DNA of 64,000 nucleotides from Inconstantimicrobium porci (GTDB lineage: Bacteria > Bacillota > Clostridia > Clostridiales > Clostridiaceae), in contig NZ_VULX01000004.1 in NCBI RefSeq assembly GCF_009696465.1, positions 1 through 64,000 of the forward strand, written 5' to 3'. Positions 1 through 64,000 of this stretch are shown here, piece by piece. Within the stretch, counting starts at the first letter, position 1; the number at the start of each line of letters is the position of its first letter. The notes beneath the pieces were generated by a model, which searched no databases, was not told where the DNA came from, and saw only the letters and a list, made by a program, of their open reading frames with translations. The translations under genes and the position numbers were made by a program.

Positions 1-155
1 TTAGTATATCCATTAATATTAGTATTATCCAAACGGACATAGATAATTCAGGAAAATTTGAGTGATAAAGAAATCTTGGCTCTGTAGAGCCTTGATATAT
101 AAGGGCTAAGAATTATGCTTAACCCTAAAAATAAAAAATAGACGAGGTGATTATA
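1..155. other. Intergenic start of window, no gene seen
   Basis: No coding frame is supported here. There is a short hairpin around 78-91 (GGCTCT/AGAGCC) and a second weak one about 108-133 (AGGG...CCCT). The second could be the end of a leader or terminator ahead of the ABC exporter. Nothing else is recognised. Confidence 0.4.
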
Positions 156-1862
156 TTGTTAAGAAAGTTTATTGAATTCTACAAACCGTATATAAAGTTA
201 TTTACGCTTGATTTTATAGCGGCATTTCTTGCAGCAGGATGTGATCTTGTATATCCAATGATTACAAGAAACATAATTAATGATATCGTACCAAATAGAA
301 AATTCAGATTTCTTATAATTTTTGCGGTAGCATTACTTATAATTTATATTGCAAAAGCAGGACTTAATTATTTTATGACTTATTATGGACATGCTGTTGG
401 AGTAAGAATGCAGGCTGATATGAGACAGAAGATGTTTGATCATCTTGAAAACCTTCCATGTGAATATTTTGATAACAACAAGACTGGAGTAATAATGTCA
501 AGAATGGTTAATGACCTTATGGAAGTTTCAGAGCTTGCTCATCATGGCCCAGAAGATATTTTTACTTCACTTGTTATGTTTATTGGTGCATTAATTATAC
601 TATGCACAATAAATGTGCCACTAACACTTATAATTTTTGCATTTATTCCTCTTCTTTTATGGTTTACGCTTAGCAGAAGAAAGAAGATGACAGATGCCTT
701 TTTAAAGACTAAGGTTAAGATAGGTGAAGTAAATGCTACACTTGAGAATAGTCTTGCAGGTGTAAGAGTAACAAAGTCATTTGTTAATAAGGAACATGAA
801 ATGAAGAAGTTCAAGGTTAACAATATGAAATTTAAGGAAGCAAGAGAATATGCATATAAAACAATGGCGGAGTATTTCTCTGGAATGAACTTCTTTACTG
901 ATCTTTTAAGCCTTATTGTACTTGTAGTTGGTGGTGTTTTTACTTACAATGGGTCAATTACTATTGGTGATTTTACAGCATATATTCTTTATATAAGTCT
1001 TTTTACTAATCCGGTTAAGAAGCTTGTAAACTTTATGGAACAGTATCAGGCAGGAGCAACAGGCTTTAAGAGGTATATGGAGATAATGGATCAGATTCCT
1101 GAAAAGGATATTGAACATGGTAAGGAACTTAAAGATGTTAAGGGGAATATTGATATAGAAAATGTATCTTTCAGTTATGAAAATAATGAGAAAGTACTGC
1201 AGAACTTCAGTCTTTCAATACCAGCAGGTAAAATGGTTGCACTTGTAGGTCCTTCAGGTGGAGGAAAGACAACTATTTGTAATATGATTCCGAGATTTTA
1301 TGAATATGATTCAGGAAATATATATATTGATGGTACAGAAATTCATGATGTTTCACTAAAATCTTTGAGAGATAACATAGGTATAGTTCAGCAGGATGTA
1401 TTTTTATTCACAGGTACAATTAAAGATAATATAGCATATGGAAATCCTGATGCTACTGATGAAGATATTATGAGAGCGGCTAAGATGGCGAGCCTCCATG
1501 AATTTGTAATGACACTTAAAGATGGCTATGATACATACATTGGAGAAAGAGGAGTCAAGCTTTCAGGAGGACAAAAACAGAGAATATCTATTGCGAGAGT
1601 ATTCCTTAAGAATCCGCCAATATTGATTCTTGATGAGGCAACTTCAGCTCTTGATAACATAACTGAGCATGAAATTCAGATGTCTTTAGAGAAGTTATGT
1701 GCTGACAGAACTACTCTTGTAGTAGCTCACAGGCTTTCAACAGTACAGCATGCTGACGAAATAGTTGTAGTTACAGACAAAGGTATAGAAGAAAGAGGAA
1801 CACACGAAGAACTTATGAAGCAAAATGGAATATACGCAGGATTCCATGTAGTATATAAGTAA
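156..1862 (+). CDS. ABC multidrug/lipid exporter half-transporter (MsbA/LmrA-like)
   Basis: A 568-residue fused exporter: about six membrane helices in residues 1-300, then a nucleotide-binding domain. Walker A (GPSGGGKTT) is near residue 365, followed by signature LSGGQKQR, Walker B ILILDEATSALD and the switch His in VAHRLST. Families of this type work as homodimers or heterodimers in the membrane and export drugs, lipids or peptides; the substrate cannot be read from sequence. I chose the TTG at 156 because GAGGTGA lies six bases upstream; the GTG at 147 has no usable ribosome site. There is no partner half-transporter beside it, so a homodimer is likely. A weak hairpin at 1900-1930 may terminate it. 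Confidence 0.9.
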   Translation: MLRKFIEFYKPYIKLFTLDFIAAFLAAGCDLVYPMITRNIINDIVPNRKFRFLIIFAVALLIIYIAKAGLNYFMTYYGHAVGVRMQADMRQKMFDHLENLPCEYFDNNKTGVIMSRMVNDLMEVSELAHHGPEDIFTSLVMFIGALIILCTINVPLTLIIFAFIPLLLWFTLSRRKKMTDAFLKTKVKIGEVNATLENSLAGVRVTKSFVNKEHEMKKFKVNNMKFKEAREYAYKTMAEYFSGMNFFTDLLSLIVLVVGGVFTYNGSITIGDFTAYILYISLFTNPVKKLVNFMEQYQAGATGFKRYMEIMDQIPEKDIEHGKELKDVKGNIDIENVSFSYENNEKVLQNFSLSIPAGKMVALVGPSGGGKTTICNMIPRFYEYDSGNIYIDGTEIHDVSLKSLRDNIGIVQQDVFLFTGTIKDNIAYGNPDATDEDIMRAAKMASLHEFVMTLKDGYDTYIGERGVKLSGGQKQRISIARVFLKNPPILILDEATSALDNITEHEIQMSLEKLCADRTTLVVAHRLSTVQHADEIVVVTDKGIEERGTHEELMKQNGIYAGFHVVYK

Positions 1863-1899
1863 TTTAAAATTTAAAATGTACAAGGTATAATTTGGCAAG

Positions 1900-1930
1900 A
1901 AATCCGCTAGACTTATGCTCGTGGATTTTT
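1900..1930 (+). terminator. Probable terminator of the ABC exporter
   Basis: AAATCCGC pairs with GTGGATTT and is followed by a short T-run. It lies 38 bases after the stop codon. Confidence 0.5.
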
Positions 1931-1954
1931 GCATTTTAATGAAGGATACCTTCA

Positions 1955-2010
1955 AGCCTCTGTGATTTAATCTATAATTTTAAAATCTAAAGTCTAAATT
2001 AATAAATGGT
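1955..2010. repeat. Fragment of AT-rich repeat end (class A)
   Basis: The stretch ATCTATAATTTTAAAATCTAAA and its continuation resemble the right end of the repeat copies at 6520 and 33018, but the inner hairpins are missing. GAAGGATACCTTC just upstream is a small palindrome. It may be a decayed or solo end. Confidence 0.45.
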
Positions 2011-2093
2011 AAAGTTCGTGATTTATTTAACAAAATTTGTTATAATAGAAAAGAGTAGAAATTATGAGTAAAAAGTGTATATGAGGTGAGAAT

Positions 2094-3830
2094 ATGAAAA
2101 AAATAGTAATTGATGGGGATGTTATAGAGACAGATGAAAACATTTCAATTCTGGAACTTGCACGTAAAAACAACATAAGTATACCTTCTCTTTGTTTTTT
2201 AGAAGAATGCAATGGTGTTACTAAATGTGCAGTCTGCATAGTTGAAATATCATATGAAGGAAAAACTAAGCTGTCTACATCTTGTACAACAATGGCTGAA
2301 GATGGAATGGTAGTTACTACAAATTCTGAAAAAGTTCAGGAAATGGTCAAAAAAAGAATATCAACATTATTAGATAAACATGAATTTAAGTGTGGACAGT
2401 GTACTAGAAGAGAAAATTGTGAGTTCTTAAAGCTTGTTATAAAGACTAAGGCAAGAGCAAGCAAGCCATTTTTAGTACAGGATAAGACTCCATACATGGA
2501 TACAAGAAGCGTATCAATTCAGATAGATAGAACTAAGTGTCTTGAATGTGGGAGATGTATAGATGCCTGTAAGAAAAAAACTGGTACATGCACTCTTCAA
2601 TTTGAAAGAGTTGATGGCAAGAGAATTGTAACTCAGGTTGAAGGTAAAAAGTTTGAAGATACTAACTGTCTGCTTTGTGGGCAATGTGTTGCTGCATGTC
2701 CAGTTGCAGCTTTAACTGAAAAGACTGAATTAGATAAAGTAAAGGAAGCAATAGCTGATCCAAACAAGCATGTAGTAGTTGCTATGGCACCAGCAGTAAG
2801 AGCTTCTTTAGGCGAATTATTTAACATGGGATATGGAGAAGATGTTACTGGTAAAGCTTATACAGCGTTAAGAGAACTTGGCTTTGATAAGGTATTTGAT
2901 ATTAACTTTGGTGCAGATATGACAATCATGGAAGAAGCAACTGAACTTATCCATAGAATTCAGGAAGCTGGACCTTTCCCAATGTTCACTTCATGCTGTC
3001 CAGGATGGATAAGACAGGTGGAAAATTATTACCCACAGTACCTAAAGAATTTATCAACAGCTAAATCTCCACAGCAGATTTTTGGTGTGGCAACAAAAAC
3101 ATATTATCCAGCTATAGCAAATATAGATCCTAAAGATGTATATACAGTAACTATAATGCCATGTACAGCTAAAAAATATGAAGCAAATCTTTCATATAAT
3201 GAAACTAATGGGCTAAGAGAGATAGATGCAGTTTTAACAACAAGAGAACTTGCAAAGATGATTAAGGATGCTAAGATTGCATTTGCAAAACTTGAGGATA
3301 GCGAAGCAGATCCAGCAATGGGAATGTATTCAGGGGCTGGAGTTATCTTCGGAGCAACAGGTGGAGTTATGGAGGCAGCACTAAGAACTGCTAAGGATTT
3401 TGTTGAAAACAAAGATCTTAAGGATATTGATTATACAGAAGTTAGAGGATTTAAAGGAGTAAAAGAGGCAACAGTTAAAATTGGTGACAATGAATATAAT
3501 GTTGCAGTTATTAATGGAGCTAAAAATCTTTCTGAATTTATAGAGTCAGGAAAAATCAACGAAAAGCAATATCACTTTATAGAAGTAATGGCTTGTCCTG
3601 GAGGCTGCATAAATGGTGGTGGTCAGCCACATGTTTCTTCCGAGATAAGAACAAAAAATGATTATAAAAAACTTAGAGCTTCTGTATTATATAACCAGGA
3701 TAGTTCAAGATCTGTGGCTAAGAGAAAATCTCATCAGAATCCAGCTATAATTAAGATGTATAATGATTATGTTGGAAAGCCTGGGGAAGGAAATGCACAT
3801 GAACTTTTCCATCATATATATGAAAAATAG
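2094..3830 (+). CDS. hydA: [FeFe] hydrogenase, monomeric CpI-type
   Basis: 578 residues, the usual size of clostridial hydrogenase I. It reduces protons with electrons from ferredoxin in the cytoplasm and so disposes of fermentative reductant. Domains in order: a plant-type 2Fe-2S N-terminus (first 80 residues, with cysteines in SLCFLEECNGVTKCAVC), a His/Cys [4Fe-4S] site (HEFKCGQCTRRENC), two [4Fe-4S] clusters (CLECGRCIDAC and CLLCGQCVAAC), then the H-cluster domain with TSCCPGW, MPCTAKK and MACPGGC. All H-cluster cysteines are present. AGGTGAGA precedes the ATG. It is a single-gene unit with a -10-like TATAAT near 2040 and a strong terminator at 3881. Maturases HydE/F/G are not in this window. 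Confidence 0.97.
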   Translation: MKKIVIDGDVIETDENISILELARKNNISIPSLCFLEECNGVTKCAVCIVEISYEGKTKLSTSCTTMAEDGMVVTTNSEKVQEMVKKRISTLLDKHEFKCGQCTRRENCEFLKLVIKTKARASKPFLVQDKTPYMDTRSVSIQIDRTKCLECGRCIDACKKKTGTCTLQFERVDGKRIVTQVEGKKFEDTNCLLCGQCVAACPVAALTEKTELDKVKEAIADPNKHVVVAMAPAVRASLGELFNMGYGEDVTGKAYTALRELGFDKVFDINFGADMTIMEEATELIHRIQEAGPFPMFTSCCPGWIRQVENYYPQYLKNLSTAKSPQQIFGVATKTYYPAIANIDPKDVYTVTIMPCTAKKYEANLSYNETNGLREIDAVLTTRELAKMIKDAKIAFAKLEDSEADPAMGMYSGAGVIFGATGGVMEAALRTAKDFVENKDLKDIDYTEVRGFKGVKEATVKIGDNEYNVAVINGAKNLSEFIESGKINEKQYHFIEVMACPGGCINGGGQPHVSSEIRTKNDYKKLRASVLYNQDSSRSVAKRKSHQNPAIIKMYNDYVGKPGEGNAHELFHHIYEK

Positions 3831-3880
3831 GAGATTATTATAATTTTATGCAATTAAGCATATAGTATTTTATTCACATT

Positions 3881-3922
3881 AAAGGGTAATATTAATTTTG
3901 TAATAAATTAATATTACCCTTT
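3881..3922 (+). terminator. Rho-independent terminator after hydA
   Basis: An 18-bp perfect stem (AAAGGGTAATATTAATTT and its complement) with a six-base loop. The T-run is short, and the A-run on the other side gives symmetry. Confidence 0.85.
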
Positions 3923-4032
3923 GTCTTCTCATAAGTGGCAATAATTATAATATATATAAAATAAAAACACGTGAAAAAAATGTTGAAGTTATGGTATAAT
4001 TTAAAAAAATAAATAGAATGGGAGAAAATAGT

Positions 4033-5520
4033 ATGAATAATGAACAAAAGACAAGTAAATTAACATTAATACCGTTAATACTTATGATCTTTACATCAGT
4101 ATTTGGATTTGCTAATATGCCTAGAGCATTCTTCTTAATGGGATATTCAGCGATTCCATGGTATTTAATATCAGCTATACTATTCTTTATTCCTTATGCA
4201 TTTATGCTTTCGGAATACGGAGCAGCATTTAAGGACGAAAAGGGTGGAATATATTCATGGATGGAGAAATCAGTTGGACCTAAATATGCATTCGTTGCTA
4301 CATTTATGTGGTATGCATCATATGTAGTATGGATGGTTAATATATGTTCATCAATATGGGTTCCATTATCAAACGCTATATTTGGTAGTGATAAGACTGG
4401 AGAATGGGCATTTGGATTCCTTAATTCAACTCAGCTTTTAGGTGTTTTAGGTGTTTTATGGATTATATTTATAACAGTAGTTGCATCTAAAGGTCTTGAT
4501 AAGATTAAGAAGATTACATCTGTTGCAGGTACAGCAGTATCATTATTAAACATAGTTCTTTTAATTGGAGCAATAGCAGTATTAATAGCAAATAAAGGTC
4601 AGGTTGCTGAACCAATAACTTTAAATGCATTTGTTAATTCACCAAATCCATCATATCAAAGTCTTATATCAGTAATATCTTTCATGGTATTTGCTATATT
4701 TGCTTTTGGTGGAATTGAAGCAGTAGGAGGTCTTGTTGACCAGACTGAGAATTCAGAAAAAACATTCCCTAGAGGAGTTACAATAGCAGCTATAGTAATA
4801 TCTGTAGGATACTGCGTAGGAATTCTTATGGTTGGTTTATTTACTAACTGGAATGATATATTAGCAGGTAAGTCAGTAAATATGGCTAACGTTGCTTACG
4901 TTGTTATGAACAACCTTGGATATCAGGTAGGTACAGCACTTGGCTTATCACAAGCTGTAGCAGTATCAATTGGTACTTGGATAGCAAGATTTACAGGACT
5001 TTCAATGTTCCTAGCATTAACTGGAGCATTCTTTACACTTGCATATTCACCACTTAAGCAGCTTATTGAAGGAACTCCAAAAAAGATGTGGCCAGGAAAA
5101 ATGGGTGAGATCGAAGATGGAATGCCTAAGAATGCTATGTGGATACAGTGTATAGTTGTTGCTGTAATAGTTCTGCTTGTATCATTTGGTGGAGAAGATG
5201 CTCAGGCTTTCTTTGGTAAGTTAGTTCTTATGACAAATGTTGCGATGACAATTCCTTATATGTTTATAGCAGCAGCATTTATTAAGTTTAAGAATAATGA
5301 CAGCATTGCTAAACCATTTGAAATTTATAAGAACAAGAAGATAGCAGCTGCGCTTTCAATTTTAGTAACTGTAGTAGTAGGCTTTGCAAACTTCTTTACT
5401 ATAATTGAACCAGCTGTTAATGGAAACATAGCAAACACTATTTGGATGATTGCAGGACCAGTTGTGTTCTCAATAGTAGCAATTGTTATTTTCAACAATT
5501 ATGCAAAGAAAAACAAATAA
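4033..5520 (+). CDS. yjeM: APC-family amino acid antiporter, YjeM type
   Basis: A 495-residue polytopic membrane protein with about 12 helices. The first helix has the APC-type glycine motif region (FTSVFGFANMPRAFF), and the loop AFGGIEAVGGLVDQTENSEKTFPRG is typical of the glutamate/GABA antiporter subfamily. It probably exchanges amino acids across the membrane; the substrate is not determined. The ATG at 4033 is preceded by GGGAG at good spacing, better than the upstream ATG at 4018. It is a monocistronic gene with its own terminator at 5533. Confidence 0.8.
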   Translation: MNNEQKTSKLTLIPLILMIFTSVFGFANMPRAFFLMGYSAIPWYLISAILFFIPYAFMLSEYGAAFKDEKGGIYSWMEKSVGPKYAFVATFMWYASYVVWMVNICSSIWVPLSNAIFGSDKTGEWAFGFLNSTQLLGVLGVLWIIFITVVASKGLDKIKKITSVAGTAVSLLNIVLLIGAIAVLIANKGQVAEPITLNAFVNSPNPSYQSLISVISFMVFAIFAFGGIEAVGGLVDQTENSEKTFPRGVTIAAIVISVGYCVGILMVGLFTNWNDILAGKSVNMANVAYVVMNNLGYQVGTALGLSQAVAVSIGTWIARFTGLSMFLALTGAFFTLAYSPLKQLIEGTPKKMWPGKMGEIEDGMPKNAMWIQCIVVAVIVLLVSFGGEDAQAFFGKLVLMTNVAMTIPYMFIAAAFIKFKNNDSIAKPFEIYKNKKIAAALSILVTVVVGFANFFTIIEPAVNGNIANTIWMIAGPVVFSIVAIVIFNNYAKKNK

Positions 5521-5532
5521 TTTTTAAATAAG

Positions 5533-5565
5533 AAGTTCCTCACAGTAATGTGGGGAGCTTTTTTT
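5533..5565 (+). terminator. Terminator after yjeM-like gene
   Basis: AAGTTCCTCACA pairs with TGTGGGGAGCTT (including G-U pairs) and is followed by seven T. Confidence 0.85.
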
Positions 5566-5604
5566 GCGCTCGAATATCACTTGGCTTTCTGCAAATACTA
5601 ATAA

Positions 5605-5638
5605 TAATTTAGAATTTAAAATTTATCATTAAAATAAG
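5605..5638. repeat. Class A repeat end fragment before SDR gene
   Basis: AATTTAGAATTTAAAATTTA matches the outer end of the copies at 6520 and 26593 but has no inner hairpins. It directly precedes the ribosome site of the next gene. Confidence 0.4.
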
Positions 5639-5650
5639 GAGTGATATAAG

Positions 5651-6517
5651 ATGGATAGTTTTCCTAAGAGTTTTCCTGCTCAACATCAGGATAGTCAGCC
5701 AGGGATTGAGTTACAGATGATGCCTCAGCCTGTTTATATAAAAGATGGTTATAATAAAATTACTGATAGACTTAAAGATAAAGTTGCTGTAATTACAGGT
5801 GGTGACAGTGGTATTGGAAAAGCTGTATCATTTGCTTTTTCAAAGCAGGGGGCAAAAGTAAACATAGTTTGCACCGAAAAAGAAAAATGTGATGCAGAAG
5901 AAACAAAGAAGGAAATTGAACTTGAAGGCGGAACGTGTGATATATATTATGGAGATGTTAAAGATGAGCAGTTCTGTATAAGCGTAATAGAAGGAGTCAT
6001 CAAGAAATATGCCACAATAGATGTTCTGGTAAATAATGCAGCTGTTCAGTATCCTCAGCAGAAGATTGAAGATATAACAACACAGCAGATGAAGGAAACT
6101 TTTGAAACAAATATATTCAGCTATTTCTATTTTACTAAAGCAGCTATGAAATATCTTAAGAAAGGTTCAAGTATAATCAATACAAGTTCAATAACTGCAT
6201 TTAAAGGCAGCAAGGACCTTATTGATTATTCAGCTACAAAAGGAGCAATAGCTTCATTTACAAGATCACTGGCAACAAATCTTGCAGATAAGGGTATAAG
6301 AGTTAATGCTGTAGCACCTGGTCCTATATGGACTCCACTTATAGTATCTTCATTCGATTCAACAAAAGTGTCACAGTTTGGAACTGATAATCCAATGAAG
6401 AGGGCAGGTCAGCCAGTAGAAGTAGCAGGAGCATATGTATTTTTAGCTTCATATGATGCATCATACATAACTGGTCAGACAATACACGTAAACGGCGGAG
6501 AAATCATCAACGGGTAA
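5651..6517 (+). CDS. SDR-family oxidoreductase (YghA/GSP39-like)
   Basis: 288 residues. A 40-residue N-terminal tail rich in Pro and Gln precedes a classical short-chain dehydrogenase fold. Motifs: cofactor site TGGDSGIG near residue 50, NNAA, a catalytic Ser in NTSS, YSATK (Tyr and Lys), and GPIWTPL. The N-terminal extension is typical of the general-stress glucose/aldehyde dehydrogenase-like group (YghA, YdaD). It acts as an NAD(P)-dependent cytoplasmic enzyme with unknown substrate. It has its own AAGGAGTGAT ribosome site. A modular repeat starts almost at its stop codon. Confidence 0.85.
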
Positions 6518-6519
6518 TA

Positions 6520-6728
6520 AATTTAGAATTTAAAAATTAAAATTTAAAATTGAGGAAGGAATCAGCATGCTGATTCCTTTATTTTATATGGAGGCGCTGC
6601 CTCCAAACCGCTTAATTCTCTAATTGATAATTAAGAAGAGTTTTAAAGAGGAGAATTCTCCTCTTTTTTCGAAACTCCCACGGAGTTTCATCCATAATTT
6701 TAAATTCTAAAATATAAATTTTAAATTA
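6520..6728. repeat. Modular hairpin repeat, copy 1 (AT-rich ends, class A)
   Basis: Four inner hairpins between AT-rich ends: 6558-6577 (GGAATCAGC/GCTGATTCC), 6590-6604 (GGAGGC/GCCTCC), 6646-6665 (AAGAGGAGAA/TTCTCCTCTT) and 6671-6689 (GAAACTCC/GGAGTTTC). The AT-rich ends are roughly inverted copies of each other. The third hairpin is followed by a T-run and could end transcription. The order matches the copies at 26593 and 33018. Confidence 0.85.
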
Positions 6729-6844
6729 CTTCTAAACATTTAAAAATATTGAAAAAGTATTTTTATGTTATACCGTAATTAATTGAAAAGGATAATGTAT
6801 AATAATAAGTAGAGTGAAAAATTATTTATATGATGGGAGATAAT

Positions 6845-7618
6845 ATGATGCAGAGCTATACAATTGTAACTGGAGCAAGCTGTGGTATTGGATATGAAAT
6901 AGCACAGCTTTTTGCTAAGGATAAGAATAATCTGATTTTAGTTGCACGAAATGAAGAAAAATTAAATGAGATAAAAAAAGACTTTGAGCAGAAGTATAAG
7001 ATAAATGTAATAGTAATAAGGCTTGACCTTAGTGTGGATAATGATGTTGATTACCTATATGAATATGTGGAAAAAAATAAAATCGTTGTGGATAATTTAA
7101 TTAATAATGCCGGCATAGGAAACTTTGGTGAATTTTATAAAGCAGACTGTACTAAAGATCTTGATATGATAAAGCTTAATGTTTATTCACTGACTAAACT
7201 TATGAAATTATTCCTACCTAACATGATAAAAAGAAATAAAGGAGGAATATTAAATGTTGCATCTACTGCTGCATTTGGTGTTGGACCTATGATGTCAGTA
7301 TATTATGCAACAAAGAGTTATGTATTGTCATTAACTGAATCAGTAAGTGCAGAGGTTAAAGGCACAAACGTTAAGATTGCAGCTATATGTCCAGGACCTG
7401 TTGATACTGGATTCCAAGGAAAAGCAGGAGTTAAGAAAGCTAAGATTGCTAAGGGGTATATGATGAAGGCCGATGAGGTAGCTAGAGATGCATATAAGAA
7501 GTACAATAAGGGAAAAACTATAATTATTCCTGGGTATAAAAATAAAGTACTGGTACAGAGTTTTAGATTTTTACCAAGGAAGGTTATTGGTATGGCAGCA
7601 CTTAGGTTAAATAAATAG
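6845..7618 (+). CDS. SDR-family oxidoreductase (DltE/YqjQ-like)
   Basis: About 257 residues with the SDR cofactor motif TGASCGIG at the N-terminus, NNAG near residue 85, a catalytic Ser in NVAST, YYATKSYV with Tyr/Lys, and CPGPVDTGF. It resembles the short-chain reductases of unknown substrate that keep a C-terminal basic helix (SFRFLPRKVIGMAALRLNK). The ATG at 6845 is chosen because GGGAGAT lies just upstream; the ATG at 6848 is also possible. A HAD phosphatase follows after 20 bases, so the two are probably co-transcribed. Confidence 0.82.
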   Translation: MMQSYTIVTGASCGIGYEIAQLFAKDKNNLILVARNEEKLNEIKKDFEQKYKINVIVIRLDLSVDNDVDYLYEYVEKNKIVVDNLINNAGIGNFGEFYKADCTKDLDMIKLNVYSLTKLMKLFLPNMIKRNKGGILNVASTAAFGVGPMMSVYYATKSYVLSLTESVSAEVKGTNVKIAAICPGPVDTGFQGKAGVKKAKIAKGYMMKADEVARDAYKKYNKGKTIIIPGYKNKVLVQSFRFLPRKVIGMAALRLNK

Positions 7619-7638
7619 TAAGAATAGGGGATGTTATT

Positions 7639-8457
7639 ATGGGCTTATTTAGTGGATACTTATTAATTACTGACATGGACGGTACTCTTCTTGATGATGA
7701 GAGAAACATATCAAATGAAAACATACAGGCTATAAAGGAATTTATTGCTGAAGGCGGAAGTTTTACTATAGCTACGGGCAGAACTGTGGAATCAGCAAGA
7801 CGTTATATAGATAGATATTTTAAAGATATACATATTGGAGCTCCTGTTGCTTTGTATAATGGTGGCAAGATATATGATTTCAGCAAAGAAGAAACTGTGT
7901 GGGAGACATATGTAAGCGGTCATAGTAAAGATGTCTATAAAAAAATAAAAAAAGACCATCCGGAGTTAGGACTAGAAATTTATTCAGATGAAGTAACATA
8001 CATATATAATAGATGCAGGTTTACAGATAGATATAAGAATCTACATTACAAAGTTGAATATGATACTGACGACAGCATATTTGATAAGGACTGGACAAAA
8101 GCTCTTATTATCGGCGAAAAAGAAGATATGGATAAGTTTGAGGATGTAGCAAGAAATCATTACGATATAAGCAATATTGTAAGGAGTGCAGCTAATTACC
8201 TTGAAGTACTTCCAGATGGTACGTCTAAAGGATGCCAGATAGAAAAGATTTGTGAGATAACAGGTTTTGATCTTAATAAGACGATAGCCCTTGGTGATGA
8301 GATGAATGATCTTGATATGATCTTAAAGTGTAAATATGGATTTGCGGTGGCTAATGGAAATCCCCATCTTTTAGAAAAAGCAAAGCACAAGACAGTAAGC
8401 AATAATGAAAGTGCAATAAAAGCAGTAATAGAATACGTAAGAGAAAAAATAAAATAA
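7639..8457 (+). CDS. Cof-type HAD-IIB phosphatase
   Basis: 272 residues. HAD motif I is DMDGTLLDD near residue 13. Motif II is a Thr in IATGRT, motif III is the Lys in SKGCQ, and motif IV is GDEMNDLDMI. A Cof-type cap domain lies between. Enzymes of this class hydrolyse sugar phosphates or nucleotides in the cytosol; the specific substrate is unknown. GGGGATG precedes the ATG. It ends before a clear terminator at 8499. Confidence 0.88.
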   Translation: MGLFSGYLLITDMDGTLLDDERNISNENIQAIKEFIAEGGSFTIATGRTVESARRYIDRYFKDIHIGAPVALYNGGKIYDFSKEETVWETYVSGHSKDVYKKIKKDHPELGLEIYSDEVTYIYNRCRFTDRYKNLHYKVEYDTDDSIFDKDWTKALIIGEKEDMDKFEDVARNHYDISNIVRSAANYLEVLPDGTSKGCQIEKICEITGFDLNKTIALGDEMNDLDMILKCKYGFAVANGNPHLLEKAKHKTVSNNESAIKAVIEYVREKIK

Positions 8458-8498
8458 CTATAAAAACATATTACTTTTGAGATGTTTTTTATGTGATT

Positions 8499-8523
8499 AG
8501 AGCTACTATGTAGCTCTTTTTTT
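8499..8523 (+). terminator. Terminator after HAD phosphatase
   Basis: AGAGCTAC/GTAGCTCT, a perfect 8-bp stem with a three-base loop, followed by a T-run. Confidence 0.85.
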
Positions 8524-8566
8524 ATTATATAACTATATTTCCATATAAATTTTTGCATGTAAGGCA

Positions 8567-8629
8567 TTGACATTAGGAAAAATATACTATATTATATCAT
8601 CATACGATATATCGCAACTCGATATATCA
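8567..8629 (+). promoter_or_regulatory. Promoter with tandem operator-like repeats for padR operon
   Basis: TTGACA at 8567-8572, a 17-base spacer and TATTAT at 8590-8595 form a good sigma-A promoter. Just downstream lie CGATATATCG (8605-8614, a perfect palindrome) and CGATATATCA (8620-8629), spaced 15 bases apart. PadR proteins usually repress their own operon by binding such dyads, so these are the likely operators. Confidence 0.7.
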
Positions 8630-8646
8630 GATAAGGAAGTGTGAAA

Positions 8647-8967
8647 ATGGCAGATAATTTAGAAAAACATATTCCACTAACCGAGAGCACATATTACATT
8701 TTATTATCATTGACTGAGGAGATGCATGGTTATGGAATTATGCAGAAGGTTGACGAGATGAGCAAGGGCAATGTAAAGCTTGGGCCAGGAACATTGTATG
8801 GCGCACTCTCTAAACTTCTTAAGCAGGGATTTATAAAAGAAATACAGGATGATACAAGAAGGAAGAATTATGTTCTTACAGAATGTGGAATGGAGCTTGT
8901 AAAAATGCAGCATGAAAGAATAAAGATTCTTTATGATAATGGTGTAAAAATCGTAGAGGAGAAGTGA
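8647..8967 (+). CDS. PadR-family transcriptional regulator
   Basis: 106 residues, the minimal PadR winged helix: LTESTYYILLSLTEEMHGYGIMQ, then the GPGTLYGALSKLLKQGFI recognition helix and wing, then DDTRRKNYVLTECG and a short dimerisation helix. It is predicted to repress this operon and to lift repression when its ligand, often a drug or membrane stress, is present. The ATG at 8647 fits AAGGAAG better than the GTG at 8641. The next gene starts 8 bases later. Confidence 0.9.
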   Translation: MADNLEKHIPLTESTYYILLSLTEEMHGYGIMQKVDEMSKGNVKLGPGTLYGALSKLLKQGFIKEIQDDTRRKNYVLTECGMELVKMQHERIKILYDNGVKIVEEK

Positions 8968-8974
8968 CAGGGAA

Positions 8975-9505
8975 ATGGATGAAGGGATTACTGTAAAAAA
9001 GTTATTTTGGGCTTGGAATTATGAAAAAGAAGAAAAATGGCTTAGAGAAATGAGCAATAAAGGTTATGAATTTTCTTCATGGAGTATAGGAAAATATAGA
9101 TTTAAGAAGACTGAACCTAAGGATATTATATATAAACTTGATTATAATCCATTGTGGTGCAGAAATAGTGGCGGTTATATGGAATTTATCAAAGAATGCG
9201 GTTGGGAATTCTGTGACAGCATGTGTGGATGGAATCTATACAAGTGTGATGCTGATAAGTGTCTATCTGAAGAAATTTATACAGGTAAAGATAAAATAAA
9301 GATAATGCATAGGATTGGAACTTATATAGTGGCCTTATCTTTGTTAGAGGGATTCTTCTTCTTCATGGGATTTATAAAACCAATGATTCAGGGAAAATGG
9401 CCAGGAGCGATCGATACAATATTATGGAGCTTTTTAATATTAGAATTTTTATTTATAGATATAAATCTCTATGCAGCTTATAGGAAAAAGAAAAAGGATT
9501 TATAG
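8975..9505 (+). CDS. DUF2812 membrane protein
   Basis: 176 residues. The N-terminal 100 residues are a soluble DUF2812 domain (WAWNYEKEEKWLREMSNKGY, then a W-rich segment ending GWNLYKC), followed by two membrane helices (about 115-135 and 145-165) and a basic tail. DUF2812 genes usually follow padR genes, as here. The function is unknown; a sensing or accessory role for the downstream ABC exporter is an inference. Confidence 0.8.
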   Translation: MDEGITVKKLFWAWNYEKEEKWLREMSNKGYEFSSWSIGKYRFKKTEPKDIIYKLDYNPLWCRNSGGYMEFIKECGWEFCDSMCGWNLYKCDADKCLSEEIYTGKDKIKIMHRIGTYIVALSLLEGFFFFMGFIKPMIQGKWPGAIDTILWSFLILEFLFIDINLYAAYRKKKKDL

Positions 9506-9514
9506 GAGGAATTT

Positions 9515-10255
9515 ATGTTAGAGGTAAAAAATTTATGTAAGGAATTTAAAGAAAAAAAGGGAATTAAAAAGGCTGTTGATAATATCAGCTTTAAACTTGA
9601 AAAGGGAGAGATAGTTGGTTTACTTGGTGAAAATGGGGCAGGAAAGACAACTACAATGAGAATGATCTCTACGATGCTTAAGCCAAGCAGTGGAAGCATA
9701 AATGTTAATGGCTTTGATGCTGTTAAGAATTCGGCTGATGTAAGAAGAAATATTGGAATCTTATTTGGCGGTGATGTGGGGATATATGACAGACTTACTG
9801 CAAGAGAAAATATAAGATATTTTGCAGAACTTAATGACGTTAAAAAAGAAGAAATCAATAAGAGAATTGATGAAATGGCTAAGGATCTTGATATGGAAGA
9901 GTATATTGATAAGAGAGTGGGCAAGTTCTCAAGAGGTATGAAACAGAAGGTATCAATTGCTAGAAGTATAATCCATTATCCTGAAGTAATGCTTTTTGAT
10001 GAGCCTACAACTGGTCTTGATGTTACTGCAGCAAGAACTATTCATGACTTTATAGAAAAATGTAAAAGCGAAGGTAAGACTATACTTCTTTCAAGCCATT
10101 CAATGAAGGAAGTTGAGAAACTTTGTGACAGAGTAATTATAATTCATAAAGGAAAACTTGTTGAAGAAGGCACTATTTCAGGATTAAAGGAAAAGTATAA
10201 CAATAATGATCTTGAAGAAGTATTCGTACAGCTTATTAGTGGGGGGGTAAAATAA
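9515..10255 (+). CDS. ABC transporter ATP-binding protein, NatA-like
   Basis: 246 residues. Walker A is GENGAGKTTTMR, followed by Q-loop region GILFGGDVGIYDRL, signature FSRGMKQK (a divergent LSGGQ typical of ABC-2 drug/ion exporters), Walker B VMLFDEPTTGLD and H-loop SSHSMKEV. It energises the adjacent permease: its stop overlaps the next start by one base. NatA of Bacillus powers sodium efflux; drug or peptide efflux is equally possible for this family. AGGAGG lies upstream. Confidence 0.88.
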   Translation: MLEVKNLCKEFKEKKGIKKAVDNISFKLEKGEIVGLLGENGAGKTTTMRMISTMLKPSSGSINVNGFDAVKNSADVRRNIGILFGGDVGIYDRLTARENIRYFAELNDVKKEEINKRIDEMAKDLDMEEYIDKRVGKFSRGMKQKVSIARSIIHYPEVMLFDEPTTGLDVTAARTIHDFIEKCKSEGKTILLSSHSMKEVEKLCDRVIIIHKGKLVEEGTISGLKEKYNNNDLEEVFVQLISGGVK

Positions 10256-11442
10256 TGAATCATTTTCTTACAATATTAAAAAAAGAATTACTAGATTTAT
10301 TAAGAGATAAAAAGACAGTAGTTATGGGTATTCTTCTTCCTATAATTTTATATCCAATAATGATGATTGGTATGGACAAATTAGCTGAGAAAAGTTTTGA
10401 TGTAAACAAGAAGAATTTCTCAATAGTTGTTCAAGATGATGGAAATTCACAAGTGAGAGAATTGCTTAAGGGTCAAAAAAATATAACTATAAAAGATGAA
10501 AAGGATGCAAAAAAAGCACTTAAAGATGGAGATATTTCTTTAATTGTTGAGGTTCCGAAGGATTTTGATGAGAGTGTAAAAAGCCAGAAGATATCAGAAG
10601 TTAAGCTTATTTATGATGATAAGTCTCAGGATTCTGCAATGTTAAATAGCATGATTCAGTCAGTTATGAATGAATATGGACAAAAGGTGGCTGAACAGAG
10701 ATTAAAGGACAAGGGCATAGATACATCTATATTAACTCCATTTACTACTGAAAGTAGTGATATTTCTAAGACAGCATCAGGTAAAGATGATGCAGCATCT
10801 GGTATTGTTAAAGGTATGATGATGGTTCTTCCAACATTAGTAGTAATGCTTCTTTTAATGCCTACTATAGGTATAGCTGTAGATCTTTGTGCTGGAGAAA
10901 AAGAAAGACAGACTATGGAACCATTACTTTCAACAGCAGTAAATAGAACATCTATAGTATGGGCTAAAATAGCAGCACTTGCAGTTGTTGCAATAATAAC
11001 ATTAGTATGTACACTTGGTGCTATGTCAGTGTCTATCAAGACTATAGGAAATAATGCAGAGATGACGTTTGTAAATGCAAGATTTATTTTATCTACAGGA
11101 ATAACATGTTTATTCTTAGTGCTAGCTTTTGGTGCACTTCAGATAGCAATAAGTATTTATGCAAGATCAATAAAAGAAGCAAATTCTTATTTATCAGGGG
11201 TAAGTGTACTATCAATGGTTCTATGCTATGTACCATTTATGATGGATGCTAAGAGTATACAAATGGTGTTCTTTAATATACCAGTTGTTAATACAACATG
11301 TCTTTTAAAAGAGCTTATGGCAGGTATATACAGAACAGATCATCTTCTTATAGTATTAGCTTGGAATGTAGTATATACAGTAGCAGCAGTATTATTTGCA
11401 AGATACATGTTCTCAAAAGAAGAAGTAATATTTAGATCATAG
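10255..11442 (+). CDS. ABC-2 permease, NatB-like
   Basis: 395 residues. One N-terminal helix, a large extracytoplasmic domain (about residues 40-180), then five to six helices in the C-terminal half. The segment ETMEPLL-like (KERQTMEPLLSTAVNR) after the second helix is the conserved coupling region of the NatB/CcmB-type permeases. With the upstream ATPase it forms an exporter, probably for sodium or a cationic compound. It ends the PadR-controlled operon, unless the next small protein is included. Confidence 0.85.
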   Translation: MNHFLTILKKELLDLLRDKKTVVMGILLPIILYPIMMIGMDKLAEKSFDVNKKNFSIVVQDDGNSQVRELLKGQKNITIKDEKDAKKALKDGDISLIVEVPKDFDESVKSQKISEVKLIYDDKSQDSAMLNSMIQSVMNEYGQKVAEQRLKDKGIDTSILTPFTTESSDISKTASGKDDAASGIVKGMMMVLPTLVVMLLLMPTIGIAVDLCAGEKERQTMEPLLSTAVNRTSIVWAKIAALAVVAIITLVCTLGAMSVSIKTIGNNAEMTFVNARFILSTGITCLFLVLAFGALQIAISIYARSIKEANSYLSGVSVLSMVLCYVPFMMDAKSIQMVFFNIPVVNTTCLLKELMAGIYRTDHLLIVLAWNVVYTVAAVLFARYMFSKEEVIFRS

Positions 11443-11494
11443 ATCACATCACAAATTTTTGATTTGACTATTAATTTATTAAGGAGATACCTTT

Positions 11495-11713
11495 ATGAGA
11501 AAAAAGTTTAATAAATATATGACAACAGGTTTGTTATTTAATGGTGCTTTTTTAATGACAAGAGAAATTGATGCAATTCCAGAAATAATAAAGGGGTTTT
11601 TTGCTGGATTTGCGATATCACTTATGTTATTTGGAATTTATGCTGATTGTCATGATGTATCAAAGTTTCAAAATAAGAAAAGACAGTTTATAAAAAGAAT
11701 GTTTAATAGATAA
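11495..11713 (+). CDS. Small membrane protein of unknown function
   Basis: 72 residues with basic ends and a hydrophobic middle (about residues 30-48, IIKGFFAGFAISLMLFGIY). AAGGAGATACC sits at proper spacing before the ATG. It lies 52 bases after the NatB-like permease and may belong to the same operon. No family is recognised. Confidence 0.55.
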   Translation: MRKKFNKYMTTGLLFNGAFLMTREIDAIPEIIKGFFAGFAISLMLFGIYADCHDVSKFQNKKRQFIKRMFNR

Positions 11714-11756
11714 ATTTTTATTGTGGTATAAAGGAAGGCAATAGAAATAAAAGTAA

Positions 11757-11785
11757 TTGACAAAATAAGTTTATTGGAATATACT
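11757..11785 (+). promoter_or_regulatory. Promoter of tyrS T-box leader
   Basis: TTGACA, exactly 17 bases, then TATACT. It lies just before the T-box leader. Confidence 0.8.
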
Positions 11786-11791
11786 AAATTA

Positions 11792-12282
11792 AAAATTAAG
11801 ATTTATTAGAGCAAAGAAGAGAAATAGTAGAAGTATATTTCTTTTTAAGAGAGTTCCTGGCTGGTGTGAAGGAATAAAGAAGATATTTTGAATACATCTC
11901 AGAGCTAAACACCAAAATCGCAAGAAAGTAGGCTGTTTTCGGATTACCTGCACCCGTTATAGTGCTAGAGTATTTTTATTGCATAGGAAAGTACGTGAAA
12001 AATCTATTTTTATATTGTAATTAATTGAAGATAAAAGATTCATAGACCTATGTTAGAGAATATTAAGACGTACTTTCGTCCTTTAGTCATCCAAGGGTTT
12101 TAAGACTTATGCAGAGCCGACTTGGAGCTTGCCGACGGAGGATTCGAAATAAGTCTTAAAATCCTTTTTTGTACTCGATAAGGTTGGTTATGGTGACATA
12201 ATCGATAAACTGAGGTGGTAACACGTGAGATTATACTCTCGTCCTCTGGAATATTTAATTCCGGAGGATGAGAGTTTTTTTG
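11792..12282 (+). ncRNA. T-box leader, tyrosine specific
   Basis: Stem I contains the AGAGAGTTCCTGGCTGGTG region and a specifier loop GAATACATCTC whose TAC codon (11893-11895) reads tyrosine. The T-box sequence TGAGGTGGTAACACG is at 12211-12225 and the terminator (ACTCTC...GAGAGT plus seven T) at 12235-12282. Uncharged tRNA-Tyr binding should stabilise the antiterminator and switch on tyrS. The leader is long because a separate hairpin element (12081-12170) sits between stem III and the antiterminator. Confidence 0.93.
12081..12170. repeat. CGAC-loop hairpin element inside the Tyr T-box
   Basis: A 16-bp stem (12095-12110 with 12149-12164) encloses a loop containing CCGAC twice (GAGCCGACTTGG and GCCGACGG) and is followed by six T. 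It resembles the element at 55458-55549 in its lead-in (CTTTAGT-ATC), stem position, loop layout and T-run. It is not part of the standard T-box fold. Confidence 0.75.
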
Positions 12283-12385
12283 TTTTATAAAATCTTTTTA
12301 ATTCATATCTTGTGCGCGCAATATTAAGGTATGTATTAAGGCCGGCCTAGAATTTTTATTACAATTAATTTTGGGAGGAATAAAA

Positions 12386-13585
12386 ATGTTAAGTGTAAAA
12401 GAACAGTTAGAAATAATATCAAAGGGTACAGATGAAATAATAGGTATGGAAGACCTTGAAACAAAACTTAAGAAGAGTATTGAGGAAAGCAAACCTCTTA
12501 CTATAAAGCTTGGACTTGATCCATCAGCACCGGACATCCATTTAGGTCACGCTGTTGTGCTTAGAAAGATTAAACAGATGCAGGACATGGGGCATAGAGC
12601 AGTAATCATACTTGGCGATTTTACTGGCATGATTGGAGATCCTACAGGAAAGAGCAAGACAAGAAAGCAGCTCTTACGAGAACAGGTGCTTGAAAATGCA
12701 AGGACTTACAAGGAACAGCTTCTAAGGGTTCTTGATCCAGAAAAGACTGAAGTTAAATTTAATAGTGAATGGCTTGCTAAGCTTAATTTTTCAGAAGTTT
12801 TATCTCTTGCTTCTAAGTGTACTGTAGCAAGAATGATGGAAAGAGAAGATTTTAAAAACAGATTTACAAATGGTCAGAGCATAGGGATCCATGAATTCTT
12901 TTACCCTATAATGCAGGCTTTTGATTCTATTCATCTTCATGCTGACATCGAGCTTGGAGGAAGAGATCAGAGATTTAATTTGCTTATGGGAAGAACGTTG
13001 CAGAAGGAGTTTGGTCAGGAGTCACAGGCTGTAGTAATGATGCCACTTTTAGAGGGTACTGATGGTGTAAACAAGATGAGTAAGAGTCTTGGTAATTACA
13101 TTGGAATAGATGAAGATGCTGTAGCTATGTTCAATAAAGTAATGACTATACCTGATAATCTTATTATTAAATATTTTAATCTGGCCACAGATATGCATCC
13201 TAAGGATATCTCTAAAATTGAGGAAAGTCTTTCTATGGGCGAAAATCCAAAGAATATAAAAATGCAGCTTGCAAAGGAAATAACTACTTTATACCATGGA
13301 GAAACTGAAGCTAAGAAAGCAGAGGAAAACTTTATACAAGTTTTTGCTGAGAGACAGAAACCTCAGGAAATAAGAGCGGTAAGTATTGAAGAAACAGATG
13401 ACATTCTTTCTGCTATGGTTAAAGGAAAGCTTTGTGCGAGTAGAAGTGAAGCAAGAAGACTTGTTTTAGGAGGTGCTGTAAAGATTAATGATCAGAAGAC
13501 AACAGACTTTAAAACAGCAGTAAAAAATAATGATATTATTAATGTAGGAAAATTTAAGTTTATTAAGTTAGTTCATAGAGCATAA
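12386..13585 (+). CDS. tyrS: Tyrosyl-tRNA synthetase
   Basis: 399 residues. It attaches tyrosine to tRNA-Tyr. The class I signature appears as HLGH (in DIHLGHAVVLRK), the KMSKS loop is intact (VNKMSKSLGNY), and a C-terminal S4 RNA-binding domain follows (CASRSEARRLVLGGAVKIND). The ATG at 12386 has GGGAGGAAT upstream. Expression is controlled by the T-box leader directly upstream. A short hairpin overlaps the stop (13574-13594). Confidence 0.97.
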   Translation: MLSVKEQLEIISKGTDEIIGMEDLETKLKKSIEESKPLTIKLGLDPSAPDIHLGHAVVLRKIKQMQDMGHRAVIILGDFTGMIGDPTGKSKTRKQLLREQVLENARTYKEQLLRVLDPEKTEVKFNSEWLAKLNFSEVLSLASKCTVARMMEREDFKNRFTNGQSIGIHEFFYPIMQAFDSIHLHADIELGGRDQRFNLLMGRTLQKEFGQESQAVVMMPLLEGTDGVNKMSKSLGNYIGIDEDAVAMFNKVMTIPDNLIIKYFNLATDMHPKDISKIEESLSMGENPKNIKMQLAKEITTLYHGETEAKKAEENFIQVFAERQKPQEIRAVSIEETDDILSAMVKGKLCASRSEARRLVLGGAVKINDQKTTDFKTAVKNNDIINVGKFKFIKLVHRA

Positions 13586-13594
13586 TGCTCTATG
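13574..13594 (+). terminator. Hairpin at tyrS stop
   Basis: CATAGAGCA/TGCTCTATG flanks the TAA stop. No T-run follows directly, so it may be a weak terminator or an mRNA-stabilising stem. Confidence 0.4.
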
Positions 13595-13696
13595 CAATAT
13601 GCGTTGATTTAGGTTTTTGTTGTTTATTTTTTTTATATAATTAAAATATAAAAGATATTTAATTAATACTAAAGAAGGATGAGGATGAGTTAATTT

Positions 13697-14491
13697 ATGA
13701 GAAAAGCTGTGTTTTTTGATATAGACGGAACACTTATTGACTGTTTAAACGGCATGAATGATATGTCTGATGAGGTGAAAAAAGCGATAAGAGAGCTGCA
13801 GACACAAGGAAATTATGCCTTTATTGCATCTGGAAGACCATATGCATTTTTAAGTGAAGAAATCTTAAAATTTGGTTTTGATGGTTTTGTGCTTGCAAAT
13901 GGCGCTGAGATAATCATGGACAATAAAATTATCTATGCAGGTGAATTTGATAAAGAGTTTGTAAAGGAAGTTACAGATGAATTTGACAGCTTAGGAATCC
14001 AGTACATTTTAGAAGGGGAGCACTATTCATATATAAAGAGAGAGCATAAAGATATGTGGGATTTCTATATGAATATAGGAATCTCCTCTAAATTAATTAT
14101 GAGTGATTTTGATGTGGACAAACTACATGTTCTTAAAGCAGAAACATTATGTAGTAATAAGGAAATAGAAGATAAGTGTATAGAGATAATGGATAGAAAT
14201 CCTCAGTATGGTTATTTTCACAGTATTGGAGCTAACACTTTTGAGATATATAATAAGGAAAATACAAAGGCTTCTGCAATAATAAAATTGCTTGAATATC
14301 TTGATATATCAAGAGAAAACAGCTTTGCATTTGGAGATGGGACAAACGATATTGAAATGCTGTCAGAAGTGGGATGTGGAATAGCAATGGGAAATGCATC
14401 GGATTATGTTAAAAGCTTTGCCCATAAAGTCACAGACACAGTTTATGAAGATGGAGCAGCGAAAGGAATATACAAGTATATATTGGATTAG
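13697..14491 (+). CDS. Cof-type HAD-IIB phosphatase
   Basis: 264 residues. Motif I is DIDGTLIDC at residue 9, motif II IASGRP, motif III the Lys in ENTKASAI and motif IV GDGTNDIEML. It has the same fold as the HAD gene at 7639, but the sequence is diverged. It probably dephosphorylates a small cytosolic metabolite; the substrate is unknown. GGATGAGG lies upstream. It is convergent with the hypothetical gene at 14696, with a repeat between them. Confidence 0.87.
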   Translation: MRKAVFFDIDGTLIDCLNGMNDMSDEVKKAIRELQTQGNYAFIASGRPYAFLSEEILKFGFDGFVLANGAEIIMDNKIIYAGEFDKEFVKEVTDEFDSLGIQYILEGEHYSYIKREHKDMWDFYMNIGISSKLIMSDFDVDKLHVLKAETLCSNKEIEDKCIEIMDRNPQYGYFHSIGANTFEIYNKENTKASAIIKLLEYLDISRENSFAFGDGTNDIEMLSEVGCGIAMGNASDYVKSFAHKVTDTVYEDGAAKGIYKYILD

Positions 14492-14529
14492 AAAGACTAT
14501 TAGTTTCAAGTTAAATAACCCGATAAAAG

Positions 14530-14662
14530 AAAATTTGTAGATTAGATCAGAAATCAGAACGAAGAGAGCAGAGAAAAGGATGAAACTCCCTAGAGGAGTT
14601 TCGAGCCAAGGTATAAGCGAACAAATTCCTTTCTCTCTGATCTCATATCTCTAATCTATCAA
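14530..14662. repeat. Modular hairpin repeat, copy 9 (class B, short)
   Basis: The left end has GATTAGA and GAGAGCAGAGAAAAGGATG. The hairpin GAAACTCC/GGAGTTTC is at 14582-14602. The right end reads CTCTCTGATCTCATATCTC followed by TAATC. The GAGGA and GGAGG hairpins seen in other copies are missing, leaving a short remnant (AAGCGAACAAATTCC). Confidence 0.75.
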
Positions 14663-14695
14663 ATACTGTTTATAGGGCTCATTTTTTATTTTAGA

Positions 14696-15166
14696 TTAAT
14701 ATGAAATGTAGCATTCAATCTTGCTTAGGTCTACTCCGAAGTAGATCCACTTAAAGGCTATAAATCTCCAGCCACTTAGTGATTTTTCGTCACAACTTGT
14801 GATGTATGCCCAATATGACCTGCCATTTAGCTGCCATACGTAAGTGAATTTATTGAAACAGTCTTTCATGTTTTCTGTAGTAATATCCTTAACTACACTA
14901 TTTCCGCTGTTGCTTATTTCTGTTTTTGAAGGTATAAATGGAGGTGGAGATGATTGTGGAGGAATATTAGCAGCAGGAGGAGGTATAACTAAAGTATCCT
15001 GATTACCTTCTGATCTATTTGCTGTGAAGTCATCATCATCCATGTATATTGGTGAATAAGTATATGGAATATCTACTTCATATTCGCCTACAGCATCAAA
15101 GCCGGTACTATCATTAAAAAATCTGAATTTATTGTTGGAATTTAACTCATTATTTTCATCCAGCAT
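14696..15166 (-). CDS. Hypothetical protein with aromatic C-terminal domain
   Basis: 156 residues. An acidic, Asn-rich N-terminal part is followed by a Pro-rich linker (about residues 82-104, VIPPPAANIPPQSSPPPF). A compact C-terminal domain of about 60 residues is rich in Trp and Tyr (YVWQLNGRSYWAYITSC, LSGWRFIAFKWIYFGVDL). There is no signal peptide or membrane helix. It could be a spore surface or storage protein, but that is a guess. It is transcribed alone on the minus strand. Confidence 0.7.
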   Translation of the reverse strand: MLDENNELNSNNKFRFFNDSTGFDAVGEYEVDIPYTYSPIYMDDDDFTANRSEGNQDTLVIPPPAANIPPQSSPPPFIPSKTEISNSGNSVVKDITTENMKDCFNKFTYVWQLNGRSYWAYITSCDEKSLSGWRFIAFKWIYFGVDLSKIECYISY

Positions 15167-15300
15167 AAAAAACCTTCCTATAATATTTATCTTTATATAA
15201 TTATGAGGGAATAAGAAAAAGTTGCATGATTTTTATTTATTGAAAATGAAAATTAAGGTTATACTAAATAATAATATTTGAGATAAAAGGAGAGTAATTT

Positions 15301-15483
15301 ATGGATAAGTGGGAATACAAAGTCAAGACTATTAAGCTTGAAGAGATCAATGAAAAAGAAATTGAAGATCTTTTTAATGTAATGGGTGAAGATAATTATG
15401 AACTTATATCATCAAATGTAGTTGAATATGATGGTAGTCATACCATGATAAACATCTTTAAGAGAAGGTACAATTATCTATAG
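15301..15483 (+). CDS. DUF4177-type small protein
   Basis: 60 residues. The pattern KWEYKVKTIKL... followed by a strand ending MINIFKR is the DUF4177 layout: a small alpha/beta protein of unknown function starting with W-E-Y. AAAGGAGAGTAATTT is well spaced before the ATG. It is a single gene. Confidence 0.75.
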   Translation: MDKWEYKVKTIKLEEINEKEIEDLFNVMGEDNYELISSNVVEYDGSHTMINIFKRRYNYL

Positions 15484-15488
15484 AAGCA

Positions 15489-15517
15489 TTGACAAAAAAC
15501 CGGTTATATATAATAAT
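15489..15517 (+). promoter_or_regulatory. Promoter of candidate small RNA
   Basis: TTGACA at 15489-15494 with AATAAT at 17-base spacing; an overlapping TATAAT at 14-base spacing is also present. There is no coding frame downstream before the terminator at 15703. Confidence 0.55.
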
Positions 15518-15519
15518 AA

Positions 15520-15747
15520 AATAGGCTTCAATAGGACAAAGCGAAGCGAAAGAGGGTAAATATTCTAGTAATGTAATTCCACAGGTTATTTTGCTGAATA
15601 TTTAAGCTTTTAATAAGAAATCCGCAGTTATTACTGCGGATTTCGGAAGTAGTATCCTTCGTTAAAAAGATACATATTGTAAATTTAATAAAAGTTTCAA
15701 GGAAAAAAGTAGTGTATGTCTGATTTTAAGCATACACTACTTTTTTA
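15520..15747 (+). ncRNA. Candidate non-coding RNA of unknown family
   Basis: About 230 bases between a promoter and a strong terminator, without an open frame that has a ribosome site. Local structure: AAATATTC (15558-15565) pairs with GAATATTT (15595-15602), closed outside by GCTT/AAGC. A 10-bp hairpin (AAATCCGCAG/CTGCGGATTT, about 15618-15643) is followed by GGAAG/CTTC. I could not match it to 6S, SRP, tmRNA, RNase P or a known riboswitch. The next gene is carA, but it has its own promoter. Confidence 0.5.
15703..15747 (+). terminator. Terminator of candidate small RNA
   Basis: AAAAAAGTAGTGTATG pairs perfectly with CATACACTACTTTTTT around an 11-12 base loop. Confidence 0.88.
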
Positions 15748-15757
15748 TATTTGTGAC

Positions 15758-15786
15758 TTGACTTAAACATATTTTTACAATATAAT
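15758..15786 (+). promoter_or_regulatory. Promoter of the carAB leader
   Basis: TTGACT, 17 bases, TATAAT. It is positioned directly upstream of the PyrR-binding hairpin. Confidence 0.8.
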
Positions 15787-15791
15787 TTGAT

Positions 15792-15978
15792 ACAAAGAAT
15801 ATTTGGAGCTAAAATGCACTTTAAATTGGTCCCGTGAGGCCAGAAAGGGGTATATGCTATGACATACTTAGCAGTAATATCTGGAAAGATTATAAATTTG
15901 TTTAATAATATAATTATATATAAAGAACACTAGGGATTAATTTTTTTATCGATTAATTAACCCCTTAGTGTTCTTTTT
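15792..15978 (+). ncRNA. PyrR-dependent attenuation leader of carAB
   Basis: The hairpin at 15819-15848 carries the PyrR-binding pattern TTTAAATTGGTCCCGTGAGGC followed by CAGAAAGG: a conserved loop with GTCC and GAGGCC. It is followed by a strong terminator (15923-15978, GAACACTAGGGATTAA with its complement, then TTCTTTTT). By analogy with Bacillus, PyrR with UMP binds the first hairpin and permits termination, so carAB is shut off when pyrimidines are plentiful. PyrR itself is not in the window. Confidence 0.85.
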
Positions 15979-16046
15979 CAATATTTATAAGCATTAAACA
16001 TATTTATGAGTGTATTTTGCTTTATAGTTTAAAAGGAGTGACTACT

Positions 16047-17096
16047 ATGAAAGCAAAACTTATTTTAGAAAATGGCATAGAATTCGAAGGAAAGGCATTC
16101 GGATATCTTAAAGAATCAGTTGGCGAAGTTGTTTTTAATACTGGAATGACTGGTTACCAGGAAGTTCTAACAGACCCATCTTACTATGGACAGATAGTTA
16201 CTATGACTTATCCCCTTATAGGTAACTATGGAATAAATCTTGAAGATGGTGAGTCAGACAAGCCTAAAGTTAGAGGGTTTATCGTAAGAGAAAAATGTGA
16301 TGAACCAAGTAATTTCAGATGTGAATTTTCACTTGAAGATTACATGAAGCAGAATAAAATTACTGGACTTTATGGCATTGATACAAGAGCACTTACAAAG
16401 ATTCTTAGAGATAACGGTACTATGAAAGGTATCATAGCACTTGAAGATATGTCTAAAGAAGAAGTTAAGATGAAGCTTGACAGATTTTCAAACAGGGGCG
16501 CTGTAAAGGAAGTAACTACTGATAAAATATATAAAGTTAATGGTAGTGGCAAGAAAGTTGCCATTATGGACTTTGGTATAAAGAAGAACATAGTAGATAA
16601 CTTCTCAAAACGAGGATGCAGCGTAACGGTGTTCCCAGCAGATGCAACAGCAGAAGATATCTTAAGTATTGATCCTGACCTTGTATTCTTGTCAAATGGA
16701 CCAGGAGATCCACAGGATGTTAAATCAGGAATAGAAACTGTTAAAAATCTTGTAGGAAAGAAGCCGATAGTTGGAATATGTCTTGGACATCAGCTGTTAG
16801 CACTTGCTCTTGGCGGAGATACTGCAAAACTTAAATTTGGACATAGAGGATGCAATCATCCAGTTAAAGATTTAGTGCATGATACTGTTCACATAACATC
16901 ACAGAATCATGGATATTATGTAAGCAGACTTCCTGAAGGCATGGAAATTAGTCATGTAAATGTTAATGATGGTACTGTAGAAGGAATGAGACATAAAACT
17001 TTACCGATGTTTTCAGTTCAGTTTCACCCTGAAGCATGTCCAGGACCACAAGATAGTAACTACATTTTTGATGAATTCATGAAATATGCACTTTAG
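16047..17096 (+). CDS. carA: Carbamoyl phosphate synthetase small subunit
   Basis: 349 residues. The glutamine amidotransferase subunit releases ammonia from glutamine for CarB. The N-terminal CPSase domain is followed by a class I amidotransferase with the nucleophile Cys in GICLGHQLL and the His-Glu pair in FHPEA. AAAGGAGTGA precedes the ATG at 16047. carB starts 13 bases after its stop. The PyrR-type leader upstream ties it to pyrimidine synthesis. Confidence 0.97.
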   Translation: MKAKLILENGIEFEGKAFGYLKESVGEVVFNTGMTGYQEVLTDPSYYGQIVTMTYPLIGNYGINLEDGESDKPKVRGFIVREKCDEPSNFRCEFSLEDYMKQNKITGLYGIDTRALTKILRDNGTMKGIIALEDMSKEEVKMKLDRFSNRGAVKEVTTDKIYKVNGSGKKVAIMDFGIKKNIVDNFSKRGCSVTVFPADATAEDILSIDPDLVFLSNGPGDPQDVKSGIETVKNLVGKKPIVGICLGHQLLALALGGDTAKLKFGHRGCNHPVKDLVHDTVHITSQNHGYYVSRLPEGMEISHVNVNDGTVEGMRHKTLPMFSVQFHPEACPGPQDSNYIFDEFMKYAL

Positions 17097-17108
17097 GAGG
17101 ATGAGAGT

Positions 17109-20100
17109 ATGTCATTAAATAAAGATATTAAAAAGGTATTAGTAATAGGATCAGGTCCAATAGTAATAGGACAGGCTGCAGAATTTGATTATTCAGGAAC
17201 TCAGGCATGTGAGTCATTAAAAGAGGAAGGAATAGAGGTTGTACTTGTAAACTCAAATCCGGCAACTATAATGACTGATAAGGAAGTAGCAGATAAGGTA
17301 TATATAGAACCTTTAACATGCGAGTTTGTAGAAAAAGTAATAGCAAAGGAGAGACCAGATAGTCTTCTTGCAGGCATGGGTGGACAGACAGGACTTAATC
17401 TTGCAGTTGAACTTTATGATAAAGGAATTCTAGACAAATATAACGTGAAAGTAATCGGTACTTCAATAGCTTCTATAAAAGAAGGAGAAGACAGAGAGCT
17501 TTTCAGAGATATGATGAATAGAATTAACCAACCTGTTATAAAAAGTGACATAATAACTGATATGGAATCAGGATTAAAGTATGCTAAGGAACTTGGATAT
17601 CCTGTTATTGTAAGACCAGCATATACTTTAGGAGGAACTGGTGGTGGTATAGCTGAAAATGAAGAGGAACTTAAAGTTATACTTGAATCAGGACTTCAGT
17701 TAAGTTCAATTGGACAGGTACTTCTTGAAAAGAGCGTTAAGGGTTGGAAAGAAATAGAGTATGAAGTTATGAGAGATTCAAAGGGTACATGTATTACAGT
17801 ATGTAATATGGAAAACATTGATCCAGTTGGAATTCATACAGGAGATAGTATAGTTGTAGCACCAAGCCAGACTTTATCTGATAAGGAATACCAGATGCTT
17901 AGAAGTGCATCAATTGACATTATTAATGCAATCGGAATTGAAGGTGGATGTAATGTACAGTTTGCATTAAATCCTGATTCTTTTGAATATGCTGTTATTG
18001 AAATTAATCCTAGAGTGTCTCGTTCATCAGCACTTGCTTCAAAAGCAACTGGTTATCCAATAGCCAAGGTGGCAGCAAAGATAGCACTTGGATATGGACT
18101 TGATGAAATTAAAAATGCAGTAACACAGAAAACTTATGCATGCTTTGAACCAACTCTTGATTATGTAGTGTGCAAGATTCCAAAGTGGCCATTTGATAAA
18201 TTCACAGGAGCTGATAGAGAACTTGGAACTAAGATGATGGCGACTGGAGAAGTAATGGCTATAGGAAGCAACTTTGAAGCAGCCTTCTTAAAGGGAGTTC
18301 GTTCACTAGAAATAGGAAAATACTCTTTAGAGCATCCAAAGTTTAGAGAATTAAGTATTAAGGAACTTAAGAGAAGAGTAATGTCTCCAGATGATGAGAG
18401 AATATTTGCTCTTGCAGAAATGTTAAGACGTGATTACAGAGAAGAAAAAGTTGCAAAGATTACAGGAATAGATATGTTCTTTATCAAGAAGTTTAAGTGG
18501 ATAGTACAGCAGGAACAGAAGCTTAGATTAAGTCATCTTGATGAAGTTAATAAGGACTGGCTATTAACTCTTAAGAAAAAAGGATTTTCAGATAAAGCTA
18601 TAGCAGATATGCTCAGAGTCAGCCCAGATGAAGTGTATAGATTAAGAAGTCTCTGGAATATAAAAGTTGTCTACAAAATGGTTGATACATGTGGTGGAGA
18701 ATTTGAAGCTTTATCACCATACTATTACTCAACTTATGATGAATATGATGAAGTTGAAGTATCAAATAAGAAGAAGGTTATGGTTTTAGGATCAGGACCA
18801 ATAAGAATTGGACAAGGAATTGAGTTTGACTATGCTTCAGTACATTGCGTAATGGCATTAAGAAAACAAGGAATAGAAACTATAATAGTTAATAACAATC
18901 CTGAAACTGTAAGTACAGACTTTAATATATCAGATAAGTTATATTTTGAACCTTTAACTGAAGAAGATGTTTTAAACATAATTGAAAAGGAAAAGCCAGA
19001 TGGAGTAATACTTCAGTTTGGAGGTCAGACTTCTATAAAGCTTGCTGAATTCTTAAAGGAAAAGAATGTACCAACTTTGGGAACAACTGCTGATCAGATT
19101 GATATGGCAGAAGATAGAGAAAAATTTGATGATCTTCTTGAGAGATTAGGAATCTCAAGACCAAAGGGTAAAGGAATCTGGAGCGTTGAAGAAGGACTTA
19201 AGGAAGCAGAAAGACTTGGCTTCCCAGTGCTTGTAAGACCTTCATATGTACTTGGTGGCCAGGGAATGGAAATAACTCATGATGAAGAAGAGTTAACATT
19301 CTACTTAAGCAATGCATTTGAAAAAGACCATAAGAACCCAATACTTATAGATAAGTATTTAATGGGAAGAGAAATAGAAGTAGATGCAATATCTGATGGC
19401 GAAGATGTGCTTGTACCAGGAATAATGGAACATCTTGAAAGAGCAGGAGTTCATTCTGGAGATAGTATAACAATGTATCCAAGCCAGCATATAAGTGATG
19501 CTATGAAACAAAGAATACTTGATTACACTAGAAAGCTTGCACTAGGAATAGGCATTAAGGGCATGATAAATATTCAGTTCATAGAATTTGAGGGTAATCT
19601 TTATGTAATAGAAGTTAACCCAAGAGCTTCAAGAACTGTGCCTTATATAAGCAAGGTAAGTAAAGTTCCAATAGTTGATATAGCTACAAGAGTAATGCTT
19701 GGAGAAAAGCTTAAAGATATTGGATACGGTACAGGCTTATACAAAGAACCACAGTATGTATCAGTTAAGGTTCCTGTATTCTCAACTCAGAAGCTTCCAA
19801 ACGTAGAAGTATCTCTAGGACCTGAAATGAGATCTACAGGTGAAGTACTAGGAGTAGGAAGAAACATACTAGAAGCTCTATACAAAGGTTTTGTAGGAGC
19901 AAATATGTATGATTCTCCTAAGAAGAAAGTTCTTACTACAATCAACAAGCATGATAAAAAAGAATTCCTTAATATAATATCTCCACTTAAGGATCTTGGT
20001 TATGAATTCATGGCAACAAAGGGAACTGCTGAAGTGTTAGAATCAATTGGAATCAATGCTAAGGTAGTAAGAAGACTTAATGAAGAACATCCTAATATCA

Positions 20101-20312
20101 TGGATGTTATCAAGCATGGTGAAGTTGATCTTGTAATCAATACACCAACAAAGGCTAACGACTCAAAGACAGATGGCTTCCACATGAGAAGAGCAGCAAT
20201 CGAAAGAAATATCGGAGTAATGACTGCATTAGACACAGTAAGAGCACTTGTGGAAGTAAAGAAAAACAAGATAGAAGATACAGAAATACCTGTTTTTGAT
20301 CTTGCAAAATAA
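17109..20312 (+). CDS. carB: Carbamoyl phosphate synthetase large subunit
   Basis: 1067 residues, full length. Two homologous ATP-grasp halves: the first makes carboxyphosphate and carbamate ([17 protein letters not shown] at the start), the second phosphorylates carbamate ([17 protein letters not shown] at about residue 560). The Arg/Glu-rich ATP-grasp motifs [17 protein letters not shown] and [14 protein letters not shown] are present. A C-terminal MGS-like allosteric domain follows (about 935-1067), where UMP or ornithine usually acts. It forms the CarAB complex in the cytoplasm and supplies pyrimidines and arginine. Confidence 0.98.
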
Positions 20313-20328
20313 AAATATAAAATAAATA

Positions 20329-20370
20329 AAAAAGGAGCACTTTGTTTTATGTCAAAGTGCTCCTTTTTTA
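20329..20370. terminator. Bidirectional terminator between carB and ABC ATPase
   Basis: AAAAAGGAGCACTTTG pairs with CAAAGTGCTCCTTTTT. It serves both the plus-strand carB and the minus-strand transporter operon. Confidence 0.9.
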
Positions 20371-21066
20371 CTGATGTATATGTTCATTTATTATATCACT
20401 GATTATTTGGCCATCTTTTATTGTTAAAATACGTTTGCAATAAGATGCTATTAATGGGTCATGAGTAATAATAATAATCGTTTTACCTTGATTATTTAGC
20501 TTAGTAAGAATATTCATAATATCTTTGCCTGTTTTTTGATCTAAGGCACCAGTTGGTTCATCTGCCAAAATTATTTTGGCGTCACTACATAATGCTCTTG
20601 CGATAGCAGCTCTCTGTTGCTGTCCACCTGATAGTTGATTAGGCTTCTTTTTATATTGTTCCTCTATGTGAAGTTCTTTTAGACAGTTCATTACAAGCCC
20701 TTTCTTTTTCCTTTTTGTTATCTTTCTAAAGCTTAAAGGAAGTTCAACGTTGTCATAAATAGTGTAATCTTTCATCAAAGCAAAATGCTGAAAGATAAAA
20801 CTTATACTTTGATTACGAATAATACTTAGTTCCTTATTATTCATAAGACTTATATCGTTATCTTTTAAATAGTATTTCCCTGAAGTTTGATTATCCATAC
20901 ATCCTATTATATTGAGTAATGTGGATTTTCCAGAACCTGAGGGACCCATAATAGCTAAATATTCACCTTTATCTATATTTAGAGAGATATTTTTTAAGGC
21001 TTCAGTTTTATAATCATTTTTTCCATATACTTTAGATATATTTTGTAATTTGATTAAGGGCATCAT
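20368..21066 (-). CDS. ABC transporter ATP-binding protein (LolD/MacB type)
   Basis: 232 residues. Walker A GPSGSGKST near residue 40, signature LSGGQQQRAAIARAL, Walker B IILADEPTGALD and H-loop THDP. These are the marks of the MacB/LolD class, which drives mechanotransmission through FtsX-like permeases rather than classic transport. It is the last gene of a four-gene minus-strand unit that begins with a secreted peptide. Its start overlaps the end of the permease gene. The likely job is export of, or protection from, that peptide. Confidence 0.85.
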   Translation of the reverse strand: MMPLIKLQNISKVYGKNDYKTEALKNISLNIDKGEYLAIMGPSGSGKSTLLNIIGCMDNQTSGKYYLKDNDISLMNNKELSIIRNQSISFIFQHFALMKDYTIYDNVELPLSFRKITKRKKKGLVMNCLKELHIEEQYKKKPNQLSGGQQQRAAIARALCSDAKIILADEPTGALDQKTGKDIMNILTKLNNQGKTIIIITHDPLIASYCKRILTIKDGQIISDIINEHIHQ

Positions 21067-22322
21067 TCCTTACCTCCTATTAATTCTTTAGGACTCAACT
21101 TAGAAATTTTTCTAAGTGGAAGTATAGATGAGAGTATAGAGAATACTAATAAGAATATAATTATAAAAGCAGTTGTGTTTAAATCAAATAATTGCATTGT
21201 AGATATTCCAATAGATGATTCTCCCCTTAATTTATATAAGGCTATAAGAGAGATTAAAAAAGCAGGTATCATAAGGGTAATAATTTCTCCAATAATTAAT
21301 GTTTTTATATATTTTGTGCTTCCACCACATACAATTCGTATTCCTATTTCTGACTTTTTGGAATTGATAGAATAGTACATTATTAGAGATAATCCTAAAC
21401 ATGATACTATTGTAAAGAAAACTGCTATGAGAGTAGTAATAAAAATTCCTTGCTTATTCATAGTTCTTATTTGCTGAATCTGATCATTTAAGCTTGTACA
21501 CTCTATATCTAGATTAAACTTTCTACCTAATGTGCAGATGTTGCTTTTAACATTGCTATCAGAAATACCCTTGTCGTTAATGAAAAAATAAGACTGAGAC
21601 TTTATCGCTTGATTTAATCCGGATTTTTCTATAATGTATGGAGTTATTATTTTATCATTTAATGAAATAAGTTTATTGGATACTGGATAGGAGTTTTCAA
21701 ACCATTTGAGATTATCATTGAAGAAACCTACTACTTTATATTTTCTATTATCTAAGCGACTTGTATATATTTGATTTAAATTTATAATTCCTTTATATAC
21801 TTCACTTACAACCATAGGAATTACAGAATTATTCTTGTAAATGAAATCTTCTTCTTTTAGAGCTTGTCCATCCTTGATTTGTACATTCATTTTTTTATAA
21901 ATTGAATAATCTACTGTGTAGAGTTCTATTGATGATGGATATTGTTCTTTGAATGTTCCTTTCGTGAATTTTAGTCTCAAATTTTTAAACTTATTATTAT
22001 TTGACAATTCATCATATTCTGTATTTGTCAGATGGTATGACCCTATATTAGATGAACCTAAATACTTACAGAGGTTATCATCAAGTTTACTAAATGAATC
22101 TGCAAATTGCTGAGAGTCAGAACTATTATTAAAACTAATTTGATATATATTTTTGTACTCGTTACCGAGTACAGATTCCATTTGTTTTTGAGGGTAATCT
22201 AGCATTCGTATACTGTCATAACTATATACTAGAATAATTACTGTTATTGCTACCTGTATAATTATAAGGATACTGCTTAATTTCTTTTTAAATAATCCTT
22301 TAAGGATAGTTTTTATTAACAT
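21063..22322 (-). CDS. FtsX/MacB-like permease 1
   Basis: 419 residues. One N-terminal membrane helix (about 15-35), a large extracytoplasmic domain of about 240 residues, then three C-terminal helices. The pattern NSKKSEIGIRIVCGGSTKYI after the second helix and the Pro-rich end (LPLRKISKLSPKELIGG) are typical of FtsX-type permeases. It pairs with the second permease 14 bases upstream and with the overlapping ATPase. The extracytoplasmic domain resembles no family I recognise. Confidence 0.8.
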   Translation of the reverse strand: MLIKTILKGLFKKKLSSILIIIQVAITVIILVYSYDSIRMLDYPQKQMESVLGNEYKNIYQISFNNSSDSQQFADSFSKLDDNLCKYLGSSNIGSYHLTNTEYDELSNNNKFKNLRLKFTKGTFKEQYPSSIELYTVDYSIYKKMNVQIKDGQALKEEDFIYKNNSVIPMVVSEVYKGIINLNQIYTSRLDNRKYKVVGFFNDNLKWFENSYPVSNKLISLNDKIITPYIIEKSGLNQAIKSQSYFFINDKGISDSNVKSNICTLGRKFNLDIECTSLNDQIQQIRTMNKQGIFITTLIAVFFTIVSCLGLSLIMYYSINSKKSEIGIRIVCGGSTKYIKTLIIGEIITLMIPAFLISLIALYKLRGESSIGISTMQLFDLNTTAFIIIFLLVFSILSSILPLRKISKLSPKELIGGKE

Positions 22323-22335
22323 TATAAATACCTCC

Positions 22336-23469
22336 CTACATATTAAGCGCTTCTATAGGGCTTACTTTTATGGCTTTTATTGATGGAACAATTACTGTTA
22401 CTAAAGCTGATGATATTGATATTAAAATTGCACTTATAAAATTAGGTATAGATAATGCAAGGTGACATCCAAAAATATTCTCTGTAAATAAGCTCAATAT
22501 AAATTGGAAACTTAAACTTAATAATGCGGTTATAAGTGTTATAGACATAAATTCTATAAATAAGGTGACAGATATTTGAAAATCAGTGATTCCAAAAGAT
22601 TTTTTTATTCCGATTTCTTGTTTCCTTTCATTTATCCAGAAAGAAGATATACTAATCATATTTACTATAGAAAAAATAAGTATTAATCCGGCAATTTTTA
22701 ATATTTGATCGTTGCTTCCTATTGTGTCTAACAGTACATTTTTTGATTCTTCTGCTCTAGAGGCTTTAGTACTAGAGTCAGGATCTAATTTTTTTAGATT
22801 ATTATCTATAGATTTTAAATCTGATGCTTCCATTCCATTTTCACTTATAAGAAGTAGATCTGATGATCTCATTTTAAAGTAATCTATTTTGCTGTTGTCT
22901 GGAATAGAAGTTATGGGAATAAAAATTGTTTTATCCCACGCGGATGATTTTAGATTATGTCCTATGACTCCAATAACTTTATATTCTTCGTTACCTAGTT
23001 TTATTTTTTGTATACCATTATTTTTATACGAAGATGATTCCAGCTGCTTTCCTATAACAGCGACCTTTTCTTTATTTAGTATTTCTCTTGAATTATAGTA
23101 CCTTCCTTTCATTATTGGAAAGTTTGATATTTCATCAGACTTAGAATATTCTGCAACAATTTCATATTGAGTACTTTTATTATTAACATAAGTAGATATA
23201 TTGTTAATTCTAACTTTGCTTTTATTTGAGATATTATTAAATGAGTCTATAAAATCATCGAATTTTATGCCTTTAGATAATGATACGTTTATATTAAGGC
23301 TATCTTTGTAGATTCCATTGTTTTTTTCAATTATAGAATTTCGCACATTAATTATATTGCTTAATCCGATAGATATAATTAATGTAGAAATAAAAAAGCC
23401 TATTATAAAAAACATTACTGTAACTGGATGAGCTTTAATCTGTTTAATAAATAATCGTATTATATTCAT
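22336..23469 (-). CDS. FtsX/MacB-like permease 2
   Basis: About 377 residues, starting at the ATG preceded by GGAG (23469). Topology is the same as its neighbour: a first helix (about 15-35), an extracytoplasmic domain, then three helices with INERKQEIGIKKSFGITDFQ between them and VIVPSIKAIKVSPIEALNM at the end. With permease 1 it should form a heterodimeric MacB-like pore or force transmitter. A hairpin without a T-run (about 23485-23520) separates it from the peptide gene and could lower its expression relative to the peptide. Confidence 0.8.
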   Translation of the reverse strand: MNIIRLFIKQIKAHPVTVMFFIIGFFISTLIISIGLSNIINVRNSIIEKNNGIYKDSLNINVSLSKGIKFDDFIDSFNNISNKSKVRINNISTYVNNKSTQYEIVAEYSKSDEISNFPIMKGRYYNSREILNKEKVAVIGKQLESSSYKNNGIQKIKLGNEEYKVIGVIGHNLKSSAWDKTIFIPITSIPDNSKIDYFKMRSSDLLLISENGMEASDLKSIDNNLKKLDPDSSTKASRAEESKNVLLDTIGSNDQILKIAGLILIFSIVNMISISSFWINERKQEIGIKKSFGITDFQISVTLFIEFMSITLITALLSLSFQFILSLFTENIFGCHLALSIPNFISAILISISSALVTVIVPSIKAIKVSPIEALNM

Positions 23470-23484
23470 ATATATCTCCATATT

Positions 23485-23520
23485 TATAGTACAATGCTAA
23501 TCTTAAATTAGCCCTGTACA
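23485..23520 (-). promoter_or_regulatory. Intergenic hairpin between peptide gene and ABC genes
   Basis: GTACA-GGGCTAAT and ATTAGC-TTGTAC form an imperfect stem with a five-base loop. It has no T-run, so processing or partial attenuation is more likely than full termination. Confidence 0.45.
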
Positions 23521-23527
23521 ATTTTTT

Positions 23528-23915
23528 TTAGTTATCTGATAAAGTATGATATGTTATAGCTTTATATTTATTTGAAGCTGATGCTATTGCATGTGAGCTA
23601 TTAAATCTTTTTGCTACGGCTGTTACATTACTTTCAGCCCACTGATAGCCATCATCAAAACTTCTTTTATTTGTTCCTTCTGCCTCTAAATAACTTGTTA
23701 CCTTAAGACTGCTATCACCTTTAGAAGTTCTATCGGTTCTAGCTTTTCCGTAATCATTAGACCCAAAATTCCATGTAGTCTTTAATGTACCTACTGCAGC
23801 AAAACTACCATAAGAAAAACTTCCAGTAGATAATTCGTTAGCATATACACCTGAAGCCATTACACCTGGTATTAATAATGATGATATTAATGTTTTTTTA
23901 ATTTTTTTTATTCAT
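23528..23915 (-). pseudogene. Secreted bacteriocin-like peptide gene with frameshift in an A8 tract
   Basis: The ATG at 23915 has GGAGG eight bases upstream, but after five codons it reaches TAA because of an A8 run (23902-23909). With seven A, the frame reads a perfect signal peptide (MNKKIKKTLISSLLIPGVMA, ending SGVYA) that joins the downstream frame without a break. That would give a 128-residue precursor. The mature part (about 100 residues) contains WNFGSNDYGKARTDRTSKG, SSLKVTSYLE, YQWAESNVTAVA and ends AITYHTLSDN. Charge and aromatic spacing recall lactococcin 972-like peptides, but I cannot confirm the family. The gene may be phase-variable, corrected by slippage during transcription, truly broken, or affected by a sequencing error. 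It heads a MacB-like transporter operon. Confidence 0.7.
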
Positions 23916-23941
23916 AATAAAAACCTCCAATAAAAATATAC

Positions 23942-23987
23942 TGTAAGCTTACAACATCATTATAGACAACTTTTTAAAAAAAGTAAA
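23942..23987 (-). promoter_or_regulatory. Promoter and palindromic operator of the peptide operon
   Basis: On the minus strand TTTACT (23982-23987), 17 bases and TATAAT (23959-23964) make a good promoter. TGTAAGCTTACA at 23942-23953, a perfect 12-bp palindrome, lies at the expected transcription start. A near copy is at 24063-24074. This is typical of repressor binding; no regulator gene is adjacent. Confidence 0.65.
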
Positions 23988-24062
23988 TATATTACAAATA
24001 AAAAGTAAGAAAAATTTTACATATTTAATAAAGAAATAATGAGTATATTTAAGTTATTATTA

Positions 24063-24074
24063 TTTAAGCTTACA
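24063..24074. promoter_or_regulatory. Second copy of the TGTAAGCTTACA operator
   Basis: TTTAAGCTTACA matches 11 of 12 bases of the palindrome at 23942 and lies 121 bases away, close to a whole number of helical turns. It sits just after the tenI stop. Confidence 0.4.
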
Positions 24075-24076
24075 AT

Positions 24077-24643
24077 TTATGGAGTCATTGCTTCTGACAT
24101 TATAGCGATTCCTGTACATCCTGAGTCTATTGCTGACTTTTCATTATTTTTGTGTATGCCGCCAAGTCCGTATACTGGAATGCTGACTGAAGAAGCAACG
24201 TCTTTTACAAACTGCAGACCTCTTGGTGCTAAGTCTTTTTTACAGTCTGTCTTAAATATGTGACCGGCTGTAATATATGTAGCACCTAGTTTCTCTGCCT
24301 CTTCAGCTTCTGCTGCTGAATGGACTGATGAACCTATAATCTTAAAGCTGGAAAGCTTGTCCTTATATTTCTCTAACAGATGTAAAGGCAGGTGAATATT
24401 TGGACAGTTTAGTTTTATTGCTGTATCTATAAATGTATGTAGTATGCATGTCTTGTTATATTTGTTGCATATTTTTAAGACTTTTTCTGCAAGAACAGTA
24501 TATTCATCTTCACTCATATCTTTTTCACGCAGTATTATAGCTTCAGTATTTGTCTTACACAGTTTTTCTATGCGGAGAAGAAAATCTTCTCTGCATAGAT
24601 GTCTGTTTGTTATGGCTAAAGTTTTATACGTAAACATAATCAT
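24077..24643 (-). CDS. tenI: Thiazole tautomerase TenI (ThiE paralogue)
   Basis: 188 residues, short for ThiE (about 210). The segment GHIFKTDCKKDLAPRG matches the pattern of Bacillus TenI (GHVFETDCKKGL) rather than the ThiE motif GPxFxTxTK. TenI isomerises the thiazole carboxylate phosphate made by ThiG so that ThiE can couple it. The C-terminal phosphate loop VYGLGGIH and GIAIMSEAM are in place. It overlaps the end of thiH by 20 bases, which implies translational coupling. No true thiE, thiM or thiD is in the window. Confidence 0.8.
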   Translation of the reverse strand: MIMFTYKTLAITNRHLCREDFLLRIEKLCKTNTEAIILREKDMSEDEYTVLAEKVLKICNKYNKTCILHTFIDTAIKLNCPNIHLPLHLLEKYKDKLSSFKIIGSSVHSAAEAEEAEKLGATYITAGHIFKTDCKKDLAPRGLQFVKDVASSVSIPVYGLGGIHKNNEKSAIDSGCTGIAIMSEAMTP

Positions 24644-25781
24644 TCATAACGGGCTGAAGTCCGTCCTCTTTTATAGCAGATGCTACTTCGTCAACAGAGC
24701 GAGGATCAGATATTTCAAACTGAACATCACCATGATCTTTAATGCCATCAGCATGTTCTCCTATGCCGGTATTAACTCCTGCAGATATTTTTGTGGCAGC
24801 AATTTTGATTATATTATTACGGAATCTTGCTTTTTCTCTAGTGGAAACTGTAATGCTGGCAAAAGGCATGAATAGGCGATAAGCACATATAACCTGTACT
24901 AACTGTTTTTCATGAACATCTTTTGGATTGATTTTGTCGTTATTGATTATTGGACATAATCTTGGACATGAGAATGCAATATCAGCATGAGGATATTTAC
25001 GCTGAAGAAGATAAGCATGCATTCCTGTTGCAAAAGCATCCTTTCTGAAGTCATCAAGACCTAAAAGAGCGGCAAAACCTACACCTCTCATTCCTCCAAG
25101 TATAGCTCTTTCTTGAGCGTTGAAGCGATAAGGGAAGATTCTCTTATGACCTTCAAGATGAAGAGTTTCATATTTATCTGAATTATAAGTTTCTTGGAAT
25201 ACAGTAACAAAGTCAGCTCCACATTCATGAAGATATCTATATTCATCTGAGTTCATAGGGTATACTTCGATTCCTATAAGTTTAAAATATTTTTTAGCTA
25301 TTTTACAGGCTTCACCAATGTATTCAACATCAGACATGTTCCTACTTTCACCTGTAAGCAGAAGAATTTCCTCAAGGCCTGTCTTAGATATTGCAGCCAT
25401 TTCCTTATCTATTTCTTCTAAAGTAAGTTTTGCACGCTTTATTTTGTTATGTGAGTTAAAACCACAGTAGATACAGTAATTTTCGCAATAATTTGCGATG
25501 TACAAAGGTGTAAACATGCAGATTGAGTTACCAAAATGTTTTCTTGTTTCTTTCTGAGCTCTTTGTGCGATTTCTTCAATGAAGTCAAGAGCTGCAGGAG
25601 ATAAAAGAGCTTTAAAATCTTCAACTGTTATTGTATCATGGCTTAAGGCGTTTCTTACATCCACAGCTGTGTATTTATCATAATCATAGTTGTTTTTTGC
25701 ACTGATAACCTTGTCCATAATATCTGAATTTTCAAGTACCTCCATATCGGGAAGGTACTTCATGTGATCGATTCTTTCCAT
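24624..25781 (-). CDS. thiH: 2-iminoacetate synthase ThiH
   Basis: 385 residues. Radical SAM enzyme that cleaves tyrosine to dehydroglycine for the thiazole ring, as used in anaerobes. The [4Fe-4S] motif is CENYCIYC (Cys spacing 3 and 2) near residue 98, followed by a BATS-type C-terminal domain. AGGAGG lies directly upstream of the ATG, 13 bases after thiG. It is encoded between thiG and tenI. Confidence 0.95.
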   Translation of the reverse strand: MERIDHMKYLPDMEVLENSDIMDKVISAKNNYDYDKYTAVDVRNALSHDTITVEDFKALLSPAALDFIEEIAQRAQKETRKHFGNSICMFTPLYIANYCENYCIYCGFNSHNKIKRAKLTLEEIDKEMAAISKTGLEEILLLTGESRNMSDVEYIGEACKIAKKYFKLIGIEVYPMNSDEYRYLHECGADFVTVFQETYNSDKYETLHLEGHKRIFPYRFNAQERAILGGMRGVGFAALLGLDDFRKDAFATGMHAYLLQRKYPHADIAFSCPRLCPIINNDKINPKDVHEKQLVQVICAYRLFMPFASITVSTREKARFRNNIIKIAATKISAGVNTGIGEHADGIKDHGDVQFEISDPRSVDEVASAIKEDGLQPVMNDYVYV

Positions 25782-25794
25782 GGCGCTAATCCTC

Positions 25795-26571
25795 CTAATC
25801 TGCTATAAATCCAGTTAATGGTGATGATGCAGAAGCACCTTTATCAAGAACTCTGCCTAGTCCTGAAAGATAAGCAAGACGTCCTGCTTCAATAGCCTTT
25901 TTGAAAGCTTCTGCCATCATAGGAATGTCTCCTGATGTTGCTATAGCAGTATTAGCCATAACTGCAGAAGCACCCATTTCCATAGCTTCACAAGCCTGAG
26001 ATGGACAACCAATTCCTGCATCAACGATAATCGGAAGATCAATTTCGCTTATAAGTATCTTTATGAAGTCTTTTGTACATAGACCTTTATTTGATCCTAT
26101 TGGGGCACCAAGAGGCATGATTGCAGCAGCACCAGCTTTTACTAGGTCACGTGCAACATTAAGATCTGGGTACATGTATGGAAGAACTGTAAAGCCTTCT
26201 TTTGTGAGAATTTCGGTAGCTTTAATTGTTTCGTAATTGTCAGGAAGAAGATATTTTGAATCATGCATTATTTCAATTTTAATCATATCTCCACATCCTA
26301 GTTCTCTTGCAAGACGAGCAATTCTTACAGCTTCTTCAGCGTTTCTTGCTCCAGATGTATTAGGAAGAAGAGTAACGTTATCTGGAATATGTTCAATAAT
26401 GTTGTTATTACCGTTACTGTTGGCTCTTCTGACAGCTAAAGTTACTATTTCAGCACCTGCATTATTAGCAGCAGCATTTATAAGGTCAACACTGTATTTG
26501 CCAGATCCAAGAATAAACCTTGAGTTAAATTCATGTTTTCCAATGATTAATTTATCATTTTTATTATTCAT
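25795..26571 (-). CDS. thiG: Thiazole synthase ThiG
   Basis: 258 residues from the ATG at 26571 (GGAGAT upstream). It forms the thiazole phosphate from DXP, dehydroglycine and ThiS thiocarboxylate. It has a TIM-barrel fold with the Schiff-base lysine region ([20 protein letters not shown]), [12 protein letters not shown] and the phosphate site [21 protein letters not shown]. It is separated from thiF by an intergenic repeat of about 210 bp, which is unusual in an otherwise compact operon. Confidence 0.95.
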
Positions 26572-26592
26572 TTTTATATCTCCAATCATTAT

Positions 26593-26805
26593 TAATTTAG
26601 AATTTAAAATTTATAATGTATAATTCAGGCTGAAATCAGCTTACTGATTTCCACATCTTAATGGAGGCAAATCCTCCAAACTTCCTAATTATATAACTAA
26701 GTAATTAGAGATGTTTTAAAGAGGAGAGATCTCCTCTTTTTAGAACTCAGCCGAAGGCAGAGTTCAATCCAAAATTATAAATTATAGATTTTATATTATA
26801 CATTT
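26593..26805. repeat. Modular hairpin repeat, copy 2 (class A) inside the thi operon
   Basis: Hairpins on the plus strand: 26632-26651 (GAAATCAG/CTGATTTC), 26663-26677 (GGAGG/CCTCC), 26719-26738 (AAGAGGAGA/TCTCCTCTT) and 26743-26765 (GAACTC...GAGTTC, a stem that has changed on both sides relative to other copies). The ends are AT-rich. It lies between thiF and thiG, both on the minus strand, so it is transcribed as part of the operon. Confidence 0.85.
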
Positions 26806-26829
26806 TTATGTTATTTGCTAAAATTTTGA

Positions 26830-27462
26830 TTAAACATCTTCGATGCCAAGAATTAGTCGTAGTATCATATTTGCCTGATGATTTGCACAGATTCCTACTC
26901 TTGGAGCCATTAGGCTTAAACCACTTTCTATGCCAGATGTTTCATCACCACATAGATAAAAGTTTTTCATTACTTTTCGTGTTTTTATTGTATTGCTGCT
27001 TTTATAACCAGCCATTCCTGAAGCAGATACAAGTTTTTTATCTGGATAATGCTCAAGTATATAATTAACAAGCATAGCTTTATTATCTGCTTTATCAAAG
27101 GCTTCACATATTATATTGAAGTTCTTGAAAATAGATGGAATATTCTCTTCAGTTACCTTTGTACAGCATGTAGTTATTTTTAAATAAGGATTTATTGATA
27201 GAAGTATATCTTTTAGTGCTTCTGTTTTATAAAGACCTAGACTGCTCATTGTATAAGCTTGTCTGTTAAGATTACTCGGTTCTACAACGTCAAAATCTAC
27301 AAGGCATAGATGTCCTATACCAGCTTTAGTAAGAGCTACAGCAATATTAGAACCTAAACCTCCAAGGCCTGCAATTATAACGCTAGCTGAACTTATTTTG
27401 TCATGTACTTCTTTTGTATGTCTTTCAATAAGCATTTCATTCCATTGTTCTTTGCTTAACAA
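26830..27462 (-). CDS. thiF: ThiF-family adenylyltransferase
   Basis: 210 residues, the short clostridial form. It adenylates the C-terminus of ThiS before sulfur transfer. The nucleotide fold is GLGGLGSNIAVALTKAGIG, then the conserved Arg/Gln-rich NLNRQAY and Asp in FDKADNKA. The start is the TTG at 27462: GGAGGCGG, at the end of thiS, is its ribosome site. Its stop is followed by a repeat and then thiG. Confidence 0.88.
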   Translation of the reverse strand: MLSKEQWNEMLIERHTKEVHDKISSASVIIAGLGGLGSNIAVALTKAGIGHLCLVDFDVVEPSNLNRQAYTMSSLGLYKTEALKDILLSINPYLKITTCCTKVTEENIPSIFKNFNIICEAFDKADNKAMLVNYILEHYPDKKLVSASGMAGYKSSNTIKTRKVMKNFYLCGDETSGIESGLSLMAPRVGICANHQANMILRLILGIEDV

Positions 27463-27463
27463 T

Positions 27464-27661
27464 TTAACCGCCTCCTACAAAGTGAACTATTTCTATACAG
27501 TCTCTATCACATAGAATAGTATTGCTATATTCTGTTTTAGGAACTATTTTACCATTACGTTCTACAGCAATTCTTGAAATAACATAATTTTTCTCATTAA
27601 GATATATAATTAGTGGTTTGTTATCAAATCCATCTATATTTTCACCGTTTATGCTGACCAT
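27464..27661 (-). CDS. thiS: Sulfur carrier protein ThiS
   Basis: 65 residues from the ATG at 27661 (AAAGGAGGTGA upstream). It is a ubiquitin-like protein ending in Gly-Gly-Gly; ThiS needs a C-terminal Gly-Gly for thiocarboxylate formation. It delivers sulfur to ThiG after activation by ThiF. It is the first gene of the operon, immediately after a terminator-like leader. A longer frame from 27745 would run through the leader hairpin and is not the real start. Confidence 0.88.
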   Translation of the reverse strand: MVSINGENIDGFDNKPLIIYLNEKNYVISRIAVERNGKIVPKTEYSNTILCDRDCIEIVHFVGGG

Positions 27662-27697
27662 TACTTCACCTCCTTTTTCTAATAAACTTTTATAGAT

Positions 27698-27787
27698 AAA
27701 AAAAACACACAAAGAAGTTATACCCGCGGTGGTATACCCCTTCATGTGTTTTCACAATCTATGATTAGTCTTTGACGTAAGACTAAT
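27698..27787 (-). ncRNA. thi operon leader: stem-loop plus terminator-like hairpin
   Basis: On the minus strand a 9-bp stem (27764-27787, ATTAGTCTT/AAGACTAAT) is followed by a long hairpin (27704-27752). Its outer stem is AACACA-GAAG/CTTC-TGTGTT and its inner stem TATACC/GGTATA around ACCGC. Then comes a run of eight T. The layout suggests attenuation. I find no TPP aptamer core (no CTGAGA or ACCTGAT-like segments). A computational 'thiS' RNA motif has been described for this position in Firmicutes, as far as I recall; I cannot confirm the match. Confidence 0.6.
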
Positions 27788-27819
27788 GGTTACGTATTAA
27801 ATTTTCTATTTCATAAATT

Positions 27820-27848
27820 ATTATACTATATTTAAAAATTATTTCAAT
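27820..27848 (-). promoter_or_regulatory. Promoter of thi operon
   Basis: Minus-strand TTGAAA, 16 bases, TATAAT (27820-27825). It is divergent from the promoter at 27869. Confidence 0.6.
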
Positions 27849-27868
27849 ACTTACAAATAAAAACATTG

Positions 27869-27906
27869 TTGACAATTAAACATATGTTCTATACAATAAG
27901 AACATA
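27869..27906 (+). promoter_or_regulatory. Promoter with LexA-like box and inverted repeat
   Basis: TTGACA (27869-27874), 17 bases, TACAAT (27892-27897). In the spacer lies AAACATATGTTC (27878-27889), which reads GAAC-N4-GTTT on the other strand, the clostridial SOS-box pattern. TATGTTCT (27883-27890) also forms an 8-bp inverted repeat with AGAACATA (27899-27906). Confidence 0.65.
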
Positions 27907-27991
27907 CAAACAAGTGTTCGAAAATAATAGGAATAATATGGGAAGCATAAACATATAAATAATTAAAAAATAAATTTTGGAGGATGAATTT

Positions 27992-28267
27992 ATGACAAAG
28001 AGTGCAGGTATATTTGTTAAAATTAATTATAAAATGGATATGGAAAGCAGAAACAGAATAAAAGAAAAAAAGATGAATTACAAAAATAATAATTCATCAA
28101 AATATCTTCTATGTGGTGGAACTTACAATAAAAATGGTGGAACATTTATCTTTCAGGCTGATAGCCTTGAAGAAGCTCAACTTATTGTAAGTGATAATCC
28201 ATTCGTTGATACATCAAGTTATTCATTTGAGATATTAAGTAAAAATAATATTAAGCTTTGCTGTTAA
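27992..28267 (+). CDS. YciI-like domain protein
   Basis: 91 residues. A basic first third (FVKINYKMDMESRNRIKEKK) is followed by a YCII-related ferredoxin-like segment: YLLCGGTYNKNGGTFIFQADSLEEAQLIVSDNPFV as consecutive elements, ending YSFEIL. YciI proteins are small dimers of unclear catalytic role. The ATG at 27992 has GGAGGATGAATTT upstream. Its promoter carries a LexA-like box, which hints at damage control. It is convergent with the HD-GYP gene, whose stop lies next to its own. Confidence 0.7.
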   Translation: MTKSAGIFVKINYKMDMESRNRIKEKKMNYKNNNSSKYLLCGGTYNKNGGTFIFQADSLEEAQLIVSDNPFVDTSSYSFEILSKNNIKLCC

Positions 28268-29382
28268 GCTAAGTTATATTCAATATTTGATATTACAAGT
28301 GATAAAGATTCACCAAGGTCTATAATAGAACCTTCTTTTCCTTTTTCTTCACTCTTAATAACCTTAACAATAGGTCTTAGAGGATAGTCACAAGGAGTTC
28401 CTTGTACAATGGCAATATCACCATTGCTGAGTTTAACCATTGTTCCTTCTGGATAAGGTACAATGACTTTTGAAAAAATATTTACAATATCGAAACGAAA
28501 CATTTTATCAGCATTTCCAAGTATATATTCAAATGCATCATTAGGACACATAGGCTTTTTATAAGGTCTGTCTGAAGTTAATGCATCGTATACGTCAGCT
28601 ATTGAAACTACATTGGCAAGAAGATTAATTTGATCAGCACTAATTCCATCAGGATATCCTGTTCCATCATATTTTTCATGATGCTCAAGAATTATTATTT
28701 TTGAAACAGAAGAAATAAAGCTGAATTTTGATACATATTCATATCCTCGCTTAGGATGTTTCTTTATTTCATCATATTCCTCAGGAGTAAGTTTTCCTGG
28801 TTTTAATAATATTTCTTTAGGAACAAAAATCTTGCCAATATCATGAAGGAGTGCGCCTAGAGCTAGGTCCAGCAGACGGCTTTTGTTTAGCTTTAAACCC
28901 ATTCCAATAACAATTGATAATACGGCAACATTTACACTATGCTGGTAAGTATAATTATCCATAGTTTTTATATCAACAAGATTTACAAGCACATTTTTGT
29001 TTGATAATATGTTATCAAGAAGTTCGTGGGCAACATTATATAATTCTTTTATAATAGAATCCTGTTTTTTTATTATTTCATTACTTTTATAGGATGATGC
29101 ACATAAATAAGGTTCTAAATATAATTTTTCAAGGTTCATGAAAGAGTCGTGAACTTTTTTTATTGATTTCTGTCTGAGTTCTGGCTTTATAATATCCTGA
29201 ATTTCACTTGAACTATATTCATCAATTACATAAATACTATATATATTTATTTCCCTCAATTTTTTAATTACACGTTTTGTTAATAATGCACCTGCTTTTA
29301 GTAACGGTTTACCCTCATGGTCATAAATGGTTTTGGCCAGATACGTATCTGGTCTTACACATCCTATAGGTATCAATCTCAT
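28264..29382 (-). CDS. HD-GYP domain protein, probable cyclic-di-GMP phosphodiesterase
   Basis: About 372 residues, starting at the ATG after AAGGAGATG. An N-terminal region of about 140 residues begins MRLIPIGCVRPDTYLAKTIYD, as in the DUF3391-like leader of such proteins. The HD-GYP domain follows, with HSVNVAV, HDIGK, HPKRGYE, HHEKYDGTGYPDG and DVYDALTSDRPYK. The metal ligands and the GYP triplet are all present, so it is probably active. A 70-residue tail ends the protein. It would lower cyclic di-GMP in the cytoplasm. Confidence 0.88.
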   Translation of the reverse strand: MRLIPIGCVRPDTYLAKTIYDHEGKPLLKAGALLTKRVIKKLREINIYSIYVIDEYSSSEIQDIIKPELRQKSIKKVHDSFMNLEKLYLEPYLCASSYKSNEIIKKQDSIIKELYNVAHELLDNILSNKNVLVNLVDIKTMDNYTYQHSVNVAVLSIVIGMGLKLNKSRLLDLALGALLHDIGKIFVPKEILLKPGKLTPEEYDEIKKHPKRGYEYVSKFSFISSVSKIIILEHHEKYDGTGYPDGISADQINLLANVVSIADVYDALTSDRPYKKPMCPNDAFEYILGNADKMFRFDIVNIFSKVIVPYPEGTMVKLSNGDIAIVQGTPCDYPLRPIVKVIKSEEKGKEGSIIDLGESLSLVISNIEYNLA

Positions 29383-29455
29383 AAAGTTACATCTCCTTGA
29401 CATAAATAGCTTTGTAGTTAATTATAAATAAAATTCATATAAATAGAAAGATAAA

Positions 29456-29504
29456 TAATAGGAGCTGTACTATGAGATTTTAATAATACAGCTCCTATTT
29501 TAAA
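29456..29504 (-). terminator. Terminator of glutamine synthetase gene
   Basis: AATAGGAGCTGTA pairs with TACAGCTCCTATT around a 17-base loop, just after the minus-strand stop. Confidence 0.8.
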
Positions 29505-29510
29505 ACTCTA

Positions 29511-31412
29511 TTAAAAATCTAAAAGATTTTTCTTGTAATCTGAATAAAGATCTCTTAATAACTCCATTTTTTTATAAAGATCTTTCTGAAGAACTGAAGC
29601 AGTTTCAAAATCATTTTCTTTTATACTTCTCTTAATTTTAGTAAATAAGCTGTTTGTAGTATTAGTGTCCTTCATTAGATAATTTCTTAAGTCATTGATT
29701 TTTAACCAGTTTGATACGTCAAGATCAAGAACTTTGTCTGATGAATGAAGGCATTTACAGCTTCTTACTTCATCTATATAGTTATTAATCATTCTTCCTG
29801 AAAGTTCAGTAGCCCATCTTGTTAATGTAGCAATTTTAAAACTGTTTAATATGCTGTCCGTAAAAACATCATTCAATTTTAACACATTTAGCTTATCATT
29901 GTAAATATCGAATGCTTTTATATTTTCATAAACAGTTTCTGGTGCAGTTCCAAAAAAATGTTCTCTTTCTTCGTCTGTAAAATCTTCAAATACATCTTTT
30001 TCAGTTCTGTATGCACGATCTTTTTCAAGATACTGTGAATCTTCACCAGGTTGTTTTGAAAGTTCAGCTAAAAGGTCAGCCTCAGTTTTGTTGTTGTCTG
30101 CAGCATAAAGTATACCATCAAGCATTGATTGATAACATGCAGCAAGCACAAGATAAGTATTTGAATATGGGTTTGGAGATCTAAGCTCAAATCTTGTTGC
30201 CATTGGATTGTTAAGATCCCTTATAAGTCCTACAAGTATTGTTCTGTTTCTTGATGGAACTTCAGGGCTTTCACCAAGAGAAGTAACTACGCATATAGGA
30301 GCTTCAAAGCCAGGTTTAAGTCTTTTTAATGAATCATTAGTTGCAGATACAAATGGGTTTATGATTTCATAATTTTTAAGCAGTCCCATTATTGAAGCAT
30401 AGCCGATTGTACTTAAGTATCCTTTTTCATTTGATGCAAATAAGTTTACACGTTTGCCATTCTTGAGTTTTGCGCTAATACCAAAGTGCGTATGTTTTCC
30501 GCTTCCAGCAACTCCCGAAATAGGCTTAGCAAGGAAGTTAACATATAATCCATGTCTTCTAAATGTTTCCTTTACGATAGATCTTATAAAAAGTTCATTA
30601 TCAGCAGCTTGGGCAGCATCTGTATATTTCCAGTCAATCTCAAGTTGTTCCATAACGTGATTGTAATTACCACTGTTATCAAGTTTACCGTTTATTCCTC
30701 CAACTTCTTTATGTCCCATTTCTGGTTCAAAGCCATAAGCATCAAGCAAAAGCAGTGTTTCTTCAAGAGCAGTTCTTACGATACCTTTAGTTCTCTGCCA
30801 GTACTGTTCTTTTAATGTTTGTGAGAATGATAATTCTTCAACATGCGCTTTATCATTAGGAGTTTTTACCCAGAATTCAAGCTCTGTTGCAGCTGTAAGC
30901 TGTAATGATTCGATATCTTCATATTTAAATGGGTAGTCATTCAATAATGAATTTTTTTCTTTAAACAAAGTTAGAATGTTATCAGAAATATTCTTTATAG
31001 CATTTGATAATATATTTCTTGAGCAGACAGGAAGGTCGTTATGGTAAAGGTAGCAAGGAATTCTAAGTGTACCTATAGGCTTGTTTATTATTGGGTCAAC
31101 GAAATCATAATTATAGTCTATGAACCAGACTGATTCATTATCTGTGATCATGTCCACTTTTGCATTATTTAAAGTTGCGATTTCGGGAAGCACAACTGAA
31201 GAACCGTCTGTCTGTACAGCTGTTCCATTTATAAATGTATCCATATCATCTATAAACAATTTTATAGGGATTTTTTCATCGGTATCATTTCCTGCAAGAT
31301 CTACGCCTACAAGAGAAACGAATTTAATTTCAGGGTGATTGTTTAATATTTCTTTAAGGTCGGTAACGTTATGTTTTTCTTTTTTAATTGTAAAAAGTAA
31401 ATTTTCAAACAT
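29511..31412 (-). CDS. glnA: Glutamine synthetase, long clostridial type
   Basis: About 633 residues from the ATG at 31412. It makes glutamine from glutamate, ammonia and ATP. Catalytic features: AATELEFWV (metal Glu), KEVGGINGKLDNSGNYNH, NFLAKPISGVAGSGKHTHFGIS (the conserved His region) and RFELRSPNPYSNTYL. A 180-residue C-terminal extension follows, seen in long GS forms sometimes called type III. The family start is expected at MFENLLFTIKKE. An in-frame GTG at 31475 would add 21 hydrophobic residues; neither start has an ideal ribosome site. It is monocistronic. Confidence 0.88.
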   Translation of the reverse strand: MFENLLFTIKKEKHNVTDLKEILNNHPEIKFVSLVGVDLAGNDTDEKIPIKLFIDDMDTFINGTAVQTDGSSVVLPEIATLNNAKVDMITDNESVWFIDYNYDFVDPIINKPIGTLRIPCYLYHNDLPVCSRNILSNAIKNISDNILTLFKEKNSLLNDYPFKYEDIESLQLTAATELEFWVKTPNDKAHVEELSFSQTLKEQYWQRTKGIVRTALEETLLLLDAYGFEPEMGHKEVGGINGKLDNSGNYNHVMEQLEIDWKYTDAAQAADNELFIRSIVKETFRRHGLYVNFLAKPISGVAGSGKHTHFGISAKLKNGKRVNLFASNEKGYLSTIGYASIMGLLKNYEIINPFVSATNDSLKRLKPGFEAPICVVTSLGESPEVPSRNRTILVGLIRDLNNPMATRFELRSPNPYSNTYLVLAACYQSMLDGILYAADNNKTEADLLAELSKQPGEDSQYLEKDRAYRTEKDVFEDFTDEEREHFFGTAPETVYENIKAFDIYNDKLNVLKLNDVFTDSILNSFKIATLTRWATELSGRMINNYIDEVRSCKCLHSSDKVLDLDVSNWLKINDLRNYLMKDTNTTNSLFTKIKRSIKENDFETASVLQKDLYKKMELLRDLYSDYKKNLLDF

Positions 31413-31669
31413 AATGATTAGAACTACCAAAACACAGATTTTTAATATATTATGTATTTTATAGTTCTGATTCACATCCTTTCATAGTAAAATAAAGAAT
31501 CAAATAAAAAATAAATAAAAATTATAAATTAGAATATGTAATTATGTATAGTATTATTATATACATAAATGGTTACAATTGAAAATAAATGATAGAATAT
31601 ATTGTATAATATTTATGAGAGGATAAATGAATAATGGAAATAGTTATAAAATATATGGAGTTGATATAG

Positions 31670-32446
31670 ATGAGAAAGTTATATAAAGATATGCCTATCG
31701 GTTTTTTTGATTCAGGCGTTGGTGGATTAAGCGTTATGAGGAAGGCAGTAGTGATGCTTCCTAATGAAAGTCTTGTTTACTTTGGAGATTCTAAGAACGC
31801 ACCATATGGAGTTAAGAGCAAAGAGGAAGTTCAAAAACTCTCATTTAATGCTGCAAAGTTTCTTATAGCAAAGGGAGCTAAGGCTATTGTTGTAGCTTGC
31901 AACACTGCAACATCTGCGGCTATAAAGGAATTAAGAAGAGAATATAGTGATATGCCTATAATAGGAATAGAGCCCGCAGTAAAACCTGCTGTGGAATTCC
32001 ATAAGGAGGGCATTGTAGTAATAATGGCTACAAAACTTACATTATCACAGAAGAAATTTGAAGATTTATATAATGAAAATGATAATATTAAGATGGTTCC
32101 AATGGCATGTTCAAAGCTTGTTGAACTTGTAGAAAAAGGAATAACATCAGGAGAGGAACTTAAGAAGTATCTTACATATAAGTTCAAAGATCTTAATCCA
32201 GCAGATATTGAAACTGTTGTTTTAGGATGTACTCATTATCCATTTGTAAAGAATACTCTTCAGAAGATACTTGGAGATGATGTAAACATAATTGATGGAA
32301 GTGAAGGTACAGTTAAGCAGCTTAAGAGAAAGCTTGCAGAAAAGGATCTCTTAAAGACTAAAGGAGAAAGAACAATTAAAATATATAATTCATTAGAGTC
32401 TAAAGAGATAATTGATTTAAGTTATAAATTAATAGCAGAAAAATAG
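31670..32446 (+). CDS. murI: Glutamate racemase
   Basis: 258 residues. It converts L-glutamate to D-glutamate for peptidoglycan. The two catalytic cysteines are in VVACNTATSAA and VLGCTHYPF, and the N-terminal FFDSGVGGLSVM is the family signature. GGAG lies upstream. The cyclophilin gene follows 62 bases later in the same direction. Its position near a glutamine synthetase may be coincidence. Confidence 0.96.
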   Translation: MRKLYKDMPIGFFDSGVGGLSVMRKAVVMLPNESLVYFGDSKNAPYGVKSKEEVQKLSFNAAKFLIAKGAKAIVVACNTATSAAIKELRREYSDMPIIGIEPAVKPAVEFHKEGIVVIMATKLTLSQKKFEDLYNENDNIKMVPMACSKLVELVEKGITSGEELKKYLTYKFKDLNPADIETVVLGCTHYPFVKNTLQKILGDDVNIIDGSEGTVKQLKRKLAEKDLLKTKGERTIKIYNSLESKEIIDLSYKLIAEK

Positions 32447-32508
32447 AATATATATGATATAATTCTATCTATTAAAATAAATACGCATTACAAAGGAGAT
32501 TATGATTT

Positions 32509-33021
32509 ATGAACCCAATAGTTACTTTTAAAATGAAAGACGGAGGAGTTATAAAGGCTGAACTTTACCCTGAAATAGCACCAAATACAGTTAAGAATTT
32601 TGTAAGCCTTGTTAAACATGGATTTTACGATGGACTTATATTCCACAGAGTTATACCAGGATTTATGATTCAAGGAGGTTGTCCGGATGGAACAGGAATG
32701 GGTGGACCTGGATATTCAATAAAGGGAGAATTCACTAGAAATGCATTTAAGAATGATTTAAAACATACAAAAGGTGTTCTTTCAATGGCAAGAACTATGG
32801 CATTTGATTCAGCAGGAAGCCAATTCTTCATAATGACAGCAGATGCTCCACATCTTGACGGACAGTATGCTTCATTCGGAAAAGTTATTGAAGGAATGGA
32901 TGTTGCAGAAAGAATAGTTAACGTAGACAGAGACTACAATGATAAGCCATTAGCAGATCAGGTTATGGAAAGTGTTACTGTAGAAAACGCAGATAACATG
33001 GAAGAACCAGAGACAATTTAA
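32509..33021 (+). CDS. Peptidyl-prolyl cis-trans isomerase, cyclophilin type
   Basis: 170 residues. Active-site segments FHRVIPGFMIQGG, SQFFIMTADAPHLDGQYASFG and MARTMAFDSAGS are complete. There is no signal peptide, so it acts in the cytoplasm, catalysing proline isomerisation during folding. AAAGGAG is at good spacing. A class A repeat begins at its stop codon. Confidence 0.95.
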   Translation: MNPIVTFKMKDGGVIKAELYPEIAPNTVKNFVSLVKHGFYDGLIFHRVIPGFMIQGGCPDGTGMGGPGYSIKGEFTRNAFKNDLKHTKGVLSMARTMAFDSAGSQFFIMTADAPHLDGQYASFGKVIEGMDVAERIVNVDRDYNDKPLADQVMESVTVENADNMEEPETI

Positions 33022-33232
33022 AATTTAGATTTTAAAATTTAAAATTGAAAGAAGAAATCATCAGGCTGATTTCTTAAGAATTATATGGAGGCTTTGCCTC
33101 CAAACCTCTGAATTATTTAATTTTAAATTAAGTGGAGATTTAAAGAGGAGAATCTCCTCTTTTTTTGAACTCCCGTTGGGGAGTTCAATCCATAATTCTA
33201 AATTTTACAATTTAAATTCTAAATTAAAAAGG
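33018..33232. repeat. Modular hairpin repeat, copy 3 (class A)
   Basis: 33054-33073 (GAAATCA/TGATTTC), 33087-33101 (GGAGGC/GCCTCC), 33142-33162 (AAAGAGGAGA/TCTCCTCTTT, followed by a T-run) and 33167-33186 (GAACTCCC/GGGAGTTC). Ends such as ATTTAGATTTTAAAATTTAA are AT-rich. It ends right at the ribosome site of the next gene. Confidence 0.88.
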
Positions 33233-33241
33233 AGTGATTCT

Positions 33242-33601
33242 GTGTTAAGTGATTATAAAACATTATTAGTATACGGACTTACAAAAGAGGAAATACAGAA
33301 GATTGCTTTGAAAACTGAGAGAGTTACTGAAGTAACAGCAGATATGGGGAATACAAAAATTATAGATATATTGAACAGAGTTAAAAAGAATGTATCTGAA
33401 ACTGAACTGCCTGATGAAAAAGTAATAATCTTTAACAAATACACTGATTCTGAAATTCAGAAGAAGGTTAAATTTATAAGAAACAGAATTGATAATCCAG
33501 TTCTTGCTGTAGTTACACCTACATCTATAAACTGGACTTTTAAAGACCTGCTTGAGCATTTAATTGCTGAAAGAGAGTTTTACAAGAATCAAGAGGGGTG
33601 A
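33242..33601 (+). CDS. DUF3783 domain protein
   Basis: 119 residues from the GTG at 33242; AAAAAGGAGTGATT lies directly upstream and the family begins at this point (VLSDYKTLLVYGLTKEEIQ). The C-terminal segment NPVLAVVTPTSINWTFKDLLEHLIAERE is the DUF3783 core. The function is unknown. It sits 5 bases before the XRE regulator, so co-expression is likely. Confidence 0.75.
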   Translation: MLSDYKTLLVYGLTKEEIQKIALKTERVTEVTADMGNTKIIDILNRVKKNVSETELPDEKVIIFNKYTDSEIQKKVKFIRNRIDNPVLAVVTPTSINWTFKDLLEHLIAEREFYKNQEG

Positions 33602-33606
33602 AAGAA

Positions 33607-34290
33607 ATGAGCAGAGTTGGGGAAAAAATTAAAGAAGCAAGAACAAGTGCTAATATAACTCAGAAAGCATTAGCTAAGAAACTTGGAGTTGCTGAAAAGT
33701 ATATAAATGAAGTTGAAATAGGAAGAAGAATAATTAATGAAGACTTCATCCAAAGAATAGAGAAGGTACTTAAAGTAAGCTTAAATGATGTAAATATGGT
33801 TGTTACAGATGAAGCACTTAATAAGGAAAAAGAAGAGCTTAGAGTATTTGAGCATGAATCAAAGAAGACAAAGAAACCTGAAGTCAATGAAATGTGGAAT
33901 CAGGCTTTTGCTTCGGTTTTAAAAAATGTGCCAATATACGATGAAAGCTTAAAAAAGACAATAGGAACTAAACCTTTAGCCGTTCATGATAACAAGATAG
34001 AAGGAATATCACAGGATAAAGTATTCTATATGAGTGTTGAAAGCGATGAAATGGCAAGCTTTAGAATCCAAAAGAATGATCTTCTTTTATGTGGAAGCGT
34101 AAAGGAATTTAGCGTAAACGGTATATATGTTTTAAAAGCAGATGATAAAGTAGTAGTAAGACAGGTCAAGAGACTTGATTCTACAAAAGTACTTTTACTA
34201 AGCAATAAAGGTGCTGTAAGAACTGAAACAGCTAATGTAAAAGAAATTCAGTTCTTAGCAAAAGCTATAAAAGTAGAATTTAATCTGTAA
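33607..34290 (+). CDS. XRE-family regulator with inactive S24-like domain
   Basis: 227 residues. The N-terminal HTH (about 4-60) reads IKEARTSANITQKALAKKLGV...YINEVEIGRRI. The C-terminal 110 residues resemble the LexA/CI S24 fold: VFYMSVESDEMASFRIQKND and GIYVLKADDKVVVRQVKRL. Where active proteins have the catalytic Ser (D-S-M), this one has D-E-M, so self-cleavage is unlikely although the Lys region is kept. It may use the domain for dimerisation. The ATG at 33607 is preferred to the overlapping GTG at 33598. Confidence 0.8.
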   Translation: MSRVGEKIKEARTSANITQKALAKKLGVAEKYINEVEIGRRIINEDFIQRIEKVLKVSLNDVNMVVTDEALNKEKEELRVFEHESKKTKKPEVNEMWNQAFASVLKNVPIYDESLKKTIGTKPLAVHDNKIEGISQDKVFYMSVESDEMASFRIQKNDLLLCGSVKEFSVNGIYVLKADDKVVVRQVKRLDSTKVLLLSNKGAVRTETANVKEIQFLAKAIKVEFNL

Positions 34291-34318
34291 TTACAAATAT
34301 AGAACATAATATTTTATG

Positions 34319-34360
34319 AAAAAAGCAGTTGTAGCATTAATTTGCTGTAGCTGCTTTTTT
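34319..34360 (+). terminator. Terminator of DUF3783-XRE operon
   Basis: AAAAAAGCAG pairs with CTGCTTTTTT; inner TGTAGCA/TGCTGTA continues the stem. Confidence 0.85.
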
Positions 34361-34365
34361 AAAAT

Positions 34366-34562
34366 TAAGAATTAAGGTTTCAGAATGATGAATTATGGAT
34401 GAAACTCCTTAAGGGAGTTTCAAGATAAGAGGACAAATTCCTCTTAAAATCTCTTTAGATAATAAAAGTCAGAGGTTTGGAGGTGAAACCTCCATTAAGA
34501 TTTAGAAATCAACTAGCGAAGCTATGTCAATTTTATCCTCAATTCATCATTCTTCATTCTGC
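34366..34562. repeat. Modular hairpin repeat, copy 4 (reverse order)
   Basis: Hairpins in reverse order relative to class A: 34401-34421 (GAAACTCC/GGAGTTTC), 34427-34445 (AAGAGGA/TCCTCTT), 34479-34493 (GGAGGT/ACCTCC) and 34505-34534 (GAAATCAACTAGC with its approximate complement). The outer ends CAGAATGATGAATTA and ATTCATCATTCTTCATTCTG are inverted copies of each other. It lies directly before the csp gene. Confidence 0.82.
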
Positions 34563-34627
34563 TTTCATAAATTTATTCTAAATTGTATGTTTTATAAATA
34601 TATAATTATTATATAAATATTGCGGAA

Positions 34628-37600
34628 GTGATTATTATCGAGAATGCATTTGGTGGACTTATTAATTTATTCTTTAATGCACCTCCAGGAATAAGAGAAA
34701 AAATAACTAAGTATTCTGGGCAGGAATATATTGAAGCGGGAAAAATAGAAGTAATAGTACTATTCGGAGAAAACAGGGATATTGTAAAACAGGATGTAGA
34801 AAAAATAGGTGCTCGGTTTGAAGATTTAAATTATGGATTTGGAATAATTACTATAAATGCAGATGAAATAGAAAAGCTTAATAGTGTGCGAGGAATATTA
34901 TATGCAGAACTTCCTAAAACGCTATTTACATCAGATCTTCCTGCCAACAGAGCGTCATGTATACCACAGCTTTGGTCAGGAATGGGGCTTTCAGGTGAAG
35001 GTGTACTTGTTGGTTTTATAGATACAGGCATTGATTATACGCATCCTGCTTTTAAAGATGAGGCAGGAAATACAAGAATTGATTATATCTATGATCTTAG
35101 TGCAAATGGAGTAGTATATACAAAACAAGATATTAATAATGCTTTAGCAAGTGATGATCCGCTTCAAATAGTTCCAGAGCAGGATTTTGCAGGACATGGT
35201 ACGCATGTAGCAGGTATAGCATGTGGTGGAGGAAATATTCCTGAAAGCAGAAAAGGAGTGGCTTTTAATAGTTCTATAGCCATGGTTAAGACTACAAGGT
35301 ACGGTAACTTAAATTATGCATTGAGCACACAGCTTATGAGAGGTATTAAGTTTCTTGTAGATAAGGCTACACAGGATGTAAAACCGCTTGTTATTAATAT
35401 AAGTATGAGCACAAATGATGGTGCACATAATGGTACAAGTCTGCTTGAACAGTATATACAGGTTGTAAGTACATTAGAGCGTGTAACAATTATTGTAGCA
35501 ACTGGTAATGAAGGTGATGCAGGTCATCACAGCGGAGGCAAAGTAAAAAAAGAAGAAAGAGTAGAATTCAGCATTGCAGCAGGTGAACCAGCGCTTGTAC
35601 TACAGCTGTATAAACCGCTTATTCCTGATATGACAATAGAGATAATAAATCCGCTTGGGGCATCCAGCGGTATTATTAATCTTTTAGAAGGATACAGGCA
35701 GTTCAGGGTAGGATTAAGCGATGTCTATGTATATAATACAGGCCCTAAACCTTTTGATATAAACGGAGAGGTTATCATTACTCTTTTTCCTCCTGGAACA
35801 GATACATTCTCTGGAGGTTTATGGGCAATAATTTTTAGAACTGATTCTGATTATGAAGATGAGTATAATCTATGGATGCCTACAAGTGAGGAACTTGATC
35901 CGGGAACTAAGTTTCTTCAGCCAAATGTTTATAACACAATAGGTATACCAGCTACAGTAACTGGTGTAATAGCTGTTGGTAGCTATAATTATTTGAATAA
36001 TACTATATCAACATTTTCAGGTGTAGGAAATAATTCTACTACACAGTTTAATATTAAGCCTACAGTAGTTGCACCTGGTGAAAACATAATTTCAGCTACG
36101 CCTGGAGGTGGATATGATTCTAAAACTGGAACGTCTATGGCTGCACCATTTGTATCAGGGTCAGCTGCATTATTAATGCAATGGGGAATAGTTCAGGGGA
36201 ATGATCCATTTTTATATGGACAGAGGCTGAAGTTTTATCTGGCAAAGGGAGCAAGGAGAAACAGGACAGATATAGTTTATCCAGATCCAAGATGGGGATA
36301 TGGAGAGTTATGTGCGAGCTCAGCTTTAGATGATTTAAAATTTAATTTGCCAAGAAGTATTGTAAGTAATTCAGGTATGGTGAGACAGGAGTCAAGATAT
36401 TTAAGCGAAGATTATCAATCAATACTTGTGGAATTTACTACAGCAATTGATGAAGTGTTAAAAAAGTATCCTGATGTAGAGTTATATAAACTTACATCTA
36501 AGTATGGAATACTTACTGCACCAAGAGGTGAGGCAATAAAACTAGTAGAATACGAAGATGACATAGTAACATATGAACTTGGAGCTGTATATACACTTAC
36601 TGATATATCACCATTAGATGCTGCAAATGTAGAGGTGGTTAAATTAAATCCTTATTTAAACCTTACAGGCAGAGGTGTATTGGTAGGACTTATTGATACA
36701 GGAATAGATTATCTGAATGAAGAATTTATAAATGAAGATAATACATCAAGGATAGTGGCATTATGGGATCAGACAATAAACGATCCTTCAAGACAGCCTA
36801 AAGGATCTCCAGTTGTATATGGAAGTGAGTATAGCAGTGAAGATATAAATAAAGCAATAGAAGCAAAGAATAAAGGAGAGGATCCTTATAATATTGTAGC
36901 TAGTAAAGACACATCAGGACATGGTACAGCAATGGCATCTCTTGTAGGTGCTAAAGGTAAAAATCCTCTTTTAACTGGAGTAGCACCTGATTGTGAGTTT
37001 ATTATAGTAAAGCTTAAAGAAATAAAAAAATTTATGATAGAAGAATTTGCTTTATATGGAGGTACTGAAGGAAGATATGAAACTTCAGATATAATGTTTG
37101 CAGTAAGGTTTTTAACATATACAGCTTCTAGATTAAAGAAACCTATAGTCTTATATTCACCACTAGGAACTAATTATGGACCTCATGATGGAAATGGTAT
37201 CTTGGAAGGGTCTCTTGAGATAACAGCACAGAATACAGGTGTTATTCCTGTTGCATCTGTAGGAAATCAGGGCGACTCAGATACACATACATCAGGAGTT
37301 ATACAGAATACTGGTGAATCTAAGACTATAGAAGTTAAAATTGGACGACTACAGCAAAATTTGATATTTAATATATGGATAGACAAACCTAATAAAGTTT
37401 CAGTAACAGTAATTTCACCTTCTGGAGAAAACACTCCAAATGTTAAGGCCAGATTTCATGAAAGTGTAAGCCATAAATTTATTTATGAAGGAACTAATAT
37501 GACTATAACTATAGATGCTCCTGAAGAAGCTACTGGAGATGAAAGAATAGAGGTTAAGGCATTTGGTATTAGAGAAGGTATATGGCAGGTTAGGTTGACT

Positions 37601-38167
37601 GGTGATTATATAGTAGATTGTAAGTACGATGCATGGCTTCCTCAGTTGTCTTTATTAGCTCCAGATACAAAATTCTTGAATTCAGATCCATTTACAACTC
37701 TTACAAGTCCATCTACAGCACATAGTATAATAAGTGCAGCTTATTATAATCAGAATAATAATTTTATAGTACCATCTTCAGGAAGAGGATATACAAGGGA
37801 TGGAAGGATAAAGCCTGATCTTGCAGCAGGTGGGATAAATGCAGATGTAGCAGCAGTAGGAGGAGGCGTTGTTAAGCAGTCTGGAGCAAGTGTTGCTGGT
37901 GCTATAGTTGCAGGATGCTGTGCACTTATGCTGCAATGGGGAATTGTAGATAAAAATGATAAAAACATGTATATGACAAAATTAAAAACTTATCTTATAA
38001 GAGGAACTACAAAGAGAAAAGGAGATACCTATCCCAATAGGGAAACAGGATATGGATTTATTAATATGGAAGAATTGTTTAACAGTCTTAGATGTTTAAG
38101 AGGAGTCCACGGCAGTATATATAAAGAGTATACTATAGGAAATTTATTTATACGCATTCCTGAATAA
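34628..38167 (+). CDS. Double subtilase germination protease (CspB/CspA-like fusion)
   Basis: 1179 residues from the GTG at 34628 (no other start fits after the stop at 34595). Two full units, each a short prodomain plus subtilase. Unit 1 triad: D132 (FIDTGIDYTHP), H190 (FAGHGTHVAG), S503 (GTSMAAP), oxyanion N294. Unit 2 triad: D690 (LIDTGIDY), H765 (SGHGTAMA), S1088 (SGASVAG), oxyanion N880; its serine motif lacks the usual Pro. A second prodomain spans about 597-660. Csp proteases cleave pro-SleC during spore germination, and sleC follows 61 bases later. In Clostridioides difficile the fused CspA half is catalytically dead; here both halves keep the residues. No separate CspC is present. 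Confidence 0.88.
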   Translation: MIIIENAFGGLINLFFNAPPGIREKITKYSGQEYIEAGKIEVIVLFGENRDIVKQDVEKIGARFEDLNYGFGIITINADEIEKLNSVRGILYAELPKTLFTSDLPANRASCIPQLWSGMGLSGEGVLVGFIDTGIDYTHPAFKDEAGNTRIDYIYDLSANGVVYTKQDINNALASDDPLQIVPEQDFAGHGTHVAGIACGGGNIPESRKGVAFNSSIAMVKTTRYGNLNYALSTQLMRGIKFLVDKATQDVKPLVINISMSTNDGAHNGTSLLEQYIQVVSTLERVTIIVATGNEGDAGHHSGGKVKKEERVEFSIAAGEPALVLQLYKPLIPDMTIEIINPLGASSGIINLLEGYRQFRVGLSDVYVYNTGPKPFDINGEVIITLFPPGTDTFSGGLWAIIFRTDSDYEDEYNLWMPTSEELDPGTKFLQPNVYNTIGIPATVTGVIAVGSYNYLNNTISTFSGVGNNSTTQFNIKPTVVAPGENIISATPGGGYDSKTGTSMAAPFVSGSAALLMQWGIVQGNDPFLYGQRLKFYLAKGARRNRTDIVYPDPRWGYGELCASSALDDLKFNLPRSIVSNSGMVRQESRYLSEDYQSILVEFTTAIDEVLKKYPDVELYKLTSKYGILTAPRGEAIKLVEYEDDIVTYELGAVYTLTDISPLDAANVEVVKLNPYLNLTGRGVLVGLIDTGIDYLNEEFINEDNTSRIVALWDQTINDPSRQPKGSPVVYGSEYSSEDINKAIEAKNKGEDPYNIVASKDTSGHGTAMASLVGAKGKNPLLTGVAPDCEFIIVKLKEIKKFMIEEFALYGGTEGRYETSDIMFAVRFLTYTASRLKKPIVLYSPLGTNYGPHDGNGILEGSLEITAQNTGVIPVASVGNQGDSDTHTSGVIQNTGESKTIEVKIGRLQQNLIFNIWIDKPNKVSVTVISPSGENTPNVKARFHESVSHKFIYEGTNMTITIDAPEEATGDERIEVKAFGIREGIWQVRLTGDYIVDCKYDAWLPQLSLLAPDTKFLNSDPFTTLTSPSTAHSIISAAYYNQNNNFIVPSSGRGYTRDGRIKPDLAAGGINADVAAVGGGVVKQSGASVAGAIVAGCCALMLQWGIVDKNDKNMYMTKLKTYLIRGTTKRKGDTYPNRETGYGFINMEELFNSLRCLRGVHGSIYKEYTIGNLFIRIPE

Positions 38168-38228
38168 TATTCACAGACATAATATCATATTCATAATGTA
38201 TAAAGTAAAAATATATAAGGAGAAAGCT

Positions 38229-39548
38229 ATGGCAATAGGAAGATTAAAGTGCCAGTGTTTTGTAAGAAATACTTTTGAACCAGTAGATAGCGCTGTCATT
38301 ACAATAACGAGAAGATCGGTTGAAGGACAGGTTATTGATACTAAAGATGTACAGTTAACAACTGATTCATCTGGGTTAAGTGAAGTAATAGAAATTGAGA
38401 CACCTCCTAGAGAATATTCTGAGACACCAAGTGATAGGGTTCCATATTCATTATGTGATCTTAGAGTACAAAGGCAGGGGTTTGAGGATATAATAATTAA
38501 CGGATGTCAAGTATATCCTGATAGGACTGCTTATCAAATATGTAGATTTAGAAATAGCACATCTACAAGGCAGAGCGAGTTGATTAATATACTTCCTAAT
38601 ACTCTTGTAGGAAATTATCCTAGTAAGATACCTGAAGACCCTAATAAGATTTTACCTCCACCAACATCTGGCGTAGTACTTCAAAAACCGGTAGTACCAG
38701 AATTTATAGTAGTACATGATGGAACTCCTAATAATACTAGTGGAAACAATTATACTGTTGATTTTAAAGAGTATGTAAAGAATGTTGCAAGCAGTGAGAT
38801 ATTCCCTACATGGCCTGATAATACTATAAGAGCTAATGTGTTCTGTATAGTATCATTTGCCCTTAACAGAGTATATACTGAATGGTATCGAGCTAAAGGA
38901 AAGCCATTTCAGATTACAAATTCCACTGCATATGACCAGGCATTTAACTATGGAAGAAATATATTTGATAATATAAGTGCTATTGTTGATGAAATTTTTT
39001 CAACATATATAAGAAGACCAGGAAAAAAGCAGCCTCTTTTCACTCAATACTGTGACGGTAAGAATGTTTCATGTCCAGGATGGTTGACTCAGTGGGGAAG
39101 CAAGTATCTAGGTGATCAAGGGAAAACTCCATTTGAAATATTAAAGAGTTTTTATGGTAATGATATAGAACTGGTTACTGCAGAGAAGGTAGAAGGAATA
39201 CCAAGTTCTTATCCAGGATATATTTTAACTATAGGCTCAAGCGGTGTGCCAGTAAGACAGTTACAGGAATATTTAAACACAATATCAAATAATTATCCAT
39301 TGATACCAAAGGTAGCTGTAGATGGAGTATATAATAAACAGACAGCAGAGTCTGTTGATATATTCCAGAGTATTTTCTCTCTTCCAAGAACAGGTGATGT
39401 TGATTATGCTACATGGTATCAGATTTCAGCTATATATGTAGGAGTGAGCAAGATAGCTGAACTAAGGTCAGAACCAGTAGAAGAAGAGGAACATTATAGA
39501 TATGACAAGTATTTAGGAATAGAACTTCCTAGCTATTTCTACGAATAA
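38229..39548 (+). CDS. sleC: Spore cortex-lytic enzyme SleC
   Basis: 439 residues from the ATG at 38229 (AAGGAGAAAGC upstream). It is made as an inactive precursor and activated by Csp proteases, then degrades cortex peptidoglycan in germination. Order: pro-region (about 1-125) with MAIGRLKCQCFVRNTFEPV; a middle catalytic region (about 150-330) including IRANVFCIVSFALNRVYTEW and YCDGKNVSCPGWLTQWGSKYLG; and a C-terminal peptidoglycan-binding repeat (about 335-410, LTIGSSGVPVRQLQEYLN ... GVYNKQTAESVDIFQ). It forms one unit with the double subtilase upstream. Confidence 0.93.
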   Translation: MAIGRLKCQCFVRNTFEPVDSAVITITRRSVEGQVIDTKDVQLTTDSSGLSEVIEIETPPREYSETPSDRVPYSLCDLRVQRQGFEDIIINGCQVYPDRTAYQICRFRNSTSTRQSELINILPNTLVGNYPSKIPEDPNKILPPPTSGVVLQKPVVPEFIVVHDGTPNNTSGNNYTVDFKEYVKNVASSEIFPTWPDNTIRANVFCIVSFALNRVYTEWYRAKGKPFQITNSTAYDQAFNYGRNIFDNISAIVDEIFSTYIRRPGKKQPLFTQYCDGKNVSCPGWLTQWGSKYLGDQGKTPFEILKSFYGNDIELVTAEKVEGIPSSYPGYILTIGSSGVPVRQLQEYLNTISNNYPLIPKVAVDGVYNKQTAESVDIFQSIFSLPRTGDVDYATWYQISAIYVGVSKIAELRSEPVEEEEHYRYDKYLGIELPSYFYE

Positions 39549-39876
39549 TGCATAAATCATAACGCATAATTCATAATTAAGGACAAAGTTCATTTCGCTG
39601 CGCTTAACGAATTTTAAATTAGAATGATATTAATTAGATTAGAGATAAGAAGTAAGAGAGTAGAGAAAAGGATGAAACTCCTTCGGGGAGTTTCAAGATA
39701 AGAGGACGAATTCCTCTTAAGAACTCTTTATTAATCAAGGATATAGAGGTTTGGAAGCAAAAAGCCTCCATTTAAGCTTAGAAATTAGTACGAGAAACGA
39801 ACTAATTTCATCCGATACTCTTATCTCTGCTCTCCAATCTTTTTAAATCTAAGACTATGCATTATGAAAAATGAGT
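39547..39876. repeat. Modular hairpin repeat, copy 5 (nested composite)
   Basis: The outer left end (39547-39588, AATGCATAAATCATAACGC then ATTAAGGACAAA) is close to the reverse complement of the right end of copy 6. Inside it, a class B element (about 39634-39841) runs from GATTAGAGATAAGA to TCTTATCTCTGCTCTCCAATC. Its hairpins are at 39674-39694, 39700-39718, 39753-39769 and 39781-39809 (GAAATTAGT/ACTAATTTC). The outer right end is GACTATGCATTATGAAAAATGAG-like, about 39852-39875. Confidence 0.8.
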
Positions 39877-39878
39877 TA

Positions 39879-40799
39879 TCAATCATGATCTACTCCCTCA
39901 AAATTAAATGGTGGAATAAATGATATGTCGTTTGTTCCATTTTCTTGTATGAAGCCGTTTTTAACTCCAATGCTTAGAGCATAGTCTATAAGGCTATCAT
40001 AATGCTTTGGATTAAGGCTTTTATTTATTTCTGGGTAATTACATGCTTTGTGCATTGGAATATACTGATTCATAATGCTTATGTAAACTGAATCTTTGAA
40101 GTTATTGTAAATACAGTCTATTACCTTTTTTGAATCAAAAAGAAGTCCTGGCAGCATAAGATGTCGTACAATAACACCTTTTATCATTATTCCATCTTCA
40201 TTAAATTGAGGCTTACCTGCCTGATTAACCATTTCTCTTATAACTTCAACTACATTTTTGCTGTAATTAGGAGCAAAAGAATATTTAGCTGCATATTTAT
40301 CATTAAAGTATTTAAAATCTGGTAGATAAACATCCACTATACCATTTAAAAGTTTTATAGTTTCAACTGTATCATAGCCATTTGTGTTGTAGACTACTGG
40401 AAGATTAAGTCCTTTTGACTTGGCAATTTTTAATGCTTCTATTATTTGTGGTACAAAATGAGTAGGTGTAACAAGGTTGATGTTGTTTGCACCTTGATCC
40501 TGAAGCTCTAAGAATATTTCACTTAATCTTTCTATAGAAATAATTTTACCTTTATTCTCCTGGCTTATTTCATGGTTTTGGCAAAATACACATCTAAAAT
40601 TGCAGTTTGAAAAAAATACAGCACCTGATCCTTTTGTACCTGAAATGCATGGCTCTTCCCATTTATGAAGGGCAGCTCTTGCAATAACTATATCTGAAGT
40701 AGAACGGCATACGCCGGTTTTACCTTCTAATCTATTTACTCCGCAGTCTCTTATGCAGAGTCTGCACTCTTTTAATAATTCCAATTCATTTGATTCCAA
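39879..40799 (-). CDS. Radical SAM protein, PFL-activase-like (PflX/AmmeMemo type)
   Basis: About 306 residues. The radical SAM cluster motif is CNFRCVFC near residue 70, preceded by an N-terminal Cys cluster (CRLCIRDCGVNR, then GVCR) and followed by NGYDTVE and DFKYFNDKYA. Relatives are pyruvate formate-lyase activase homologues of unknown target in anaerobes. I prefer the TTG at 40799, since GTGAGGTG lies six bases upstream; the GTG at 40808 overlaps that site. It is single, with a repeat upstream. Confidence 0.8.
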   Translation of the reverse strand: MESNELELLKECRLCIRDCGVNRLEGKTGVCRSTSDIVIARAALHKWEEPCISGTKGSGAVFFSNCNFRCVFCQNHEISQENKGKIISIERLSEIFLELQDQGANNINLVTPTHFVPQIIEALKIAKSKGLNLPVVYNTNGYDTVETIKLLNGIVDVYLPDFKYFNDKYAAKYSFAPNYSKNVVEVIREMVNQAGKPQFNEDGIMIKGVIVRHLMLPGLLFDSKKVIDCIYNNFKDSVYISIMNQYIPMHKACNYPEINKSLNPKHYDSLIDYALSIGVKNGFIQENGTNDISFIPPFNFEGVDHD

Positions 40800-40886
40800 A
40801 GAAAACACCTCACTGTTAAATATTATACCATAGAGGAAGAGGCAATATTTGAATTAGAATTGAGATTAAATAGTGAAGATTCTGTA

Positions 40887-41072
40887 AGAATGTATAATGT
40901 AAAATATAGGAAGAAACTCCTTTGCGGGAGTTTCGAAAAAAGAGGAGAATTCTCCTCTTTAAAACTTTTTTTATTTATAATTAGGTAGTTTGGAGGGTAT
41001 CCCTCCATTTTTTAAAATTCATAAGCTTTGCGTCGAATTTTGTCCTTAATTATGCGTTATGAACTATGCATT
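40887..41072. repeat. Modular hairpin repeat, copy 6 (ATGCATAA-type end)
   Basis: 40913-40934 (GAAACTCC/GGAGTTTC), 40940-40959 (AAGAGGAGAA/TTCTCCTCTT), 40992-41006 (GGAGGG/CCCTCC) and 41014-41041 (AAAATTC/GAATTTT). Right end: TTAATTATGCGTTATGAACT then ATGCATT. It runs into the end of the YkvI-like gene. Confidence 0.82.
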
Positions 41073-42134
41073 GATTTTAAGTTCTTTTCTGTGTTTAAAG
41101 TAATAGTAGGCGCATTGTACTATAAAGATTAAGCTGAGTAATCCAAAGATAGGATACAGTGTTGATATAAGGTTTGAGAAGCCTATCTGTGAAATTGGCA
41201 GATCAATTAGTATAACAAGGAATATTGCTTTTTTATAGCTTATATTAAGAGCAGTATCTAGTGACCTGCTTATAGAATAAACATCTGATACTTCTGTGGA
41301 AAACATTTCACACCATATAATTATAAGAAGTATTGCCTGGATTAGTTTTCCAAATCTGTCGGCCACATAAAGTAGAGGAATCTCGCACTTGAAAATATGA
41401 GGCTGATTAACAAGCAACATTGAATTAATCATTATACATAGTAATGTAAGGCCGATGGCACCAAGTATTATTCCATACTTCATGCTTTTGCTATCTTTTA
41501 TTTTTGTGCTTAATGGGACAATAACACCACTACAGCATGTTATGTTGAAACCTATATAGATAATTGTTGACCATGTAAGACCATTTGGCTTTAATGGGGG
41601 TAGTGATTTCATATTCTCTAAAGTCATGGATTTAGAATCAAGAAGTAAATATAGAGTAAAGATGCTGAAGATGACTATTAAAAGTGATGGTACTATTACT
41701 GAGTTTATTTCAATAAGTCCTGATGTATCCTTTAATAATGTAATAAGAGCAATAACAGCCATTATTAATGTTCCTACAATCTTTGGTATGCCAAAAAACT
41801 GATTAAGAAGTGCACCGCTGCCAGCTAGTATTATTGAAGAAGATGAAATTAAATATAAGGTAATTAATGTACCTGTTATTTTGCTGAAAAAGTTTGGGCT
41901 TACTGTATACATAAGATCGCTATAAGAATTAAGATTATTAGCAGCACTTATCTTAGAAATAAGTGAGCATATTAGTATATAAAATATACCACAAGCTATG
42001 ATGCCAATGTAGCTTTTATATCCGTATGAAGTGAAAAATTGAGAGGTTTCCTTACCTGATGCTAGGCCTGCTCCTACAATTGTGCCTATAAAAACAGCCG
42101 CTATCTGAAAAACTGTATTAACTTTCTTATCCAA
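41064..42134 (-). CDS. YkvI-like membrane protein (LeuT/APC fold)
   Basis: About 356 residues with ten or so membrane helices. The first helix carries the broken-helix motif IAAVFIGTIVGAGLASGKE, as in YkvI and related LeuT-fold transporters. The substrate is unknown, possibly an amino acid or branched-chain compound. The TTG at 42134 has AGGAG nine bases upstream; the TTG at 42143 is too close to it. It is a single minus-strand gene. Confidence 0.78.
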   Translation of the reverse strand: MDKKVNTVFQIAAVFIGTIVGAGLASGKETSQFFTSYGYKSYIGIIACGIFYILICSLISKISAANNLNSYSDLMYTVSPNFFSKITGTLITLYLISSSSIILAGSGALLNQFFGIPKIVGTLIMAVIALITLLKDTSGLIEINSVIVPSLLIVIFSIFTLYLLLDSKSMTLENMKSLPPLKPNGLTWSTIIYIGFNITCCSGVIVPLSTKIKDSKSMKYGIILGAIGLTLLCIMINSMLLVNQPHIFKCEIPLLYVADRFGKLIQAILLIIIWCEMFSTEVSDVYSISRSLDTALNISYKKAIFLVILIDLPISQIGFSNLISTLYPIFGLLSLIFIVQCAYYYFKHRKELKINA

Positions 42135-42142
42135 AAAAATCA

Positions 42143-42590
42143 ACTCCTAGTTGTAATATCATACTAAAATATATTTATTGTTTAGCTATTTTATTCATGT
42201 TCTAAAATTTACATTCTTTATTTTTTATGTTTTATTATATAATAAAGGTAAAAGATTTAAGGAATACAAAACATATATATGATTAAGATAATGCTCGATA
42301 AGTGAGAATTTGTAGAGTAGAGATTAGAACTAAGAGAGCAGAGAAAAGGATGAAACTCCTACGGAGTTTCGAATTAAGAGGATAAATTTCTCTTAAAAAC
42401 TCTTTAGGTAATGTGATTTTAGAGGTTTGGAGGTGAAACCTCCATTAAAATTAGAAATTTACAAGCACAGCGAGTAAATTTCAACCTGTTCTCATATCTC
42501 TAATCTTTTTCAAACTTTAGTTTGTAGAGATGATTTGTATATTATGATGAAATTAAATCGAACTATTAATATAAAGGTAACGGTGATTTT
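42143..42590. other. Intergenic region between divergent genes
   Basis: It holds class B repeat copy 7 (42320-42506) and AT-rich flanks. No coding frame with a ribosome site was seen. Confidence 0.6.
42320..42506. repeat. Modular hairpin repeat, copy 7 (class B, best preserved)
   Basis: Left end GATTAGAACTAAGAGAGCAG and AGAAAAGGATG. Hairpins: 42352-42370 (GAAACTCC/GGAGTTTC), 42376-42394 (AAGAGGATAAATTTCTCTT), 42429-42443 (GGAGGT/ACCTCC) and 42454-42482 (GAAATTTAC/GTAAATTTC, 9 bp perfect). Right end CTGTTCTCATATCTCTAATC. The outer ends pair as inverted repeats (GATTAGA... with ...TCTAATC). Confidence 0.9.
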
Positions 42591-43535
42591 ATGAATTTTG
42601 ATAAATGGGGTGGCAAGAGATATTACACCCTTAATAGTTTTTTAAGACATAAATTTGGAGAAAAGGTATTTAAGATTTCTATAGATGGTGGTTTTACATG
42701 TCCTAATAGAGATGGAAAGGTTGCTAAAGGTGGATGCATATTCTGTAGTGAACATGGTTCTGGAGATTTTGCCGGCAGCAGACTTTTATCTATTTCAGAT
42801 CAGTTTGACAATGTAAAAGACATGATGGAGAAAAAGTGGCACAGTGGTAAGTATATTGCTTATTTTCAGGCATATACAAATACCTACGCACCAGTAGATG
42901 AACTTAGGAGAAAATATGAAGAAGCCATAAGCAAGGAAGGCGTTGTGGCACTTGCAATAGCAACAAGACCTGACTGTGTCTCTGAAGAAGTGCTTGACCT
43001 TCTTGAAGAAATGAGCAAAAAGCTTTATATATGGGTAGAGCTTGGACTTCAGACCAGTAATGACAAGACTGCAGAGATTATCAATAGGGGATATAAGCTT
43101 GAAGTTTTTGATGATGCAGTAAAGAGGCTTAGAAGTAGAAATATAGATGTTGTTGCTCATGCAATATTTGGTCTTCCAGGAGAAACTGAAGATGATATGA
43201 TTGCGACTGTTGATCATTTAGCGCATAGCGATATTCAGGGAATAAAGCTTCATCTTCTTCATTTAATGAAACATACAAGACTTGTGAAATTATATGAAGA
43301 AGGAAAGCTTCAATTTTTAGAAAAGGATCAGTATGTAAATCTAATATGTAAGGCTATAACAAGGATACCAGACCACATTGTTATACATAGACTTACAGGT
43401 GATGCACCTAGACAATCGCTTATTGGACCGATGTGGAGTCTTAAAAAGTGGGAAGTTCTAAATGCAATTGATGATTGCATGGAAAAGAATAACTATTACC
43501 AAGGTTTGGACTTTCATACAAATAACTATAAATAG
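42591..43535 (+). CDS. TIGR01212-family radical SAM protein (YhcC-like)
   Basis: 314 residues. The N-terminus WGGKRYYTLNSFLRHKFGEKV is characteristic, followed by an unusual cluster motif CPNRDGKVAKGGCIFC (Cys spacing 11 and 2). HAIFGLPGETEDDM and HLLHLMKHTRL come later. YhcC/YtqA-type proteins are predicted to modify tRNA or a thiol substrate, but the reaction is unproven. GGTAACGGTGAT precedes the ATG. Confidence 0.85.
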   Translation: MNFDKWGGKRYYTLNSFLRHKFGEKVFKISIDGGFTCPNRDGKVAKGGCIFCSEHGSGDFAGSRLLSISDQFDNVKDMMEKKWHSGKYIAYFQAYTNTYAPVDELRRKYEEAISKEGVVALAIATRPDCVSEEVLDLLEEMSKKLYIWVELGLQTSNDKTAEIINRGYKLEVFDDAVKRLRSRNIDVVAHAIFGLPGETEDDMIATVDHLAHSDIQGIKLHLLHLMKHTRLVKLYEEGKLQFLEKDQYVNLICKAITRIPDHIVIHRLTGDAPRQSLIGPMWSLKKWEVLNAIDDCMEKNNYYQGLDFHTNNYK

Positions 43536-43643
43536 ATTTGTTAAATTTGCGTATGGAATAACCCTTATTAAACGGTTACAATTTAAGTATACAAAAGATA
43601 TAACAACTTAAATTTAATAAATGGGATACGGGGAGGAAAAAAT

Positions 43644-44753
43644 ATGGCAAATTTATCATTAAAACATATTTATAAAGTTTATCCAGGAGATGTAACAGCT
43701 GTTACAGATTTTAATTTGGATATAGCAGATAAGGAGTTTATTGTATTCGTTGGACCATCTGGATGTGGTAAGTCAACTACTCTAAGAATGGTTGCTGGAC
43801 TTGAAGAAATATCAAAAGGTGAATTATGGATCGGAGACAAGATGGTTAACGATGTAGCACCTAAAGATAGAGATATAGCAATGGTTTTCCAGAGTTATGC
43901 GTTATATCCACACATGAGTGTTTACGATAACATGGCATTTGGATTAAAATTAAGAAAAGTTCCAAAAGAAGAAATAGATAAGAAAGTTAAAGAAGCAGCT
44001 AAGATGCTTGATATAGAACATTTATTAGACAGAAAGCCAAAGGCTTTATCTGGTGGACAAAGACAAAGAGTTGCTTTAGGAAGAGCAATCGTCAGAGAAC
44101 CAAAGGTATTCTTAATGGATGAACCTTTATCAAACCTAGATGCAAAACTAAGAGTTCAAATGAGAACTGTTATATCTAAACTTCATAAAAAATTACAGAC
44201 AACATTCATATATGTTACTCATGACCAGATTGAAGCTATGACAATGGGTACTAGAATAGTTGTTATGAAGGATGGTGTTGTTCAACAGGTTGCAGCTCCA
44301 CAAGAAATTTACGAACATCCAATAAATGTATTTGTTGCAGGATTTATAGGAAGCCCTCAGATGAACTTTGTAGATTCTAAGCTTGTAGAAAAGGATGGAA
44401 AGGTGTATGCTGATTTTATGGGTGAAGAAATTCTTCTACCAGCTGACAAAGCAGCTATAATTAAATCTAAAGGATATGTTGGAAAAGACGTATTACTAGG
44501 AATCAGACCAGAAAACTTAGTTGGAGAACAAGAATTAACTGAAGCTCATAAAGATTCAACAGTTTCAGCTAAAGTTGAAGTTACTGAATTAATGGGAGCT
44601 GAAAGCTACATTTACTTAAATAAGAACGGAAAACAGTTAATATTAAGAACTAATGGAAGTACAAAACTTCAGGTTGGAGATAACACTAAAGTTGGATTAA
44701 ATATGGACAAGTGCCACGTATTTGATAAGGAAACTGAATTAGCTGTATTTTAG
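43644..44753 (+). CDS. Sugar ABC transporter ATPase, MsmX/UgpC type
   Basis: 369 residues. Walker [10 protein letters not shown] near residue 37, signature [14 protein letters not shown], Walker [14 protein letters not shown]-loop THDQIEAM, then a 130-residue OB-like regulatory domain (from about 235) as in MalK. No permease or binding protein is nearby, which fits the multitask ATPases such as MsmX that serve several sugar importers. GGGGAGG lies upstream. The regulator gene follows 13 bases after its stop. Confidence 0.9.
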
Positions 44754-44766
44754 GAGGAAGTAGACG

Positions 44767-45720
44767 GTGTACAATTTTAAAGAATACTTGCTAGATTTAA
44801 GCAGAAACAGCAATGTGAATTTCAAATTGATTTCAGAAGATGGCGAAGTTTTATTCGATTCAATAAAGAATGAAAACTTTGATGATTTGAAATGCGTTGA
44901 TTTAATGCTTGAAGGAAGTAGAGCAAGCTTATATGTAAAAAAGGAATTTGAAATATGTGCATCTATTCTGAAATATTCTATTGAAAGTAAATACAAAGAA
45001 ATCTTCTCTCTTAGAGAGAAGATCTTTGTTGATATGTTAGAAGGAAAGAGCATTACATCAGAGTCACTGTATAGTGCTCTTCCTTTTTTATCTTCAAAGT
45101 GTACTTTGTTCTTAATTTCTGTTAACAAGAATAAATATGAAGTTTTAAATATTCTTAAAGAATATTATGAGAAAGAAGATATAGTTATTTTTGTATATGG
45201 TGATTACATAGCTATCGTTGGTACATTTGAGGATCCAGATGAGCATGCTGTAAGTATCAAAGAAATGATAGAATCAAATGCTTTTTCATCATGCTATATA
45301 AGTTATGTGAATTTTGAAGGTGATACAACTGCATTTGTGAAATCATTTAAAAGTGCGCAGTCATATATAGAAATAGGTAAAAGGTATAATCTTCAGAATA
45401 GAATTTATAACAATGAGAGTCTTCTTTTTGAGAAGACAATATATAATGTGAGTTTTGATGTTAAAGAAGAAATTTATAATAAGTTTAAGGACAAGCTGTC
45501 AAAACTTGATAACGAAATGATCAATACAGTTGAAGAATTTCTAAATGCCGGACTTAATATAAGTGAAACAGCTAAAAAACTTTATATACATAGAAATACT
45601 CTGATATACAGACTTGATAAGATTTTAAAAGATACAGGGTATGATATAAGAGATTTTAGGCAGGCCGCTATTTTTACAATAGCGCTGCTAATATGGAAAG
45701 AAAAAAACAACATTCATTAA
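44767..45720 (+). CDS. CdaR/PucR-family helix-turn-helix regulator
   Basis: 317 residues from the GTG at 44767 (AGGAGGAAG upstream). The N-terminal 200 residues look like a sensor or degenerate GGDEF-like domain. The C-terminus has the PucR-type HTH: FLNAGLNISETAKKLYIHRNTLIYRLDKI, then TGYDIRDFRQAAIFTIAL. This family often answers to sugars or diacids. The tight link to the sugar ATPase suggests control of carbohydrate uptake. Confidence 0.85.
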   Translation: MYNFKEYLLDLSRNSNVNFKLISEDGEVLFDSIKNENFDDLKCVDLMLEGSRASLYVKKEFEICASILKYSIESKYKEIFSLREKIFVDMLEGKSITSESLYSALPFLSSKCTLFLISVNKNKYEVLNILKEYYEKEDIVIFVYGDYIAIVGTFEDPDEHAVSIKEMIESNAFSSCYISYVNFEGDTTAFVKSFKSAQSYIEIGKRYNLQNRIYNNESLLFEKTIYNVSFDVKEEIYNKFKDKLSKLDNEMINTVEEFLNAGLNISETAKKLYIHRNTLIYRLDKILKDTGYDIRDFRQAAIFTIALLIWKEKNNIH

Positions 45721-45724
45721 AATA

Positions 45725-45769
45725 AAAGGGGATGTTACACAATTAATTAGTTGTGTAACATCCCCTTTG
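45725..45769. terminator. Bidirectional terminator
   Basis: AAAGGGGATGTTACACAA pairs perfectly with TTGTGTAACATCCCCTTT around an eight-base loop; it serves the CdaR-like gene and possibly the convergent gene. Confidence 0.9.
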
Positions 45770-45815
45770 TTAGTTTGTGATAATGCTTATTGTTCTTTTA
45801 TAATAAAAATGCTTC

Positions 45816-46529
45816 TTAATGGGTCTGAAAATATTCTGAGCATCTCTCTACCCATATTTTCTGGTGTTCTTCTGGACTGACAAGTCTTTCTGATAAGTCT
45901 TTGATAGAATTTATTCCTGCTTCTCTACACCATCTTAAACATTCTTTATAGAATTTCATCATACTGTCAGCTGGTTTGTCTTCATAACCATAGACATAAT
46001 CAAGCTTTTTCAAATATGCAACGGTAAGTCTTGAATAGCCATCAATAACTACAGGCAGACCATTAATATAGATAAATCCTACAATTATATCTTTAGGTGA
46101 TTTAATCCATGAAGCTGCATTTTTAACTTTTTCAATATTTACTGTAAGTTGTTCGGGAATAATGCTGTTTATGTTTAACTTTACAATACTGGTAGCACGT
46201 TTATTTTTATAAATCCACCTTTTATATTTCTTAAATCCATAATTGTACAATATTGAACTGCTTATTATGTCATCACCTGCAATTATTTCTGTAATGTAAG
46301 GATTCCAGTAAAATAATTCGTTGATAAATGCAGCGAACAACTTACTTTTATCTTCTATGCAGTGATGAAAAGAAATGTTGAGTATCTGCGTTACAGTGTT
46401 AAATATGCTGTATTCAAAAATTCCCATGACAACGTCATTTTCCTTTGCAATAAAGGCAGTGTTGTGAATTGAACTTTCCTTGAATTTAAGATATTTAAAA
46501 TCATCATCAGTGACTCTTTCTACTTCCAT
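45816..46529 (-). CDS. GNAT-like plus ParB-like domain protein, function unknown
   Basis: 237 residues. The first half looks like a weak acetyltransferase-like fold (FIAKENDVVMGIFEYSIF and ILYNYGFKKYKR). The second half contains IIVGFIYINGLPVVIDGYSRLTVAYLKK, which recalls the ParB/sulfiredoxin motif of 'index of substrate' type (V-I-D-G-Y-S-R). Neither half has a certain active site. AAAGGGGTC precedes the ATG. It is a single gene with no helpful neighbours. Confidence 0.6.
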   Translation of the reverse strand: MEVERVTDDDFKYLKFKESSIHNTAFIAKENDVVMGIFEYSIFNTVTQILNISFHHCIEDKSKLFAAFINELFYWNPYITEIIAGDDIISSSILYNYGFKKYKRWIYKNKRATSIVKLNINSIIPEQLTVNIEKVKNAASWIKSPKDIIVGFIYINGLPVVIDGYSRLTVAYLKKLDYVYGYEDKPADSMMKFYKECLRWCREAGINSIKDLSERLVSPEEHQKIWVERCSEYFQTH

Positions 46530-46605
46530 AGTTTTATGACCCCTTTTTAAAATATATATTAGTATATATTTATAGATATTATATCGAAGTAAATAACTAA
46601 AATAT

Positions 46606-46642
46606 AAAAAAACACATCCTGAAAATTACAGAATGTGTTTTG
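46606..46642 (-). terminator. Terminator of the rlmI-like gene
   Basis: On the minus strand AAAACACA, then CTG/CAG and TGTGTTTT, with a long T-run after it. Confidence 0.75.
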
Positions 46643-46656
46643 AAAAATCTATATTT

Positions 46657-47832
46657 TTAGATTACCTGGAATATTATAAACTTTAAGTAGTAAGATTCGT
46701 CTGCAGTCCATAATATTGGGTGGTCAGCAGCCTGAGTCCTGAATTCAATCTGTCTTAATTGTCTGTGTGCATCACTTGCTGCTTTAAAGATAGTTTCTTT
46801 AAAGTGTTTTTCACTCATGTAGTGTGAGCATGAACATGTTATGAAGAAACCGCCTTTTTTAACAAGTCTTATTCCTCTTATATTAATTTCTTTGTATCCT
46901 TTTGTAGCATTCTTAATTGTATTTTTAGATTTTGTGAATGCTGGAGGATCAAGTATAACTACGTCATACTGTCTGCCTTCTTTTGCCCACTGAGGAAGTA
47001 CATTAAATGCATTGTGGCATTCGAATTTAACTGTATCTTGTAAGCCATTTAGTTCTGCATTCTTGTTGGCAAAATCAACTGCGTGCTGAGAAACATCAAC
47101 ACCAAGTACAGATTTTGCGCCAGCAATTCCTGCGTTTAATGCGAATGAGCCAGTGTGAGTAAAACAGTCAAGAACATCTGCACCTTTACAAAGTTTTTGA
47201 ATTGCTTTTCTGTTTTCCTTCTGGTCTAAGAAGAAGCCAGTCTTTTGTCCGTCTTTTATATCAACGTAGTATTTAACGCCATTTTCCTCAATCTGAACCA
47301 TTGTGTCAAATTCATCTGTAAGGAAGCCCTTTCTTTGCTGAAGGCCTTCAAGTTCTCTTGTTGCAAGGTCACTTCTCTCATATACACCTTTTGCGCCGTA
47401 TTCTTCTACAAGAATTTTAGTGACAATGTCCCTGTAACGTTCCATTCCTAGAGTAGAAATCTGTACTACATAATAATCTTCAAACTTATCTACTGTAAGC
47501 CCTGGAAGAAAATCTGCTTCCCCGAATATAAATCTGCAGCTTGAAGTGTCTATTACCTTTTTTCTGTAATCCCATGCAAGTTTGAATCTCTTTCTGAAGA
47601 ATTCTTCATTTATCTCTTCATTTATATCTCTTGTCATGATTCTTACTGTTATTTTTGATTGGTCATTTACATAGCCTCTGCCTATAAATACATTTTTAAA
47701 ATCATATACATCAACGATATCGCCGTTCTCGTAGTCACCATCATATGCTTCTATTTCGTCCACATATATCCATGGTCTACCAGCTTGAGCTTTTCTTCCT
47801 GCACCTTTAAATAAAAAGAATTTACTTGTCAT
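46657..47832 (-). CDS. rlmI: 23S rRNA cytosine methyltransferase, RlmI/RlmK-like
   Basis: 391 residues. N-terminal PUA-like domain (about 1-80, FFLFKGAGRKAQAGRPWIYVDE), EEHUD-like linker, then a Rossmann methyltransferase with DCFTHTGSFALNAGIAGAKSV (SAM site), VILDPPAFTKSK (catalytic DPPxF) and the Cys in FITCSCSHYM. It methylates C5 of a cytosine in 23S rRNA (position 1962 in E. coli). AGGAGGC precedes the ATG. Confidence 0.92.
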   Translation of the reverse strand: MTSKFFLFKGAGRKAQAGRPWIYVDEIEAYDGDYENGDIVDVYDFKNVFIGRGYVNDQSKITVRIMTRDINEEINEEFFRKRFKLAWDYRKKVIDTSSCRFIFGEADFLPGLTVDKFEDYYVVQISTLGMERYRDIVTKILVEEYGAKGVYERSDLATRELEGLQQRKGFLTDEFDTMVQIEENGVKYYVDIKDGQKTGFFLDQKENRKAIQKLCKGADVLDCFTHTGSFALNAGIAGAKSVLGVDVSQHAVDFANKNAELNGLQDTVKFECHNAFNVLPQWAKEGRQYDVVILDPPAFTKSKNTIKNATKGYKEINIRGIRLVKKGGFFITCSCSHYMSEKHFKETIFKAASDAHRQLRQIEFRTQAADHPILWTADESYYLKFIIFQVI

Positions 47833-47936
47833 ATTGTGCCTCCTAATTTTAAACTAAATAAATTATATCACAAATACAGTGTTTGGAAATAGAGAGCTTG
47901 TACACCGAAATATATTTAAAATAAAAAGTATGCGAA

Positions 47937-47966
47937 AAGAGCATGCTAAGGGGATAACATGCTCTT
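47937..47966. terminator. Hairpin between rlmI and BFD-like gene
   Basis: AAGAGCATG pairs with CATGCTCTT; no strong T-run. Confidence 0.45.
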
Positions 47967-48023
47967 CAAACTATTTCAATTATGGGATATAGGGAAAATT
48001 AAATAGGGTTTAAGGGGATTATT

Positions 48024-48248
48024 TTAAGACCATTCGTTATTTTTATAGCTTTCAATAAGTTCACTGATCTTATATGAACATCTTGATCCTTTGCAGCTGC
48101 CACTTAATGCACCAGTTGCTTCTCTGACTTCGTCTAGAGTTAAAGCGCCTTTACGTATGGCGTTTTTTATTGTGGATCTATTGATCGCTCTGCATAAACA
48201 AACCTTAGTTAGTTTATCCATTATTTCTGGATTAACATTATTATTCAT
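48024..48248 (-). CDS. BFD-like [2Fe-2S]-binding protein
   Basis: 74 residues. Cysteines in VCLCRAINR and SGSCKGSRCSYK follow the BFD/NirB-type pattern C-x-C ... C-x4-C, binding one [2Fe-2S] cluster. Free-standing BFD-like proteins are found in clostridia; a role in iron release or electron transfer is possible. AGGAGGATT sits upstream. Confidence 0.82.
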   Translation of the reverse strand: MNNNVNPEIMDKLTKVCLCRAINRSTIKNAIRKGALTLDEVREATGALSGSCKGSRCSYKISELIESYKNNEWS

Positions 48249-48447
48249 AACGAAATCCTCCTAAAAATAACTCGAATATCCCTATGGGGAAATCCTATGA
48301 ACTTATTTAAACATATTTCGACAAGAAAGTCAACAAGCAATAGCAATTATTCTTGAAAAAATTTAATTTAATATAATCAAATTAATTATACATAAATAAT
48401 AAGTGCATTAAATTATAAAGATATATAATAATATGTATTGAAAATAT

Positions 48448-48476
48448 TTGACAATAAAAATACAGTATTATATAAT
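48448..48476 (+). promoter_or_regulatory. Promoter of ileS T-box leader
   Basis: TTGACA, 17 bases, TATAAT: a perfect consensus pair. Confidence 0.9.
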
Positions 48477-48482
48477 TTAATA

Positions 48483-48775
48483 AATGAAAAAACTATGATT
48501 AGGAAAAGTACTTAAACTTAATCTTATAGAGAGCAGTTGGTTGGTGTAAAGCTGTAGTTTGATTTAAGGAAAATCACCTATGAGTTGGAGGCTGAAAGAG
48601 TTCAATTAAGCTTATCTCGTAATTCTGCGTTAAAGAATAGAGCATTATAATGTGCTTGAATGGAGTTCTGTATAGTTTCGATGCATGATAAAATGTCGAA
48701 GGATAAAACAGACTATAATCTATAGGTGGTATAGCGAATATAACTTCGTCCTTGTTAGGATGAAGTTTTTTTATT
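48483..48775 (+). ncRNA. T-box leader, isoleucine specific
   Basis: Stem I with AGAGAGCAGTTGGTTGGTG; specifier codon ATC (48573-48575) in GGAAAATCACC; T-box ATAGGTGGTATAGCG at 48722-48736; terminator ACTTCGTCCT/AGGATGAAGT at 48743-48766 with seven T. It should switch on ileS when tRNA-Ile is uncharged. No inserted element is seen, unlike the Tyr leader. Confidence 0.95.
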
Positions 48776-48838
48776 TTAGCAAGAAAAATCAATTATATAT
48801 GATTGAGATATTTCTTAAATATGAAAGGAGAAAGGGTA

Positions 48839-51800
48839 ATGTATAAAAAATATGATGCCTCAGAAGGTTTCGTAAAATTAGAACAAGACGTTTTAAAAGA
48901 ATGGAAAGAACATGATGTAATAAAGAAAAGCCTTAATGCCAACCCAGATGGCGAGAGCTTTACTTTTTTTGATGGACCTCCAACAGCAAATGGTAAGCCA
49001 CACGTTGGTCATATATTAACAAGAGTTATGAAAGACTTAATCCCAAGATATAAAGTAATGCAGGGATATAATGTTATAAGAAAAGCAGGATGGGATACTC
49101 ACGGATTACCTGTTGAACTTGAAATAGAAAAGAAACTTGGAATTTCAGGAAAACAGCAGATAGAAGAACACGGAGTTGAAAAATTCGTTAAAGAATGTAA
49201 GGAAAGTGTATTTACATATGTACATATGTGGGAAGAAATGTCTGATAAGATAGGATACTGGGTAGACATGGAAAATCCATATATTACTTATGATAATAAC
49301 TATATTGAATCTGTATGGTGGGCTTTAAAGCAAATGTGGGATAAAGGTCTTCTATATGAAGGACACAAGGTTATGCCTTACTGCCCAAGATGTGGAACTG
49401 CTCTTTCTTCACATGAAGTTGCACAAGGATACAAAGATGTTAAAGATTTAACTGCAACAGTTAAATTTAAGGTTAAGGGAGAAGACAACAAGTATATACT
49501 TGCTTGGACAACTACACCTTGGACTTTACCTTCAAACTTAGCTTTAGCAGTAAATAAGACTTATACTTATGCTGAAGTAAAAGTTAAAGATAATGATGAA
49601 GTATATGTTGTTGCTAAGGATCTTGCAGAAAAAGTTCTTGGCGAAGATATTGAAATAGTAAGAGAATTCAAGGGTGAAGAACTTCTTGGAGTTAAATATG
49701 AACAACTTATGCCTTTTGCAAAAGTTGAGGGAAAAGCATTTGAAGTAATTCATGGTGATTATGTAACATTAACAGATGGTACTGGTATAGTTCATATTGC
49801 ACCAGCTTACGGTGAAGACGATAATATTGTTGCTAAGAAGAACGGCATAACATTCATTAACCTTGTTGATAAAGAAGGTAAGTTTGTTGATGAAGTTACT
49901 CCTTGGGCAGGAAAATTCGTTAAGAAATGTGATGAAAGTATCTGCAAGTGGCTTGAAGAAAACAATAAGCTTATCAAAGCTGAAAGACATCTTCACTCAT
50001 ATCCACATTGCTGGAGATGCGATACACCACTTCTTTATTATCCAAAGGAAAGCTGGTTCGTTAAGACTACAGCTTTAAGAGATCAGTTAATGAAAAACAA
50101 TAATGGAATCAACTGGATGCCTGATAATATAAAGACAGGAAGATTTGGAAAGTTCATTGAAAATGTTATTGACTGGGGTATATCAAGAGATAGATACTGG
50201 GGTACACCACTTCCAATATGGAACTGTGAATGTGGTCATCAAGAATGTATTGGAAGTATTGAAGAATTAAAACAAAAAGGAATAGATGTTCCTGCTGATA
50301 TAGAATTACACAAACCATATATAGATAATGTTCATTTAAAATGTCCACATTGTGGAAAGGAAATGGTTAGAACTCACGAAGTTATAGACTGCTGGTTTGA
50401 TTCAGGATCTATGCCATTTGCACAGCATCATTATCCATTTGAAAACAAGGAAGTATTTGAAAAGAACTTCCCAGCACAGTTCATATCAGAAGCTGTTGAC
50501 CAGACAAGAGGATGGTTTTACACATTACTTGCTGTTTCAACTGCATTATTTGATAAAGCACCATTTGAAAACTGTATAGTTTTAGGTCACGTTCTTGATA
50601 AGAAGGGCTTAAAGATGTCTAAGTCAAAGGGAAATGTTGTTGCACCAAACGATGTTCTTGATACTGTAGGAGCAGATGCTACAAGATGGCATTTCTATAC
50701 TTCAAGTGCACCATGGCTTCCAACAAGATTCTCTAAGGAAGATGTTGCTGATACTCAGAGAAGATTCTTAAGTACATTATGGAATGTATATTCATTCTAT
50801 GTTCTATATGCTGATCTTGATAAGTTTGATGCTACTAAGTACCAGGGCTTTAAGTCAGATAATGCTATGGATAAGTGGATATTATCTAAGTTAAATACAT
50901 TAATTAAGACTGTTTCTGATTGTCTTGATAATTACAAGATAACTCAAGCTGCTTTATCAATTGAAGATTTTGTTGATACTTTATCTAACTGGTATGTAAG
51001 AAGAAACAGAGCAAGATTCTGGACTACAGAACTTGACGATAGTAAGATAGGAGCTTACACAACTTTATATACAGTACTTGTTACTTTATCAAAGGTTGCA
51101 GCACCATTCATACCATTTATGACAGAAAGCATTTATCAGAGTCTTGTTAAGTCATTAGATAATAACGCTCCAGAAAGTGTTCATTTATGTACATGGCCAG
51201 TAGCTCACGAAGAGCTTATAAACAAAGATCTTGAAAAGGAAATGGATTTAGCTTACGCAATCTGTAAACTTGGAAGAAGCGCAAGAAATGCTGCTAATAT
51301 CAAGAACAGACAGCCATTAAGCAAGATTTCAGTTTCTGTAGATACTCTTCCTAAGTATTATGAAGATATCGTAATGGATGAACTTAATGTTAAGTCATTA
51401 GAAGTTGGAGCTGACTTATCTGAACATGTTAACTTTGAAATTAAGCCTAACCTCCCTGTGCTTGGAAGAGCTTATGGTAAGTTAATACCAGGAATAAGAA
51501 AAGCTTTATCAGAAATGAATCAGATGACTTTAGCTCAGGATATCAATAATGGTAAGACTGTAACAATAGAAGTTCAGGGAACTAAGATCGATTTAACTAA
51601 GGAAAGTCTTCTTGTAACAATGCAAGGTAAAGAAGGATATGCTTTCGCTGGAGAAGGCGAGCTTGGAGTTGTCCTAGATACTCATATTACTCCAGAACTT
51701 AAGGAAGAAGGATACGTAAGAGAAATTCTTTCTAAGGTTCAGAATATGAGAAAAGAAAGTGGATTCGAAGTCTTAGATAGAATCAATCTTTATGTTGCAG

Positions 51801-51952
51801 GCAACGATATGCTTATCGATGTTATCAAGAAGTATGAAGAATCACTTAAGAATGATACTTTAACAGATACTATATTCTTCAATGAGGATGCAGATTACAC
51901 TGAATACTCAATCAACGGAGAAGACTTAAAGATAGCTGTTAAGAAAAACTAG
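48839..51952 (+). CDS. ileS: Isoleucyl-tRNA synthetase
   Basis: 1037 residues from the ATG at 48839 (AAAGGAGAAAGGG upstream). Class I signature HVGH (in [11 protein letters not shown]), CP1 editing domain with [12 protein letters not shown], and KMSKSKGNV near residue 600. The C-terminal region includes the tRNA-binding and zinc-associated part common to the clostridial/eukaryotic-like form. This long type is often less sensitive to mupirocin; that is family knowledge, not proof here. Regulated by the Ile T-box. Confidence 0.97.
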
Positions 51953-51970
51953 TTTGTAAATATACTAATG

Positions 51971-52003
51971 AAAAAGCCGGAGGGAATTGCCTCTGGCTTT
52001 TTT
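51971..52003 (+). terminator. Terminator of ileS
   Basis: AAAAAGCCGGAGG pairs with CCTCTGGCTTTTTT. Confidence 0.88.
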
Positions 52004-52016
52004 CTATAATAAGATA

Positions 52017-52289
52017 GATAAACTGAAAAAGATTAAAGATATGAGAGCAGAGATAAGAGAACAGGATGAAAATGCTATATACTTAGGAATATTTGCGACC
52101 GAAGAGGACAAGCTTATTGGATTTATAGCACTGCATAGTTTTAATTATATTAATAAGAAGCTAAAGATAGGTTATGTGTTAAATAAAAAATATCGAAAAA
52201 GAGGATTTATGGTTACAATGAGGGAAGATTATAAATTGAATGGTACATTATTTAAAATTAACAGTTATTTAAAAATGTATTTAATATAA
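52017..52289 (+). pseudogene. Remnant of a GNAT acetyltransferase (RimJ/RimL-like)
   Basis: The frame reads IYLGIFATEEDKLIGFIALHSF and KLKIGYVLNKKYRKRGFMV, the central strands of a RimJ/RimL-type acetyltransferase. It then jumps straight to REDYKLNG, which normally lies near the C-terminus. About 45 residues holding the acetyl-CoA loop are missing, the N-terminus is also absent, and no ribosome site precedes it. The frame starts inside the ileS terminator. It is most likely a decayed gene. Confidence 0.65.
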
Positions 52290-52655
52290 ACATTTTATGC
52301 TTATGGCTGACTAAAGAAGGATATTAGTGCTTCTCAGCGTAGTCTTGTTTTTTCGGAAGAAAAGTGACGGCTTCTGGCTTGCTTCTAGAGTTTCTTGAGG
52401 ATAGATTTTTTGTATAAAGTAACTAAAAATGATTAAGATATATATAGATAGATTAGAATTTTTGAAATTTACAGTCTGTTAATTGAAAATAACAAAAAAT
52501 AACATTATACTAAATTTAGAAAACGTTTAATAAGCAAGATAAAACATAATTTCATCTTAATTCTACAAGGATTGACGGAAAATATTGCTTAAAGTTAATT
52601 TAATGTATATAATAAATACTTATTGAAACAATTTCAAAAGTTAGGAGTTGATTAA
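52290..52655. other. Intergenic region before LacI-type regulator
   Basis: No gene is seen. A cre-like sequence AGAAAACGTTTAAT lies near 52518-52531, and AT-rich promoter-like sequence follows to 52620. The stretch 52320-52400 looks like leftover coding sequence but has no clear frame. Confidence 0.5.
52517..52530. promoter_or_regulatory. Possible cre site upstream of CcpA-like gene
   Basis: TAGAAAACGTTTAA resembles the catabolite-responsive element core (GAAAnCGnTT) and lies about 125 bases before the gene; auto-control would be plausible. Confidence 0.35.
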
Positions 52656-53654
52656 ATGGCGGTATCAATTAAAGATGTTGCTAGGGAAGCTGGAGTTTCT
52701 ATCGCAACAGTATCAAGAGTGCTTAATGATATAGATGTTGTAAACGAAGAGACTAAGAAAAAGGTTTTAGATGCAATTAAAGATTTAGGCTATAGACCTA
52801 ACATAGTAGCTAGAAGTTTAAAAACTCAGAGAACTAAAACTATAGGAATACTTGTACCAGATATATCAAGCCAGGTTTATCCTGAAATAGTTAGAGGTGC
52901 AGAAGATGTTGCTAATATCTATGATTATAATATAATTCTTTGTAATTCTGATTATGATATGGATAAAGAAAAAGAATATTTAAGAGTCCTAAAAGAAAAA
53001 ATGGTTGATGGACTTTTATATATGAGTATTTCATTAGAAGAAAAAACTATAAATCTTGTTAATGATCTTGATTTGAAAACTGTACTTGTAGAAACTAAAG
53101 ATGAGAAGGGCATATTCCCAAGTGTAACAATTGATGATATACAGGCATTATATGATTCAACGAAGTACCTTATAGATAAGGGAGCTAAAAAGATTGCATT
53201 TATAGGAACAAAGCAGGAAGAAGTAAATGCAGTTACTAAGAGATATAAGGGATATGAAAAAGCATTATTAGAGAACGGACTTGAATTAGACGAAGACTTA
53301 AGATATTTTGATGGATTTAAAGTTAAGACTGGATATAACGGAATAGAAAAGTTTCTTGAAAGTAAAAAAGATTTTGATGCAGTAGTATGTTCATCAGATG
53401 AAATCGCTATGGGAGCTATAAATGCATTAAGAGATCATGGAAAGAGAGTTCCAGAAGACGTAAGTGTAATAGGATTCTCAAATATAAATATGTCTGAAGT
53501 ATTCTATCCAAAGATAACTACAGTTGCTGAACCAATGTATGATATGGGTTCAATTGCAATGAGAATGCTTATAAAACTTGTTAATAAGAAAGAAGTAGAA
53601 CAGCAGCATTATATTCTTGATCATAAGATTGTTGAAAGAAACAGCTGTAAATAA
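52656..53654 (+). CDS. LacI-family regulator, CcpA-like
   Basis: 332 residues. N-terminal HTH and hinge: VSIKDVAREAGVSIATVSRVLND then YRPNIVARSLKT. A periplasmic-binding-protein-like core follows with TIGILVPDISSQVYPEIVRGAEDVA and the C-terminal IGFSNINMSEVFYPKITTVAEPMYDMG. The N-terminal half resembles CcpA proteins of clostridia closely, so it may mediate carbon catabolite control; HPr-Ser-P contacts cannot be proven by eye. TAGGAGTTG precedes the ATG. Confidence 0.82.
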   Translation: MAVSIKDVAREAGVSIATVSRVLNDIDVVNEETKKKVLDAIKDLGYRPNIVARSLKTQRTKTIGILVPDISSQVYPEIVRGAEDVANIYDYNIILCNSDYDMDKEKEYLRVLKEKMVDGLLYMSISLEEKTINLVNDLDLKTVLVETKDEKGIFPSVTIDDIQALYDSTKYLIDKGAKKIAFIGTKQEEVNAVTKRYKGYEKALLENGLELDEDLRYFDGFKVKTGYNGIEKFLESKKDFDAVVCSSDEIAMGAINALRDHGKRVPEDVSVIGFSNINMSEVFYPKITTVAEPMYDMGSIAMRMLIKLVNKKEVEQQHYILDHKIVERNSCK

Positions 53655-53669
53655 TCTTAATTAATTTAT

Positions 53670-53702
53670 AAAAAGTCTGTCATTGATTATGGCGGACTTT
53701 TT
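53670..53702 (+). terminator. Terminator of the CcpA-like gene
   Basis: AAAAAGTC-TG-CAT and its complement ATGGCGGACTTTTT. Confidence 0.75.
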
Positions 53703-53899
53703 CAATGCATAAGAAATTGCATCGAGATATGTCTTAGAAATCTTTATAATTGATAATTAATTTTGTGTATGTTACGATATGTAGTATGTAAAGTTGAAGA
53801 AGAGTAATGATAAGTATTTCCTTGAATAAATTCATAGAAATATTTTTTTTTATAAACTTTAAAGCGATGGGATTATTTGCGTAAAGTATAGGAGGAGCT

Positions 53900-55270
53900 A
53901 TGGATAGACAGAAGGCGTTAGGAGAGCAGAAAGTAACAAGTTTATTATTAAAGTTTTCAATACCTGCTATTGTTGGAATGCTTGTAAATGCATTGTACAA
54001 TATTATTGACAGAATATTTATAGGTCATATACTGGGGGTAGGAAATCTAGCAATAACAGGTGTTGGTATTACATTACCGTTATCTACAATAATTCTTGCA
54101 TTTGGTATGTTAGTAGGTATAGGTACTGCTTCAATTATTTCTATAAGATTAGGTCAAGGTAAGAGGCAGGAAGCAGAAAATATTTTAGGTAATGCAATAA
54201 CGCTTATAATAATCTTAAGTGTAGCTATAACAATAATAGGCCTTTTATTTGGAAGACCTATATTGGGGCTTTTTGGAGCAAGTGATAAGACAATTGGTTA
54301 TGCACAGGATTATATGCAGATTATTTTTGCAGGTACAATATTCAACATTCTTAGTTTTGGACTTAATCATTCAATAAGAGCAGATGGCAGTCCCGCTATT
54401 GCCATGGCATCAATGCTTATAGGTGCAATTACTAATATTGTGTTAGACCCTGTGTTTATTTTTGTATTAGGAATGGGAGTTAAAGGTGGAGCTATTGCAA
54501 CTATAATTGCTCAATTCTGTTCCGCTGTATGGGGATTATATTATTTCACAAAAGGAAAAAGCAGTTTAAAGATAAGAGTTAAGAATTTAAAATTAAAGTT
54601 AAAGCTTGTACTTAGCATATTTGAAATTGGTATATCACCATTTAGTATGCAACTGGCGGCTAGTCTTGTGCAGGTTATTTCTAATAATGCGCTACTTAAA
54701 TATGGTGGTGATAATGCTGTTGGAGGTATGACTATTATCAATAGTATATCAACAATATTCCTGATGCCAATATTCGGACTTAACCAGGGAATGCAGCCAA
54801 TCATAGGTTATAACTATGGTGCCAAGAAGTATGATAGAGTAAAGCAAGCTGTTAAATATCCGCAGATTGCAGCAACTATGTTAGTTGTAGCAGGATTCTT
54901 AGCAGTAGAATTTATACCGGATGTACTGATTAAGTTCTTTAATTCAGATCCGTCACTGCTTGAAATGACTGAAAACGGAATAAGAATATATCTTGCATCA
55001 TTCCCGCTAATAGGTGTGCAGATAATAGAAACAAATTACTTCCAGTGTATAGGAAAGGCAAAAATATCAATGTTTTTAAGTCTATTAAGACAGGTGTTCT
55101 TGTTAGTACCATGTATACTGATACTTCCTAGATTTTTTGAGTTAAATGGTGTATGGCTGGCAGGTCCAGTAAGTGATACACTTGCATTTATAATAACAAT
55201 AACAATATTCATAAAACAGATTAGAAAATTAGGAAAAGAAAGTGAAACAAAAGAACTAAAAATAAGTTAA
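53900..55270 (+). CDS. MATE-family efflux transporter (MepA-like)
   Basis: 456 residues, 12 predicted helices in two halves. KFSIPAIVGMLVNALYNIIDRIFIG is the characteristic first helix and SFGLNHSIRADGSPAIAM the conserved loop. It exports cationic drugs or metabolites using a sodium or proton gradient. GGAGGAGC precedes the ATG. It is followed by a strong terminator at 55358. A second, distant MATE gene lies at 59846. Confidence 0.88.
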   Translation: MDRQKALGEQKVTSLLLKFSIPAIVGMLVNALYNIIDRIFIGHILGVGNLAITGVGITLPLSTIILAFGMLVGIGTASIISIRLGQGKRQEAENILGNAITLIIILSVAITIIGLLFGRPILGLFGASDKTIGYAQDYMQIIFAGTIFNILSFGLNHSIRADGSPAIAMASMLIGAITNIVLDPVFIFVLGMGVKGGAIATIIAQFCSAVWGLYYFTKGKSSLKIRVKNLKLKLKLVLSIFEIGISPFSMQLAASLVQVISNNALLKYGGDNAVGGMTIINSISTIFLMPIFGLNQGMQPIIGYNYGAKKYDRVKQAVKYPQIAATMLVVAGFLAVEFIPDVLIKFFNSDPSLLEMTENGIRIYLASFPLIGVQIIETNYFQCIGKAKISMFLSLLRQVFLLVPCILILPRFFELNGVWLAGPVSDTLAFIITITIFIKQIRKLGKESETKELKIS

Positions 55271-55306
55271 AATATGTATAAAATAAACGCTTTAGTTAAT
55301 AATGCT

Positions 55307-55329
55307 AATGAGGGGATGAAATCCCCATT
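55307..55329 (+). other. Small hairpin after MATE gene
   Basis: GGGGAT-GAA-ATCCCC flanked by AATG/CATT; no T-run. It precedes the real terminator. Confidence 0.4.
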
Positions 55330-55357
55330 TGCATCAATAAACCATATTATTCACTTC

Positions 55358-55399
55358 AAAAAAGGAGTAGTCACATTTATTGTGACCACTCCTTTTTTG
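55358..55399. terminator. Terminator after MATE gene
   Basis: AAAAAAGGAGTAGTCACA pairs with TGTGACCACTCCTTTTTT (one mismatch). Confidence 0.9.
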
Positions 55400-55457
55400 T
55401 ACATGAAATTAAAGAGTTTATAGAATAATTTAAAATATGTAATGATGCAATTTTGTG

Positions 55458-55549
55458 CTTTAGTAATCTAGGGTTTGCAAGATATATGTAGAAGCGACCT
55501 GTAGCGTGTTAGCGACAAAGACCTCGGAATATGTCTTGCGAACTTTTTT
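55458..55549. repeat. CGAC-loop hairpin element, second copy
   Basis: A 15-bp stem (55473-55487 with 55529-55543, two G-U pairs) encloses GAAGCGACCTGTAGCG and TTAGCGACAAAGACC. A T-run follows. The lead-in CTTTAGT-ATCTA and the two CGAC motifs match the element within the Tyr T-box, though the stem sequence differs on both sides. Confidence 0.7.
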
Positions 55550-55735
55550 CTATAAAATTCCTTCTGATTTTAATATTTCTTCAACTTTTTGAACCTTTTC
55601 TGTAAGTGTTACGAATTTTGCTTTAAGCATTTCTTTTTCCAGACTATTTGAATCTATAACTTTCTCTATATCTTCGATTGCTTTTAAAGCATCTTCTATA
55701 TCTTGTTGAGCTATTTTTAAGTTATTTTCTTTCAT
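55550..55735 (-). CDS. Small coiled-coil protein of unknown function
   Basis: 61 residues from the ATG at 55735 (AAAAGGAGAACC upstream), almost entirely a charged coiled coil (IAQQDIEDALKAIEDIEKVI and LTEKVQKVEEILKSEGIL). No family is recognised. Its stop adjoins the CGAC-loop hairpin, which may end its transcription. Confidence 0.65.
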   Translation of the reverse strand: MKENNLKIAQQDIEDALKAIEDIEKVIDSNSLEKEMLKAKFVTLTEKVQKVEEILKSEGIL

Positions 55736-56079
55736 ATCAAGGTTCTCCTTTTCATCTTTAAAATAAGTAGATACTTTTATGGTATCATGACTAAATATTG
55801 TTTTCAAGGCATATAAATTAATGATTAATATAAATAAAAAAGAACTATAGCATTAACGTTGATTTATCCAAGCCTCTAAATTTGCATATTATAGTGGTTT
55901 GTAGGCAGGCCTCCATTAAAACTTTTTATTTCATGTGATGGTCTCATGAAATATTTCCTTACCTTGTACCTGTGACTTTTGACCTCTTCTGCACAGCATA
56001 CTTTATAGGTATAAGTTATATAAATTAGTTAAATGATACCTTAGATACATAATTAAAAAAATAAAAAGGAGAATACAGT
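55736..56079. other. Intergenic region with decayed modular repeat
   Basis: About 55868-55955 holds pieces of the modular repeat: CCTCTAAATTTGCAT, then GGTTTGTAGGCAGGCCTCCATT (a damaged GGAGG/CCTCC module) and TATTTCATG/CATGAAATA. The rest is AT-rich with no gene. Confidence 0.5.
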
Positions 56080-56655
56080 ATGATTAATTATATATGGTTT
56101 TTTTTGCTTTTTTTCGGCATATGTTTTGGGATTTTTACAGGAAAAGGAGAAGTAATTTCAACGGGAATAATAGATTCAGCTCAGTCTACCACAAATCTGA
56201 TTATAGGACTTGTGGGGATAATGTGCTTTTGGTGTGGAATTATGAAAGTTGCTGAAAAGAGTGGTTTTACTGAAATACTTGCAAAGCTCCTTAGACCTAT
56301 CCTAAGAAGATTGTTTAAAATAGCTGGTAAGGATGATAAAGCTCTTGGAGCAATAGTTATGAATCTTACTGCCAATATGCTTGGACTTTCTAATGCGGCT
56401 ACCCCATTTGGCATAAAGTCTATGGAAGAAATGGACAGGCTAAATGATGAGAAAGGTGTTGCATCAAATGATATGGCGCTTTTTCTTGTGATGAATGCTT
56501 CATGTATTCAGCTGGTTCCTTCTACAATCATTTCAATACGAGCTTCAGCAGGCTCTAAAAATCCGGCAGCTATAATAATACCAGCCATATTATCAACTAC
56601 TATAGCGGCGATTGTCGGAATCATTATCTGCAAAATAGTTGAAAAATATTTTTAG
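56080..56655 (+). CDS. spmA: Spore maturation protein A
   Basis: 191 residues, four to five membrane helices. The N-terminal MINYIWFFLLFFGICFGIFTGKGE and the loop GAIVMNLTANMLGLSNAATPFGIKSMEEMD are family hallmarks (nucleoside-recognition/gate fold). With SpmB it affects spore core dehydration and heat resistance. AAAGGAGAATAC precedes the ATG. spmB starts 12 bases after its stop. Confidence 0.94.
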   Translation: MINYIWFFLLFFGICFGIFTGKGEVISTGIIDSAQSTTNLIIGLVGIMCFWCGIMKVAEKSGFTEILAKLLRPILRRLFKIAGKDDKALGAIVMNLTANMLGLSNAATPFGIKSMEEMDRLNDEKGVASNDMALFLVMNASCIQLVPSTIISIRASAGSKNPAAIIIPAILSTTIAAIVGIIICKIVEKYF

Positions 56656-56667
56656 AAAGGAGTAGTC

Positions 56668-57198
56668 ATGTTTAATTATCTGTTGAAAAGTATAATACCA
56701 ATCATCGCAGGTATAGTAATAACATATGGAATGATCAGAGGCAGAAAAGTTTATGAATGGTTTATCGAAGGAGCAAAAGAAGGTCTGATGGTATGCCTGA
56801 GTATTTTTCCATATCTCTTAGCAATGATAATTGTCATCAGGATTTTCAGGGATTCAGGACTGCTTAACATTATAAATAATTTTTTAAGGCCGATAACTTC
56901 ATTTATTGGACTTCCTTCTGAACTTGTGCCACTTGTCGCTATCAAGCCCCTTTCTGGAAGCGGAGCACTTGGAGTACTTACAGATATCTTAAAGCAGTAT
57001 GGACCAGATAGCCATATAGGACTGCTGGCTTCAGTCATAATGGGCACAACAGAGACTATTTTCTATACAATAACTGTTTATTTTGGAGCTGTGAAGATAA
57101 AAAAGATACGTCATACTTTGCTGGCAGCAGTAAGTGCAGATGTATTTGCCATAATAAGTGCTATATTTTTTGTCAATCTATTTTTTGGAAAATGTTAA
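56668..57198 (+). CDS. spmB: Spore maturation protein B
   Basis: 176 residues with four helices, containing SGALGVLTDILKQYGPDSHIG and MGTTETIFYTITVYFG. It has the same gate fold as SpmA and probably acts with it in the spore membrane. AAAGGAGTAGTC is upstream. No downstream gene follows closely. Confidence 0.94.
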   Translation: MFNYLLKSIIPIIAGIVITYGMIRGRKVYEWFIEGAKEGLMVCLSIFPYLLAMIIVIRIFRDSGLLNIINNFLRPITSFIGLPSELVPLVAIKPLSGSGALGVLTDILKQYGPDSHIGLLASVIMGTTETIFYTITVYFGAVKIKKIRHTLLAAVSADVFAIISAIFFVNLFFGKC

Positions 57199-57348
57199 GT
57201 AAAACATTAAGAATTCTTAAAGTTTAAAAAAAATATATGGAATTTCTGCTCTTATATAGTAAAATATATTTATAATTCTAAATAGAAAATTGAAAAATTA
57301 AAATATGTTTACTGGTTTCTATTAAAGAAATAAAGGGGGAAAATAATA

Positions 57349-58074
57349 ATGATAGAAATATCAAATGTAACTAAGGTCTATAACAAGACATATAAAGCTG
57401 TTGATAATATAAGTATGGATATTAGAGACGGTGAGATATTTGGACTTCTTGGACCAAATGGTGCTGGAAAGACTACTACAATAAAAATGCTTACAGGAAT
57501 TATCGATATTACTGAAGGTGAAATAAAGCTTAATGGAAAAAGCATAAAGGACAACTCTCTTGAAGCAAAGAAGTTGTTTGGATTTGTTCCAGACAGTCCA
57601 GATATGTTCTTAAGATTAAAGGGAATTGAATATCTTAATTTCATGGCAGATGTTTATCAGGTTTCAAAAGAAGATAGAAAGCAAAGAATAGCTGAACTTG
57701 CTAAAGTTTTTGATATGGAAAGTGCCTTGGGAGATAAGATTATGAGTTACTCTCATGGTATGAGACAGAAGATTGTTATCATGGGTACGCTTGTTCATAA
57801 CCCAAGAATCTGGATACTTGATGAACCAATGACTGGTCTTGATCCTAAATCATCTTTTGATCTTAAGACTATGATGAGACAGCATGCTGATAATGGAAAT
57901 ACAGTATTATTTTCTACACATGTTCTTGAAGTTGCAGAAAAAGTCTGTGACAGAGTTGCTATTATAAATAAAGGTAAAGTTCTATTCTGTGGAACACTGA
58001 ACGAAATGAAAGAACACTTTAAGGAAAATGAGTCACTTGAAAAAATGTTCTTGGAGATGACTGAAAATGCATAA
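57349..58074 (+). CDS. ABC transporter ATP-binding protein (ABC-2 type)
   Basis: 241 residues. Walker A GPNGAGKTTTIK, signature YSHGMRQK, Walker B IWILDEPMTGLD, H-loop STHVLEVA. Its stop overlaps the permease start by eight bases, so they are translationally coupled. The pair is likely an exporter of unknown substrate. AAAGGGGGAAA precedes the ATG. Confidence 0.88.
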   Translation: MIEISNVTKVYNKTYKAVDNISMDIRDGEIFGLLGPNGAGKTTTIKMLTGIIDITEGEIKLNGKSIKDNSLEAKKLFGFVPDSPDMFLRLKGIEYLNFMADVYQVSKEDRKQRIAELAKVFDMESALGDKIMSYSHGMRQKIVIMGTLVHNPRIWILDEPMTGLDPKSSFDLKTMMRQHADNGNTVLFSTHVLEVAEKVCDRVAIINKGKVLFCGTLNEMKEHFKENESLEKMFLEMTENA

Positions 58075-59743
58075 TATTCTTTTATTAACTAAAGTATTTT
58101 TAAAAACAGGAGGAAATTCGTTCGCCTCAGATAGCAACAAAAAGAAAAAGAGTGCAAAGATTGGGAATGGCTTAATGTATCTTCTAATCTGTATCTGTTT
58201 TTTACCACTTATAGGATTAATATTTACACTTCTAAATAATGTTTATGGATCATTTAAGGCTTTAAATCAGGAAGGATATCTGATGACATTTGTCCTTAGT
58301 TCAGTAAGTATGGTTATATTTATATTTTCAATGTTCAGCATAGCTTCGATACTATTCTTTTCAAAGGATATAGAGTATCTGTTGCCTATGCCATTTAAAG
58401 CAAGAGAAATAACTATAGCAAAGTTTTTATATATTCTTTTTGGAGAATATTTAATTTCAGCTTTTATACTAATTCCAGCATATGCTGTATGGATTATTAA
58501 CAGTAACCCTGGAGTAATGTTTTATGTTGCTGCAGTGATAGTATTTCTTGTTACACCGATTGTACCTATATTATTATCAGCTATTATAATAATGCCTATA
58601 ATGAGATTTTCAGGACTTGTAAAACATAAAGATGCTTTTACTATTGTAGGATCATTTATAGGTATTGGTTTTGGAGTAGGAATAAATATATTTACACAAA
58701 GTGTAGGAAAAAACGCAAATTCACCAGAAGCTCTACAAAATATTTTACAAAGCAAAAACGAACTTATAAATTCTATAGCAACTATTTTTGTAAATGTTAA
58801 GTCATCAACTAAGGCTATTGTTTTATCAGGATCAAGCGAAGGAATTATAAACCTGCTTATTCTTTTTGTTATAATAGTAGCTGCACTTGGAATTTATATG
58901 GTACTATCAGATGCTTTATATCTTAAAGGTGCAATGAGTTCATCTGGTTCTGTATCAAAAAAGAAAAAGATATCTAGTGAACAATTTGAAAAGTCTACAG
59001 ATACAAATAGTCCACTTATAGCACTTGTTAAAAGAGAAATAAAGATTATTTTAAGAACTCCAGTTTATTTGATGAACTGCGGCTCAACAGTTTTACTTGT
59101 TCCAATATGCTGCATTCCTGTATTCTTGTCAGGCAATCTCTTCAGTCAACTTGGAGGACTTGCTAGTACTATTGCATCAAGTGAAGGTGCACAGATTATA
59201 ACACTTATGATAATTTATGCAATCAGTGCTTTTACAGTAGCAGTAGCGCCTGCATCAGGTACAGCTATTTCGAGAGAAGGAAGTAGTATATATGTATCAA
59301 AATATATACCAGTTGATTATAAGAAACAGCTTGATGCAAAACTTATAGTATCATTTAGCATAAGTGCTATATCATTAATTTTAATATTAGCTATAGTAGA
59401 AATCTTATTAAAGCTTAATGCGATTTTATTTATAGCATCATTACTGATTACACTTCTTATTTCATCATTTGCATCAATAGTAGCTCTATTAATAGATGTT
59501 ATGAAGCCAAAACTTTCATGGAATACAGAAGAACAGGCTGTAAAGCAGAACTTTAATCCATTTTTTGCTTTTGCAATATCAGCAGTAATACTTGCACTTG
59601 GAATTCTTCCTACAATACTGCTTATTGATAAGGGATTATGGATTAATATATTAGTAATACTTGCAATTCTTGCAGCGATCAATGTTGCTGCATATTACGT
59701 ACTCTCTAATTATGGAGTAAAAAGATTTGCATCTATAGAATAA
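58067..59743 (+). CDS. ABC exporter permease, large type
   Basis: 558 residues, about 12 hydrophobic segments split by a cytoplasmic loop (about 295-320, SVSKKKKISSEQFEK). The membrane part resembles the large 'ABC exporter' permeases found beside such ATPases in clostridia. The substrate is unknown. The bidirectional terminator at 59771 follows. Confidence 0.8.
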   Translation: MHNILLLTKVFLKTGGNSFASDSNKKKKSAKIGNGLMYLLICICFLPLIGLIFTLLNNVYGSFKALNQEGYLMTFVLSSVSMVIFIFSMFSIASILFFSKDIEYLLPMPFKAREITIAKFLYILFGEYLISAFILIPAYAVWIINSNPGVMFYVAAVIVFLVTPIVPILLSAIIIMPIMRFSGLVKHKDAFTIVGSFIGIGFGVGINIFTQSVGKNANSPEALQNILQSKNELINSIATIFVNVKSSTKAIVLSGSSEGIINLLILFVIIVAALGIYMVLSDALYLKGAMSSSGSVSKKKKISSEQFEKSTDTNSPLIALVKREIKIILRTPVYLMNCGSTVLLVPICCIPVFLSGNLFSQLGGLASTIASSEGAQIITLMIIYAISAFTVAVAPASGTAISREGSSIYVSKYIPVDYKKQLDAKLIVSFSISAISLILILAIVEILLKLNAILFIASLLITLLISSFASIVALLIDVMKPKLSWNTEEQAVKQNFNPFFAFAISAVILALGILPTILLIDKGLWINILVILAILAAINVAAYYVLSNYGVKRFASIE

Positions 59744-59770
59744 TATAAAATGAAAAGTTTATTAAAATTA

Positions 59771-59803
59771 AACAGGGCCGTTGTATAACGGCCCTGTTTT
59801 TGC
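59771..59803. terminator. Bidirectional terminator
   Basis: AACAGGGCCGTT pairs perfectly with AACGGCCCTGTT around a four-base loop, with T-runs on the plus side. Confidence 0.92.
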
Positions 59804-59845
59804 TTGGGGGAGATAAAAATGGGAAAAGGAGTATGATAAGAAACA

Positions 59846-61198
59846 TCATAAGTTATAGTTTCTTTTAAAATTCTTCTTAAACAATATATAAAGAAGTGTT
59901 CCATCAAATACCCATTGAATTGAAGTTATAACCCATACTGATACTACTGACATCTTTAGGACAAAAATTGCAATAAACATCAGTGGTAGTCTTATAGCCC
60001 ATGATGTAAAGAGAGCAACCTTAAATGGAGTCTTTGTATCGCCAGTACCTTTTAAGATTCCACCAGCTATCATAGATAAAGCAGTAAATGGTTGCTCAAT
60101 TGCAGCTACCATTAAGCAGTATGTTCCGAATTTTATAACTTCAGATTCGTTTGATGTAATAAAGAGATTTATTAATTTCCCGGGAATTACAAGGAAAAGT
60201 ACAGAACAGATTGACATAGTAAGTATTCCGAGGATAAGTGAAACTGAAGCATATTCTTTGGCTCCTTTATAATTTTTTTCGCCTACCTTCTGTCCTACAA
60301 GCGTAGTTGCAGCTACAGCAAATCCCCATCCAGGCATATATGATAAGGACTCAATAGTTGTAGTAATCTGGTTAGCCGCAAAGGCTATTGTACCAAGTGA
60401 AACTATGAAGAGGTTACAGATAAGCCTACTTATACTGAATGATGCTTCCTGCAACATAGCTGGTACTGAAAGATTAATCAGTGATTTTGTTCTGAATATG
60501 TTCAATGATTTTATATATTTTATCCTTATCTTTATTTTTGAGTATTTAATGAAATATACTGAAGCTACGGAAAAACCTACAGCTTCTGCAATAGCTGTGG
60601 CAATGGCTGCCCCATCAGTTCCAAGCTCTGGAAGGCTAAAGCGTCCAAAGATAAGACAGTAATCAAGAAATATATTTATAATGTTGACTGAAGCTGCAAT
60701 TATAAGTGGTGTTACAGTGTTGCCAGAACCTCTAAGTGTTGCAGAAAGAGCAGTAGTCATCATGCTGAAGAATATTCCTATGCAGGCAATTCTCATATAT
60801 GAAGAGCCAATCAATGCAACATTATCATCTGCGCCTATAGTTTTAAGAAGAGGCAGAGCAAAAACTGCAAATAATATACTGACTATTAATGAGATTATTA
60901 TCGTAATACCGTATCCTATTGTGGCACACTCTTCAGCTTTGGCGATATTTTTGGCGCCTGTATAACGTGCAATCAGGGATGTTATTCCAACTGATATACC
61001 AGAAGCTATAAGAATATTAGAAAATGTAGAAAGTATTTCTGTACATAAGCCAACGCTGCTTACGGCAATATTTCCACCATATCTTCCTACCATCATCGTA
61101 TCAAATACCCATATTAAAGTGTAAAGAAGCATTTCTCCGACTGCTGGAAGTGAAAGCTTAAGAACATTTAAATAAGTCTGTTTGTGAAATCTAGTCAT
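59846..61198 (-). CDS. MATE-family transporter (NorM-like)
   Basis: 450 residues, 12 helices. The N-terminal LSLPAVGEMLLYTLIWVFDTMMVG and the loop ATLRGSGNTVTPLIIAAS mark a MATE protein; GGILKGTGDTKTPFKVA is the matching loop in the second half. It probably exports drugs or metabolites. AAAGGAGACTT lies upstream of the ATG. It belongs to a different MATE branch from the gene at 53900. Confidence 0.87.
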   Translation of the reverse strand: MTRFHKQTYLNVLKLSLPAVGEMLLYTLIWVFDTMMVGRYGGNIAVSSVGLCTEILSTFSNILIASGISVGITSLIARYTGAKNIAKAEECATIGYGITIIISLIVSILFAVFALPLLKTIGADDNVALIGSSYMRIACIGIFFSMMTTALSATLRGSGNTVTPLIIAASVNIINIFLDYCLIFGRFSLPELGTDGAAIATAIAEAVGFSVASVYFIKYSKIKIRIKYIKSLNIFRTKSLINLSVPAMLQEASFSISRLICNLFIVSLGTIAFAANQITTTIESLSYMPGWGFAVAATTLVGQKVGEKNYKGAKEYASVSLILGILTMSICSVLFLVIPGKLINLFITSNESEVIKFGTYCLMVAAIEQPFTALSMIAGGILKGTGDTKTPFKVALFTSWAIRLPLMFIAIFVLKMSVVSVWVITSIQWVFDGTLLYILFKKNFKRNYNL

Positions 61199-61309
61199 GA
61201 TATAAAGTCTCCTTTTAAAAACATCAATATTCCCATTATATCATATAATTGTTGAGTGATATGCATCAATTATTGTACTAAAATATCTATTAGCCATATT
61301 AATAAATGT

Positions 61310-61487
61310 GAATTTGTGAATTAGTTAAGAGATTAGAACTAAGAGAGCAGAGAATCGGATGAAACTCCTATGGAGTTTCTAGCAAATGTATAAGCAGGCA
61401 TACTAAATCAAAGATTTGGAATGCCTGCTTAAGCGTAGCGAATAAATTCCATCCTGTTCTCTTATCTCTGCTCTTATATCTCTAATC
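61310..61487. repeat. Modular hairpin repeat, copy 8 (class B with swapped core)
   Basis: Left end GATTAGAACTAAGAGAGCAG as in copy 7; 61361-61379 (GAAACTCC/GGAGTTTC). The GAGGA and GGAGG hairpins are replaced by a different stem at 61392-61430 (AAGCAGGCAT/ATGCCTGCTT). Right end CTCTTATCTCTGCTC then TCTCTAATC. It abuts the stop of the sigma factor gene. Confidence 0.8.
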
Positions 61488-62041
61488 TATTTATTATCAA
61501 GCAGCTGTTTTTGTAGCTTGGTTAGCGCTTTTCTCTTTATAAACATAACCTGACTGTATGTTAAGTGAACTTCCTTTGCATATTGTCTATAGGATTTGTT
61601 TTTGAAAAAACATTGCCTTATAAGATGCTGTTCCTTCTCATCAAGATTTTTTAGTGATTTTAAAAGTACATCATAATCAGCTTTTAATATTATATCTTCC
61701 ACAAGATCATGAGTAGTCTGTTCCACAAATTCAAAGTTATCCACGTAACAGTTTGATTCTTTTTCTGGCACGCTTCTTCGTATTTTATAATTTACTTGAT
61801 TTTTGATAGCAGTAAGTGCATAGCCAAAAAATCTGTGCTTGTCCACGTTGTAGTATTTCACAGCCTTTGATAGAGCAAGATAGCATTCTTGATATATATC
61901 TTCAAAGGTATAACCGTCGATAAAGCTTTTTTTGCAGAGATTAATGATGAAAGGCCTGAACTTTTCATACAGTTCTTTTTCAGCTTCTTTATCTCCGTTT
62001 TTTGTTTTTATTACTAATTCCTCGAATGAATTTATTTCCAA
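61487..62041 (-). CDS. Sigma-70-like factor, TcdR/UviA group
   Basis: 184 residues, the size of the TcdR/BotR/TetR/UviA group-5 sigma factors. Region 2 is about 15-85 (FEDIYQECYLALSKAVKYY) and region 4 about 120-180 (LKNLDEKEQHLIRQCFFKNKSYRQYAKEVHLTYSQVMFIKRKAL). Members drive toxin or bacteriocin genes, and UviA is DNA-damage inducible. The TTG start (GGTGGTGA upstream) may keep expression low. A LexA-like box lies inside its promoter. No toxin or bacteriocin gene is next to it in this window. Confidence 0.78.
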   Translation of the reverse strand: MEINSFEELVIKTKNGDKEAEKELYEKFRPFIINLCKKSFIDGYTFEDIYQECYLALSKAVKYYNVDKHRFFGYALTAIKNQVNYKIRRSVPEKESNCYVDNFEFVEQTTHDLVEDIILKADYDVLLKSLKNLDEKEQHLIRQCFFKNKSYRQYAKEVHLTYSQVMFIKRKALTKLQKQLLDNK

Positions 62042-62074
62042 ATTAAGTTCACCACCTTTTTAACTTTCAATATA

Positions 62075-62103
62075 AATATATGCTACCGAACAAATGTTTG
62101 CAA
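62075..62103 (-). promoter_or_regulatory. Sigma factor promoter with LexA-like box
   Basis: Minus-strand TTGCAA (62098-62103), 17 bases, TATATT (62075-62080). CGAACAAATGTTTG (62087-62100) fills the spacer and matches GAAC-N4-GTTT. A further TTTGTTCGAAAA lies about 20 bases upstream at 62117-62128. Confidence 0.65.
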
Positions 62104-62231
62104 TAAAATAGAAAATTTGTTCGAAAATGTTTAAAGAAAATTAATTTTATCATCATGGGATATGTTGTAAAGTTGTCACAAAACTGTGTTACAATATTAA
62201 TTAATAAAACTACAAGAAGGGGCGCGATATT

Positions 62232-63476
62232 ATGATAAAAGATGTATTCGTAAAGAATAGAAAAAAATTATTGGAAAAGGTAGAGGATAATTCAGCAGTT
62301 ATATTTTTCGCTGGAAAAGCGCTTACTAAATCTGCTGATGAAGAATATCCATTTACTCCAAATAGAAATTTTTATTATTTAACAGGAATCGACGAACCAC
62401 ATCATATTCTTTTATTAAAGAAGGTTAACGGAAAAGAAAGTGAAGTATTATTTGTAATAAAACCAGATCTTGAAAGAGAAAGATGGTATGGAAAAACTTT
62501 AAGACAGAATGAAGCATCAGAACTTTCAGGAATTGAAGACGTAGAATTCCTTGATTCTTTTGAAGCCGTAGTTAACAGACTTATAACTGCTGGAGACATT
62601 GAAAACTTATATCTTGATTTAGAAAGAAATTCAATGGATGATGACAAGACTACTGCAGAAAAATTTGCTTCAAAGATAGCGGGAATATATCCACAAATTG
62701 TAGTTAAGAATATCTATAATATAATAAGTGAAATAAGAATGGTAAAGTCTGAAGAAGAAATTGAAGAGATGAGAAAAGCTATAGCTATAACATTAGAAGG
62801 CGTAGAAGCTCTTATGAAAAATTCAAAAACAGGCATAAAAGAATATCAGCTTGAAGCTTATTTTGATTTTGTATGCAAGAGCCATGGAGTTAAGGATTAT
62901 GCATTTAAGACTATTGCAGCAGCAGGAGAAAATGCAGCAATTCTTCACTACTCAACTAATAATACTGTAATCAAAGATAATGAAATGATTCTTTTTGATC
63001 TTGGAGCTCAGTACAAATACTACAATGCTGATATCTCAAGAACATTCCCTGCTAATGGAAGATTCACAAAGAGACAGAAGGATGTATACGAAGCAGTACT
63101 TAGAGTAAATGAAAAAGTTATTGCAGCAACAAAACCAGGAGTTAAATTTATCGACTGGAACAACCAAGCTACCGAATGGATTGCAGAAGAATGTATAAAT
63201 CTTGGTCTTATAAAGGATAAGTCAGAAGTTAGAAAGTACTACTGGCATAGTATTGGACATAGTTTAGGATTAGACTGCCATGATGTTGGAAGAAGAGATG
63301 TAGAGTTTAAGCCAGGAATGGTATGGACAGTTGAGCCAGGTATTTATATAGCTGAAGAAGGTATAGGAGTAAGAATAGAAGACGATGTACTTGTTACTGA
63401 GAACGGCTGTGAAGTTCTTACTAAGGATATGATTAAATCAGTAGAAGATATAGAAAAATTTATGGCTCAGAAGTAA
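62232..63476 (+). CDS. pepP: Xaa-Pro aminopeptidase P
   Basis: 414 residues. N-terminal creatinase-like domain (FFAGKALTKSADEEYPFTPNRNFYYLTGID), then the pita-bread metallopeptidase with metal ligands in FDLGAQYKYYNADISRTFP, HSIGHSLGLDCHD and TVEPGIYI ... GVRIEDDVLVTENG. It removes N-terminal residues next to proline in cytoplasmic peptide recycling. AAGGGGCGCG precedes the ATG. Confidence 0.94.
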   Translation: MIKDVFVKNRKKLLEKVEDNSAVIFFAGKALTKSADEEYPFTPNRNFYYLTGIDEPHHILLLKKVNGKESEVLFVIKPDLERERWYGKTLRQNEASELSGIEDVEFLDSFEAVVNRLITAGDIENLYLDLERNSMDDDKTTAEKFASKIAGIYPQIVVKNIYNIISEIRMVKSEEEIEEMRKAIAITLEGVEALMKNSKTGIKEYQLEAYFDFVCKSHGVKDYAFKTIAAAGENAAILHYSTNNTVIKDNEMILFDLGAQYKYYNADISRTFPANGRFTKRQKDVYEAVLRVNEKVIAATKPGVKFIDWNNQATEWIAEECINLGLIKDKSEVRKYYWHSIGHSLGLDCHDVGRRDVEFKPGMVWTVEPGIYIAEEGIGVRIEDDVLVTENGCEVLTKDMIKSVEDIEKFMAQK

Positions 63477-63509
63477 ACATAAAAAAATAATAAAGAAGGT
63501 GTTTAAGAT

Positions 63510-63920
63510 ATGAATTTTATGAATGGACGATATGGAAAGTTTGATATGCTCGATCAGATAATCATTCTGGTTGCTGCAATACTATGCATGTTCAGATATA
63601 CAAGACCTGTCAGCATATTGCTTGTCTTATTTGTACTATATAGATTCTTTTCAAAGGATGTATATAAGAGACAGCAGGAAGAGCTGAAGTTTCAGGACTT
63701 TATAAGAAATGCCCTTGGAAAATCAGCACAGAAATATAGTGGTTATAATGTATACAAGAAGCCATTAGGCCAGAGAATGAGCGATTGGTTTAATGAAAAG
63801 AAAAACTATAAGATTTTTACATGTAAGAATTGCGGTCAGAAGCTGAGAGTTCCAAGGGGAAAAGGCAAGATTACAATTACATGTAGAAAATGTGGCATAC
63901 AGTTTAAAGCCAAAAGTTAG
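63510..63920 (+). CDS. Membrane-associated zinc-ribbon protein
   Basis: 136 residues. Two hydrophobic helices at about 13-45, a basic middle, then a C-terminal zinc ribbon with CKNCGQKLRVPRGKGKITITC-type spacing: C-x2-C and C-x2-C, about 17 residues apart. Its function is unknown; similar small proteins occur in Firmicutes. AAGAAGGTGT precedes the ATG. It is likely co-transcribed with pepP (33-base gap). Confidence 0.72.
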   Translation: MNFMNGRYGKFDMLDQIIILVAAILCMFRYTRPVSILLVLFVLYRFFSKDVYKRQQEELKFQDFIRNALGKSAQKYSGYNVYKKPLGQRMSDWFNEKKNYKIFTCKNCGQKLRVPRGKGKITITCRKCGIQFKAKS

Positions 63921-63954
63921 ACATTAATTCCCTAGCAAAATCAAGCGTAAGTAT

Positions 63955-64000
63955 AGATTGAGCAAGATGCTCAATAATAATTTAGAATGTAGGATTTAGA
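63955..64000. repeat. Hairpin and start of another class A repeat at window edge
   Basis: TTGAGC/GCTCAA hairpin, then AATTTAGAATGTAGGATTT, which matches the outer end of class A copies. The rest is beyond the window. Confidence 0.45.

Follow-up and report, generated by a model that had tools for sequence, protein, structure and literature searches.

The nine intergenic sites considered here, all within one 64,000-nucleotide stretch of the Inconstantimicrobium porci genome (the window, i.e. the whole stretch that was analysed), are probably copies of a mobile DNA element, old and non-autonomous, that resembles MITEs in size and habit and in whose propagation the folded form matters. A preliminary description of the window had claimed that these sites represent one modular structured family, and all nine are indeed matched by the covariance model described below. 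The most distinctive feature of the family, a pair of arms built of phased heptads, was absent from that description.

Anatomy of the element

The element consists of two inverted arms of about 38 nt each and a core of two to five hairpins, in the order left arm, GGAT, hairpins A and B, stem C, hairpins D and E, right foot and right arm. It lies where the preliminary description had placed it (42320-42506), but with both heptad arms included it extends over about 208 nt rather than 187. The reference copy is made up as follows.

42305..42512, plus strand: reference copy of the element, with GA-type heptad arms and five hairpins
42311..42347, plus strand: left arm, about five GA-type heptads
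42348-42351, plus strand: left foot, GGAT
42352..42370, plus strand: hairpin A, GAAACTCC/GGAGTTTC
42375..42395, plus strand: hairpin B, TAAGAGGA/TTCTCTTA
42400..42424, plus strand: stem C, CTCT/AGAG, with 78% pairing the weakest of the stems
42428..42444, plus strand: hairpin D, TGGAGG/CCTCCA, whose closing pair covaries
42454..42482, plus strand: hairpin E, GAAATTTAC/GTAAATTTC, the core stem with most variation
42483..42512, plus strand: right foot AACC, followed by the right arm, whose heptads are complementary to those of the left one

The right foot, AACC in this copy (42305-42512), is ATCC in most others. Folded as single-stranded DNA, the same segment reaches a minimum free energy of -30.9 kcal/mol versus -16.7 for shuffled sequences (z -4.5). 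Being short, devoid of coding capacity, bounded by inverted ends and placed at AT-rich intergenic sites, the element shares these traits with MITEs. Because loops vary in length, RNAalifold overlooked stems C and E in the first alignment, and column pairing was used instead to define the structure.

Each arm contains about five heptads anchored at the foot, with phase-specific preferences summarised by the consensus ARWKHAN, i.e. A (0.8-0.95 in most), a purine, A or T, T or G, not G, A, and any base. Identity at lag 7 amounts to 0.64 in left and 0.62 in right arms (z about 15), with peaks also at lags 14 and 21 (z 9-15 over lags 7, 14 and 21), and the same lag test applied to random window segments gave no 7-nt periodicity. 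When 422 kb were scanned for periodic inverted pairs, 45 were found at period 7 versus 3-11 at periods 5, 6, 8, 9 and 10; 227 kb from other Bacillota held two at period 7. About eight heptad versions were seen in the genome (among them AGATTAG, TATAATG, AATTTAG, AATTCAT, CATAATG, AGGTCAC, AATGCCA and AGTGAAT), and their identity varies by subfamily while period and phase stay constant. Left and right arms carry the same version in most elements; hybrid-arm elements also exist (e.g. L123:4877 and L102:3492), as expected if recombination exchanges element halves.

In their phasing, their degeneracy and their strong preferences by position, the heptads resemble an array bound by a protein. Could the copies then be chromosome-organising or regulatory DNA sites, with heptad arrays that bind a nucleoid protein or a regulator, as proposed in Geobacter metallireducens, where the available text describes five tandem heptads in opposite-strand pairs (PMC2700814)? 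We consider this quite unlikely, given that the distribution of the element is patchy, with none found in a genome of the same genus (G001), that many different heptads coexist within one genome, and that a duplex site would not need multi-hairpin cores.

Just beyond the heptad arms, some copies carry an outer motif, CGATAAANTNGAATTTG, at times as a small palindrome (GATAAACTTCAGTTTATC). Sites of this kind are 42296-42312 in the window, L113:2440-2780 and L094:11096-11171, the first being an extra motif, CGATAAGTGAGAATTTG, at the left edge of the reference copy, from about 42296. The proposal that an outer motif, GATAAACTAGAATTT, forms the true end of all elements was rejected (25 of 119 approximate matches adjoin an element), and as many elements are without GATAAACTAGAATTT, it marks a subset only.

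Copies in the window

Besides the reference copy, the window contains the following copies and remnants.

1856..2005, strand not assigned: degenerate copy with AATTTAA-type arms
6517..6730, minus strand: copy with AATTTAG-type arms
14541..14662, plus strand: short copy with GA arms and hairpin A, lacking the middle modules
26589..26806, minus strand: copy with AT-type arms
33013..33226, minus strand: copy with AATTTAG-type arms and hairpin A of the form GAACTCCC/GGGAGTTC
34363..34575, plus strand: copy with GAATGAT-type arms
39550..39888, strand not assigned: arms of an older CATAATG-type element, enclosing the copy at 39628-39845 (nested insertion)
39628..39845, plus strand: GA-type copy nested inside the CATAATG-type element 39550-39888
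40885..41070, plus strand: hybrid copy, left arm AT-type and right arm CATAATG-type
52026..52071, minus strand: arm remnant that forms the 5' part of an apparently truncated GNAT reading frame
55800..55970, plus strand: weak, degenerate copy (E 1.9e-5)
61320..61492, plus strand: GA-arm copy in which one long hairpin (GCAGGCAT..AATGCCTGC) takes the place of the middle modules
63973..64000, plus strand: left arm of a copy that runs beyond the window end (core G000:C34:64001-64161)

The stem variant GAACTCCC/GGGAGTTC mentioned in the preliminary description is thus present at 33013. Its assertion that modules are common to the nine sites holds insofar as they form one family, but not for the copies at 14541 and 61320, which are without the middle modules. 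The covariance model scores the matches at 34385 (E 2.9e-39), 42336 (7.8e-39), 39658 (4.8e-38), 6542 (1.4e-32), 40897 (7.9e-30), 33037 (1.6e-28) and 26616 (5.1e-26), all of them in its training set, so that these E-values are partly so by construction. The copies at 61345 (1.7e-9) and 14566 (1.7e-4), like about 120 further genome copies, lie outside the model alignment and owe nothing to construction; the E-values of the covariance models are rough throughout.

Two observations concern sequences associated with these copies. A hairpin unit of about 50 nt (AAGCGAACATGCCAAATC..GATTTGGAATGCCTGCTT), often in tandem, substitutes for the middle modules at 61383-61438 of the window and at L116:3616, L108:3874-3974 and L110:3540; for 31 of 35 such units an element is found within 200 nt, and the units are better conserved than the elements themselves. 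The 46-nt arm-like stretch at 52026-52071 is 91% complementary to the arm at 61447-61492 and falls within the open reading frame 51987-52289, whose match to the 138-position GNAT profile PF13302 is confined to positions 46-99; judged by its sequence, this acetyltransferase looks truncated at the element remnant.

Copy number and covariation

A BLAST search of the genome with the copy 42311-42515 returned 45 matches. An alignment of 22 full-length copies, made by sequence (A2), was combined with the column-pairing structure into a covariance model (R1), which produced 146 matches at E <= 0.05 in the 3.2-Mb genome, at about 140 places; a few matches represent one place on both strands, because the element as a whole is nearly palindromic, and with 150 candidates scored the figure of about 140 is possibly low.

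That the stems covary was claimed from the outset, and the numbers bear it out. In A2, 89.9% of cells are paired and both sides have changed in 20 of 49 pairs (99 cells), compared with 3-9 pairs and 5-21 double-changed cells when partners are slid by one to three columns. In particular, the closing pair of GGAGG/CCTCC varies and yet pairs (T-A 11, C-G 3, G-C 1), and in the last module the compensating change appears on both sides (alignment columns 151-153), each as first described. To remove most shared ancestry, disjoint closest pairs of copies were then compared. Among differing pairs, compensated changes from one Watson-Crick pair to another made up 13% in A2 and 19% in A3 (the model-fitted alignment, 70 copies of which entered this test), versus 0-4% with slid partners; since the copies first counted were also those that had supplied the structure, the disjoint-pair test and the cross-genus test given below reduce the circularity rather than remove it. 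Between paired copies, divergence was 0.14-0.16 in stem columns and 0.37 in unpaired ones. Compensated changes together with low stem divergence imply that stem sequence and pairing are both constrained, and the original formula of a conserved structure without a conserved sequence is therefore right about pairing but overlooks that the stems are also the slowest-changing parts.

Genomic placement and age

Elements avoid genes: in 531 kb that are 84% coding, 79 of 81 lie outside predicted genes (binomial P 2e-59). Gene prediction followed a simple open-frame rule, and the presence of elements was part of the reason for choosing these 531 kb. Among the sites occupied, gaps between convergent genes are enriched (21 of 77 versus 48 of 398 gaps, P 0.001). 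The nesting of the copy at 39628-39845 within the arms of the older element 39550-39888 was already listed above. No sampled pair of copies exceeds 90% identity and the nearest-neighbour median is 78%, which gives no indication that the element has moved recently. Inspection by eye of the flanks of about 100 of these old copies revealed no consistent target-site duplication. Neither a BLAST search of plasmid and phage collections with one copy nor a scan of viral contigs for an exact pattern gave a match. The solo palindrome at L094:11096-11171 was considered as an empty site and rejected, as it has the appearance of an element that lost its interior.

Paired as RNA or as DNA?

Covariation by itself might signify selection on RNA, with the copies transcribed as structured 3' untranslated regions, bidirectional terminators or small RNAs. 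The RNA folds are stable, some hairpins are followed by T runs in the manner of terminators, and the enrichment between convergent genes fits as well. However, stems kept as RNA should tolerate G-U far above A-C. This is what 21 tRNAs from fetched loci display (21 versus 1), whereas the stem mismatches of the sequence-based alignment A2 are evenly divided into 30 G-T and 29 A-C (Fisher P 0.0002). The model-fitted set contains 187 GT and 137 AC, but this set leans towards G-U, and the cousins described below contain 63 and 30, counted after a model-based selection that favours GT. The even split shows that mismatches in present copies accumulated regardless of RNA pairing, which is compatible with an RNA role in an active minority. 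In addition, copies between tandem genes point both ways (30 in the direction of the genes, 19 against it), and arms and modules have been replaced wholesale. Rfam, searched over the whole window at the gathering threshold, identified only a T-box elsewhere in the window (an ordinary leader at 48486-48756, upstream of a 1049-aa open frame), and its permissive mode returned no relevant match for four loci, in keeping with the initial statement that no named family was recognised. Taken together, an explanation by functional RNA seems unlikely, and nothing in the sequences suggests that the copies are kept as RNA. Of the two options first offered, functional RNA or single-stranded DNA, the latter is retained, and the former loses weight because G-T and A-C mismatches are equally frequent.

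What would the life of such a DNA element look like? As a mobile element it would spread through a folded single strand or a cruciform, and a host or transposon enzyme would recognise the paired heptad arms and the foot. If only copies able to fold were passed on, compensated changes would arise between lineages, and inserted copies, once free to decay, would gather G-T and A-C mismatches equally. Recombination between copies may exchange modules and half-elements.

The search for an associated enzyme covered two families, Y1 transposase and reverse transcriptase, and neither tracks the element: Y1 matches occur in 27 of 33 genomes with the element and in 95 of 114 without it (P 0.80), reverse transcriptases in 23 of 33 and 74 of 114, respectively (P 0.68). 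This bears on the idea that the element is REPIN-like and moved by a transposase of the Y1 kind (RAYT or IS200/IS605). In its favour are features known from REPINs (PMC3116915), namely small inverted pairs with hairpins, compensatory changes and dispersal between genes, and also the six Y1 matches in the genome of the window (G000). As Y1 presence does not follow the element and complete element-positive genomes exist without any Y1 match (e.g. G099 and G056), we regard it as decidedly unlikely.

Relatives in other genomes and the rRNA spacer

Model R1 yielded weak matches in nine more genomes of the family, with the same anatomy and different heptads and stem sequences; the heptads of these cousins include (AGTACAG)n, (AATGCAC)n, (AATTAAC)n and (AGTTAAG)n. 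A second model of 89 positions (R2), built from eight two-hairpin cousins, matched 33 of 147 sampled family genomes, in 20 of 46 genera, and among 249 sampled genomes of the phylum only the window's own (0 of 248 others). With one element taken from each of 24 genomes, 91.5% of cells are paired and double changes number 107, versus 17-19 with slid partners. Relative to the outcomes that the preliminary description had named as speaking against its claim, there is strong covariation, about 140 copies and, for a cousin, orthologous empty sites; the covariance-model search that it had proposed, through the whole genome and related clostridia, brought up extra copies in the genome and cousins across the family. 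It is a tentative possibility that all these represent a family-wide class of mobile DNA tagged by a phased heptad code, in which five ARWKHAN units per arm can be swapped as a matched pair and the folded strand is read by a mobilising enzyme.

The orthologous site concerns a cousin in G031, which occupies the spacer between 23S and 5S rRNA in each of the ten operons found (L162, L187-L196). Its arms differ between operons by exactly 7 and 21 nt, hence arms gain and lose whole heptads. In several other genera the same spacer is short and without the cousin element, in some cases with unrelated inserts, and in the same-genus genome G066 it contains a one-arm remnant. This shows one orthologous site with and without the element, for the cousin rather than for a copy in the window; the G031/G066 pair taken alone could equally reflect a deletion. 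The G031 element lies inside the rRNA operon and is nearly identical among operons. The 23S-5S spacers L212, L223 and L224 of other clostridia harbour different two-hairpin inserts that have no heptad arms.

The whole-heptad differences between operons demonstrate slippage, and one may ask whether mutation could have made the entire structure, with quasi-palindrome correction and replication slippage generating long inverted repeats and heptad arrays in the absence of selection. Template switching in hairpins produces compensated changes and symmetric mismatches. This account would leave unexplained why stems, foot and heptad phase are shared by 140 dispersed copies and across genera, and why stems diverge less between copies than loops; it is disfavoured and, in our estimation, highly improbable.

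Comparison with known systems

The best-supported reading is that the element works like a MITE; the named systems were compared with it mostly by description. Like MITEs (PMC10969869), it is shorter than 500 bp, AT-rich and intergenic, with inverted ends and no reading frame; unlike them, it has phased heptads of changing identity instead of a fixed terminal inverted repeat, and the inspection of flanks and the search for two enzyme families identified neither a target duplication nor a parent insertion sequence. The review cited makes no mention of Clostridium or heptamers, and literature searches found no description of the element in clostridia.

REPINs with their RAYTs (PMC3116915) are likewise inverted doublets with single-stranded DNA hairpins and compensatory changes. 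However, a REPIN is composed of two inverted, short, conserved palindromic REPs, whereas the arms here are runs of about five heptads whose sequence differs by subfamily, the cores are multi-hairpin and Y1 does not track the element. The BOX elements of Streptococcus, as far as the available account of their architecture goes (PMC3049150), are also composites of interchangeable folding modules and probably old mobile elements, but they have sequence-conserved boxA and boxC ends with no heptad arms described, and belong to another host order. In the same genus group, the accessible text of one report lists the stem-loop repeats Clop-1 of C. perfringens (93 bp, 44 copies) and Clot-1 of C. tetani (74 bp, 19 copies) (PMC2267715). 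Clop-1 is nearly as long as the 89-position cousin model, and both may be relatives of the element, a comparison made by size and description.

The closest published arrangement found is that of the class 3 sites of Geobacter metallireducens, which the available part of the report presents as multicopy, with eight pairs, and proposes as sites for IHF/HU or a global regulator (PMC2700814). Five tandem heptads in inverted pairs are common to both systems, but compared by eye the Geobacter heptad is MTYCTGA rather than ARWKHAN in many versions, and, within that text, no multi-hairpin core is described. The cyanobacterial STRR heptamers (PMC2670836) and the TAACTGA repeats of Beggiatoaceae (PMC4679880) are intergenic tandem heptanucleotides, too, some with hairpins, but they form direct arrays or simple hairpins and not the arms of a modular element.

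Such a covariance model lets annotators label loci that would otherwise be called small RNAs or terminators in clostridial genomes, and the count of G-T versus A-C mismatches offers a cheap test of DNA-level versus RNA-level covariation for other orphan structured repeats. Heptads in tandem or in pairs were reported independently from cyanobacteria, Beggiatoaceae and Geobacter, with no common explanation. Here they form both ends of a defined element that folds, is dispersed and keeps its shape in at least 20 genera, and what makes and reads tandem heptads thus becomes testable in laboratory clostridia.
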